Of a stretch of DNA of 40,239 nucleotides, positions 1 to 40,239 are shown in pieces (the stretch's first letter is position 1; each line of letters opens with the position of its first letter). The notes under the pieces were generated by a model, which worked only from the letters and a program-made list of their open reading frames with translations, made no database searches and had not been told where the DNA came from. The stretch comes from Clostridiaceae bacterium (GTDB lineage: Bacteria > Bacillota > Clostridia > Acetivibrionales > DUMB01), in contig DULF01000086.1 of assembly GCA_012840535.1 (NCBI GenBank), forward strand, positions 1-40,239, in the 5' to 3' direction. The translations under genes were made by a program, and so were the position numbers.

Positions 1-226
1 AAATTTGACAAAAAAATAAGCCGATATCAAGGCTTTTGGAGGTTTTTTCTTTATTCAAGTGTCAAATACCCGATTATTTCTTTTTTTTACAGTATAATAC
101 ATTATAGCCTCACAAAAACAATTTTTTTCAAAAATTATGAAAAAAATATGATATTCTATTTATATAATAATGAAATTATTGTATAATGTAAAGGGAAAAA
201 TATCAAGTCTGAAAAGGAGACAGCAA
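1..226. other. AT-rich upstream non-coding region
   Basis: No gene is visible here. The stretch is strongly AT-rich with several T and A runs. Two TATAAT hexamers occur, at 93-98 and 163-168, but neither has a convincing -35 partner at 16-18 bp. A TTGACA at 5-10 has no matching -10. This is presumably the promoter region of the two-gene unit that follows. Confidence 0.4.
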
Positions 227-1123
227 ATGTCGAAAAAAATCGTTTTTTATACCCATACAGTTGACATCGTGGAAGCAGAATTGACAGATATAAAGTTAAG
301 CCATAAAGACGGAAGGCTTTATAAAGTTACACTTGATATATCTGTTGATTATGATACATATGAAATCATAAAAACTAACGGTTTTTTCCATTTAACCTTT
401 GATGTTGTGCCCGATACAGTGGATTTCAAGCCTGATAAGGATGTAATAATTACACTTAAGGCAGACCCCATGCTGGTACAAACACTTGGGGAACTGGGAG
501 ACGATGAAGCGGTTAATCAGGTTATAATAGCTGAAGATGAAGCAGGTGAAATTATCAGGAAAGATATTAACTGGTATGCTTTAAGGGTGGTTCAGGAGGT
601 TGACCTCCCAGAGGGGTTGGATGAGAAAGGTTCAGTGGTTGAGGGTTTTGAAACCGTTTATGCCTTTGAAGATGAGGAAGAAACTGAGTCAGTGGAATTA
701 AATGAAAATATGGAGAATCTGATAGATGAGTTCAGGGATATTGAATATATATTAAAAAAGTACGAAATGCCTTATATCCGCACAGGTAATGAGTTTTCCG
801 GCACGATTGATTACAAGGGACACAAATTGACCTATTTTATATATGAAACTGCAAGAGTATTTGTCATGTCCACCGCATACACCTTTTTTGTGCCTGAGGA
901 AAATTATGATAAGGCATGCAGAGAAATTGCGAGAATTAATTCTGAGCTTACGGTTGGGAACTTTGATCTTGATATGGAGGAAGGAGTGCTTTCCTTCAGA
1001 ACATATATAGATGTAGGTGATGAAATACTTATTCCTGAGCTTTTTGAGAGGATGCTTATTGGAAATATAGCGACCGCAGGGAAATATTATACTGATATAT
1101 ATGATGCGGTCAGATTGCATTAA
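227..1123 (+). CDS. YbjN-like domain protein of unknown role
   Basis: A 298-residue soluble protein with no signal peptide or membrane segment. The start is ATG 227, preceded by AAAGGAGA at 213-220; an in-frame ATG at 170 lacks a ribosome site. Residues 1-140 look beta-rich and acidic and I do not recognise them. A Glu-rich linker (about 145-160) leads to a C-terminal part (about 160-295) whose pattern, including N-S-E-L-T-V-G-N-F-D-L-D and an F-R-T-Y strand followed by a helix, resembles the YbjN fold (related to type III secretion chaperones). YbjN proteins are usually about 150 residues, so this would be an N-terminally extended version. It lies 55 nt before a very large repeat protein in the same direction and probably shares its transcript. 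One inference is that it acts as a chaperone for the neighbour. The family call is by eye. Confidence 0.6.
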   Translation: MSKKIVFYTHTVDIVEAELTDIKLSHKDGRLYKVTLDISVDYDTYEIIKTNGFFHLTFDVVPDTVDFKPDKDVIITLKADPMLVQTLGELGDDEAVNQVIIAEDEAGEIIRKDINWYALRVVQEVDLPEGLDEKGSVVEGFETVYAFEDEEETESVELNENMENLIDEFRDIEYILKKYEMPYIRTGNEFSGTIDYKGHKLTYFIYETARVFVMSTAYTFFVPEENYDKACREIARINSELTVGNFDLDMEEGVLSFRTYIDVGDEILIPELFERMLIGNIATAGKYYTDIYDAVRLH

Positions 1124-1134
1124 CCTGGCAGCAT

Positions 1135-1158
1135 TAATTATACCGGGCAGTATAATTA
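1135..1158 (+). other. Small intergenic hairpin between the first two genes
   Basis: TAATTATA (1135-1142) and TATAATTA (1151-1158) form a perfect 8-bp stem around an 8-nt GC-rich loop. It sits just before the ribosome site of the large gene. It has no T tract, so it may tune expression between the two genes rather than terminate; the AT-only stem is weak. Its right arm also contains TATAAT, but no -35 is visible. Confidence 0.3.
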
Positions 1159-1178
1159 TTTGTTTGTGGAGGTATAAA

Positions 1179-4100
1179 ATGGGAGAAAATGAATTGCTAA
1201 GCAGAAGTGATGAAGCGGTAAAGAGTATTGACATAACTCTGGACGACAAGGAACCTGAAGAACAAAGTCAAGGCCAGGAGACACAAACTGAAGATACAGA
1301 ACAGCAGCTTGAAGAGGAACGGGAACAGGCGCAGGAGCAGGAACAAGAGCAGGAACAGGAAGAAAGACAGAATACGGACCTTATGGGAATGCTTCCGACG
1401 AGCGGTATATTGACACCAGAGGAATTTAAGAAGGTTACCTACGTAGCCATGGCAAAGAGGGGTAAACTTCTTTCAAAAATTGATGAAGCTTTGAAAGACT
1501 ACACGGAGTATGTGGAAAACACCAGTGACAGGCAAGAAGATTATGAGGACAGTGTAAGTTTTGTGCAGAGCAGGATTGAAGCCCTGAAGAAACTGACAAT
1601 CCTTTATGAAGCCTGTAAAGAATGGTTAAAGGCACACTCCGGGGACAAGTATATAATTTCTGTAAAAAAGCGGCTGCCTCACATAGTGAAGCTGCAGGAT
1701 TCTGTGGGTTATGAGATTCTGAGGCTGCGTACAACCATCAGCAGTATGGGAGCTCATGATGAAGCAGTAAACATATTTGAGGATGAATCCTTTAAAGCGT
1801 TTGACAGGAAAGGGCTGGTTCCCTATGAAGAATTTGAAAAGGCAATAGACAACGTAAAGCTTATAGGCCTTATCGGAATTTCCGGTAAGATGAAAAAGAG
1901 AAGAGAAGAAGGTAAAGACAGGTACTTAATACACCTTTTAAAAATGTACAAGCGGTATGATGATTTAAGAAAAGATTCAGGCGATATGAGCAAAACTGTA
2001 GACAAAGATACCTACAAAAAGGTAACCAAGGTAAAATATTCAGCATTACTGGATCTTGAAAAAGCCTGCAATGATTGGCTAAGCGCCCATGAATCAAAAT
2101 CGGGAATGCTGTATACGGTTAAGACATTGACCGCGACGCCTGCTACAGCGCGGAGAAATATTATTGGCGCCCTTGTGCAGCCCGGGGGACCCGTTGAAAA
2201 TGAAAAAAGGATGCTGGAAGCTTCCTTCAACATCATGAGCAGCACGGCAAAAAAAGAAAAGGGACAGGAAACGGATAAGGAATCCCTGGACTTCGGAGGA
2301 ATTAGGGGAACGCAACTGAAAGATATTTATACACCTGAGAAATTCAAGGAGTTAACCGATGCCGGAATGTTCAGCAAGCGCGGTGACAATTTGAAGAAGA
2401 TTGACAGCCTGATTGCTGAATACCACGAAGCAAAAAAGGGGAAAGATACTTCCAGGATAACGGAGATACTAAAGCAGTTATATACCGCTATTTCATTCTG
2501 GATGAAGATACACGAAGAAGATGATACTTCAAGCTACCAGTACAGGCTGCCGGTTATCCGTGATGTCAGGGATGTCGTAGTGAGGATGCTGCAAGAAGCT
2601 AAAATGACGGAGGAACAAATAAAGGAACTGGATCCAAGCGAGAGTTATGAGACGTTAAGTGAGTTCAAGGATATTGAAAAATACAGGGGAACCCTTTTGT
2701 CCGCCGAACAGTTCAAAAAACTGACCGATGCTGGCAAGTTCAAGACAAGAGGCAAGTACCTCAAGTTGATAGATCAAGCGCTTGAATATTACAACGAAAC
2801 GGAAGAACATTATGTCAAGGGAGAGACCCTTTCCTGGGAAACTAAAAAGCATCTTGCAGATAAAGCTCTTCATATTCACAGGGTTGCAAAATTGTGGCTG
2901 ACGGTGCATGAAAATGATACCAAGGCCAGTGTACAATACAGATACCCCATTATCAAGGCTTTAGCGGAAGAAGCCTTAAGGGTTGCAAAGGAATTATACG
3001 AGGCAGAAGAAAGCACAGAAAGTACAGAAGGTGCGGAAAAAGGTAAGGGAGAAAATATACTTGAACCCCATGCAAAAGTCAGATTCCTTCCAACCGTTGA
3101 TGAGTTCCAGAAAATGACGTATGCCGGCATAGCCAGCAGGCGCGGCAGTTACCTTCAGAGGATTGACGATGCTCTTAAGCAATATGACAAGTACAGGGTA
3201 AAGAAAGAAATTGACGAGGGCGAACAGGAAAATGTAGTAAATATATTGGGCAATATATACAGTGCGTGTGAAACGTGGCTTCAGAGGCACAAGGGTCATG
3301 GAAAAGGCAGCGTTCGTCGAAGAAGAATATATATAGAAAGCATGGTTGGCGAAGATGGCCTTATTGCCAAAGAAGCAAATTATCTTTTACAGAGCAAGAT
3401 ATTAAGCCAGGATGTAAATATCAGTGAAAAGATAGGAAGCATTACATCATCAACAGGCGGGCAAAGCCAGAGCATATTCGAAGCGATAGGCAGCCAGTTT
3501 TCTGATAAGCTTGGAAAGCAAAAAATTAATGTAAAAGTCGGATTAACTTTTTCGGTATCTTTTAACAAAGTGCCGGGAACCAGTGTTAATATCAGTATTT
3601 ACCTTGAGTATGACGGGGATAAGAGCGGAGAAGTGGATGACCCGCAAAAGGAAGTAACAGAAGACAACATAAGGTCAAAAATTTATTCTGAACATAATTT
3701 TTCTTTAGATGTTTCCGGTAAGCTGTTATATTTATTATCCGGAAAACTGGGTGCAAAATTTGGCATGTATACGAGGGCAAGCGCCGGATCGCCCATGGAC
3801 TGCGCAAAGCTTATGAAATTCTGTACATATAATAAGATCAGAAGCTCGTATATTTTTCCAAAATGGCTCACCAATTTGATTTATGGCAGCTCACCAACCA
3901 AAGCAGGATATATCAGAGCTGAGCAGTCCCAGTCAGAAGCTGTGAACGTGCTTTCAAAGAGCGATAGAAACTATATCGAGGAAGGCATAGCTGTTGCCGG
4001 AGATGCAAGTACGGGTTTGCCTTTAGGTCTTGCTTCGATAGAAGGAGCCGGTGCTTTAAGAACTAACAGAAAAAGGATTACCAGGGAAGTAATAAAAGAA

Positions 4101-5246
4101 GCGCTTAAAGAAATGGGAGCCGAAGACTTACCATATGAAAGCCTTGCTGAAGGGTATCTTAAGAGAAGTGGTATAGAAGACGGCGATGTAAAGGAAGCAA
4201 AAGCTGCAGAAATGCACAGGGAAATAAGGCAAAAAATGAAATCCAAAAAAACGAGCAGACATGGAAAAATCGTTACAAAACGCATCTTGAGGGCAGATTT
4301 AATAAGGGAGTATAAAAATGAAACGCTAAGGACAGTAAGACTTGAAAAAAGTTTTCCCATTGATCAGTTCATTGCCGGCAAAAACTTCTATAAAGGTATC
4401 ATGGAAATGTTGAGATTACTTCAGGAAAGCTACCATGAGGAAAAAAATAACTATTTTAATATACGTGGAATTGATTTGGATTCCTTTAAGGATAAAATAA
4501 TAGAAAAGATAGATAATTATCCTCCTTTGATACAGTTAAGAAACAATGGTGCTTTGGCAAACTTTATAATGGGAAGGTCTGTTAAAGCTATACTTGAACT
4601 GGATACAAAAAAGAAAGTGCTGAAGGTATATATGACGCGAATTAAGCTGGGTTCCAAGGTACTTGCCGGCGTACCGACATCGGCGATAGCAAAGGTTGCA
4701 AACACCGATACCATTCATAAAGGATATAAAGTTGTGTACAAGGTGTCAAATGCAATAGAAAAAGGCGTAATGGGACTTTTTGCTCAAACTCAAAGCCCCG
4801 CCTTTGGTTTTTCAGGAGCTCCAAAAATTGAGTTCAACAAATCTTCGGAAGAGTTATTGGGCTACTGGAATCTTCCCGGCAGCAGGTTCCCTGCAGCGGC
4901 CAAGAGCCTGAGAGCTGCGCAGCCTGAAACCGAAAGTTCTTTGTCAGGTATTGGAGGTGCAGTTGCAGGAAGTATTTCAGAAGCAGCACAAAATGTAAAA
5001 ATAGAAAAGGACACAGAGCCTGCAACGAATACAGATGCAACTGAAGAAAATACAATAGAACCGGAGGATACAGGAGCAACAGGGGTCTCACAGGAAGATA
5101 TCGAAAAAAGTAAAGGTCCCGGCGCGGAAAGGGCTAGGCAGATATACTTAAAAGAGGAAGTACTGAAGGAGCTCATGATAAAGGTTGCGGAAATGGAAAA
5201 AGAGAAAGCTAAAAAACGGAGTGTCAAACCTTCAAGTGCAAAATAG
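1179..5246 (+). CDS. Giant protein with five internal helical repeats, function unknown
   Basis: A 1355-residue protein starting at ATG 1179 behind GGAGG (1168-1172). There is no signal peptide or membrane segment. Residues 25-68 are a Glu/Gln low-complexity stretch. Five repeats of roughly 100 residues follow (about 77-177, 212-319 degenerate, 381-474, 504-609, 634-734). Each intact copy begins with a pattern like F-K-x-L-T-x-A-x4-R-G-x2-L-x2-I-D-x2-L-x2-Y and, after a linker of 20-40 residues, has an aromatic helix of the form A-C-x-x-W-L-x-x-H followed by S-x-x-x-R. Residues about 780-930 look beta-rich and contain three Cys; the rest (about 960-1240) is helical and basic, and the tail is acidic then Lys-rich with a coiled-coil-like end. 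I know no named family for it. A structural or secreted-complex cargo protein is possible, but that is a guess. It is probably co-transcribed with the YbjN-like gene upstream. Confidence 0.75.
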   Translation: MGENELLSRSDEAVKSIDITLDDKEPEEQSQGQETQTEDTEQQLEEEREQAQEQEQEQEQEERQNTDLMGMLPTSGILTPEEFKKVTYVAMAKRGKLLSKIDEALKDYTEYVENTSDRQEDYEDSVSFVQSRIEALKKLTILYEACKEWLKAHSGDKYIISVKKRLPHIVKLQDSVGYEILRLRTTISSMGAHDEAVNIFEDESFKAFDRKGLVPYEEFEKAIDNVKLIGLIGISGKMKKRREEGKDRYLIHLLKMYKRYDDLRKDSGDMSKTVDKDTYKKVTKVKYSALLDLEKACNDWLSAHESKSGMLYTVKTLTATPATARRNIIGALVQPGGPVENEKRMLEASFNIMSSTAKKEKGQETDKESLDFGGIRGTQLKDIYTPEKFKELTDAGMFSKRGDNLKKIDSLIAEYHEAKKGKDTSRITEILKQLYTAISFWMKIHEEDDTSSYQYRLPVIRDVRDVVVRMLQEAKMTEEQIKELDPSESYETLSEFKDIEKYRGTLLSAEQFKKLTDAGKFKTRGKYLKLIDQALEYYNETEEHYVKGETLSWETKKHLADKALHIHRVAKLWLTVHENDTKASVQYRYPIIKALAEEALRVAKELYEAEESTESTEGAEKGKGENILEPHAKVRFLPTVDEFQKMTYAGIASRRGSYLQRIDDALKQYDKYRVKKEIDEGEQENVVNILGNIYSACETWLQRHKGHGKGSVRRRRIYIESMVGEDGLIAKEANYLLQSKILSQDVNISEKIGSITSSTGGQSQSIFEAIGSQFSDKLGKQKINVKVGLTFSVSFNKVPGTSVNISIYLEYDGDKSGEVDDPQKEVTEDNIRSKIYSEHNFSLDVSGKLLYLLSGKLGAKFGMYTRASAGSPMDCAKLMKFCTYNKIRSSYIFPKWLTNLIYGSSPTKAGYIRAEQSQSEAVNVLSKSDRNYIEEGIAVAGDASTGLPLGLASIEGAGALRTNRKRITREVIKEALKEMGAEDLPYESLAEGYLKRSGIEDGDVKEAKAAEMHREIRQKMKSKKTSRHGKIVTKRILRADLIREYKNETLRTVRLEKSFPIDQFIAGKNFYKGIMEMLRLLQESYHEEKNNYFNIRGIDLDSFKDKIIEKIDNYPPLIQLRNNGALANFIMGRSVKAILELDTKKKVLKVYMTRIKLGSKVLAGVPTSAIAKVANTDTIHKGYKVVYKVSNAIEKGVMGLFAQTQSPAFGFSGAPKIEFNKSSEELLGYWNLPGSRFPAAAKSLRAAQPETESSLSGIGGAVAGSISEAAQNVKIEKDTEPATNTDATEENTIEPEDTGATGVSQEDIEKSKGPGAERARQIYLKEEVLKELMIKVAEMEKEKAKKRSVKPSSAK

Positions 5247-5331
5247 TAAAGCATAGCGCTGCAGGTTTTAATGCAATATAAATGAAATGTCATAGGTTTG
5301 ATAGTGATAAATTTGATGTATGATGAGAAAT

Positions 5332-5370
5332 ATCGATATGCACAGAATTGCATCTGTGCATATCGATTTT
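5332..5370. terminator. Hairpin terminator between convergent genes
   Basis: A perfect 14-bp stem (5332-5345 with 5354-5367, arm ATCGATATGCACAG) with an 8-nt loop, followed by TTTT. It lies between the large plus-strand gene and the minus-strand exporter gene. The 3' side toward the exporter has only weak A tracts, so it probably works mainly for the plus strand. Confidence 0.75.
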
Positions 5371-5423
5371 CATTTAATAAACAATATATCATATTAATTT
5401 AATATAAAATAATACAACATGAT

Positions 5424-8400
5424 TTAAATTCCGGTCCTGCGTTTTGACCTGCGGTGGAAAATGTCATAAAGGATTGGCACCACCACGAGTGTAAGCATGG
5501 TAGCGTAGAACAAACCTCCTATAGTGGCGACAGCCATTGGCTGGACCATTTCGGCACCGCTTCCGTATCCCAAGGCCATTGTGCTCATAGCAAGAATTGT
5601 GGTAAGCGCGGTTAAAAGGATCGGGCGCAGGCGGGTAACTCCGGCTCTTACGAGTGCTTCCTTTTGTTCCATGCCTTCTTCAATTAGTTGTTTTACATAG
5701 CTTACAAACACAATGCCGTTGTTTACGACTACCCCTGCCAACAGAAGAAAGCCCAGCAAAGATATAACTGACAGTTCCATATTACATGCCCACAGCAGCA
5801 AAAGTCCGCCGGTAAATGCCAAAGGTATGGTAAACATTACGATAAAGGGTGACAGCAAATCCTGGAACTGGGCAACCATTATGAGGTAAATAAATATCAC
5901 TGCCAATAAAATCATTAAGGCAAGATCACGCATAGCGTCTTTTATTATTTTATTCTCGCCTTCAATACTAATATCATAACCGGCCGGAAGCTTGTAAGAA
6001 GCAAGTTTGCTCTCAAATTCACGGCTTACAAGGCCTATATTATAGCCATCAGCTATCTCTGCAGAGACAGTCATGTATCTCGATTGGTTTTCCCTGTTGA
6101 TGGCCTTTAAGGAGTCAGCTTCATAGATATTGGCAATCTCGCTGAGCACAACCTGCTTTTCTGTTCCATCCTTCTGTTTTACCGTAAAAGTATAGTCAGC
6201 CAGGTTTTCGCGTGTTATACCGTACTGGTTGTGTTTTACAAGCAGTACGGGATAATTTTTATTGCCTTCGGTCAGTACCGTTGCCTGGGTTTCTGTCTTT
6301 AATGCCGAGCTGATTTCACTGTAAATTTGGGCTATGGTCAGTCCATCGCGCATGGCCTTGTCCTTGTCCACCTGGATTCTGGTTTCTTTCCCGGCGCTGT
6401 CAAGCCCGGTCTTGATATTGGTTGTGCCTTCCGTTGAGGCAAGCAGTTTTGCAATGTCCCTTGAAATTTCTGCAAGTTTATCTAAATTCTGTCCCTTTAT
6501 ATTAACCCTTATCCCGCTTCCGCCCAGCACAGAAATATCCATGTTGGAAGCAGAAACGGACATTTCAACATTAAGGTCCGAGGTTTTTTCATATATAAGG
6601 CGCTCTACATCTGTATTTTTCAGTGTGCGGTCATCTTTAAGCAGAATATAAAAGGTCATTTGATTATCAGAGCTTCCGCCGCCGAGAAATCTCATACCGG
6701 ACTGTCCGCCGCTTATAGCTCCTACTGTTTCAACAGCTTCGATCTCAAGAATCCTTTTCATAACCTCGTCGCTCATGGCGTAAGTCTCATCACGGGTGCT
6801 GCCCTTGGGCATGGTCATGGTTACGCTCATCTGCGGGGAATCTACTTCACCGAGGAAAGCCGTGCCCATAACAGCAGCACCATATATGCTTAAAGCCAGC
6901 AGCAAAACCGACCCGGCCAATACAACGGCCTTTCTGCGCAAAGCAGCCCTGAGCACTTTTTCATAGAATCCGGCAAATGTTTCAAACCAACGTATCTTCT
7001 TTTCTTTGGAAGACTTGAGCAAAGTTGCGCCCATGGTTGGTACCAGCGTCAGGGCGACTATGAGACTGGCCATAAGGCTGTAGGCAATTGTCAGTCCCAT
7101 GTCCGTAAAGAGCTGGCGTGACAGACCCTGTGTAAAGACAATGGGCAAAAATACGCATACAGTGGTCAAGGTTGAAGCAAAAATCGGGCCGGCAACCTCT
7201 CTGGCTCCTTCTACAGCAGCCTTGGCAGCAGGCAAGCCTTCGTTCCTTAAACGGTATATATTCTCTATAACAACAATACTGTTGTCTACAAGCATTCCTA
7301 CCCCGAGAGCCAGCCCGGACAAGGAAATAACATTTATGGTTACGTTGGTAAAATACATCAGGGTGACTGCAAACGTGAGACTTATAGGAATGCTGAAAGC
7401 AATTACGATAGTTGGCTTAATGTCGAGCAGGAAAACAATGAGCAGCAGTATAGCCAGAATACCTCCAAACAGAAGGTTTTCAATAACACTGTCGGTGACC
7501 ATCCTGATGTAATCGACCTGGTCCATCAATGTGCGGATGTTCAGGCCTTTATGCTCTTTCTGTAACCTTTCTATTTCTTTGTTGATAGCATTGGCTACCT
7601 TGGATGTGGATGCAGTGCTCTGTTTCTGAAAAGTCAGCAGCACGCTGTTATTACCATTGACTTTAGCATAGATTTCGTCAGAATTATCGGCAACAGCAAC
7701 ATCTGCTATATCAGATAAACGGATATCCCCTACCGGTTCAATACTCATCAGGACCATATTGTCTATTTCTTCACGGGAGCTGAAGGAATCTCCGACCTTT
7801 ACAAGATGGCGGTCATTCCTGTCAATTATATAACCAGCCGGCATGCTGAAATTCTGTGCTCTTATTAAATTGGACACCAGTTCTTGTGTTATAATGTTGG
7901 ACAAATCGGCATTTTTCAGTGCCTCATTTCTGACTTTTTCATATTCCTCCAAGCCTTTTTTGATTTCATTCTGGCTGTTTTCAAGCTGAATCTGAGCTTT
8001 TGCCAGTTCCACAGCCATTGTAATGCGGCCTGAATCAAGTTCTTCATAGGCTTTTTTGGTTTCTTCAAGAGTTTTTTCAAGCTGTGGTTTCATAGCGTTT
8101 AGCGCTGCCTGACGGACAGCTATGTTTTGCAGTTCAACGTCTATAGCGGCTATCCGCGCCGGAGCGGCTGCCGCCTTTTCGGCCGTTTCAGCCATTTCCT
8201 CCTGGGATAGGCTGGCAATCTCCTCAGGCAGTTGGCCTGCCAACTGCTGCATTACAGCCTGGTACATTTCAGGACTGAGTTCGGTTATACCCATGGGAAA
8301 AGCTTGTTCAAACAAGCTGTTAAGTTCGGCCAGTTGCTGCATGGATTTCTTTTCTTGCTCAAAAGCTTTTTTCTGCGTTTCAAGGGAAGTTTCTTCAGAC

Positions 8401-9170
8401 AGAAGCGCATTGATGTTTGCTATTGCATTATCAAGCTGTATACCTGCCTGGGCCATTTGCGCTTTGCGGTCAGGAGTTTCCCGCTCCAGTCTGGCAAGAC
8501 CTTCAGTAATGTCTGCCTGAGCTTTTTCAAGCGATTCTCTGTTTTCATCCAGCTTTTTTTCAAGATCAGCTCTCACTTGGTTATTCAGCTTTTCGATTTT
8601 TTCATTGTTAAGCACAACTTCAACCCGCTTTTCCAAAAGACCGTCGGCGCTGACTGATGCCACGCCGTCCAGCTTTTCAAAAGCAGGAATAATGGTTTCA
8701 CTGGTAAACGCCGAAATTTCATCGATATCCATATCTTCATGATCAACGCTTGCAACTACAATAGGTAGCATATCCGGATTGATTTTTAAAAACATTGGAG
8801 TACCAATGCCTTCATCCAGCTGGGCTGCCACCAGGTCAATACTGTTGGACAATTCAATCATGGCGCTGTCCATGTTTGTGTCCTGGACATATTCCAGGAT
8901 AATCACACTTGTATTCTCCCTGGAAATAGAGTTTATATTTTTTAATCCGCTGGCTGTCCCCAAGGTTGCTTCAAGGGGCCTTGTAACCATCTGTTCCACC
9001 TTTTCAGGACTTGCGCCCGGATAGGAGGTTATAACGATTATGTATGGCATTTCAATTTCAGGTAAAAGGTCCGTGGCCATTCTTGTAAAAGATACGATTC
9101 CCAAAACTATTATGAGAATAACTGCTACAACAATCGTATAAGGTCTGCGTACGCTGTATTCCGGCAACAT
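5424..9170 (-). CDS. RND-family efflux permease with coiled-coil insertion
   Basis: A 1248-residue inner-membrane exporter of the AcrB/SwrC (HAE1/ACR_tran) type, using proton motive force to expel drugs, lipids or other hydrophobic compounds. It opens with the family's N-terminal membrane segment (about 11-30), then D-L-L-P-E-I-E and P-G-A-S-P-E-K-V-E. The central membrane bundle follows residue 560, with the TM4 relay segment G-M-L-V-D-N-S-I-V, which keeps the first of the two AcrB aspartates and has Asn at the second. A second RND half ends near 1240. Residues about 186-425 are an inserted Glu/Gln/Ala/Lys-rich helical region predicted by eye to be coiled coil, making the protein about 200 residues longer than AcrB. 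The start has AGGAGG at 9178-9183, 7 nt away. No membrane-fusion adaptor or outer-membrane channel gene is adjacent, as expected for a Gram-positive SwrC-like pump. Confidence 0.93.
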   Translation of the reverse strand: MLPEYSVRRPYTIVVAVILIIVLGIVSFTRMATDLLPEIEMPYIIVITSYPGASPEKVEQMVTRPLEATLGTASGLKNINSISRENTSVIILEYVQDTNMDSAMIELSNSIDLVAAQLDEGIGTPMFLKINPDMLPIVVASVDHEDMDIDEISAFTSETIIPAFEKLDGVASVSADGLLEKRVEVVLNNEKIEKLNNQVRADLEKKLDENRESLEKAQADITEGLARLERETPDRKAQMAQAGIQLDNAIANINALLSEETSLETQKKAFEQEKKSMQQLAELNSLFEQAFPMGITELSPEMYQAVMQQLAGQLPEEIASLSQEEMAETAEKAAAAPARIAAIDVELQNIAVRQAALNAMKPQLEKTLEETKKAYEELDSGRITMAVELAKAQIQLENSQNEIKKGLEEYEKVRNEALKNADLSNIITQELVSNLIRAQNFSMPAGYIIDRNDRHLVKVGDSFSSREEIDNMVLMSIEPVGDIRLSDIADVAVADNSDEIYAKVNGNNSVLLTFQKQSTASTSKVANAINKEIERLQKEHKGLNIRTLMDQVDYIRMVTDSVIENLLFGGILAILLLIVFLLDIKPTIVIAFSIPISLTFAVTLMYFTNVTINVISLSGLALGVGMLVDNSIVVIENIYRLRNEGLPAAKAAVEGAREVAGPIFASTLTTVCVFLPIVFTQGLSRQLFTDMGLTIAYSLMASLIVALTLVPTMGATLLKSSKEKKIRWFETFAGFYEKVLRAALRRKAVVLAGSVLLLALSIYGAAVMGTAFLGEVDSPQMSVTMTMPKGSTRDETYAMSDEVMKRILEIEAVETVGAISGGQSGMRFLGGGSSDNQMTFYILLKDDRTLKNTDVERLIYEKTSDLNVEMSVSASNMDISVLGGSGIRVNIKGQNLDKLAEISRDIAKLLASTEGTTNIKTGLDSAGKETRIQVDKDKAMRDGLTIAQIYSEISSALKTETQATVLTEGNKNYPVLLVKHNQYGITRENLADYTFTVKQKDGTEKQVVLSEIANIYEADSLKAINRENQSRYMTVSAEIADGYNIGLVSREFESKLASYKLPAGYDISIEGENKIIKDAMRDLALMILLAVIFIYLIMVAQFQDLLSPFIVMFTIPLAFTGGLLLLWACNMELSVISLLGFLLLAGVVVNNGIVFVSYVKQLIEEGMEQKEALVRAGVTRLRPILLTALTTILAMSTMALGYGSGAEMVQPMAVATIGGLFYATMLTLVVVPILYDIFHRRSKRRTGI

Positions 9171-9209
9171 TTTTAGTCCTCCTGATTATAAGCTAAATCA
9201 TATTACTAG

Positions 9210-9238
9210 ATTATACCATATGCACAAAAACAGTACAA
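9210..9238 (-). promoter_or_regulatory. Sigma-A promoter of the RND exporter
   Basis: On the minus strand TTGTAC (9238-9233) is followed after exactly 17 bp by TATAAT (9215-9210), with an extended TG-G before the -10. Transcription would start near 9203, giving a leader of about 33 nt before the ATG at 9170. This suggests the exporter is transcribed separately from the operon upstream. Confidence 0.75.
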
Positions 9239-9249
9239 GCTGGCGTAGT

Positions 9250-9969
9250 TCAGGAGTCAGCTCTGTTTCCGGCCTTTCTTTTTATCCTGTTTATCTGAGG
9301 GCGCAAAGTGATGTCATTTACTACAAGATTGTCCCCAGCTTTAAGCACATATTCTACCGCATCGGCTATTTGTTCAGGCAAAAGGGCTGCTTCCCGGTCA
9401 TCATCGTAAGTAAAATCCAGATTGTCGTAAAAGCTTGTTTTGGTTATGTCCGGGTGGATGGCTGCAACTTTTACTCCATATTTTCTTACTTCTTCAAAAA
9501 GGCTGTTGAAAAAATGTGAAAGCCCGGCCTTGGTAGCCGCGTAAGCACATCCGTGGGTACTGATTTTTTTGGCTGTAACGGATGAAATGGAAATAATGGT
9601 TCCCCGGCTTTTTTTAAGGGACCTTAGCAGCAATTGGCACAACACCAGGGGAGCTTCAAGGTTTGTGCGCACCATTGCCTGAATGGCTTTTACCGGTATT
9701 TGCTCATGAGGTCCGAAATATCCCACTCCTGCGTTATTTATAAGGAGATGTATTTCCGGCTCTTTTTTCTCGATATGTTTTATGACTTCGGCAAGTTTGC
9801 CGGTGTCCTGTACATCACACCGGATATGTACAAAATTCTCATGAGAAAAACCTGTGTTCTCCCAGGAACGGGACAAGCCGTATACTTTATAATCTAAATT
9901 TATCAGCCTTTTTGCAATGGCAAGGCCTATGCCGCGGGAAGCCCCGGTTAACACTGCAACTTTCTTCAT
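9250..9969 (-). CDS. Short-chain dehydrogenase/reductase (SDR)
   Basis: A 239-residue classical SDR oxidoreductase. Visible are the nucleotide-binding T-G-A-S-R-G-I-G at 8-15, N-N-A-G at 78-81, and the catalytic Ser130, Tyr143 and Lys147 (Y-A-A-T-K). An Arg-Ser after the second strand (33-34) suggests NADP(H) preference, which is inference. Substrate unknown. Its ATG overlaps the stop of the SPL-like gene in an ATGA arrangement (9966-9969), so the two are translationally coupled. It is the last gene of the three-gene minus-strand operon that begins with the nucleosidase-like gene. The C-terminal tail (K-R-K-A-G-N) is basic. Confidence 0.92.
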   Translation of the reverse strand: MKKVAVLTGASRGIGLAIAKRLINLDYKVYGLSRSWENTGFSHENFVHIRCDVQDTGKLAEVIKHIEKKEPEIHLLINNAGVGYFGPHEQIPVKAIQAMVRTNLEAPLVLCQLLLRSLKKSRGTIISISSVTAKKISTHGCAYAATKAGLSHFFNSLFEEVRKYGVKVAAIHPDITKTSFYDNLDFTYDDDREAALLPEQIADAVEYVLKAGDNLVVNDITLRPQINRIKRKAGNRADS

Positions 9970-10949
9970 AGTGTAAATATCTTCTCCTTTTTAATGTATT
10001 TTTCCAAAATTTCAAGATGCTCAGTTTTTATTCTTTCCATAACAGGCTCCGGATACGATACAACGTTGCCTTTAACAAAATACTCTTTTGCATAGAGCAG
10101 GGAGCTGCTCCGTACCTTTTCAATCCTCTTGAAGAAGTCCACAGGCATGCGGAAAAATCCGTATCCTACATCCAGTATGCTGCCAGGGTCAATTTGTGTA
10201 AAAACATGATGGTAGAATTCTTTATAGGCATCTTCCATTTCAGGGTCTGCAAAAACGGGGTCAAAGCAGATTCTGACACTAAAACCGCGTGCTGTTGCTG
10301 CTTTGACTGCGTTAATCCGTGATTTAAGGGAAGGAGTGTGGCGTTCATACTTTTTTATAATTTCATCCGGAGCAAGAGTGAATGCAATTATTAGATTTTT
10401 GAGAGGCTGATAATCGTTATAGAAGGCTTGGTTTGCGCTTTTTGTACGCACTTCCGCCAGCATGTCCGGGTGCGACGCAAAAAAATCATAAAAATATTGA
10501 AGATACGGAATAATGTTGTGGAAGGCAATTAAATCAGTGTCGTAGGACACTGCCAGAAAGACTTTCTTTCTGGAGTGCAGCAAATCTTTCATTGCTTCCT
10601 TGAAGTCTTCCACATTCACAAACGCCACTATGTTTGCCGATGGATACATGCCCTGAAGGAAGCAGTATTCACAGTCGAACACGCAGTTAAGCAAAAAAGA
10701 GGTGTAATAGAAATTCGGATGGTCAAAACTCTGGCAAACCACAGGCCCTTCATACAAAAACTGCCCGTCTTTTACCGCCAGTATCAGGGACGGATACCGC
10801 TTCTGAACGGCCAAATTCTGTTTTGGCCGGTTGAAGACATCCTTGTAATGCCGGATGGTTACCACTTCTGAATCTACATACTTATGAAGCAGTTGCCTGG
10901 TTATATGGTATTCATAAGCTTTTTCCTCTATGTAAATTGTATTAAACAT
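9966..10949 (-). CDS. Spore photoproduct lyase-like radical SAM protein
   Basis: A 327-residue radical SAM protein of the SPL family (bona fide SplB repairs the thymine dimer spore photoproduct; about 340 residues). The Cys89-x3-Cys93-x2-Cys96 motif, followed by F-L-Q-G, binds the 4Fe-4S cluster, and the N-terminal Y-I-E-E-x-A-x-E-Y matches SplB. B. subtilis SplB has an essential hydrogen-donor Cys141 in A-S-C-T-S-D; here the matching stretch reads A-V-S-Y-D-T-D (about 133-139) with no Cys nearby, so a different reaction or donor is likely. The alignment is by eye. ATG 10949 was chosen because it matches the SplB N-terminus and overlaps the previous gene's stop by 8 nt; AAAGGAG lies 11 nt before it, and an in-frame TTG at 10955 with closer spacing is an alternative. 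It is embedded between a nucleosidase-like gene and an SDR gene. Confidence 0.85.
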   Translation of the reverse strand: MFNTIYIEEKAYEYHITRQLLHKYVDSEVVTIRHYKDVFNRPKQNLAVQKRYPSLILAVKDGQFLYEGPVVCQSFDHPNFYYTSFLLNCVFDCEYCFLQGMYPSANIVAFVNVEDFKEAMKDLLHSRKKVFLAVSYDTDLIAFHNIIPYLQYFYDFFASHPDMLAEVRTKSANQAFYNDYQPLKNLIIAFTLAPDEIIKKYERHTPSLKSRINAVKAATARGFSVRICFDPVFADPEMEDAYKEFYHHVFTQIDPGSILDVGYGFFRMPVDFFKRIEKVRSSSLLYAKEYFVKGNVVSYPEPVMERIKTEHLEILEKYIKKEKIFTL

Positions 10950-11784
10950 TTTCAAGTTTACTCCTTTGCTTGATTTCTTCAAAAAGTTTCTTCCCTTCGG
11001 CTTTGGAGCATGCCTTTATTTCCATAAACGGACGAAGAATATTTAAGGGCTCCATTCCTTTAAGTTTTGCAATTTTCATTTCTTTTAAAAGCATATTTTC
11101 CATTGATGAAGAAAAATGCAAATTTCGGCATATGTCATTGAATGCTTTCTTTTCTTCCTCTGTGAATGAAAACTCACAGGTACTGTCATTAAGATGTTTT
11201 AGCTCGTTTATTATGCTTTCCACCATTGGTACATGTTCCCTGATATAGTTTTTTAGCAGTTCCTGATTCAGATAATGAGGTTCCAGATAGTCGGAAATTA
11301 TTTTTAATATAACTATATTATGGGCATAAACAAACTTTTTGGCAGTTTCAATAAAGCCGGACGATTCCATGTCACAAAAAATATCAGTTCCCTGGCTGAC
11401 ATCATCTTCACGGACAGCCCTGGAATAACAGCGCAGGCTTTCTTTAGGAAAATCCCGGCCGCAGAAAACATCCGGGTAGTAATCTTTCCCTGTGTCCATA
11501 TCGGTTATTTTATTTATGAGGAGTAAAGTCCCAAGTGGGTGCTTTCTGCTGCCTGAGCCACAAAAACCTATATTCATTAATATATCTTTTTCAGTTACAT
11601 GATAAAGTGCGCAAAGGTAAGCCAGTGCCGCTGCGCTTCTTATTTTTCCCACTCCGCTGACAATGAGCGCAATATCGGAATTGCGGTATACAGCGTATGC
11701 ATGGATACCCATATCCTTTTTTAATTTGAAATATTCAATTAGAGGAACAGCTTCAGCCATAAGCGCCGTCACAAGAAGAACCAT
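10942..11784 (-). CDS. Nucleosidase/phosphorylase-like (MTAN/PNP superfamily) protein
   Basis: A 280-residue protein. Residues 1 to about 185 match the PNP_UDP_1 / MTA-SAH nucleosidase fold: M-A-E-A-V-P-L near the N-terminus, S-G-V-G-K-I-R-S-A-A-A, N-I-G-F-C-G-S, D-M-E-S-S-G-F and I-S-D. MTA/SAH nucleosidases use Glu12, Glu174 and Asp197 (E. coli numbering). The last two appear conserved, but the Glu12 position seems to be Ala (A-M-E-E-E-V in E. coli against L-M-A-E-A-V here), so substrate or activity may differ. A helical extension of about 90 residues (190-280) is not part of the usual 230-residue enzyme. It is first in the operon with the radical SAM and SDR genes. Radical SAM chemistry can release 5'-deoxyadenosine, a known MTAN substrate, so a recycling role is a reasonable inference. 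No strong ribosome site precedes ATG 11784. Confidence 0.8.
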   Translation of the reverse strand: MVLLVTALMAEAVPLIEYFKLKKDMGIHAYAVYRNSDIALIVSGVGKIRSAAALAYLCALYHVTEKDILMNIGFCGSGSRKHPLGTLLLINKITDMDTGKDYYPDVFCGRDFPKESLRCYSRAVREDDVSQGTDIFCDMESSGFIETAKKFVYAHNIVILKIISDYLEPHYLNQELLKNYIREHVPMVESIINELKHLNDSTCEFSFTEEEKKAFNDICRNLHFSSSMENMLLKEMKIAKLKGMEPLNILRPFMEIKACSKAEGKKLFEEIKQRSKLENV

Positions 11785-11820
11785 TTGCTATCAAGCACCA
11801 GCCTTTTTCAGTATATACAA

Positions 11821-11849
11821 ATTGTATCAAATAAGAATTGCCGAATCAA
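11821..11849 (-). promoter_or_regulatory. Promoter of the nucleosidase-SPL-SDR operon
   Basis: On the minus strand TTGATT (11849-11844) is followed after 17 bp by TACAAT (11826-11821). It lies 37 bp upstream of the ATG at 11784 and no other gene intervenes, so it is the likely sigma-A promoter of the three-gene operon. Confidence 0.6.
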
Positions 11850-11902
11850 TGAATAAAGCAGTGCATGACGGCGTGCAGAAGCTTTTTTATGGTTGTGATT
11901 TG

Positions 11903-13267
11903 TCATTCAGTTTTATTTATATTGTTTTCCGGCGTTTTGTCAGAGACCGCTGCATTGGCGTTTTTTTCACCAAGCTTTGATTCAATTTCACTCCTGGCGC
12001 TTATTATCATGCCTTGCAGCCTGCTCTCAAGCTGTTTTAAGCGGCTGATTTCCCTTTCAAGCATATTTAATTTTAGAGAGTTTTTCACAACTTCTTTTTC
12101 AAGGTTCCGGAATAAGGTTTCAAGTTGCAGGATGCTTTCTTTCGCATTTATTCCTTCGTCCCTTAGTTCTTCAACATTTCCTTTCAGCATCTTCAAGCTT
12201 TCAACAATCATGTTTTTAAGTTCATTTGCTGAAAGATTTTCTGAATTGATTGGGCTTTCCTGGTAGAATGCAATCTTTAAGCCATTTATGAAGCTTCCCG
12301 GGATTGTCTTTGTTATCATTCTTTCGCTTTGATAAGGCTTGTTGACTTTATATCCTAAACAGATTAGCTGCTTTCCAACAGGGAAATTGTAGCGGGCAGG
12401 TTTGCTCCAGGTATTTCCGTTGTCATATGAGACACTAAAATAAATAGCGTCGCTTCTTACCCAAAAAATTATTATGTCTTTGTTTAACATTATTATCGAG
12501 GATTCGTCAAAAGGATAAACAGAAGTATGTATTACTGATTCTTCAGTCCACATGTTTTTGTCAGGTATTTTTTGCTGGTAAACAAGCTGGTACTGTTTTT
12601 CGGAATGCCTTTGGTAGATTAAATGGATAATATCTTTATAATCAATGATGGTCCTTGGCATTTCAGAATCAATGCTGCTTCTTGTAATGGGGATGAATTC
12701 CCCCCAGTTTTTTTGGGATGGGGTGTATTTTTTATATCCGATCTGCGTATATTTGTTATCTGAAAGCTGATAAAAAGCATACAAGTTCCCTGACCTGTCA
12801 AATTCCACTGAATAAGGATGGCTACTTTCTGAAATATAATCTATAACCCTGGGCGTACCGATGTTTCCGCTGCTCAATATCTGGTGCGACAGGATATTGG
12901 AATTATTGTATTTAAGCGCAAAGAAAAAGTGTATGGCATTTTTGAAGGCTACCAAATATAGGTGTTTATCGTATGATGATACTGATTTGCTGTTTAATAT
13001 AGGCGTTGTCTTTGCTTCTTCGTTGTCCAGCTTAGTGTAATACAAATTGCCCTGGAGATCCTGGAAGAATACATGGAGTTGATCATCTTCATCCATATCT
13101 GCATAAAATGAATTATACACATTTTTGTGGAGGGATACAGGTTCCGTCCAGGTATTCCTCTTTGTAAGCATGCTGCAACACAGGCCGTACCTGTTGTCAT
13201 GGAACAGGTTAATAACAGTACCATCTGTTTTTTTAAAAACATACTGTTTGTTTGCAGAACTATACAT
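11903..13267 (-). CDS. Beta-propeller-like protein with C-terminal coiled coil, unknown function
   Basis: A 454-residue protein when started at ATG 13267, which has AAAGGG about 8 nt upstream. A longer in-frame version from 13336 has no ribosome site and would add a short hydrophobic stretch. Residues 1 to about 320 are built of repeating beta-strand units with aromatic residues and motifs such as S-x-D-N-G-N-T-W-S (an Asp-box-like turn seen in sialidase/BNR propellers), suggesting a six- or seven-bladed propeller. Residues about 340-430 form an uninterrupted helical heptad region (E-E-L-R-D-E..., L-E-R-E-I-S-R-L-K-Q-L) likely to be a coiled coil. There is no signal peptide. It is divergent from a Cys-rich gene across about 210 bp. 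A spore-surface or cell-surface role is possible but not shown by the sequence. Confidence 0.75.
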   Translation of the reverse strand: MYSSANKQYVFKKTDGTVINLFHDNRYGLCCSMLTKRNTWTEPVSLHKNVYNSFYADMDEDDQLHVFFQDLQGNLYYTKLDNEEAKTTPILNSKSVSSYDKHLYLVAFKNAIHFFFALKYNNSNILSHQILSSGNIGTPRVIDYISESSHPYSVEFDRSGNLYAFYQLSDNKYTQIGYKKYTPSQKNWGEFIPITRSSIDSEMPRTIIDYKDIIHLIYQRHSEKQYQLVYQQKIPDKNMWTEESVIHTSVYPFDESSIIMLNKDIIIFWVRSDAIYFSVSYDNGNTWSKPARYNFPVGKQLICLGYKVNKPYQSERMITKTIPGSFINGLKIAFYQESPINSENLSANELKNMIVESLKMLKGNVEELRDEGINAKESILQLETLFRNLEKEVVKNSLKLNMLEREISRLKQLESRLQGMIISARSEIESKLGEKNANAAVSDKTPENNINKTE

Positions 13268-13481
13268 TTTTTTTCGCCCTTTCATCCAAATAATAGAAAA
13301 TATAATAGTTGTTTTCTTTATATGTATATGTATCATAGCCAGTACTTAATTTCATAAATCCGCGCTGTTTGGAAATTAAATTATTTTCTAAATTGTGCCA
13401 ACAAGTATTCACATAAGAAACAAGGGTTACATATTATGTAATTGAAAAAACAAATATTTTGTGAAAGGGAGGATTTTATAT

Positions 13482-14408
13482 ATGAGCGCTAACCAGGATA
13501 GGGTAGTGTCCGGCCTTATTAGTGATAGAGACTTATCAAGAATAAGGGAAGCTGTTTGCATTCAGGCTGAAAAAGTATATGACTCCTGTAAGGAAAAGGA
13601 TTGTATAGAAGACGCAAAAGTGATATTTAAAAGGCCACAGGCAGTACAGCGCATCATCAATGCTGCAATTAACGTTAAATGCAGAAGAGCTGAAGTGCTG
13701 GATGTATTCATTGACGTTGAACCTGTGCCGTTTAAAAGAGGCTTCTATACAGTAGACGTAAAGTTTTTCATCAGAGTAACCCTTGATTTCTTCATTCCTA
13801 ACGGTACAGGACCGGCAGGCACAACCATAGTGACTAAACAAGGCCTGGTTGTATTTGACAAGAAAGTTATTCTCTTTGGTTCCGAAGGAAATGTCAAGAT
13901 ATTTAAGTCCAAATTTGTTGAGCATGACATTGATACGCAGATAAAATCGCATCTCCAGCAGGATAACCTTCCGATTGCCAAAGTGGAAGTTGCTGAACCG
14001 ATTTGTCTGAATGCGAGAATCCAGGATATTCTTGACAAACTGTTTGACGACCACTGCTGCGATCAGCTTCCGAGGGCTATTGTTGACGCTATTGATGACG
14101 GAGATGATGACGTCGAATTTGGTGCTGAGCTTGATGACAGGCATGGCGGACAGTTCCCTACAAGGAGAGTTGTAGCTACCATTGGGTTGTTCTCGATTAT
14201 CAAGCTTGTAAGGTTTGTACAGCTTCTTATACCGGCATTTGACTTCTGCGTACCGAATAAGCAGTGTGTTGCTGCAACAGAAGAAAACCCGTGCGATTTG
14301 TTTGACACCATTGAATTCCCTGTGGATGAGTTCTTCCCGCCGCAGATACGCGATTTCCCTGGGGCAGCGGCAGAGCAGAAAAAGTTGCTGGCGCACATGG
14401 AGGATTAA
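13482..14408 (+). CDS. Conserved Cys-rich protein, possibly spore related
   Basis: A 308-residue protein starting at ATG 13482, with GGGAGG 9 nt upstream; a longer start at 13461 is not favoured. Cys residues are spread through it, including D-S-C-x3-D-C (about 37-42), H-C-C-D (about 188) and F-C-V-P-N-K-Q-C near 250. The middle is beta-rich, with an alternating pattern of hydrophobic and charged residues. There is no signal peptide or membrane span. I recall similar uncharacterised proteins in clostridia but cannot name a family; a coat- or exosporium-like role is a guess from Cys content. A CATATTAT at 13430-13437 resembles the -10 of mother-cell sigma factors, but no clear -35 is visible. 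It is divergent from the propeller/coiled-coil gene and ends at a strong shared terminator. Confidence 0.75.
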   Translation: MSANQDRVVSGLISDRDLSRIREAVCIQAEKVYDSCKEKDCIEDAKVIFKRPQAVQRIINAAINVKCRRAEVLDVFIDVEPVPFKRGFYTVDVKFFIRVTLDFFIPNGTGPAGTTIVTKQGLVVFDKKVILFGSEGNVKIFKSKFVEHDIDTQIKSHLQQDNLPIAKVEVAEPICLNARIQDILDKLFDDHCCDQLPRAIVDAIDDGDDDVEFGAELDDRHGGQFPTRRVVATIGLFSIIKLVRFVQLLIPAFDFCVPNKQCVAATEENPCDLFDTIEFPVDEFFPPQIRDFPGAAAEQKKLLAHMED

Positions 14409-14447
14409 AAGGCATCCGGAATTTAACAACATAATATACTGCATGAA

Positions 14448-14487
14448 AAACAATAGAGGGTATATGTGTGCATACCCTCTATTGTTT
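14448..14487. terminator. Bidirectional terminator between convergent genes
   Basis: A perfect 16-bp stem (14448-14463 with 14472-14487) and an 8-nt loop. The left arm begins with an A run and the right arm ends in TTTT, so the hairpin can stop transcription from both the Cys-rich gene (plus) and the YvlD-like gene (minus). Confidence 0.85.
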
Positions 14488-14512
14488 TGCGGATTTATAC
14501 CGTTTTTCAGCT

Positions 14513-14881
14513 TTACATCGCTTTTCCGGGAATAATCAAATCTACTATTCCGTATACCAGTGCGCCTATCAGGGCTCCCCACAAGGACACTGTATACCCT
14601 GCAACAAAGAATTGTGTTATATATATTATTGCTGCTGCAAGTATAAATCCTGTTATTCCTCTCCCGAAAGGTGACGCGTTAACGCCTAAGATTTTTAGTG
14701 CAAGATAATCCAATAGTGCCAGGATGATTGCGGCGAATATAAGCGGCCATATGCCGGCTATGCTAAACCCGGGAGTAAGAGCTGCAGTAATTGCAAGCAC
14801 TATAGCTCCCACAACAAGCCTTATCAATAAATGCGTAATACTAAATGGTTCATCTCTTGTAGCTTTATATTCCTCGGCCAA
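14513..14881 (-). CDS. YvlD-type (phage holin family 4-like) membrane protein
   Basis: A 122-residue integral membrane protein with four hydrophobic segments (about 16-34, 38-58, 70-91 and 96-115), small Gly/Ala-rich helices and a short polar N-terminus. The pattern matches the YvlD / phage holin 4 superfamily, small membrane proteins with mostly unknown roles (some linked to envelope stress in Bacillus). I chose the TTG at 14881 because AAAGGA lies 9 nt before it. The longer frame from 14932 would add a hydrophobic and basic stretch but has no ribosome site. It is a single gene ending at the bidirectional hairpin. Confidence 0.75.
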   Translation of the reverse strand: MAEEYKATRDEPFSITHLLIRLVVGAIVLAITAALTPGFSIAGIWPLIFAAIILALLDYLALKILGVNASPFGRGITGFILAAAIIYITQFFVAGYTVSLWGALIGALVYGIVDLIIPGKAM

Positions 14882-15099
14882 TAAATCACATCCTTTCAGT
14901 TTTACTTTTATTATTATTAATAATTTCAGCAAGATTTATTCAAACTGTCTATGGACCTTTTTTCAATATTTACAATGTATTTTAATTTTGATAACATTTA
15001 TCTATAAATTGGTTGTTAAACAAAACGCTTTTAAAAATCATAATATGGTGGTAGTAAAATAACAGCAAAATAGATATAATAAGTAGGTGTTGCGATTAT

Positions 15100-15771
15100 A
15101 TGATAAAAATGATAAAAGAATTGCTTGATGATGCAAAATCAATCGCGCAAAGGGATCCTGCCGCCAAGAGTGTATTGGAGGTAATACTTCTTTATTCAGG
15201 ATTCCATGCTGTTGTTTTCCACAGATTTGCGCATTGGTTTTATAAAAAAAGGCTCTTTTTTATAGCAAGGCTGATATCTCAGATTTCCAGGTTTTTAACT
15301 GGAATTGAAATCCATCCTGGAGCGAAAATCGGGAGAAGATTGTTCATCGACCACGGAATGGGAGTGGTTATCGGAGAAACAGCTGAAATAGGAGATAACT
15401 GCACTATATACCACGGAGTTACTTTGGGAGGTACCGGAAAAGAGAGGGGTAAAAGACATCCTACAATCGGAAATAATGTCTTGATAAGCGCCGGCGCGAA
15501 AATACTCGGACCATTTAAAGTAGGAGATAATTCAAGGATTGGAGCAAACGCTGTCGTATTAAATGAAGTTGAAGAGAACACAACGGTAGTAGGTGTGCCC
15601 GGCAGAGCTGTAAAAAGAGGAAACGTCAGAATTGCTCCTTCAATTGAGCTTGACCAGGTTCACATACCTGACCCGGTATCCCAGGAACTATGCAAACTGC
15701 TAAGAAGACTGGAGCAGCTTGAGAAGTGCATAAAGACGGAGAATAAAGAAGAGGAAGGGGAAAACAAATGA
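15100..15771 (+). CDS. cysE: Serine O-acetyltransferase
   Basis: A 223-residue cytoplasmic enzyme that makes O-acetyl-L-serine from serine and acetyl-CoA, the first step of cysteine synthesis. An N-terminal helical part (1-65) leads into a left-handed beta-helix of hexapeptide repeats (about 68-170), with [11 protein letters not shown] (84-94) and [10 protein letters not shown] (104-113), typical of CysE/EpsC. The size fits the short bacterial form. The start is ATG 15100 with AGGTG about 10 nt upstream; ATG 15109 is possible. The stop overlaps cysS by 4 bp. TATAAT at 15075-15080 is a candidate -10 without a good -35. The 160-bp leader shows no cysteine T-box or S-box that I can recognise. 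Confidence 0.95.
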
Positions 15772-17180
15772 AGCTGTATAACACGCTTACCAGGCGGAAG
15801 GAAGAATTTAAAAGCATTGATGAAAACGAGGTTAAAATATACTCCTGCGGCCCTACTGTGTACAATTATTTTCATATCGGCAACGCCAGGCCGTTTATCA
15901 TATTTGATACCCTGAGAAGATATCTGGAGTATAAAGGGTATAAAGTTAAGTATGTCCAGAATTTTACGGATATTGACGACAAAATGATAAAAAGGGCAAA
16001 TGAGGAAGGAATAACCGTAAAAGAATTGGCCGACAGGTTTATAAATGAATATTTTGTTGATGCCAGGGGACTTGGAATAAAAGAAGCCACAGTTCATCCG
16101 AAAGCTACTGAGAATATAGATGCGATTATTGAATTGATAAAAAAGCTTGAAGAAAAGGGGTATGCGTACTCCGTCGATGGAGATGTATATTTCAATGCAA
16201 AGAAATTTGCAGAGTATGGCAAGCTTTCCCACCAGAGCCTTGAGGACCTGGAGCACGGCTCAAGAGTGGATGTGGATGAAAGAAAACGCGACCCAATGGA
16301 TTTTGCGTTGTGGAAAGCTCAGAAACCCGGTGAACCTGCCTGGGACAGCCCCTGGGGCAAAGGAAGGCCGGGCTGGCATATAGAGTGTTCGGCAATGGCT
16401 ACCAAATATCTTGGGGAGACAATTGATATACATTGTGGCGGCCAGGATCTGATTTTTCCTCATCACGAGAACGAAATTGCCCAGAGCGAAGCCGCAAGCG
16501 GCAAGCCGTTTGCGAATTATTGGCTTCATAACGGATTCATAAATGTAAATAATGAGAAAATGTCAAAATCGGCAGGCAACTTTTTTACTGTAAGAGATAT
16601 AGTAAAACATTATGATTATGAGGTTATCAGATTCTTTATGCTGTCTGCCCATTACAGAAGTCCCATCAATTTTAGCGCAGACCTTTTGGAGCAGGCTAAA
16701 AACGGCCTTGAAAGGATGTACAACTGCCTTGACAACCTCAGGCATCTGAGCGGCAATGCGGCTCATAGCAGCGGTACAGAAAGCGAAACTGAAACAGAAC
16801 TGAAGAAATCAATGCACAATTTTAAACAGAGATTTATAGATGCCATGGACGATGACATAAACACTGCTGATGCGATTTCTGTAATGTTTGAAATGGTTAA
16901 GGAAATAAACAGCAAAGTTATGGGGTCGGGTGAAATTTCCAGGGAAACTATTGACTTTTGCTACAATCTCTTGAAGGAACTTGGAGGAGTCCTTGGAATA
17001 CTGCAAAAGGAAAAACAGGACAAGCTTGATTCTGAGATTGAAAAGTTAATCGAACTGCGCCAGCAGGCAAGAAAAGAAAAGAACTGGAAGGTTGCGGACG
17101 AAATTAGGGACAGATTAAAAGAAATGGGAATCATACTCGAGGATACTCCACAGGGTGTGAAATGGTCATTTAAGAAATAA
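15768..17180 (+). CDS. cysS: Cysteinyl-tRNA synthetase
   Basis: A 470-residue class I aminoacyl-tRNA synthetase that charges tRNA-Cys with cysteine and ATP. H-I-G-N (36-39) and K-M-S-K-S (264-268) are the signature motifs. The zinc ligands by comparison with the E. coli enzyme are Cys27, Cys207, His232 and Glu236, all present. The length is normal. The start overlaps the cysE stop by ATGA, giving translational coupling; the cysE-cysS pair is the standard Firmicutes order. The usual downstream neighbour mrnC is found only at 29.0 kb. Confidence 0.98.
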
Positions 17181-17184
17181 TGAG

Positions 17185-17245
17185 AAGCAAGAATGGTTCT
17201 TCTGTCTCACCCAAAGGGTGAAACAGAAGAAATGCTCCCTTGCTT
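17185..17245 (+). repeat. Nested hairpin repeat after cysS (REP-like)
   Basis: An inner hairpin pairs CTTCTGT (17199-17205) with ACAGAAG (17223-17229) and contains TCACCC-AAA-GGGTGA; an outer arm AAGCAAG (17185-17191) pairs with CTTGCTT (17239-17245). There is no T tract, so it is not a simple terminator, although it could stop cysS transcription. Its layered design resembles the element at 18243-18310 on the other side of the next gene. Confidence 0.55.
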
Positions 17246-17296
17246 TCATGCGTCCCTTGCTTTTAAGGACGGAAATTTGGACTGGGAGGTACAAGA

Positions 17297-18202
17297 ATGA
17301 ATATATTGACGACGACTTCATCTTTTAGCCTTGATGATTTTCCTGCTTCATTGACTGTTATACATAACCCATATAAAAGACGGCTTACTGAAGAAGAGGT
17401 TATAAGCCTGATTGAGCAGTATCAACCTGTTGGGATTATAGCCGGAGTTGAACCGCTCACCCGAAAGGTTCTGGAAAAGGCTAAAAATTTAAAGATTATT
17501 TCAAGGTGCGGTATAGGACTGGATTCAGTAGACCTTGAGGCAGCCAGGGAATTTGGAATAAAAGTAGCAAACACTCCTGACGCGCCTACGGCTTCCGTTG
17601 CTGAATTCACTCTTGGGCTGATGCTTTGCATTTTAAGGCGCATACATACTCTGGATGCACTCATAAGAAACGGCGGCTGGAAAGGACCACAGGGAAACCT
17701 TTTAAAGGATAAAACAGTCGGAGTCATAGGATGCGGAAGAATAGGCACATATGTAGCAAAACTTGTGAAGGCGTTTGGATGTAACATGTTAGGATATGAC
17801 CCTTTCATTAAGAATCACGATATCTGTAAAATGGTTTCTTTTGATGAGCTTATAAGCCATTCGGACATTATAACCCTGCATATGCCGTATACTGAGGAAA
17901 ACCGTCATATGATAGGAAAGGAAGAATTAAGCAAAATGAAAAAGACTGCTTTTCTAATAAATACAGCGCGCGGAGGACTTGTTGACGAAGACGCGCTGTA
18001 TGATGCGTTAAAATCAGGGCAGATAGCCGGAGCGGCACTTGACTGCTTTGAAAATGAACCTTATGACGGACCTCTGAAAACTCTCGATAATGTCGTGCTT
18101 GCAGCCCATATGGGAGCCAGCGCTGTTGAAGGCAGGGCTATAATGGAGCGGCAAGCCCTTGACAACTTGGTAAATGAGCTAAAGGCACAGGGGTTGATTT
18201 AG
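17297..18202 (+). CDS. Phosphoglycerate dehydrogenase-like 2-hydroxyacid dehydrogenase
   Basis: A 301-residue D-2-hydroxyacid dehydrogenase of the SerA-like branch. The N- and C-terminal parts form the substrate domain; the NAD-binding motif is G145-C-G-R-I-G150. The catalytic set is Arg225 (T-A-R-G-G), Glu254 (E-N-E-P) and His271 (A-A-H-M-G-A). It has no ACT regulatory domain, as in short serine-pathway enzymes, so it could oxidise 3-phosphoglycerate for serine synthesis. That would fit nearby cysE and gcv genes, but related enzymes use other hydroxyacids. GGAGGT precedes ATG 17297. It appears to be a single gene bordered on both sides by hairpin repeats. Confidence 0.88.
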   Translation: MNILTTTSSFSLDDFPASLTVIHNPYKRRLTEEEVISLIEQYQPVGIIAGVEPLTRKVLEKAKNLKIISRCGIGLDSVDLEAAREFGIKVANTPDAPTASVAEFTLGLMLCILRRIHTLDALIRNGGWKGPQGNLLKDKTVGVIGCGRIGTYVAKLVKAFGCNMLGYDPFIKNHDICKMVSFDELISHSDIITLHMPYTEENRHMIGKEELSKMKKTAFLINTARGGLVDEDALYDALKSGQIAGAALDCFENEPYDGPLKTLDNVVLAAHMGASAVEGRAIMERQALDNLVNELKAQGLI

Positions 18203-18242
18203 GGCGGGAAAAACAAAGAAGGAAGAAGATAGCAGGCTGAAG

Positions 18243-18310
18243 AAGCATGGACAGAAGGGGGACGGTTTATTTGCTTCCTTGGGGGAAGCAAACGGACCGT
18301 CCCCATGCTT
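18243..18310 (+). repeat. Three-layer hairpin with GGGGACGGT / ACCGTCCCC arms (REP-like)
   Basis: Outer arms AAGCATGG (18243-18250) and CCATGCTT (18303-18310), middle arms GGGGACGGT (18258-18266) and ACCGTCCCC (18296-18304), inner arms TTTGCTTCC (18270-18278) and GGAAGCAAA (18284-18292), with a 5-nt loop. The GGGGACGGT hairpin type is familiar as a dispersed intergenic repeat in clostridial and related genomes (recollection, not checked). It is followed by ATTTTAAAA, so it may double as terminator of the dehydrogenase gene. Confidence 0.7.
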
Positions 18311-18323
18311 ATTTTAAAAAAAC

Positions 18324-18352
18324 TTGCTACTGCTGTAGGCATGTGTTATAAT
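18324..18352 (+). promoter_or_regulatory. Promoter of the GntR regulator gene
   Basis: TTGCTA (18324-18329), a 17-bp spacer and a perfect TATAAT (18347-18352). The -10 lies inside the 22-bp palindrome at 18347-18368, so a protein bound there would block RNA polymerase. This indicates autorepression. Confidence 0.8.
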
Positions 18353-18368
18353 TGTTATAACAATTATA
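18347..18368. promoter_or_regulatory. Operator palindrome 1 (GntR autoregulation)
   Basis: A perfect 22-bp palindrome centred on the 14-bp core ATTGTTATAACAAT (18351-18364). The same core occurs at 19202-19215 ahead of the sugar genes. It overlaps the -10 and the predicted start of the GntR gene. HutC-type GntR proteins bind such AT-rich palindromes, so the assignment to the adjacent regulator is a strong inference. Confidence 0.8.
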
Positions 18369-18423
18369 TTATAATATTTTTGAAATGGACTGTGGATGTG
18401 AAATGCATAGCAGAAGGACGGAA

Positions 18424-19149
18424 TTGGACAGCAGTTTGGAATCATCCCTGTACAGCCAGCTAAAAGATATTCTGCTCAATAAAATACTGAGCGGAGAATG
18501 GAGCAACGGGGAAAAGATTCCAAATGAATATGAACTTTGCAAAATGTACAATGTAAGCCGCATTACTGTCAGGCAAGCTCTTGCTGAACTGACCAAGAAA
18601 GGCTATCTTGTGCGCAAGCAGGGGAGTGGTACGTATGTGTCCATACCTAAAATTGAGCACAATCTCACCAGCTTTTACAGCTTTACCGAAGAATTCAGGA
18701 AAAGAGGCTTTTCACCCTCAACGAAAGTGCTGGAATTCCACATGCAAATTGCAAGGAAGGAAATAGCGCGCAAGTTGGGGCTTGGTGAAGGAAGCAAGGA
18801 GGTCTACTACATAAAGAGGCTGCGTTTTGCTGATAATACCCCTGTTGCTCTCGAGTCGACTTATATTCCCGCAGCGCTGTTTCGTAACCTGAACGAAGAA
18901 GACCTTGAGGTGAAGGCCCTGTATGATATTATGCGGGAGCAATATGGCGTCGTTCCGTCTACTGCCGAAGAATCCATAAGCGCTGTGAATCTTGGGGAAA
19001 AGGAAGCTATTTACCTTGGCGTGGACAAAGGCGTTGCAGTGCTTCAAGTTGAAAGGTTTACATATAATCTTGAAACTTGTATTGAGTATACAATTGGATT
19101 CATCCGCAGCGATGTATTCAGTTTCCATGTGAAGCTGGACCGGCCGTGA
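18424..19149 (+). CDS. GntR/HutC-family transcription regulator with UTRA domain
   Basis: A DNA-binding repressor controlled by a small effector, typically a phosphorylated sugar. I use the TTG at 18424 because AAGGA lies 5 nt before it; ATG starts at 18385 and 18403 add 13 and 7 residues but lack a clear ribosome site. From TTG the protein is 241 residues. The winged helix (about 8-72) carries L-Y-S-Q-L-K, the recognition part N-V-S-R-I-T-V-R-Q-A-L and the wing K-Q-G-S-G-T-Y-V. The UTRA ligand domain (about 90-237) follows, with Y-Y-I-K-R-L-R and A-L-E-S-T-Y-I-P. It sits directly upstream of, and shares an operator motif with, the SIS/KbaZ/PfkB genes, so it most likely represses them and itself. 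The effector is probably a hexose or amino-sugar phosphate. Confidence 0.92.
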   Translation: MDSSLESSLYSQLKDILLNKILSGEWSNGEKIPNEYELCKMYNVSRITVRQALAELTKKGYLVRKQGSGTYVSIPKIEHNLTSFYSFTEEFRKRGFSPSTKVLEFHMQIARKEIARKLGLGEGSKEVYYIKRLRFADNTPVALESTYIPAALFRNLNEEDLEVKALYDIMREQYGVVPSTAEESISAVNLGEKEAIYLGVDKGVAVLQVERFTYNLETCIEYTIGFIRSDVFSFHVKLDRP

Positions 19150-19200
19150 TTTTTGAGTATTTTAAATACAATTGCCAGTAACAAACGACCGGTTTGGACG

Positions 19201-19216
19201 AATTGTTATAACAATT
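19201..19216. promoter_or_regulatory. Operator palindrome 2 (sugar operon)
   Basis: A perfect 16-bp palindrome AATTGTTATAACAATT with the same 14-bp core as operator 1. It lies 40 nt upstream of the isomerase start and 51 nt after the GntR stop, where the sugar-operon promoter should be. I could not place a convincing -35/-10 pair around it. Confidence 0.8.
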
Positions 19217-19256
19217 TAAGCGTATTTTGCAATAAATAATCTGAAGGAGGTTAAAT

Positions 19257-20297
19257 ATGTTTAAGACAGGATATGAGATTTTAAACCAGTATGAAGCACT
19301 TAAAAAAACTTATGATTACATTCTTGGGAAAAAGAAAGAAATAAAGGATTTCCAAGCAAAAACAAATTATAAGAGTGTGACTTTCATTGGATGCGGTTCA
19401 AGCTATTGTCTTTGCAAATCTGCAGAGGTGAGCTATAAGTTAAGAAGCGGAATGCCTGCAAACTCAATTGCGGCAGGAGACCTTCTTGTGAATTTTCCAG
19501 CATATAAAAAACTTTTGGAAAATACGCTTTTAATTGCTCCTTCCAGATCAGGGAGCACAAGTGAAGTAGTATTGTCAGTTGAAATGGCTAAAGCTGAATT
19601 AGGTGTGCCTTGTATCTCAATTGCGGCAAAACAGGAGACAAAATTAGGAGAGATTGCAGATTTAAGCATTGAGATTCCGTGGGCTTTCGATGAGAGCGTA
19701 TGTCAGACAAGGACAGTGACAAATCTTTATTTGGCAGACCTGCTTCTCATAGGAATAATGCTTGATGACACATCTCTTGTAGAAGAACTTGAGCAAGCGA
19801 TAAAAGCCGGAGAAGAGCATATTAACCGTACAAGAGAGATTGCCAGGGAAGTAGTTGATAACGAAGAATGGCAAAAGGTTGTCGTTCTGGCTGATGCTGA
19901 GATCGCTGGAATAGCTGAGGAAGGTGCGCTTGCATTCAATGAGATTTGCCAGCTTCCGTCCAATTATTACCATATTTTGGACGTAAGGCACGGCCCAATG
20001 GTATTGATTAATGGCAAAACACTTGCTTTGGTGGGTTGCTCGCCTGATAATGAATCCTATCAGAAAGACTTAATAAAAGACCTTAAAGCCAAGGGGGCTG
20101 TTGTTGTTACAGTTAGTGCAAGAGATGCAAGTTTCTGGGACTCGGATTATAATGTAGAAATTCCCAGGTACAAAAACTTTGCAGTAAACGGTGTGCCGTT
20201 CATACTTGTTCCCCAGCTTCTGTCATACTTTAAAGCTTTAAAAGCCGGAGTAAACCCTGATGAACCTACAGGCCTTGATCCGTGGATTAAACTATAA
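19257..20297 (+). CDS. SIS-domain sugar isomerase/deaminase (AgaS/FrlB-like)
   Basis: A 346-residue enzyme with two SIS (sugar isomerase) domains, like the isomerase half of GlmS, FrlB and AgaS. The phosphosugar-binding signatures are G-C-G-S-S-Y (45-50) and S-R-S-G-S-T-S-E (96-103). The second half contains N-E-I (228-230) and V-R-H-G-P (243-247), and the tail ends in W-I-K-L, like the family's V-K-L end. Such enzymes convert an amino sugar 6-phosphate or ketosamine phosphate to a ketose phosphate plus ammonia or amino acid, or isomerise a sugar phosphate. AAGGAGG at 19244-19250 precedes ATG. It is the first gene of a sugar cluster whose next gene is KbaZ-like, so galactosamine-6-phosphate is one possible substrate. 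That is inference. Confidence 0.85.
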   Translation: MFKTGYEILNQYEALKKTYDYILGKKKEIKDFQAKTNYKSVTFIGCGSSYCLCKSAEVSYKLRSGMPANSIAAGDLLVNFPAYKKLLENTLLIAPSRSGSTSEVVLSVEMAKAELGVPCISIAAKQETKLGEIADLSIEIPWAFDESVCQTRTVTNLYLADLLLIGIMLDDTSLVEELEQAIKAGEEHINRTREIAREVVDNEEWQKVVVLADAEIAGIAEEGALAFNEICQLPSNYYHILDVRHGPMVLINGKTLALVGCSPDNESYQKDLIKDLKAKGAVVVTVSARDASFWDSDYNVEIPRYKNFAVNGVPFILVPQLLSYFKALKAGVNPDEPTGLDPWIKL

Positions 20298-20315
20298 GGC
20301 AGGTGTTATATTATA

Positions 20316-21635
20316 ATGCAACATCCGTTGAAGAAAATTGTTGAGCAGCAAAAAAAGGGTATTCCTGTAGGGATATACTCAGTTTGCAGCGCTAACGACT
20401 ATGTTATTGAAGCTGCGATGGAGCGGGCAATGCAAAAAGGGACGGAAGTATTAATTGAGTCGACTGCCAACCAGGTGGACCAGTATGGCGGTTATACGGG
20501 CATGAGGCCTGTTGACTTCCGGGAATTTGTACACGCTATAGCCAAAAAGGTTGGTTTTCCGATTGAGAATATAATACTTGGAGGCGATCACCTTGGCCCC
20601 ATGACCTGGAAAAAAGAGAGAACCGAAACAGCTATGGAAAAGGCGGAAGAATTGGTGAGACAATATGTCCTTGCCGGATTTACCAAAATCCATATAGACA
20701 CAAGCATGCATTTGGGTGACGATAATGCCGCTGAAAAGCTGGACACCTGCGTAGTAGCCGACAGGGGAGCAAGGCTTGCCGTTGTGGCGGAGCAGGCTTA
20801 CAAGGAATTGAAAAAGGTTAACCCGGAGGCGCTTCACCCTGTGTATGTAGTTGGAAGCGAGGTGCCTATTCCCGGCGGAAGCCAGGAAGAGGATGAAGGG
20901 CTTACAGTAACAAAAGCTGATGATTTCGAGGAGACTGTTAAATGCTTCAAAGACAGCTTTATGAAGTATAATCTGAAAGAGGCCTGGGAGAATGTAGTTG
21001 CTGTTGTAGTACAGCCAGGAGTGGAGTTTGGGGACGAAACAATCCATGAATACAACCGTGAAGCTGCAAGAGAATTGTGCCGTGCGCTTAAAAAGTACCC
21101 GAATCTTGTGTTTGAAGGGCATTCTACCGATTATCAGACCGCTTCTGCCATGAAGGAAATGGTGGAGGACGGCATAGCCATTTTGAAGGTTGGACCGGGA
21201 TTGACATTTGCGCTGAGAGAAGCTCTTTTTGCTCTCAACATTATTGAAAATGAGCTTCTTAAAGATATGAGCAACATGGAACCTTCAAGGTTCATGGATG
21301 TGCTTGAAAAAGAAATGCTTGAACATCCTGAAAACTGGATAAAGCATTACCACGGAGATGAAAGGAAGAAACGGTTGGCCAGAAAGTACAGCTATTCCGA
21401 CAGGATAAGGTACTATCTGCCTCAAGCTGAAGTAAAACGCTCCATGGAGAAAATGATTAGCAACCTGAAATCTGTAGGAATACCTTTAAGCATGATTAGC
21501 CAGTACCTGCCAATACAGTACAATAAAATCCGTAAAGGCCTTTTGGCCAATGATCCTGAAAGTCTGATAAAAGATAGGATAATTAATACTATTGACGACT
21601 ACTATTATGCTGTTATTCCGCAAGACAAAAGGTAG
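20316..21635 (+). CDS. KbaZ/GatZ-like tagatose-bisphosphate aldolase subunit family
   Basis: A 439-residue protein of the GatZ/KbaZ family (E. coli members are 420-426 residues), which in E. coli is the non-catalytic subunit that stabilises the class II aldolase KbaY/GatY. Visible family segments are Y-S-V-C-S-A-N (21-27), G-G-D-H-L-G-P (89-95), H-I-D-T-S-M-H (about 125-131), E-V-P-I-P-G-G (about 187-193) and E-G-H-S-T-D-Y-Q (about 268-275), whose His/Asp/Glu residues could bind a metal. No catalytic class II aldolase subunit lies in the window, so this protein may act alone; I recall reports of C4-epimerase activity on fructose/tagatose 6-phosphate for family members (not verified). It lies 18 nt after the SIS gene and 23 nt before the kinase gene. 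Confidence 0.9.
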   Translation: MQHPLKKIVEQQKKGIPVGIYSVCSANDYVIEAAMERAMQKGTEVLIESTANQVDQYGGYTGMRPVDFREFVHAIAKKVGFPIENIILGGDHLGPMTWKKERTETAMEKAEELVRQYVLAGFTKIHIDTSMHLGDDNAAEKLDTCVVADRGARLAVVAEQAYKELKKVNPEALHPVYVVGSEVPIPGGSQEEDEGLTVTKADDFEETVKCFKDSFMKYNLKEAWENVVAVVVQPGVEFGDETIHEYNREAARELCRALKKYPNLVFEGHSTDYQTASAMKEMVEDGIAILKVGPGLTFALREALFALNIIENELLKDMSNMEPSRFMDVLEKEMLEHPENWIKHYHGDERKKRLARKYSYSDRIRYYLPQAEVKRSMEKMISNLKSVGIPLSMISQYLPIQYNKIRKGLLANDPESLIKDRIINTIDDYYYAVIPQDKR

Positions 21636-21658
21636 GAGAGGAAGGAGAAAAATTTTTT

Positions 21659-22597
21659 ATGGAGAAGAAATATGATATACTTACCTTTGGCGACCTATGT
21701 GTAGACTTGATAATTAACGGCAAAGACGTTGTACCGGAATTTGGTCAGAAGGAAAAGCTCGTGGATGATTATTCTCTTGAGATGGGTGGTTCATGCAGCA
21801 TATTTGCATGCCAGACGGCTAAACTTGGTTTAAGGACAGCATTAGTAGGCAAGCTTGGCAAGGATCAGTATGGCAGACTTATATATGAAACTTTAAAAGA
21901 GGCTGGAGTGTCAACAGATTACATTGTTTTTGACGAAAACCTGAAAACAGGTTTAAGTATTGCATTAAATGCCGTGGAAGACCGTGCTATATTAACGTAT
22001 AACGGCACAGTTGATGAAGTTGGACCGGAAGATGTTAGTGATGAACTTTTACAGACAACCAGACATTTGCATATAGGAAGCTATTTCTTAATGAAAAAGA
22101 TTCAACCCCATTATCCGTCAATAATAAAAAAGATTAAAGAAGCCGGTGCAACTGTAAGCCTTGATACAAACTGGGATCCTGAAGAAAAGTGGGACAGCGG
22201 CCTTCACGATATTCTGCCGCTTGTAGATATAATTTTCCCCAATGACAATGAAGCCAAAGCAATTACCGGTGAGAATGACCCAGACACTGCAGTGAAGAAA
22301 CTCAGGGAAATTATCCCGATAGTTGTGGTAAAGAAGGGCAAGGATGGTGCGGTAGCCTATAAAGATGATAAAGTTTATGCGGCTCCAGCTATTGATGTAC
22401 CAAAGAAAGATGCGGTAGGAGCAGGAGATTCTTTTGACGGCGGTTTTTTGTATGGGTTCCTTACAGGTAAATCCATTGAAGAATGCGTAATGATCGGCAA
22501 CATATGTGGAAGCCTTAATGTAAGGTGTATAGGCGGCACAAAAGGGCAACCCAGGCTTGACGAGGTGTTAAAGTACCTTACGGCAGGTAAGTGGTAA
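21659..22597 (+). CDS. PfkB-family carbohydrate kinase
   Basis: A 312-residue ribokinase/PfkB-type sugar kinase. The N-terminal motif E-M-G-G-S-C-S-I-F-A (41-50) and the C-terminal G-A-G-D-S-F-D-G-G (254-262), with catalytic base Asp257, are intact. These enzymes phosphorylate a sugar, sugar acid or sugar phosphate with ATP. Substrate class cannot be read from the sequence; the context (SIS isomerase and KbaZ-like protein) suggests a ketohexose or its phosphate. GGAGAGGAAGGAG lies upstream. Third gene of the cluster; the following 130 bp contain a repeat-like sequence but no terminator that I trust. Confidence 0.92.
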   Translation: MEKKYDILTFGDLCVDLIINGKDVVPEFGQKEKLVDDYSLEMGGSCSIFACQTAKLGLRTALVGKLGKDQYGRLIYETLKEAGVSTDYIVFDENLKTGLSIALNAVEDRAILTYNGTVDEVGPEDVSDELLQTTRHLHIGSYFLMKKIQPHYPSIIKKIKEAGATVSLDTNWDPEEKWDSGLHDILPLVDIIFPNDNEAKAITGENDPDTAVKKLREIIPIVVVKKGKDGAVAYKDDKVYAAPAIDVPKKDAVGAGDSFDGGFLYGFLTGKSIEECVMIGNICGSLNVRCIGGTKGQPRLDEVLKYLTAGKW

Positions 22598-22727
22598 GAG
22601 GTACGGGGTACGGGGCAAGGGGTAAGCCTTACGGCGGATTGATTTATCAAGCCCATCAGCCCTCTAACCTATTTCCTATAGCCCGTAACCCGTTACCGCT
22701 AGGTAATATAAAAAAGGAGGTTATAGT
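22598..22727 (+). repeat. Repeat-like spacer between kinase and amidohydrolase genes
   Basis: Contains short tandem units of the type GTACGGG (22601-22614) and an imperfect inverted partner: 22600-22615 against 22682-22697. The text GGGCAAGGGGTAAG and the neighbouring CGGCAGGTAAGTGGTAAGAGG reappear, in reverse complement and diverged, at about 38590-38632. It looks like a decayed dispersed repeat inserted in the operon. A ribosome site AAAGGAGG follows just before the amidohydrolase ATG. Confidence 0.45.
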
Positions 22728-23771
22728 ATGTCAGACAGGCCGATTTATTTAACGGAATATGTTCCAAGAAGTGAGCTGGTTGTAGAAAGCCATTATGTTA
22801 ATACACCCAGGTTTCCGGCCATTGATGTCCATACCCATTTTGGCTCTCTTGTGTTGGGAGACAATTACGAAGAGCAATATGATATGGGTAGAACTGTAGA
22901 AATCATGAAAAGCTATGGATTAAAACAGGTTATCAATCTTGACGGCATGTGGGGAGCAGAGCTTGACAGGATGATGAAGAAAATCCATCCTTATGAAGAC
23001 TTTGTTACCACTTTTGGAAGTGTCGATGTATCAAAGCTTGATGAGAGCGGGTTTGAAAAATATGTTGTTCAAACCATAAAGGAGTCTGTCGGCAAGGGGA
23101 TTAAGGGCTTGAAGTTCTGGAAGAATATAAGTCTTGTGCTGAAGGATAAGAACGGAAAATACATACCTATAGACGACAAACGCTTAAAGGTCATATGGGA
23201 AACAGCTGCGGAATACAAACTTCCGGTACTCATACATATAGCCGACCCTGTGGCGTTTTTCAAACCAATTGACCGCTATAATGAACGTTATGAGGAACTC
23301 CAGGCTCATCCTGATTGGTCGTTTTGCAACCCTGAACTTTATTCATTCGAAGAGCTTATGGAGATGCAGGAGAATTTACTGGCAAGCAACCCCAACACTA
23401 CTTTTATTGTTGCCCATGCAGGTTCATATGCTGAGAATCTGGCTTGTGTCGCAAAATGGCTGGATAAATATCCAAACATGTATATTGATTTTGCAGATAG
23501 AATAGCTGAGGCCGGAAGGCAGCCATATACAGCCAGGAAGTTTTTCATCAAGTATCAGGACAGGATACTGTTTGGAACCGATTCCACGCCTTTAGATATA
23601 AAACACCGCTTTAACTACCGCTTCCTTGAGACATGGGATGAATATTTTGATTATTCGGACAAGGAAATACCTCCTCAGGGAAGATGGAAGATATATGGCA
23701 TTGGTCTTGAAGATGACGTACTAGAAAAAATATATTATAAAAACGCAGAGAAGGTAATATTCGGGAAATAA
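22728..23771 (+). CDS. Amidohydrolase-2 (COG2159-like) TIM-barrel metal hydrolase
   Basis: A 347-residue metal-dependent hydrolase or decarboxylase of the amidohydrolase superfamily. Metal-ligand candidates are His35 and His37 (D-V-H-T-H), His170 (V-L-I-H-I), His230 (V-A-H-A-G) and Asp285 (L-F-G-T-D-S). No Lys is obvious as a carbamylated bridge. Such proteins hydrolyse lactones or C-N bonds, or decarboxylate acids; the substrate here is unknown. Unlike NagA/AgaA it is not a sugar-phosphate deacetylase by sequence type. AAAGGAGG precedes ATG 22728. It is co-oriented with the sugar genes, 130 bp downstream, and 21 bp before an SDR gene, suggesting it belongs to the same catabolic unit. Confidence 0.85.
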   Translation: MSDRPIYLTEYVPRSELVVESHYVNTPRFPAIDVHTHFGSLVLGDNYEEQYDMGRTVEIMKSYGLKQVINLDGMWGAELDRMMKKIHPYEDFVTTFGSVDVSKLDESGFEKYVVQTIKESVGKGIKGLKFWKNISLVLKDKNGKYIPIDDKRLKVIWETAAEYKLPVLIHIADPVAFFKPIDRYNERYEELQAHPDWSFCNPELYSFEELMEMQENLLASNPNTTFIVAHAGSYAENLACVAKWLDKYPNMYIDFADRIAEAGRQPYTARKFFIKYQDRILFGTDSTPLDIKHRFNYRFLETWDEYFDYSDKEIPPQGRWKIYGIGLEDDVLEKIYYKNAEKVIFGK

Positions 23772-23792
23772 AGAGAAGCAAGGAGGATACAC

Positions 23793-24518
23793 GTGATTTC
23801 CATAAAGGGAAAAACCGCTTTGGTAACAGGCGCCAGCAGGGGGATTGGCCGTTCAATTGCTTTAAAGCTTGCAGAGCACGGAGTAAATCTTGCATTAAGC
23901 AGCAGTTCTGATGATACCTTAAAACCGGTGCTTCAGGAAATCCGGCCGCTGGGTGTGGATGTACTGCCATGTGCTGCAAATCTTGTTGATCCTGAAGCTC
24001 CTGGCAGAGTAATAAAAAAAGTGGTTGAAAATTTCGGAGGATTGGATATACTGGTTAACAATGCAGGAATCGCCATTCCCAGACCAATATGCGAAACTCC
24101 GGCTGATGAATGGGATCTGCATATGGCTGTCAACGCAAGGGCGCCGTTCCTTTTTTGCCGCGAAGCAGTTCCGTATTTAAAAAAGTCGGAAATTCCAACT
24201 ATTATTAACATTTCATCTGTTGTCGGCGTAAAGGGATATGTAAACCAGGGAGCGTATACAGCTTCAAAGCATGCGCTCATGGGAATGACCAAGGTCCTTG
24301 CACAGGAGGTGCATAAGGATAATATAAGGGTTCATGTAATATCACCCGGAGGCGTTGCTACGGATATGGCGACCAAAATGAGGCCGGATCTTGATATTTC
24401 CGAGCTTGCGACTCCTGATGAGATAGCGGACATTGTGATTTTTCTCATAGTCAGCAGAGGAAATGCCGTAATAGATGAGATAAATGTAAGAAGGTTCAGC
24501 AACAGTCCGTGGAAATAA
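23793..24518 (+). CDS. Short-chain dehydrogenase/reductase of the sugar cluster
   Basis: A 241-residue classical SDR. T-G-A-S-R-G-I-G (12-19) binds NAD(P), N-N-A-G is at 89-92, and Ser141/142, Tyr155 and Lys159 (Y-T-A-S-K) form the active site. The start codon is GTG at 23793 with AGGAGG 6-7 nt upstream. Family members often oxidise or reduce sugars, polyols or sugar acids. It is the last gene of the cluster before a rho-independent terminator. It is unlike the SDR at 9.3 kb and not a recent duplicate. Confidence 0.92.
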   Translation: MISIKGKTALVTGASRGIGRSIALKLAEHGVNLALSSSSDDTLKPVLQEIRPLGVDVLPCAANLVDPEAPGRVIKKVVENFGGLDILVNNAGIAIPRPICETPADEWDLHMAVNARAPFLFCREAVPYLKKSEIPTIINISSVVGVKGYVNQGAYTASKHALMGMTKVLAQEVHKDNIRVHVISPGGVATDMATKMRPDLDISELATPDEIADIVIFLIVSRGNAVIDEINVRRFSNSPWK

Positions 24519-24521
24519 AGT

Positions 24522-24558
24522 AAACCCTGTGGATCTAAATTTCGCAGGGTTTTCTTTT
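24522..24558 (+). terminator. Rho-independent terminator after the sugar cluster
   Basis: AAACCCTG (24522-24529) pairs with CAGGGTTT (24545-24552), extended by a G-U/C-G closing, with a loop of about 11-15 nt and a T-rich tract (TTTTCTTTT). Confidence 0.8.
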
Positions 24559-24627
24559 GGATTTACCCTTGTCCTTTTTTTAATTTTAATATAACTATCA
24601 CAATATTCATCTGATGTGATATTATTA

Positions 24628-24656
24628 TTGTGTAAAAGCAAACACTATATTAATAT
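24628..24656 (+). promoter_or_regulatory. Possible promoter of the gcv operon
   Basis: TTGTGT (24628-24633), 17-bp spacer, TAATAT (24651-24656), giving a leader of only about 15 nt. An inverted repeat CACAATA (24599-24605) / TATTGTG (24626-24632) sits upstream. The -35 is weak. I see no glycine riboswitch in the 160 bp before gcvT. Confidence 0.35.
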
Positions 24657-24678
24657 AAAGCTTAAGCGGGGTGGCAAA

Positions 24679-25773
24679 TTGAAAAAGACGCCGTTATACG
24701 AAGTGCACTGTAAACTCGGAGGGAAAATTATAGATTTTGCAGGTTGGCAGCTGCCGGTACAATATACAGGAATTTTGGAAGAGCACAGGCAGGTCAGGAG
24801 TGCCGCAGGTCTTTTTGACGTTTCACATATGGGAAGAATCATGGTAGAGGGAAAAGATGCCGAATATTTCTTAAATAAAATGCTTACAAATGATATAACA
24901 ACTGCAAAGGACAATCAAGCGGTTTATTCCCCAATGTGTTATCACCATGGGGGAGTAGTTGACGATCTCCTTGTGTACCGGTTTAATCAGGAGAAATATC
25001 TTGTTGTAGTCAACGCTTCAAATACTGAAAAGGATTTAGCCTGGTTCAGGGAGAATCTTGAGGGAAAGGTTGAAATTAAGGACATTTCCGACGAAACCGC
25101 CCAGTTTGCCATACAGGGGCCTAATGCGGAGAGAATACTTCAAAAACTTACAGATGAAGACTTATCAAAAATAAAGTTCTACCGTTTTTTGGACAAAGTC
25201 CAGTTGTCAGGTATAAACACCCTGGTTTCAAGGACAGGATATACCGGAGAGGACGGCTTTGAAATTTATTTGAGCGCAGGCGGTGCAGTCAAGCTCTGGG
25301 AAGAGCTTCTTGAAAAAGGTAAAGAGGAAGGCCTGGTACCTGTAGGACTTGGCGCACGGGATACCCTGCGTTTTGAAGCTGCCTTGCCGCTTTACGGGCA
25401 TGAACTTTCAGAGGAGATAACGCCGTTTGAAGCCGGACTAGGGTGGTTTGTAAAGCTTTCCAAAGAAAACTTTATCGGGAAGAAAGCGTTGGCAGAACAG
25501 AAAGAAAACGGCGTGCCAAGGATATTAACAGGCTTTGAAATGATTGACCGCGGAGTCCCGAGAAAAGATTATGAAGTTTTCTCTGATGGAAGGAAAGTTG
25601 GCTATGTAACTACAGGCGGCTTTGCTCCAAGCCTTGAAAAAAATATAGGGCTTGCTCTTTTGGAAGCGGAATACTCAAATGAGGGAACCATGTTGGAGAT
25701 TATTATCAGGAATAAACCTGCAAGGGCAGTAGTTGTCAAGAAGCCGTTTTATAAAAAGAAATATCAAAAATGA
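24679..25773 (+). CDS. gcvT: Glycine cleavage system T protein (aminomethyltransferase)
   Basis: The T protein releases ammonia from the aminomethyl group on lipoyl-GcvH and passes the methylene to tetrahydrofolate. From TTG 24679 the protein is 364 residues, the family's usual length; GGGGTGG lies 4 nt upstream, and the longer frame from 24616 adds an unrelated stretch. Visible family segments: T-P-L-Y-E-V-H, F-D-V-S-H-M-G, S-R-T-G-Y-T-G-E-D-G-F-E and P-V-G-L-G-A-R-D-T-L-R-F-E. It is the first gene of gcvT-gcvH-gcvPA-gcvPB with 20-nt spacing to gcvH. Confidence 0.97.
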   Translation: MKKTPLYEVHCKLGGKIIDFAGWQLPVQYTGILEEHRQVRSAAGLFDVSHMGRIMVEGKDAEYFLNKMLTNDITTAKDNQAVYSPMCYHHGGVVDDLLVYRFNQEKYLVVVNASNTEKDLAWFRENLEGKVEIKDISDETAQFAIQGPNAERILQKLTDEDLSKIKFYRFLDKVQLSGINTLVSRTGYTGEDGFEIYLSAGGAVKLWEELLEKGKEEGLVPVGLGARDTLRFEAALPLYGHELSEEITPFEAGLGWFVKLSKENFIGKKALAEQKENGVPRILTGFEMIDRGVPRKDYEVFSDGRKVGYVTTGGFAPSLEKNIGLALLEAEYSNEGTMLEIIIRNKPARAVVVKKPFYKKKYQK

Positions 25774-25793
25774 TTTACAGGAGGTAATTTCTT

Positions 25794-26180
25794 ATGAATA
25801 TTATTGAGGGTTTGAAGTATTCAAAGGACCATGAATGGGTAAGAGCGGAAGGAAACAAGGCATATATAGGGATAACAAACTATGCGCAGCTTGAGCTTGG
25901 GGATATTGTATATATTGAACTGCCTTCGCCGGGCGATAAATTTGAAGCGGGTGATGTGCTGGGAGTTGTTGAGTCTGTCAAAACAGCAGCCGATGTTTAT
26001 TCGCCGGTCTCAGGGACTGTTGTCGAAGTTAATGAAGAACTGGCGGAGTCACCTGAAAAAGTTAATGAAGTGCCATACGAAAGCTGGTTTGTTATATTGG
26101 AAATGGATGACCCTTCAGAACTTGAAAACCTCATGGATGAAGAAGAATATGGAAGGTATTGTATTGAGGAGGGGAAATAG
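25794..26180 (+). CDS. gcvH: Glycine cleavage system H protein (lipoyl carrier)
   Basis: A 128-residue lipoyl carrier that shuttles the aminomethyl group between the P, T and L proteins. The lipoylated lysine is Lys63 in V-E-S-V-K-T-A-A-D, and the N-terminal H-E-W-V and G-I-T-N-Y-A-Q segments are typical. AGGAGG precedes ATG. The stop is 2 nt before the gcvPA GTG, so the two are coupled. Confidence 0.98.
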
Positions 26181-26182
26181 TA

Positions 26183-27550
26183 GTGTCGAATTACATCCCC
26201 ACTACCGAAGAGCAGCAAGCTCAAATGCTGAAAGAAATTGGTCTTAAAAGGATAGATGAACTATTTGAAAGTATACCGGAAAAAGTCCGCTTGAACAGGA
26301 AATTGAACCTTCCAGAGAAAATGTCCGAGCCTGAACTTGCGGAACATATGTACGAGCTTGCCGCGTCAAATAAAAACCTGGACGAATATGACTGTTTCCT
26401 TGGAGCAGGAGCATATGACCACTACATACCTGCCGTAATTGAACATATTACCGGAAGATCGGAATTTTATACGGCTTATACTCCATATCAGCCTGAAATC
26501 AGCCAGGGTACGCTGCAAGCCATATTTGAGTATCAGACAATGATTTGCGGGCTTACGGGTATGGACGTATCAAATGCATCCATGTATGACGGTGCTACCG
26601 CACTGGCGGAAGCCGCGGCGATGAGCTGCAAAGTAACCGGAAGAAAAGAGATTTTGGTGCCCTGTGCTGTTCACCCTGAATATAAAGAGGTCCTCAAGAC
26701 ATATGCCAGGTTTAATGGCAGTGTTGTTGTTGAGACGGAATATAAGAACGGGGTTACCGATATAGATGCATTAAAGTCAAAAATTTCAGCGAATACTGCT
26801 GCGATTATAATACAAAACCCAAACTTTTTCGGATCAATTGAAAATCTTGAAAGCTTTGCAGAACTTGCACACGGAAACGGTGCACTGCTTATTGCCTACG
26901 TGGATCCGGTTTCGTTGGGAATTCTCAAAGCGCCGGGAGAAGCAGGGGCCGATATTGTTGTTGGAGAAGGGCAGTCCCTGGGCAATCCCGTAAGTTTTGG
27001 GGGCCCGTATCTGGGCTTTTTAGCGGCAAAGGAGAAGTTTATGAGAAAAATGCCTGGCAGAATAGTCGGGCAGACAGTTGACAAAACCGGCAAAAGGGGA
27101 TTTGTTTTAACGATGCAGGCAAGAGAGCAGCACATAAGAAGAGAAAAGGCGACCTCAAACATTTGTTCAAACCAGGCATTAAATGCCCTTGCTGCTACCG
27201 TGTACCTTACTGTAATGGGCAAAAAGGGCTTAAAAGAAGTTGCACAGCTTTGTGTTAAAAAAGCCCATTATGCTTATAAAAAGCTTATTGAAACCGGCAA
27301 ATTCAAGACTGTTTTTACAGCTCCGTTTTTCAAGGAATTTTTGGTAAAATCGGAAATTCCAATTCAGGATCTGAACAAAAAGCTGTTAGATTATAAAATT
27401 ATCGGAGGATATCCGATAGAGAAAAACTACCCGGAATTAAAGAATTGCTGGTTGCTTGCCGTAACAGAAAAGAGAAGCAGGAAGGATATTGACAGGCTGG
27501 CGTCTATTGCGGCGGAATTATCTTCGGTTGGTTCGGGGAGGCTGAAGTGA
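26183..27550 (+). CDS. gcvPA: Glycine dehydrogenase (decarboxylating) subunit 1
   Basis: The 455-residue alpha subunit of the split P protein, which forms the alpha2-beta2 glycine decarboxylase with GcvPB. N-Y-I-P-T-T and [10 protein letters not shown] are diagnostic; [15 protein letters not shown] follows. The start is GTG 26183 with GAGGAGGGG about 8 nt upstream. It overlaps gcvPB by 1-4 nt. The split form is common in Firmicutes and Thermotogae. Confidence 0.97.
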
Positions 27551-29001
27551 TGGATAGAAAACTGATTTTTGAAATAAGCAAAGAAGGCAGAAAGGCATAT
27601 TCGCTGCCTGCGTGCGATGTGCCTGAAACTGATATTGAAACTCTTATCCCTCCTGAATATTTGAGAAAGTCAGAACCGGATCTCCCTGAGGTCAGTGAGA
27701 TAGATTTGGTACGGCATTTTATAGGCTTGTCAAAATTAAACCACAGCGTAGACACAGGATTTTATCCGCTTGGCTCATGCACTATGAAGTATAATCCAAA
27801 AATAAATGAAAGTTTGGCAAACCTCAGCGGATTTGCAAAGGTTCATCCCTACCAGGACGAAAGCGCCGTTCAGGGGTGCCTGGGCATTCTATATAATATG
27901 GACATGATGCTTGCTGAAATAACAGGCATGGAAAGGGTATCTTTGCAGCCTGCAGCCGGCGCTCACGGGGAACTGGCCGGTCTTATGATAATCAAGGCCT
28001 ATCACGAAAGCAGGGGCGAATATAACAGAAATAAAATAATTGTGCCGGATTCCTCACATGGTACAAATCCTGCATCAGCTTCAGTCGCAGGGTTTGAAGT
28101 GGTGGAAGTGAAATCAAACGGGCATGGCTGTGTGGATGTAGATTCCTTAAGATCGGTTTTAAATGATAATGTTGCCGGACTAATGCTGACAAATCCAAAC
28201 ACGTTGGGATTATTTGAAGAAAGTATTGTGGAAATTGCTGATTTGGTACATGAGGCAGGAGGACTTTTATACTATGACGGAGCAAATGCCAATGCCATTC
28301 TTGGAATTTCACGTCCGGGCGATATGGGATTTGACGTTGTCCACCTGAACCTCCACAAGTCTTTCAGCACGCCCCATGGCGGAGGAGGGCCGGGTTCAGG
28401 GCCTGTAGGGGTGAAAAAGGAGCTTGTTCCTTTCCTGCCTACGCCTGTTGTGGAGAAAAATGAGGATGGTTATTATTATTTAGATTATGACCGCCCCAAA
28501 TCCATTGGCAGGGTAAGGTCTTTTTATGGGAACTTTGGTGTTGTGGTAAAAGCATATGCGTACATTATGTCATTAGGGGCTGACGGATTAAGGAAGGTTT
28601 CTGAAGCCGCAGTGTTAAACGCCAATTATATGATGCACAAATTAAAGAAGTATTACCATCTTCCCTTTGAACAACCATGCATGCACGAATTTGTGATTTC
28701 CGGACAAAAACAAAAGGAAAAGGGTGTTTCAACCCTGGACATTGCAAAAAGGCTGATGGATTTTGGTTATCATCCTCCTACGATATATTTTCCCCTTATA
28801 GTTAAAGAAGCCATGATGATTGAACCCACAGAAACGGAAAGCAAAGAGACCCTTGACGGGTTTATTGAAGCTATGGTACAAATTGCCCGTGAGGTTGAAG
28901 AGGAACCTGAAACGGTTTTGAACGCTCCGCATGGAGCTGCAGTATCAAGGCTTGACGAGACAAGGGCAGCCCGCAATCCTATATTAAGGTGGAAAGATTA
29001 G
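27550..29001 (+). CDS. gcvPB: Glycine dehydrogenase (decarboxylating) subunit 2
   Basis: The 483-residue beta subunit of the P protein, carrying pyridoxal phosphate. The PLP lysine is Lys270 in [12 protein letters not shown], followed by the Gly-rich [21 protein letters not shown] and H-G-T-N-P-A-S-A are also diagnostic. Two starts are possible: GTG 27547 or ATG 27550, the latter overlapping the gcvPA TGA by one base. No dihydrolipoamide dehydrogenase gene follows, so the L protein must be encoded elsewhere. The next gene, mrnC, starts about 31 nt downstream without a visible promoter or terminator. Confidence 0.97.
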
Positions 29002-29032
29002 AGAATAGAAGTTAGAAGCAGGGATGTTGCAG

Positions 29033-29476
29033 ATGACCGGTGAATTATTTTTTGAAAATGTTTTAAATGAATTTAATATAAAGCAAAGCGATGTTGCCCA
29101 GTTGCCTCCTTTGGTTTTGGCATATATAGGGGACACAGTTTATGAAGTTTATATCCGTACAATGGTAATAAGCGAAGGAATTGCGCCTGTCCACAAGCTT
29201 CATAGGCGGTCCACCGAGTTTGTGAAAGCCAAGGCTCAATCCGATATCATTCATGGGATTATCGGTTTTTTGTCGGAGGAGGAACAAGATATTGTCCGAA
29301 GGGGAAGAAACGCAAAATCAGGTACTATACCTAAAAACGCAGATGTTACCGAATATAAGTATGCTACAGGCTTTGAGTCGCTGCTGGGCTACCTGTATCT
29401 TAAAAGGGAATTTTCCCGCTTAATCGAAGTATTAAAAATGTCGGTTTCTGTGATACTAAGCAGGGATAAAAAATAA
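29033..29476 (+). CDS. mrnC: Mini-ribonuclease 3
   Basis: A 147-residue RNase III-like catalytic domain without the double-stranded RNA-binding domain; in B. subtilis it matures the ends of 23S rRNA. The catalytic Asp is in A-Y-I-G-D-T-V-Y-E (Asp34), with the later A-T-G-F-E-S-L-L-G-Y-L-Y-L segment supplying the second acidic site. ATG 29033 is chosen because AGGG lies 9 nt upstream; ATG 29024 directly abuts that site. It is followed by rlmB and rae1, as in Bacillus, but preceded by gcvPB rather than cysS. Confidence 0.95.
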   Translation: MTGELFFENVLNEFNIKQSDVAQLPPLVLAYIGDTVYEVYIRTMVISEGIAPVHKLHRRSTEFVKAKAQSDIIHGIIGFLSEEEQDIVRRGRNAKSGTIPKNADVTEYKYATGFESLLGYLYLKREFSRLIEVLKMSVSVILSRDKK

Positions 29477-29496
29477 AGTGTTGCAGCGAGGAATGG

Positions 29497-30342
29497 TTGA
29501 CGATGAAAGACAGCAGAAAAAGAAAAGAAAAAGCTGATGTGACAAAAAAAAGAATATCAAAACGTGAAAACAATATAAATCCAGACAAATCAAGCGGTAT
29601 GGGATTTGACAATATTGAAGGCAGAAACCCTGTTTTAGAGGCGCTAAGAGCGGGAAGGACAATTAACAAAATATTGATTGCCAAGGGTGAAAGGGAAGGC
29701 TCCATCAGGCAGATAATCGCCCTTGCCAGGGAACAGGGCGTTGTGGTTCAGGAAGTGGACAGGGCAAAGCTGGACAATATTTCCACGACCTATGCCCACC
29801 AGGGGGTCATAGCGCTTGCTGCCGCCAAGGACTATGTTGATGTGGATGAAATATTGAACGCTGCTGAGCAAAAAGGAGAGCCTCCGTTCATAATCATCCT
29901 TGACGAAATAAATGATTCCAGCAATTTGGGTTCCATATTAAGGACTGCAGATGCTGTCGGAGCTCACGGGATAATTATTCCAAAGAGGCGTGCTGTCGGG
30001 CTCACAAGCACAGTGTCGAAAGCTTCGGCAGGCGCCATTGAATATGTTCCTGTCGCCCGTGTAACCAATATTGCACAGACAATTGAATATTTAAAAAAGA
30101 AAAATGTTTGGGTGGTAGGAACTGATGCCGGCGGCGAGAAACCCTTTTACAGCAGTGACTTGACCGGAGCTGTCGCGCTTGTCATAGGAAGTGAAGGAGA
30201 AGGTATCGGCAGGCTGGTCAGGGAAAAATGCGATTTCATTGTCAGCATTCCCATGATGGGGAAAATTTCTTCATTAAACGCGGCTGTTGCGGCAGCAATT
30301 GTTATGTATGAAATACGCAGACAAAGAGGTTTTAGTGAGTGA
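29497..30342 (+). CDS. rlmB: 23S rRNA 2'-O-ribose methyltransferase (TrmH/RlmB family)
   Basis: A 281-residue SPOUT methyltransferase that methylates a guanosine ribose in 23S rRNA (G2251 in E. coli). A basic tail of about 30 residues (K/R-rich, likely RNA-binding) precedes the substrate domain starting E-G-R-N-P-V-L-E-A-L. The knotted AdoMet-binding C-terminus shows N-L-G-S-I-L-R-T-A-D, V-I-G-S-E-G-E-G-I and S-L-N-A-A-V-A-A-A-I. The start is TTG 29497 with GAGG 5 nt upstream; ATG 29503 is the alternative. The next gene begins 3 nt after the stop. Confidence 0.95.
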   Translation: MTMKDSRKRKEKADVTKKRISKRENNINPDKSSGMGFDNIEGRNPVLEALRAGRTINKILIAKGEREGSIRQIIALAREQGVVVQEVDRAKLDNISTTYAHQGVIALAAAKDYVDVDEILNAAEQKGEPPFIIILDEINDSSNLGSILRTADAVGAHGIIIPKRRAVGLTSTVSKASAGAIEYVPVARVTNIAQTIEYLKKKNVWVVGTDAGGEKPFYSSDLTGAVALVIGSEGEGIGRLVREKCDFIVSIPMMGKISSLNAAVAAAIVMYEIRRQRGFSE

Positions 30343-30345
30343 ATA

Positions 30346-30864
30346 ATGGAGTATCTGGTGATTGATGGATACAATTTGATAAATGCGTGGAATGATGTAT
30401 TCGATTTAGAGAATGATACTCTTGAGGATTGCAGGGATAAGCTTGTCAACATGTTGTCAAACTACCAGGGGTATAAAAACATTAATGTTATTATTGTCTT
30501 TGACGCCCATATGGTAAAGGGAAGCAAGGAAAAAGAGGAAACATTTGATAATATAAAAATTGTATTTACAAAAGAAAATGAAACCGCTGACAACTACATC
30601 GAAAGGTTTGTTTACAAACATGCAAATGACAATGTGATCAGGGTTGTGACATCAGATTACCTCGAACAAAGGATGGTTTTGATCAGCGGGGGCGTAAGGG
30701 TATCCCCGCGGGAGCTAAAAGAGGAGCTGTTCAGGGCAAGCAAAAATATGGAATCAAACTATAGCAAGACTGAAAGAGATGCCAATCCTATAATGTCCCA
30801 TTTGAAACCGGATCTCTTGGAAATACTGGAGAAAATCAGGCGTGGGATTGATTCGGAAGAATGA
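30346..30864 (+). CDS. rae1: NYN-domain ribosome-dependent mRNA endonuclease Rae1 (YacP)
   Basis: A 172-residue NYN/PIN-like nuclease. The N-terminal L-V-I-D-G-Y-N-L-I carries the conserved Asp7, with further acidic residues in V-F-D-A-H and T-A-D-N-Y-I-E-R. In B. subtilis Rae1 enters the ribosomal A site and cuts some mRNAs during translation. Position directly after mrnC and rlmB is the standard Firmicutes arrangement. A C-terminal Lys/Arg-rich helix could contact rRNA. Confidence 0.93.
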   Translation: MEYLVIDGYNLINAWNDVFDLENDTLEDCRDKLVNMLSNYQGYKNINVIIVFDAHMVKGSKEKEETFDNIKIVFTKENETADNYIERFVYKHANDNVIRVVTSDYLEQRMVLISGGVRVSPRELKEELFRASKNMESNYSKTERDANPIMSHLKPDLLEILEKIRRGIDSEE

Positions 30865-30926
30865 TGTTTGACTTAAGATTTCTTACAAAGGCAACCAAAG
30901 ACAAGTATTAAACCGACAGCCTGGTA

Positions 30927-30935
30927 TGATATAAT
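30927..30935 (+). promoter_or_regulatory. Extended -10 promoter of recD2
   Basis: TG-A-TATAAT (TATAAT at 30930-30935) is an extended -10; the -35 region (TTAAAC at 30908-30913, 16-bp spacing) is weak. Dyad arms CCGACAGCC (30913-30921) and GGCTGCCGG (30949-30957) flank it, 8 of 9 bp matching. AGGAGG (30944-30949) precedes the ATG. Confidence 0.55.
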
Positions 30936-30960
30936 ATCTTTACAGGAGGGCTGCCGGTCT

Positions 30961-33111
30961 ATGGAATACTTAAGCGGAGTTGTTGAGAGGATTACATATA
31001 CAAATGAAGAAAATGGCTTCAGCGTTATAAAAATAAAATCAAAGGGACATTATGACCTTGTAACGGCTGTAGGTAACCTTGCTGCGGTAAATGTCGGCGC
31101 GAGCGTGGAACTGAAAGGCGAGTGGAAGCACAACAGCAAGTATGGAAAACAGTTCAACGTATTTGAATACCAGGAAACTGTGCCTGCCACTGTCGCAGGT
31201 ATTGAAAAATATCTGGGAAGCGGATTGATTAAAGGTATTGGGCCTGTAAACGCTCAAAGAATAGTAAAACATTTTAAAGAGGATACCATCCGTATCATTG
31301 ATGAAGAGCCGGACAGGCTTTTGGAAGTAGAAGGAGTCGGCCCCAAAAGAGTTGAGATGATAAAGAGGGGCTGGCAGGAGCAGAAGGAAATTAAGAATGT
31401 CATGCTGTTCCTGCAGAGCAACGGTGTTTCTACCGCCTACGCGGTGAAGATATATAAAACCTATGGAAATGACAGTATCAATATTGTAAAATCAAATCCT
31501 TACCGCCTGGCTGATGACATTTGGGGAATAGGTTTTAAAACTGCTGACAAGATTGCGCGTCAATTAGGTTTTGACGAGCATTCATTTGAAAGGTGCAGAT
31601 CCGGCATCCTCTACGTTCTTAATGAATTGTCAAATGAAGGCCATTGCTACGCAGAGAGAGAACAGCTTTTATCCGAGGCTGAAAAGATCCTGGGACTTGA
31701 TGCTGAACTGATTAATTCCACCATTGATAAGATGATAGAAGAAAAATCCATAATATTTGAGGGAGAAAATGCAATTTATCTTCCGCCTTTCTATTATAGT
31801 GAGACGGGCACAGCCAAAAGAATCAGGGAAATATTGTCTTCTCACAGTTTTTACAATAATCCTGATATGGACAAGGTTATAAAAAAGGTCCAGGAAGAGT
31901 GTGGCATAAAGTATGACGAAGTGCAGATAGAGGCTATAAAGACAGCCGCAAAATCAAAGTTCATGGTTTTGACGGGCGGACCGGGTACTGGTAAAACCAC
32001 AACAACCCTGGCGATAATTAAGGTTTTTCAAAAGTTTGGGGCTAAAGTACTGCTTGCTGCGCCAACAGGGCGTGCTGCAAAAAGAATGTCCGAAACCTGC
32101 GGCATGGAAGCGAAAACCATACACCGTTTGCTGGAATATAAGCCGTCCGAGGGGTATAAAAAGAACGAAGAAAACCCGCTGGATTGTGATGTGTTGATTA
32201 TTGATGAAACATCCATGGTGGATATAATACTGATGTATAACCTGCTTAAAGCCGTATCAGATAACACAATAGTAATACTTGTGGGAGATGTGGACCAGTT
32301 GCCTTCTGTAGGCGCAGGCAATGTTCTGAGGGATATTATAGATTCCGGAGCTGTAAATGTTGTCAGGCTTACAAGGATATTCAGACAGGCCCAAGGCAGC
32401 GCAATTATTATGAACGCCCATAGAATCAACAAAGGAGAGTTTCCCAGGTTAAAAAGCGGAAAGAACAGTGATTTTTTCTTTATAGAGGAGGAAGACCCCG
32501 AGAAAATAGTTGAGATAATAAAAGAGCTGTGTTCGAAAAGGCTGCCGAAATACTATGGAGTTGATCCGGTTAACGATATACAGGTTTTGTGTCCAATGCA
32601 AAAAGGGGAAACAGGTGCGCATAATTTGAACATTGTGCTGCAGGAAACTCTAAATCCTTCGCAAACATCCATAAAATACGGTGGTGCTTCGTACCGGCTG
32701 AACGACAAGGTTATGCAGATAAAGAACAATTATGACAAAAATGTATTTAACGGCGACCTCGGAATCATAGAAAGCATTGATACGGAGGACAGGACTCTAG
32801 TTATAAACTTTGACGGCAATCTGGTATCATATGATGCCACTGAACTCGATGAAATAGTGCTGGCCTATGCCACTACCATCCATAAGAGCCAGGGGAGTGA
32901 ATACAAAATAGTGGTTGCTCCAATTACAACGCAGCATTATATAATGCTGCAGAGGAATCTTTTGTATACTTGCGTAACCAGGGCAAAAAAGGCGCTTGTG
33001 CTTGTAGGCACAAAAAAGGCCATAGGCATGGCAGTTTCAAACAACAAGATGCAAAAGCGCAATACTATGTTGGCAGAGAGGCTTAAGAAGGACTTATTAA
33101 GGGGGAATTGA
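30961..33111 (+). CDS. recD2: RecD-like SF1B DNA helicase (RecD2)
   Basis: A 716-residue 5'-3' helicase of the stand-alone RecD2 type found in bacteria without need of RecBC. The N-terminal OB-like part (1-75) is followed by helix-hairpin-helix units, including L-E-V-E-G-V-G-P-K-R (121-130). Walker A G-G-P-G-T-G-K-T is at 339-346, motif II is I-I-D-E-T-S-M-V, and motif VI contains Y-T-C-V-T-R-A-K-K. The pin/SH3 regions seem present, and length is close to the family's 740. It is involved in replication-fork maintenance and repair in Bacillus and Deinococcus. The stop codon abuts the exoA ATG. Confidence 0.95.
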   Translation: MEYLSGVVERITYTNEENGFSVIKIKSKGHYDLVTAVGNLAAVNVGASVELKGEWKHNSKYGKQFNVFEYQETVPATVAGIEKYLGSGLIKGIGPVNAQRIVKHFKEDTIRIIDEEPDRLLEVEGVGPKRVEMIKRGWQEQKEIKNVMLFLQSNGVSTAYAVKIYKTYGNDSINIVKSNPYRLADDIWGIGFKTADKIARQLGFDEHSFERCRSGILYVLNELSNEGHCYAEREQLLSEAEKILGLDAELINSTIDKMIEEKSIIFEGENAIYLPPFYYSETGTAKRIREILSSHSFYNNPDMDKVIKKVQEECGIKYDEVQIEAIKTAAKSKFMVLTGGPGTGKTTTTLAIIKVFQKFGAKVLLAAPTGRAAKRMSETCGMEAKTIHRLLEYKPSEGYKKNEENPLDCDVLIIDETSMVDIILMYNLLKAVSDNTIVILVGDVDQLPSVGAGNVLRDIIDSGAVNVVRLTRIFRQAQGSAIIMNAHRINKGEFPRLKSGKNSDFFFIEEEDPEKIVEIIKELCSKRLPKYYGVDPVNDIQVLCPMQKGETGAHNLNIVLQETLNPSQTSIKYGGASYRLNDKVMQIKNNYDKNVFNGDLGIIESIDTEDRTLVINFDGNLVSYDATELDEIVLAYATTIHKSQGSEYKIVVAPITTQHYIMLQRNLLYTCVTRAKKALVLVGTKKAIGMAVSNNKMQKRNTMLAERLKKDLLRGN

Positions 33112-33912
33112 ATGGAAGGTCAGGTTAATCATAATCAAAACGGGACACTTCTTGACGTCATCAAACTTATTTCGTGGAACGTAAATGGACTTAGGGCATG
33201 TATTGAAAAAGGCTTTTTAGAACAATTCAAAAGGCTGGACGCAGATATTTTCTGCATACAGGAAACCAAGCTGCAGGAGGGACAGGTCCAACTCGATCTG
33301 GATGGATACCGGCAGTATTGGAATTATGCTTCGAAGAAGGGATATTCGGGCACTGCTGTATTTACCCGCATAAATCCTCTTTCAGTATCTTTTGGAATTG
33401 GAATCGAGGAGCATGACGATGAGGGACGTGTGATAACCTTGGAGTATGAAGATTACTATCTTGTCAATGTATATACCCCTAATGCGCAAAGGGGACTTGT
33501 AAGGCTTGATTACAGGATGAGGTGGGAGGACGATTTCAGGGCTTATTTAAAGCGCCTCGACCTGATTAAGCCTGTTATTGTATGCGGTGACATGAACGTT
33601 GCTCATAAGGAGATAGATCTTAAAAATCCGGAATCTAATAGAAGAAATGCCGGATTTACCGATGAGGAAAGGGGTAAATTTACGGAACTTTTGGAGGCCG
33701 GCTTCATAGATACTTTCAGATATTTTTATCCGGACAAGAAAGATGCGTACACGTGGTGGTCTTACATGTTTAATGCCCGTGCCAGGAATATAGGGTGGCG
33801 TATCGATTATTTCTGTGTGTCCGAAAGATTCAAAGACAGGCTCATAGATGCGGCTATACATGCAGATGTACTGGGCTCTGACCACTGCCCAGTTGAACTT
33901 AAAATAAGATAG
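33112..33912 (+). CDS. exoA: Exodeoxyribonuclease III (AP endonuclease)
   Basis: A 266-residue Mg-dependent nuclease that cuts 5' to abasic sites and degrades 3' ends. [12 protein letters not shown] (18-29), Q-E-T-K-L-Q with catalytic Glu51, G-D-M-N-V-A-H, D-Y-F-C-V-S and the C-terminal S-D-H-C-P-V are all present. About 16 extra residues precede the usual start, which normally begins at about K18; no internal start codon fits better, and AGGGGGAA lies before ATG 33112. It directly follows recD2 with no gap, so the two repair genes form one operon. Confidence 0.95.
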
Positions 33913-33922
33913 GGGGTTTAAA

Positions 33923-35254
33923 ATGTTAAATAATATAAAAAAGAGTGTTGAACTGAACAGAGACAAAATAATTGAAATAGGTGAATGGATATATAAAAAT
34001 CCTGAAACAGGCTTCAAAGAGTTTAAAACATCAGCGTATGTCATTGAAAGATTTAAAGAGCTGGAATTAAGCTTTATAGAATTTGGGAACATACCCGGCG
34101 CCAAGGCAACGATAGATACAGGAAGGGAAGGGCCATCTGTAGCCGTACTCGGCGAGCTTGATTCGATTGTCTGTCCTGAACACCCTGATTCCAGCAAAGA
34201 AAGCGGCGCAGCCCACGCATGCGGCCATAATGTGCAGGTTGCGGCAATGTTAGGAGCTGCAATTGGAATACTGTCCTCAGGCATTGTTGATAAATTGTCA
34301 GGCAAACTCCACTTCATTGCGGTGCCTGCCGAGGAGTCCATTGAAATCGAGTTTAGAAAAAAGCTCAGACAAGAAGGGAAAATAAGGTATCTTGGCGGAA
34401 AAGCGGAGCTGCTCTCCAGGGGAATTTTTGATGACGTAGACATGGCAATGTTGGTACATGCTAAGGAAAGTGGCAAAAAGTTCATTATCGGCTCAACAAC
34501 TAACGGATGCTTGATAAAGAGCGCAAGATTCATTGGCAGGGCTGCCCATGCAGGAGGAGCTCCCCATGAAGGGATCAATGCCCTGTACGCTGCAAATCTT
34601 GGACTTATGGCAATAAATGCAATCAGGGAAACTTTTACGGAAATGGAGTGTATCAGGGTTCATCCGATAATAACTAAAGGTGGAGATACCGTTAATGTAA
34701 TACCTGACGATGTCAGGATTGAGACATTTGTGAGAGGTAAAAGAATCGAAGATATCGCCAATGCTAATAAAAAAGTAAACAGGGCGCTTGCAGGAGGAGC
34801 GATGGCGTTAGGCGCAAAAGTCGTGATTGAAGACATACCTGGTTATTTTCCAATGAAAGCGGATGAGAACTTCAATAAAACAGCAAGGAAAGTAATGGAG
34901 TGGCTTGTTGGAGAAGATAATATTGAATTTTCAGAGCACTCTACCGTATCCACGGATTTAGGGGACATCTCAACGGTTATGCCTGTTATCCATCCATATA
35001 TTGGAGGAGTTAAGGGCGGACTGCACAGTAAGGATTTCAGGATTGTCGATCCTTATGATTCATATGTCCTTGGAGCGGAATTCCTGGCATGTACTGCTGC
35101 GGAACTTTTATCAAATGACGCAGCCGTTGCACGGGATATAATCAAAAACTATAAGCCGGTTTTCCCGTCAAAGGATTCGTATATTGAGTATGCCGACAAA
35201 TTATTTGCATGCAAAACATACCCGGAAGATGAGTTTTACAAGCAGTTTGAGTAA
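33923..35254 (+). CDS. M20-family amidohydrolase/peptidase (AbgB-like)
   Basis: A 443-residue zinc hydrolase of the M20D class, related to p-aminobenzoyl-glutamate hydrolase and aminoacylases. Metal-binding parts include A-H-A-C-G-H-N (97-103, Cys100 and His102), A-E-E-S (136-139) and a C-terminal H-S-K-D. A dimerisation domain occupies roughly 190-310, with G-R-A-A-H-A-G-G-A-P-H. It removes an acyl or amino-acid group from a small amide substrate in the cytoplasm; the substrate is unknown. GGGGG is 7 nt before ATG. It is probably at the end of the recD2-exoA operon. Confidence 0.9.
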   Translation: MLNNIKKSVELNRDKIIEIGEWIYKNPETGFKEFKTSAYVIERFKELELSFIEFGNIPGAKATIDTGREGPSVAVLGELDSIVCPEHPDSSKESGAAHACGHNVQVAAMLGAAIGILSSGIVDKLSGKLHFIAVPAEESIEIEFRKKLRQEGKIRYLGGKAELLSRGIFDDVDMAMLVHAKESGKKFIIGSTTNGCLIKSARFIGRAAHAGGAPHEGINALYAANLGLMAINAIRETFTEMECIRVHPIITKGGDTVNVIPDDVRIETFVRGKRIEDIANANKKVNRALAGGAMALGAKVVIEDIPGYFPMKADENFNKTARKVMEWLVGEDNIEFSEHSTVSTDLGDISTVMPVIHPYIGGVKGGLHSKDFRIVDPYDSYVLGAEFLACTAAELLSNDAAVARDIIKNYKPVFPSKDSYIEYADKLFACKTYPEDEFYKQFE

Positions 35255-35520
35255 TGAGCCATATTTACCCACATTTGTATTAACATAAAGCGGTTTTGGC
35301 CTGATTTGATTTCAACATTTTTATCCACAACTGAAATGGGCTGGTATAAGTTATTCACAGCTTTGTCCACATTATCCACAGGCTTTATATGCACAAAACA
35401 TAAGTTTTTCACAGGTTGCTTGAGGAATGTATTAGCTTATTTTCAAAAAAATGTATATTTAAGCAAACTAAACTAATAATATGATTAAACAATGCTGATA
35501 AAACAATATGGTTAAAACCA
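35255..35520. other. Intergenic region upstream of hpf with DnaA-box cluster
   Basis: This gene-free stretch contains seven DnaA-box-like nonamers in the same orientation. Two are perfect TTATCCACA (35321-35329, 35372-35380); TTATTCACA (35351-35359), TTGTCCACA (35363-35371), TTACCCACA (35265-35273) and TTTTTCACA (35405-35413) are near matches, and 35388-35395 (ATATGCAC) is a weak one. AT-rich sequence follows at 35440-35520. The 54-bp core 35346-35399 is repeated at 39905-39958. No dnaA gene is present in the window, so this may be a DnaA-binding or titration site rather than the origin. Confidence 0.7.
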
Positions 35521-35549
35521 GGAGGATTTATTGATTGAGTATCGAATAT
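35521..35549 (+). promoter_or_regulatory. SigH-type promoter of hpf
   Basis: GGAGGATTT (35521-35529) and ATCGAATAT (35541-35549) are separated by exactly 11 bp. Both match every position of the B. subtilis SigH consensus RNAGGAWWW-N11/12-RNNGAATWW. B. subtilis hpf (yvyD) is known to be controlled by SigH and SigB. Transcription would start near 35556. A competing reading is AGGAGG (35520-35525) as a ribosome site for a 9-codon TTG-started ORF at 35531-35560. Confidence 0.75.
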
Positions 35550-35569
35550 TATTTATATAGGCTTTACTG

Positions 35570-35589
35570 AATAATGCAATTGCATTATT
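35570..35589. promoter_or_regulatory. Perfect 20-bp palindrome before hpf
   Basis: The half-site AATAATGCAA is followed directly by its reverse complement. It lies just after the predicted SigH transcription start and 32 nt before the hpf ATG. It could be a repressor operator or a strong RNA hairpin in the 5' leader; I recognise no specific binding protein. Confidence 0.6.
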
Positions 35590-35621
35590 AAATTCATAAG
35601 TCGAAAGGAGCTGTTGAAACC

Positions 35622-36152
35622 ATGAAATATGCTGTAAGCGGAAAAAATATTGAAATAACAGCTGCACTAAGGGAAAAAGTTACTAAGAAGCTGGAAAAGC
35701 TGGAGAGGTTTTTTAGCAAAGATGCAGAAGCCCAGGTGACAATGAGCGTAGAGAAAAACAGGCATATTATAGAGATAACGGTTATTTTTAACGGCACCGT
35801 GATGAGAGCGGAAGTAGAAAACGATGATATGTATGCCGCGATAGACAAGGCTATGGATATTATTGAAAGACAAATAAGAAGAAATAAAACAAGACTTGCA
35901 AAAAGGCTCCGTGAGGGCGCACTAAAGAATGAGAATTTTAATATGGACACTGAAGTGGATGAGGAACAGGAGTTTAAGATTGTGCGTTCAAAGAAATTTG
36001 CAATAAAACCCATGGCGGTAGAAGAAGCAATTTTACAAATGAATTTAATTGGACATGAATTCTTTATGTTTACGAATGCTGAAACAAACCAGGTAAATGT
36101 GGTTTACAGGAGAAAGGACGGAAACTACGGCCTGATCGAGCCGGAATACTGA
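35622..36152 (+). CDS. hpf: Long-form ribosome hibernation promoting factor
   Basis: A 176-residue long HPF, which binds the 30S decoding region and dimerises ribosomes into inactive 100S particles. Residues 1 to about 100 are the RaiA/YfiA domain (S-G-K-N-I-E-I-T-A-A-L-R, then L-E-R-F-F), residues about 105-118 a linker, and about 120-176 the C-terminal dimerisation domain (I-V-R-S-K-K-F-A-I-K-P-M, then G-H-E-F-F-M-F and Y-R-R-K-D-G-N-Y-G-L-I). AAAGGAG lies 11 nt before ATG. A SigH-type promoter and a palindrome precede it and a terminator follows, so it is a single-gene unit. Confidence 0.97.
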   Translation: MKYAVSGKNIEITAALREKVTKKLEKLERFFSKDAEAQVTMSVEKNRHIIEITVIFNGTVMRAEVENDDMYAAIDKAMDIIERQIRRNKTRLAKRLREGALKNENFNMDTEVDEEQEFKIVRSKKFAIKPMAVEEAILQMNLIGHEFFMFTNAETNQVNVVYRRKDGNYGLIEPEY

Positions 36153-36186
36153 TGATGCCGGCAAATGAAGGCCTATGTAATATTCA

Positions 36187-36220
36187 AAAAGAGATATGGC
36201 ATAAGCCGTATCTCTTTTTT
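36187..36220 (+). terminator. Rho-independent terminator after hpf
   Basis: An AAAAGAGATATGGC arm (36187-36200) pairs with GCCGTATCTCTTTT (36205-36218), including one G-U pair, with a 4-nt loop and six or more Ts. Confidence 0.88.
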
Positions 36221-36237
36221 ATTGCAGGGAAAATTGC

Positions 36238-36266
36238 TTGACATGAACATACGTTTGACATATTAT
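36238..36266 (+). promoter_or_regulatory. Strong sigma-A promoter of pcrA
   Basis: TTGACA (36238-36243), 17-bp spacer, TATTAT (36261-36266); the -35 is perfect and the -10 differs in one base. A second TTGACA at 36255-36260 overlaps the spacer. The leader is about 55 nt. Confidence 0.82.
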
Positions 36267-36327
36267 ATAACATACATGATATACCAGGTTTTTACGTTAC
36301 CTTTTTGAAATAAGTAGGGAGAGAAAT

Positions 36328-38562
36328 ATGAATTTGCTTGAAAATTTAAACGAACAACAAAAAGAAGCCGTCCTGCACACTGAAGGTCCGCTGCTTATAC
36401 TTGCGGGCGCAGGTTCCGGAAAAACCAGGGTGCTTACACATAGAATTGCGTACTTAATAAAAGAAAAAGGCGTTTATCCGGGCAATGTCCTTGCTATTAC
36501 ATTCACAAACAAAGCTGCAAGGGAAATGAAGGAAAGAGTTGAAAAACTGTTGGGGGACCTGTCGGAAAATATTTGGGTTGGAACTTTTCATTCCGTATGC
36601 GTGAGGATTTTGAGAAAAGATATAGAGAAGATAGGATTTGACAGGAATTTTGTAATTTTTGATACTGAAGACCAGCTTAAGCTGATAAAGGATTGTTTAA
36701 AGGAACTCAACCTCAATGATAAAATTTTCCCGCCCAAGATGGTTCTTGAAATGATTGGGAAAGCCAAAGACGAGCTGATAGAACCTGAAGCGTATTCTAA
36801 CATGTATTCATCAGATTTCAGGCTTGGCAAAGTAGCAGAGTTGTACAGCCTTTATCAAAAAAGGCTGAAGCTGAATAATGCCCTGGATTTTGACGATATC
36901 ATCCTTTTTACTGTTAAACTGCTGGTGGACAACCCTCCGGTGCTGAAGTTTTATCAGCAAAAATTCAAATATATACATGTAGACGAATATCAAGACACAA
37001 ATACGGCCCAATACCATCTGGTGAGCCTTTTAGCACATGCAAGCAGAAACCTGTGCGTTGTAGGTGACGACGACCAGTCGATATATGGCTGGAGAGGGGC
37101 GAATATAAGGAATATACTTGATTTTGAGAAAGAATTTAAGGACTGCAAGGTGATAAGGCTTGAACAAAATTACCGCTCTTCCCAGACTATTCTTAATGCT
37201 GCCAACAATGTTATAAAAAACAATACAGGAAGAAAAAAGAAAACTCTATGGACCCGAAATCCTGTGGGATGCAAAATCCAATATTACCATGGCGGCAACG
37301 AACATGAAGAAGCCATGTTTGTAGCCAATGAAATCAAAAGGCTTGTTTTAAACGAGAATAGAAGCTATAACAATTTTGCGGTTCTATACAGGATGAACGC
37401 ACAGTCGCGTGTCCTTGAGGAAATGCTTATGAGGGAAGGCATACCCTACAGGATATACGGCGGGTTGAGATTCTATGACAGAAAGGAAATAAAGGACATA
37501 ATTGCATACCTGAGAGTTGTGTTAAATCCTTCGGATGAAATGGCCCTGAAAAGAATAATAAATGTACCCAGAAGAGGAATAGGAAACGCTACGCTCGATA
37601 CAGCGGAGCAAATTGCACGAAACAAAGGCTTAAGCATATTCAACATCATATCGTCTTCTGATGAGATAGACGAATTGCGTCGGGCATCTTCCAAGTTACA
37701 GAATTTTGTCGACCTGATAAATAGATTCAGGGCTTTGAAGGACAGCATTACAATATCCGAACTTATACAGGAAATAATTGAGCAATCAGGCATACTCCCT
37801 GAACTTGAGGCCGAAAAGACGGAAGAGGCGCAATCCAGAATAGAAAACATCAAGGAGTTTATTTCCGTTGCAATGGAGTTTGAAGCTCAAAGCGATGAAC
37901 AGACCCTGGAGGCTTTCCTTGCAAATATATCACTTGTTACCGACATCGACGAGTACGAAGAAGAGAAGGAAAGCGTTGCACTGATGACTTTCCACAGCGC
38001 CAAAGGGCTTGAATTCCCTGTTGTATTTATGGTGGGCATGGAAGAAGGTATTTTCCCCGGATACCGTTCAATTACTGACGAAAATGAACTTGAAGAAGAA
38101 AGAAGGCTGTGCTATGTAGGAATGACCAGGGCTATGGAGAAACTATACCTGGCAAGTACACAGAGCAGAACGTTGTTTGGCAGCACTTCATACAATGAGG
38201 AATCGAGGTTTATAGGTGAAATACCGCCGGAACTGATTGAAAATCTTAGCGGGAATGCATATGTAGACGATTATTATGGAAGAAATGTAAACAGTTATTA
38301 CAACAGGAATGTTGCAAATACACGGACTAATTCTTTTGCGTCCTCAAAAGACTTCGGAATCAGAATAGAAAACGTTGTTAAAAAGCCTGTTGCTGAATTT
38401 GATTTTAAGGAAGGCGACAGAGTGATACATAAAAAATTCGGTGTGGGTACGATTTCTTCCATTGAGAAAGACGGGGACGATTACAAACTGGAAATTCATT
38501 TTAAGAATTATGGCATGAAGAGGCTTATGGCCGCTTACGCAAACCTGGTAAAACTCGTTTAA
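36328..38562 (+). CDS. pcrA: ATP-dependent DNA helicase PcrA/UvrD
   Basis: A 744-residue SF1A 3'-5' helicase for nucleotide excision repair, replication restart and removal of RecA filaments or stalled RNA polymerase. Walker A G-A-G-S-G-K-T is at 27-33, D-E-Y-Q-D-T-N is motif II, D-D-D-Q-S-I-Y-G-W-R-G-A is motif III, L-E-Q-N-Y-R-S follows, and T-F-H-S-A-K-G-L-E and Y-V-G-M-T-R-A are motifs V and VI. The C-terminus (about 690-744, F-K-E-G-D-R-V-I-H-K-K-F-G-V-G-T) is the Tudor-like domain that contacts RNA polymerase in Bacillus PcrA. The linker before it is Asn/Tyr-rich. No ligA follows, unlike in B. subtilis. Confidence 0.97.
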   Translation: MNLLENLNEQQKEAVLHTEGPLLILAGAGSGKTRVLTHRIAYLIKEKGVYPGNVLAITFTNKAAREMKERVEKLLGDLSENIWVGTFHSVCVRILRKDIEKIGFDRNFVIFDTEDQLKLIKDCLKELNLNDKIFPPKMVLEMIGKAKDELIEPEAYSNMYSSDFRLGKVAELYSLYQKRLKLNNALDFDDIILFTVKLLVDNPPVLKFYQQKFKYIHVDEYQDTNTAQYHLVSLLAHASRNLCVVGDDDQSIYGWRGANIRNILDFEKEFKDCKVIRLEQNYRSSQTILNAANNVIKNNTGRKKKTLWTRNPVGCKIQYYHGGNEHEEAMFVANEIKRLVLNENRSYNNFAVLYRMNAQSRVLEEMLMREGIPYRIYGGLRFYDRKEIKDIIAYLRVVLNPSDEMALKRIINVPRRGIGNATLDTAEQIARNKGLSIFNIISSSDEIDELRRASSKLQNFVDLINRFRALKDSITISELIQEIIEQSGILPELEAEKTEEAQSRIENIKEFISVAMEFEAQSDEQTLEAFLANISLVTDIDEYEEEKESVALMTFHSAKGLEFPVVFMVGMEEGIFPGYRSITDENELEEERRLCYVGMTRAMEKLYLASTQSRTLFGSTSYNEESRFIGEIPPELIENLSGNAYVDDYYGRNVNSYYNRNVANTRTNSFASSKDFGIRIENVVKKPVAEFDFKEGDRVIHKKFGVGTISSIEKDGDDYKLEIHFKNYGMKRLMAAYANLVKLV

Positions 38563-38574
38563 ATACGGCTGCCC

Positions 38575-38654
38575 GCTTCCTTTTGCCACTAACTTCTTAC
38601 CTGCCGCCAGGCAGCTCTTACCACTTGCCCGCACAAACTGCTTCGCAGTTTGTG
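38575..38654 (+). repeat. Hairpin-containing spacer after pcrA, related to the 22.6 kb repeat
   Basis: Holds a hairpin CTGCC-GCCA-GGCAG (38601-38614) and a stronger one, CACAAACTGC (38632-38641) with GCAGTTTGTG (38645-38654) and a 3-nt loop. The text around 38590-38632 (CTTCTTACCTGCCG, CTCTTACCACTTGCCCG) matches the reverse complement of the spacer at 22575-22625 with changes. It probably acts as a pcrA terminator as well. Confidence 0.5.
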
Positions 38655-38716
38655 TTGAATAAATTTTCCTCCTCATACAGATAATAATCCTTGTAAAAAG
38701 GTGGGGAGGTTTATTT

Positions 38717-38914
38717 ATGTTGGATTATCACAGTGATGAGCAATTGACGGCTGTGGGGCAATCCTGCAGACATTATGAATCCCTGGGCTTTGTAGGCAAC
38801 AGGTATGGCGCAGGTGAGGGGAGCATATCATGCAGGACATGCAAAAACTGGAACGGCAGTACATGTGTGAGGCAGGCATTTGACAGTGTACTCAGCAATA
38901 TTGAACGATCTTAA
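38717..38914 (+). CDS. Small Cys-rich protein, unknown function
   Basis: A 65-residue protein with four cysteines: Cys17, then Cys39-x2-Cys42 and Cys50, a spacing suitable for zinc or an iron-sulfur cluster. A very good ribosome site GGGGAGG (38703-38709) lies 7 nt before ATG 38717, which is the main reason to accept it. No signal peptide. It stands alone between pcrA and the convergent HAD gene. I recall similarly small C-x2-C proteins in clostridia without known function. Confidence 0.7.
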   Translation: MLDYHSDEQLTAVGQSCRHYESLGFVGNRYGAGEGSISCRTCKNWNGSTCVRQAFDSVLSNIERS

Positions 38915-39008
38915 GGGTTTAAGTTTTAAGAAAATAGAAAATAGAAGACAATAGCCAGGAGACAGCGGCTATTGAAGAAATTCGGAAATAGGAAATATCA
39001 GAAATATT
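38915..39008 (+). other. AT-rich spacer with small hairpin
   Basis: Contains CAATAGCC (38949-38956) pairing with GGCTATTG (38967-38974) with a 10-nt loop, in an A-rich context of GAAAATAGAAAATAGAAG type, similar in style to the short text before mrnC. No gene. Confidence 0.4.
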
Positions 39009-39048
39009 ATTGATGTAAAAAGCCTTAAAAAAGGCTTTTTACATCAAT
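39009..39048. terminator. Bidirectional terminator between small Cys gene and HAD gene
   Basis: A perfect 18-bp stem (39009-39026 with 39031-39048) around an AAAA loop, with five As in the left arm and five Ts in the right arm. It serves both convergent genes. Confidence 0.85.
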
Positions 39049-39063
39049 ACAAAATTTGCCTCT

Positions 39064-39714
39064 TTAAAGATAATTTAATAAATCCAAAGGGTGCTGTATG
39101 ACCGCTTTTGCACCGCTTGACAATAATTCCTCCTTTGTGCGAAAGCCCCAGAGGGCGCCGATTCCATACATTCCTGCAGCAGTCGCGGTTATCATATCGG
39201 ATTCCGAATCACCAAGAAAAATAAAGTTTTTTGGCTGTACGCCAAGTATATTGGCTATTTCAAGAGCGGCTGAAGGGTCAGGTTTTCTGGGAACATTTGA
39301 ACGTTCACCAAAAACAACCTCGAACTTCCAGTGAGGAAGCAGCTCGGAAATAATAACTTTTGTAAAATCATCTGCTTTGTTAGACAGAACTGCCATTAAT
39401 ATCCCTTTTTCCTCAAGCTTTCCCAATAGTTCCGGTATACCCTCATAAGGACGGGTTTTATTGTTCCAGCGCTTTTTGTATTCCTGGCGCATAAGGTCTG
39501 CATGCTCTTTAATTGACCTTTCGTTCCGGAAATTTGCCGGGAGTGCACGCTCAACCAGCTTGTGTATGCCGTGTCCGATAAAATATTTATACTCTTCCAC
39601 GCTATGGGTCGGAAAACCTTTCTTTTCAAGCACAGCGTTCATCGAGTCCGATAAATCTTCAATAGTATCAAGAAGTGTCCCGTCCAGGTCAAAAATTATT
39701 GCCTTGTATTGCAT
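39064..39714 (-). CDS. HAD-family phosphatase (phosphoglycolate phosphatase-like)
   Basis: A 216-residue HAD hydrolase with the catalytic Asp9 and Asp11 in F-D-L-D-G-T-L-L-D-T, a helical cap, motif II V-L-S-N-K-A, motif III K-P-D-P (Lys) and motif IV F-L-G-D-S-E-S-D. It resembles Gph/PpaX-type small-molecule phosphatases, which hydrolyse phosphoglycolate, pyrophosphate or sugar phosphates. AGAGGAAC precedes ATG 39714. Single gene with its own promoter. Confidence 0.9.
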   Translation of the reverse strand: MQYKAIIFDLDGTLLDTIEDLSDSMNAVLEKKGFPTHSVEEYKYFIGHGIHKLVERALPANFRNERSIKEHADLMRQEYKKRWNNKTRPYEGIPELLGKLEEKGILMAVLSNKADDFTKVIISELLPHWKFEVVFGERSNVPRKPDPSAALEIANILGVQPKNFIFLGDSESDMITATAAGMYGIGALWGFRTKEELLSSGAKAVIQHPLDLLNYL

Positions 39715-39771
39715 ATATTCTGTTCCTCTTTCTAAAAATTTTTTGTCTGATAATAGTTAATAGTTTATATT

Positions 39772-39800
39772 ATTATATAGTTTTTGTATTGCAGATACAA
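39772..39800 (-). promoter_or_regulatory. Promoter of the HAD phosphatase gene
   Basis: On the minus strand TTGTAT (39800-39795), 17-bp spacer and perfect TATAAT (39777-39772), about 55 bp upstream of the ATG. Confidence 0.75.
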
Positions 39801-39879
39801 TATTGGTTAAGATTGTTCGAATTGGTGTCGGAATATTCCATTTACATAATGCAGAAACTTCGCAAAACAAGTAACAGAG

Positions 39880-39958
39880 TTATCCACAGACAGAATGAGC
39901 TACAATAAGTTATATACAGGTTTATCCACATTATCCACAGGGTTTATATACACAAAAC
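39880..39958. other. Second DnaA-box cluster (copy of the 35.3 kb element)
   Basis: Three perfect TTATCCACA boxes (39880-39888, 39922-39930, 39931-39939), the last two directly adjacent, plus TTATATACA-type boxes at 39910-39918 and 39944-39952. The 54-bp part 39905-39958 aligns without gaps to 35346-35399 with 6 differences. All boxes point the same way. No gene overlaps. Confidence 0.75.
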
Positions 39959-40021
39959 GCCTGTTTTATTGAAGAATTTGGTCGAGAACTGTAAATATCA
40001 GTAATAAACTGGGATTACAAG

Positions 40022-40239
40022 GTAAAAAGTGTCGATGTGTTTTTTTGTAAAGTGTCAACATCTTTTTATAATAGTAAATGGACAAGTGAAAAGGTCATTT
40101 CCAGTTTGCAAAAGCAATTTCCACACTTTTTACTATCCTTGGCTTGTAAAACTTATTTCCGCTTACTAAAAATTGGAGCAGAATTCCTTTTTCAAAAAAC
40201 AGAAGCTATTTTAAAAGGGCTTTATAGCACGGTGAAAGC
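40022..40239. mobile_element. Possible edge of an IS21-like or related element
   Basis: Two direct repeats of the type GTAAA(AA)GTGTC (40022-40033 and 40047-40056) are followed by GGTCATTTCCAGTTTGCAAA and GCAATTTCCACACTTTTTAC. A promoter-like TTGTAA (40045-40050) with TATAAT (40067-40072), 16-bp spacing, points into the following sequence. Subterminal repeats of this style and a promoter reading inward resemble the ends of IS21-type elements, from memory. No transposase reading frame is visible before the window ends, so the identification is tentative. Confidence 0.3.

Follow-up and report, generated by a model that had tools for sequence, protein, structure and literature searches.

The locus and its features

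The window analysed here is the whole 40,239-bp stretch, contig DULF01000086.1 of the Clostridiaceae bacterium assembly GCA_012840535.1. In its right part, the gene for the long ribosome hibernation promoting factor (hpf) is followed by a pcrA/uvrD helicase gene, and a DnaA-box element occurs twice in intergenic DNA, in the same orientation. The blocks at 35346-35399 and 39905-39958, described in the first-pass annotation, show 48 identical bases out of 54 in a gap-free alignment and lie 4559 bp apart. Homology extends beyond this 54-bp block to a pair of approximately 79 bp (35321-35399 and 39880-39958; BLASTN, 84% identity over 80 bp), and the window flanks of the two copies show no further similarity at that level. 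Both copies open with a perfect DnaA box, TTATCCACA, 30 bp upstream of box 2, which the annotation had overlooked. The common box order that it described is found in both copies, with the exception of box 2 of copy 2, which is degenerate (TTATATACA). The features are listed below, with offsets counted from the start of box 1.

35321-35329, plus strand: copy 1, DnaA box 1, TTATCCACA, offset 0; conserved in alignment A1
35351-35359, plus strand: copy 1, DnaA box 2, TTATTCACA, offset +30
35363-35371, plus strand: copy 1, DnaA box 3, TTGTCCACA, offset +42
35372-35380, plus strand: copy 1, DnaA box 4, TTATCCACA, offset +51
35387-35395, plus strand: copy 1, weak box 5, ATATGCACA; overlaps the left palindrome arm; conserved as TTATAT.CACA
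35392-35411, no strand: copy 1, decayed palindrome, CACAAAACATAAGTTTTTCA; 14/18 of the order consensus CACAAAACANNTGTTTTGTG
35521-35549, plus strand: sigma-H-type promoter of hpf (ggAGGATTT-11-atcGAATAT), downstream of the module
35622-36152, plus strand: hpf, long ribosome hibernation promoting factor (PF02482 and PF16321)
36328-38562, plus strand: pcrA/uvrD helicase (Pfam and synteny); a neighbour not consistently linked to the module
39880-39888, plus strand: copy 2, DnaA box 1, TTATCCACA
39910-39918, plus strand: copy 2, degenerate box 2, TTATATACA
39922-39930, plus strand: copy 2, DnaA box 3, TTATCCACA
39931-39939, plus strand: copy 2, DnaA box 4, TTATCCACA
39946-39954, plus strand: copy 2, weak box 5, ATATACACA
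39951-39970, no strand: copy 2, partly decayed palindrome, CACAAAACGCCTGTTTTATT, read from the sequence

Using the pattern TTRTNCACA, four boxes were found within 80 bp in the window, and 200 Markov shuffles of the window never reached three; over the whole window there are 10 boxes, versus 3.2 expected. When the entire genome (3.19 Mb in 240 contigs) was searched, the only strong matches were the two window copies (E values of 6e-24 and 2e-22, with the next best at 0.06).

Three further observations concern the surroundings. The contig end carries a repeat (40104-40200) that is 81-84% identical to sequences on seven other contigs, several of them at their ends; it is IS-like and probably broke the assembly. 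A small Cys-containing protein of 65 aa is encoded after pcrA (38717-38911); it has no Pfam match, and homologues with 34-42% identity are encoded at the same place in L075 and L081. Within pcrA, positions 38070-38161 weakly match the Rfam family n00280 (46.5 bits, under its threshold of 65.2), which is an sRNA of C. difficile located inside a helicase gene.

The module is conserved throughout the order

With an 80-bp query, 59 of 60 relatives gave matches, and hpf adjoins the element at each of the 19 best relative loci. A sequence-only profile (R1) matches 55 of the 60 relatives, with 1-4 copies each, and 42 of the 43 good assemblies. The box offsets are fixed across 38 aligned copies, in which the box sites are invariant or nearly so. 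Information content amounts to 119 bits across a 100-bp block and drops to background on both sides, in line with the annotation's observation that the spacing is kept while the flanks diverge. From this comparison of sequences, the element is a conserved module of approximately 100 bp, made up of four DnaA boxes in direct orientation (offsets 0/30/42/51), a fifth, weak box and a 20-bp palindrome. The best-conserved copy is the one directly upstream of hpf. The pair of copies is not a conserved unit: at the matching site above the HAD gene, copy 2 is absent from three relatives (L075, L062, and L067), and in the window it is probably a lineage-specific duplicate.

One relative (G003; L072:7156-7544 and 10471-10600) carries three more copies, which surround dinB and yabG at approximately 70 kb from dnaA; two are divergent, and one is followed by a perfect 42-bp inverted repeat.

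A palindrome adjoins the boxes

In the relatives, the palindrome reads CACAAAACA-NN-TGTTTTGTG; it covers 20 bp at offsets +71 to +90, overlapping the weak fifth box, and lies 20 bp from box 4, measured from start to start. A score of at least 17/18 was obtained in 20 of the 23 hpf copies examined. In the window the palindrome has decayed (14/18 in copy 1), and it could therefore not be seen from the window sequence alone. The pattern ACAAAACNNNNGTTTTGT is present in 48 of 60 relatives, usually once, and the reversed control pattern gave 2 matches. When the places were compared with the profile matches, approximately 48 of 54 ACAAAACNNNNGTTTTGT sites fell inside the module.

As the arms of the palindrome do not covary, it is more likely to be bound as DNA by a dimeric protein than to form a hairpin in RNA, and most simply it would be the site of a putative dimeric partner protein. 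A structured RNA was considered. A conserved non-coding element, raiA RNA (Rfam), is found upstream of hpf/raiA genes. Both this RNA and the module are located at hpf, but no Rfam family, raiA included, matches the intergenic region of the module, and with the arms not covarying a structured RNA was rejected. For a LexA operator, a site of the GAAC-N4-GTTC type common to SOS genes, no support emerged from the loci covered: the palindrome is of the type AAAAC-N4-GTTTT and near single-copy, and GAACNNNNGTTC was not found in the uvrB and dinB loci examined.

In Lachnospiraceae and related rows, an AAAAC-N4-GTTTT-like site follows the row of boxes by 31-41 bp. In several Lachnospiraceae loci the distance is fixed, at 38-41 bp, and differs from that in the order. 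Loci with this site include some with hpf (L111, L114, L124, L134, L146, and L156) and some with no hpf in the fetched DNA (L112, L168, and L205).

Association with hpf within and beyond the order

Between the module and hpf, a sigma-H-type promoter with AGGATTT...GAAT, as at 35523-35547 of the window, is present in 21 of the 25 regions ahead of hpf that were compared within the order. The distance from the start of the module to the -35 element varies from about 155 to 430 bp, which does not indicate direct contact with the promoter. DnaA-regulated promoters have boxes that overlap or abut the promoter at a fixed spacing, and no such arrangement was found here. The annotation had linked the element to the pcrA/hpf locus. 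The link to hpf stands, and pcrA was rejected as a constant partner, since the module stays with hpf while the gene that follows varies (pcrA, secA or others).

Beyond the order, a search of the GTDB collection with the pattern of boxes 2-4 gave at least 115 loci; the 80 titles among the matches listed were all Bacillota or metagenome-assembled genomes (MAGs) named as such. hpf was found in the fetched stretch of 48 of 115 matched loci and is the most frequent neighbour by far. After hpf, the recurring neighbours among the matches listed are gcp/tsaD, glyS and hrcA (glyS and hrcA assigned from sequence, not by Pfam). Copies not near hpf adjoin unrelated genes (fliT/flgN, yabG, dinB, uvrB, exoA, and gcp), and in Blautia the core is present without hpf in the fetched DNA; regulation of a single gene thus does not explain the module. 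Paenibacillus has the order fliS-fliT-(module, reversed)-(csp)-hpf-secA, and in two relatives of the window a second copy lies beyond a FlgN/FliT-type gene and fliS. Together these arrangements suggest an old element at the fliT/hpf site.

In addition, hpf was located by PF16321 in class and phylum samples, which avoids the bias of an element-based search. Among 60 hpf loci read, the three-box core (0/12/21) occurs within 1 kb upstream in 22 and downstream in none. All 22 are oriented with hpf, and three come from the taxonomic order to which the window belongs. Core scores are nearly bimodal (at least 23 versus mostly 14-18). As the core was present at 22/60 loci, and upstream of hpf in 3 of 28 complete genomes, the association is old but patchy.

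The main alternative that these data raise is that DnaA at the module alters hpf transcription and so couples ribosome hibernation to the replication state. The upstream position on the strand of hpf, the frequency of hpf among the pattern loci, the module staying with hpf as the downstream gene changes, and the intervening sigma-H promoter speak for this explanation; hpf of B. subtilis is likewise sigma-H dependent, as well as (p)ppGpp dependent (PMC12421865). It is nevertheless unlikely in our view, with boxes that stay clear of the promoter at a variable distance, a reversed core approximately 550 bp away in Paenibacillus, and the same module at other genes, including the Blautia core.

In a group of clostridial MAGs (L106, L110, L113, L138, L141, L155, L175, L181, and L189), a row lies upstream of a HAD-like gene and glyS. 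Ahead of it stands TGTCGAAAAA, a sequence similar to a Spo0A box.

Chromosomal position and known DnaA-box sites

Proximity to oriC was read from complete relatives; the genome of the window is in 240 contigs. In 10 complete relatives, in which dnaA was located by Pfam, 23 of 24 strong copies lie within 0.33 of a replichore from dnaA, at a median distance of 0.19 for hpf copies and 0.10 for non-hpf copies. Orientation is equally consistent: 22 of the 24 point away from oriC, including copies that are not near hpf. Five of the ten genomes belong to one genus, so these counts are not independent, and lengths were rounded for three sequences. Moreover, hpf is fairly origin-proximal regardless, its distance with and without the core not being significantly different (p = 0.11). 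For these reasons the non-hpf copies are the better evidence of position. A conserved box row near oriC in complete relatives is consistent with a DnaA-control type of module, which the annotation had put forward.

Similar sites are known in B. subtilis, where DnaA-box clusters (DBCs) are listed at ywlC, ywcI/vpr, yydA, gcp, trmE and sda (PMC5295017, citing Okumura 2012; PMC4447404), and where deletion of all six leads to early initiation (PMC5295017; PMC13220808). Like the module, they consist of several intergenic boxes outside oriC, occur several times per genome and are mostly found in the origin half, and in the complete relatives the module is likewise near oriC. Unlike for the module, hpf is not among the regions of Table 1 of PMC4447404. 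E. coli datA also resembles the module in being a non-coding DnaA-box locus that lies close to the origin but outside it and carries a site for another protein. It spans approximately 1 kb with five boxes and uses IHF, whereas the module is approximately 100 bp; B. subtilis has no IHF (PMC13220808).

A DARS-like site, which regenerates ATP-DnaA and promotes initiation, would act with the opposite sign to datA, and we consider this very unlikely for the module. The E. coli DARS sites are far from oriC, and the oriented, oriC-proximal placement fits datA or a DBC better. DARS1 and DARS2 do have a short DnaA-box core with regulator sites nearby, and the fixed few-box core with an adjoining conserved non-DnaA site resembles that core-plus-regulator layout (PMC5295017), though location and partners differ.

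Relation to oriC

The genome of the window has an ordinary dnaA/dnaN origin on another contig (C169), in which oriC2 contains TTATTCACA followed by trio-like repeats. In relatives, oriC2 has a box, a weak box at +12 and a DnaA-trio near +21. Some clostridial oriC2 (basal unwinding) regions (PMC7561715) contain three direct boxes in the same phase as the module; in two of them (L096 and L177) the full three-box row stands ahead of the trio. In the module a third strong box stands where the trio begins in the relatives' oriC2, and no DnaA-trio was found in the window copies or the aligned copies. The module thus appears to be an origin-like box row minus the DNA-opening part.

This shared phase speaks for a secondary or ancestral origin, and the annotation had suggested an origin-proximal or bipartite one. 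That explanation is largely refuted, as the module has no trio and is followed by the palindrome instead, there is no dnaA nearby, the ordinary oriC lies elsewhere, and the module profile does not match oriC. A dispersed or mobile repeat with incidental DnaA boxes, as two copies in the window, one near a contig end with a repeat found on other contigs, might suggest, is refuted by the order-wide conservation of position, together with 1-4 copies per genome, the lack of terminal repeats and homology that ends at the module.

Possible function

Taken together, the element is probably an oriC-proximal, non-origin site of DnaA assembly or titration, serving as a sink or conversion site. On its four direct boxes, DnaA would assemble into a short oriented oligomer; the 0/12/21 core matches the boxes that stand ahead of the DnaA-trio in certain oriC2 regions. 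Lacking a trio or unwinding element, such an oligomer could not open DNA; the site would then hold DnaA or alter its nucleotide state. Because of its nearness to oriC it would be doubled soon after each initiation, and free DnaA or ATP-DnaA may be lowered as a result, as by titration at the B. subtilis clusters or by ATP hydrolysis at E. coli datA. In this way the module probably helps to time chromosome copying, as a switch or a sink. The core is dispensable over long times, as only about a third of the sampled class and phylum genomes carry it upstream of hpf. Pure titration would not predict so strong a tie to hpf, which counts against it.

A more elaborate form of the sink or conversion site can be offered tentatively: a composite, near single-copy replication-control locus of Clostridia, in which a DnaA oligomer on the trio-less row and a palindrome-binding protein would couple initiation to hibernation at the sigma-H-driven hpf. 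If true, this would to our knowledge make it the first composite element of the datA/DARS type, with a partner of its own, to be known outside Proteobacteria.

DnaA-box clusters outside oriC are already known. This one differs in its fixed architecture, its order-wide conservation, the near single-copy palindrome and the tie to hpf. In mainly open-access literature we found no description of the 0/30/42/51 layout with a palindrome, nor of a DnaA element tied to hibernation. According to reviews, B. subtilis lacks datA and DARS, and only partly redundant box clusters are known. Little is known of DnaA-controlling chromosomal sites outside Proteobacteria, and a short, precisely arranged, order-wide element with a palindrome found about once per genome offers a defined target for studying DnaA titration or nucleotide control in Clostridia. 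The palindrome may provide a route to a new DnaA partner, and the tie to hpf points to a possible connection of replication with ribosome hibernation that can be tested.

The genome of the window contains another DnaA-box cluster (C122:54902-55198; L017:2903-3199) directly downstream of gcp/tsaD, where B. subtilis also has a proven cluster (PMC4447404). Rows adjacent to gcp are also present in other Clostridia (L107, L132, L143, L183, and L083).
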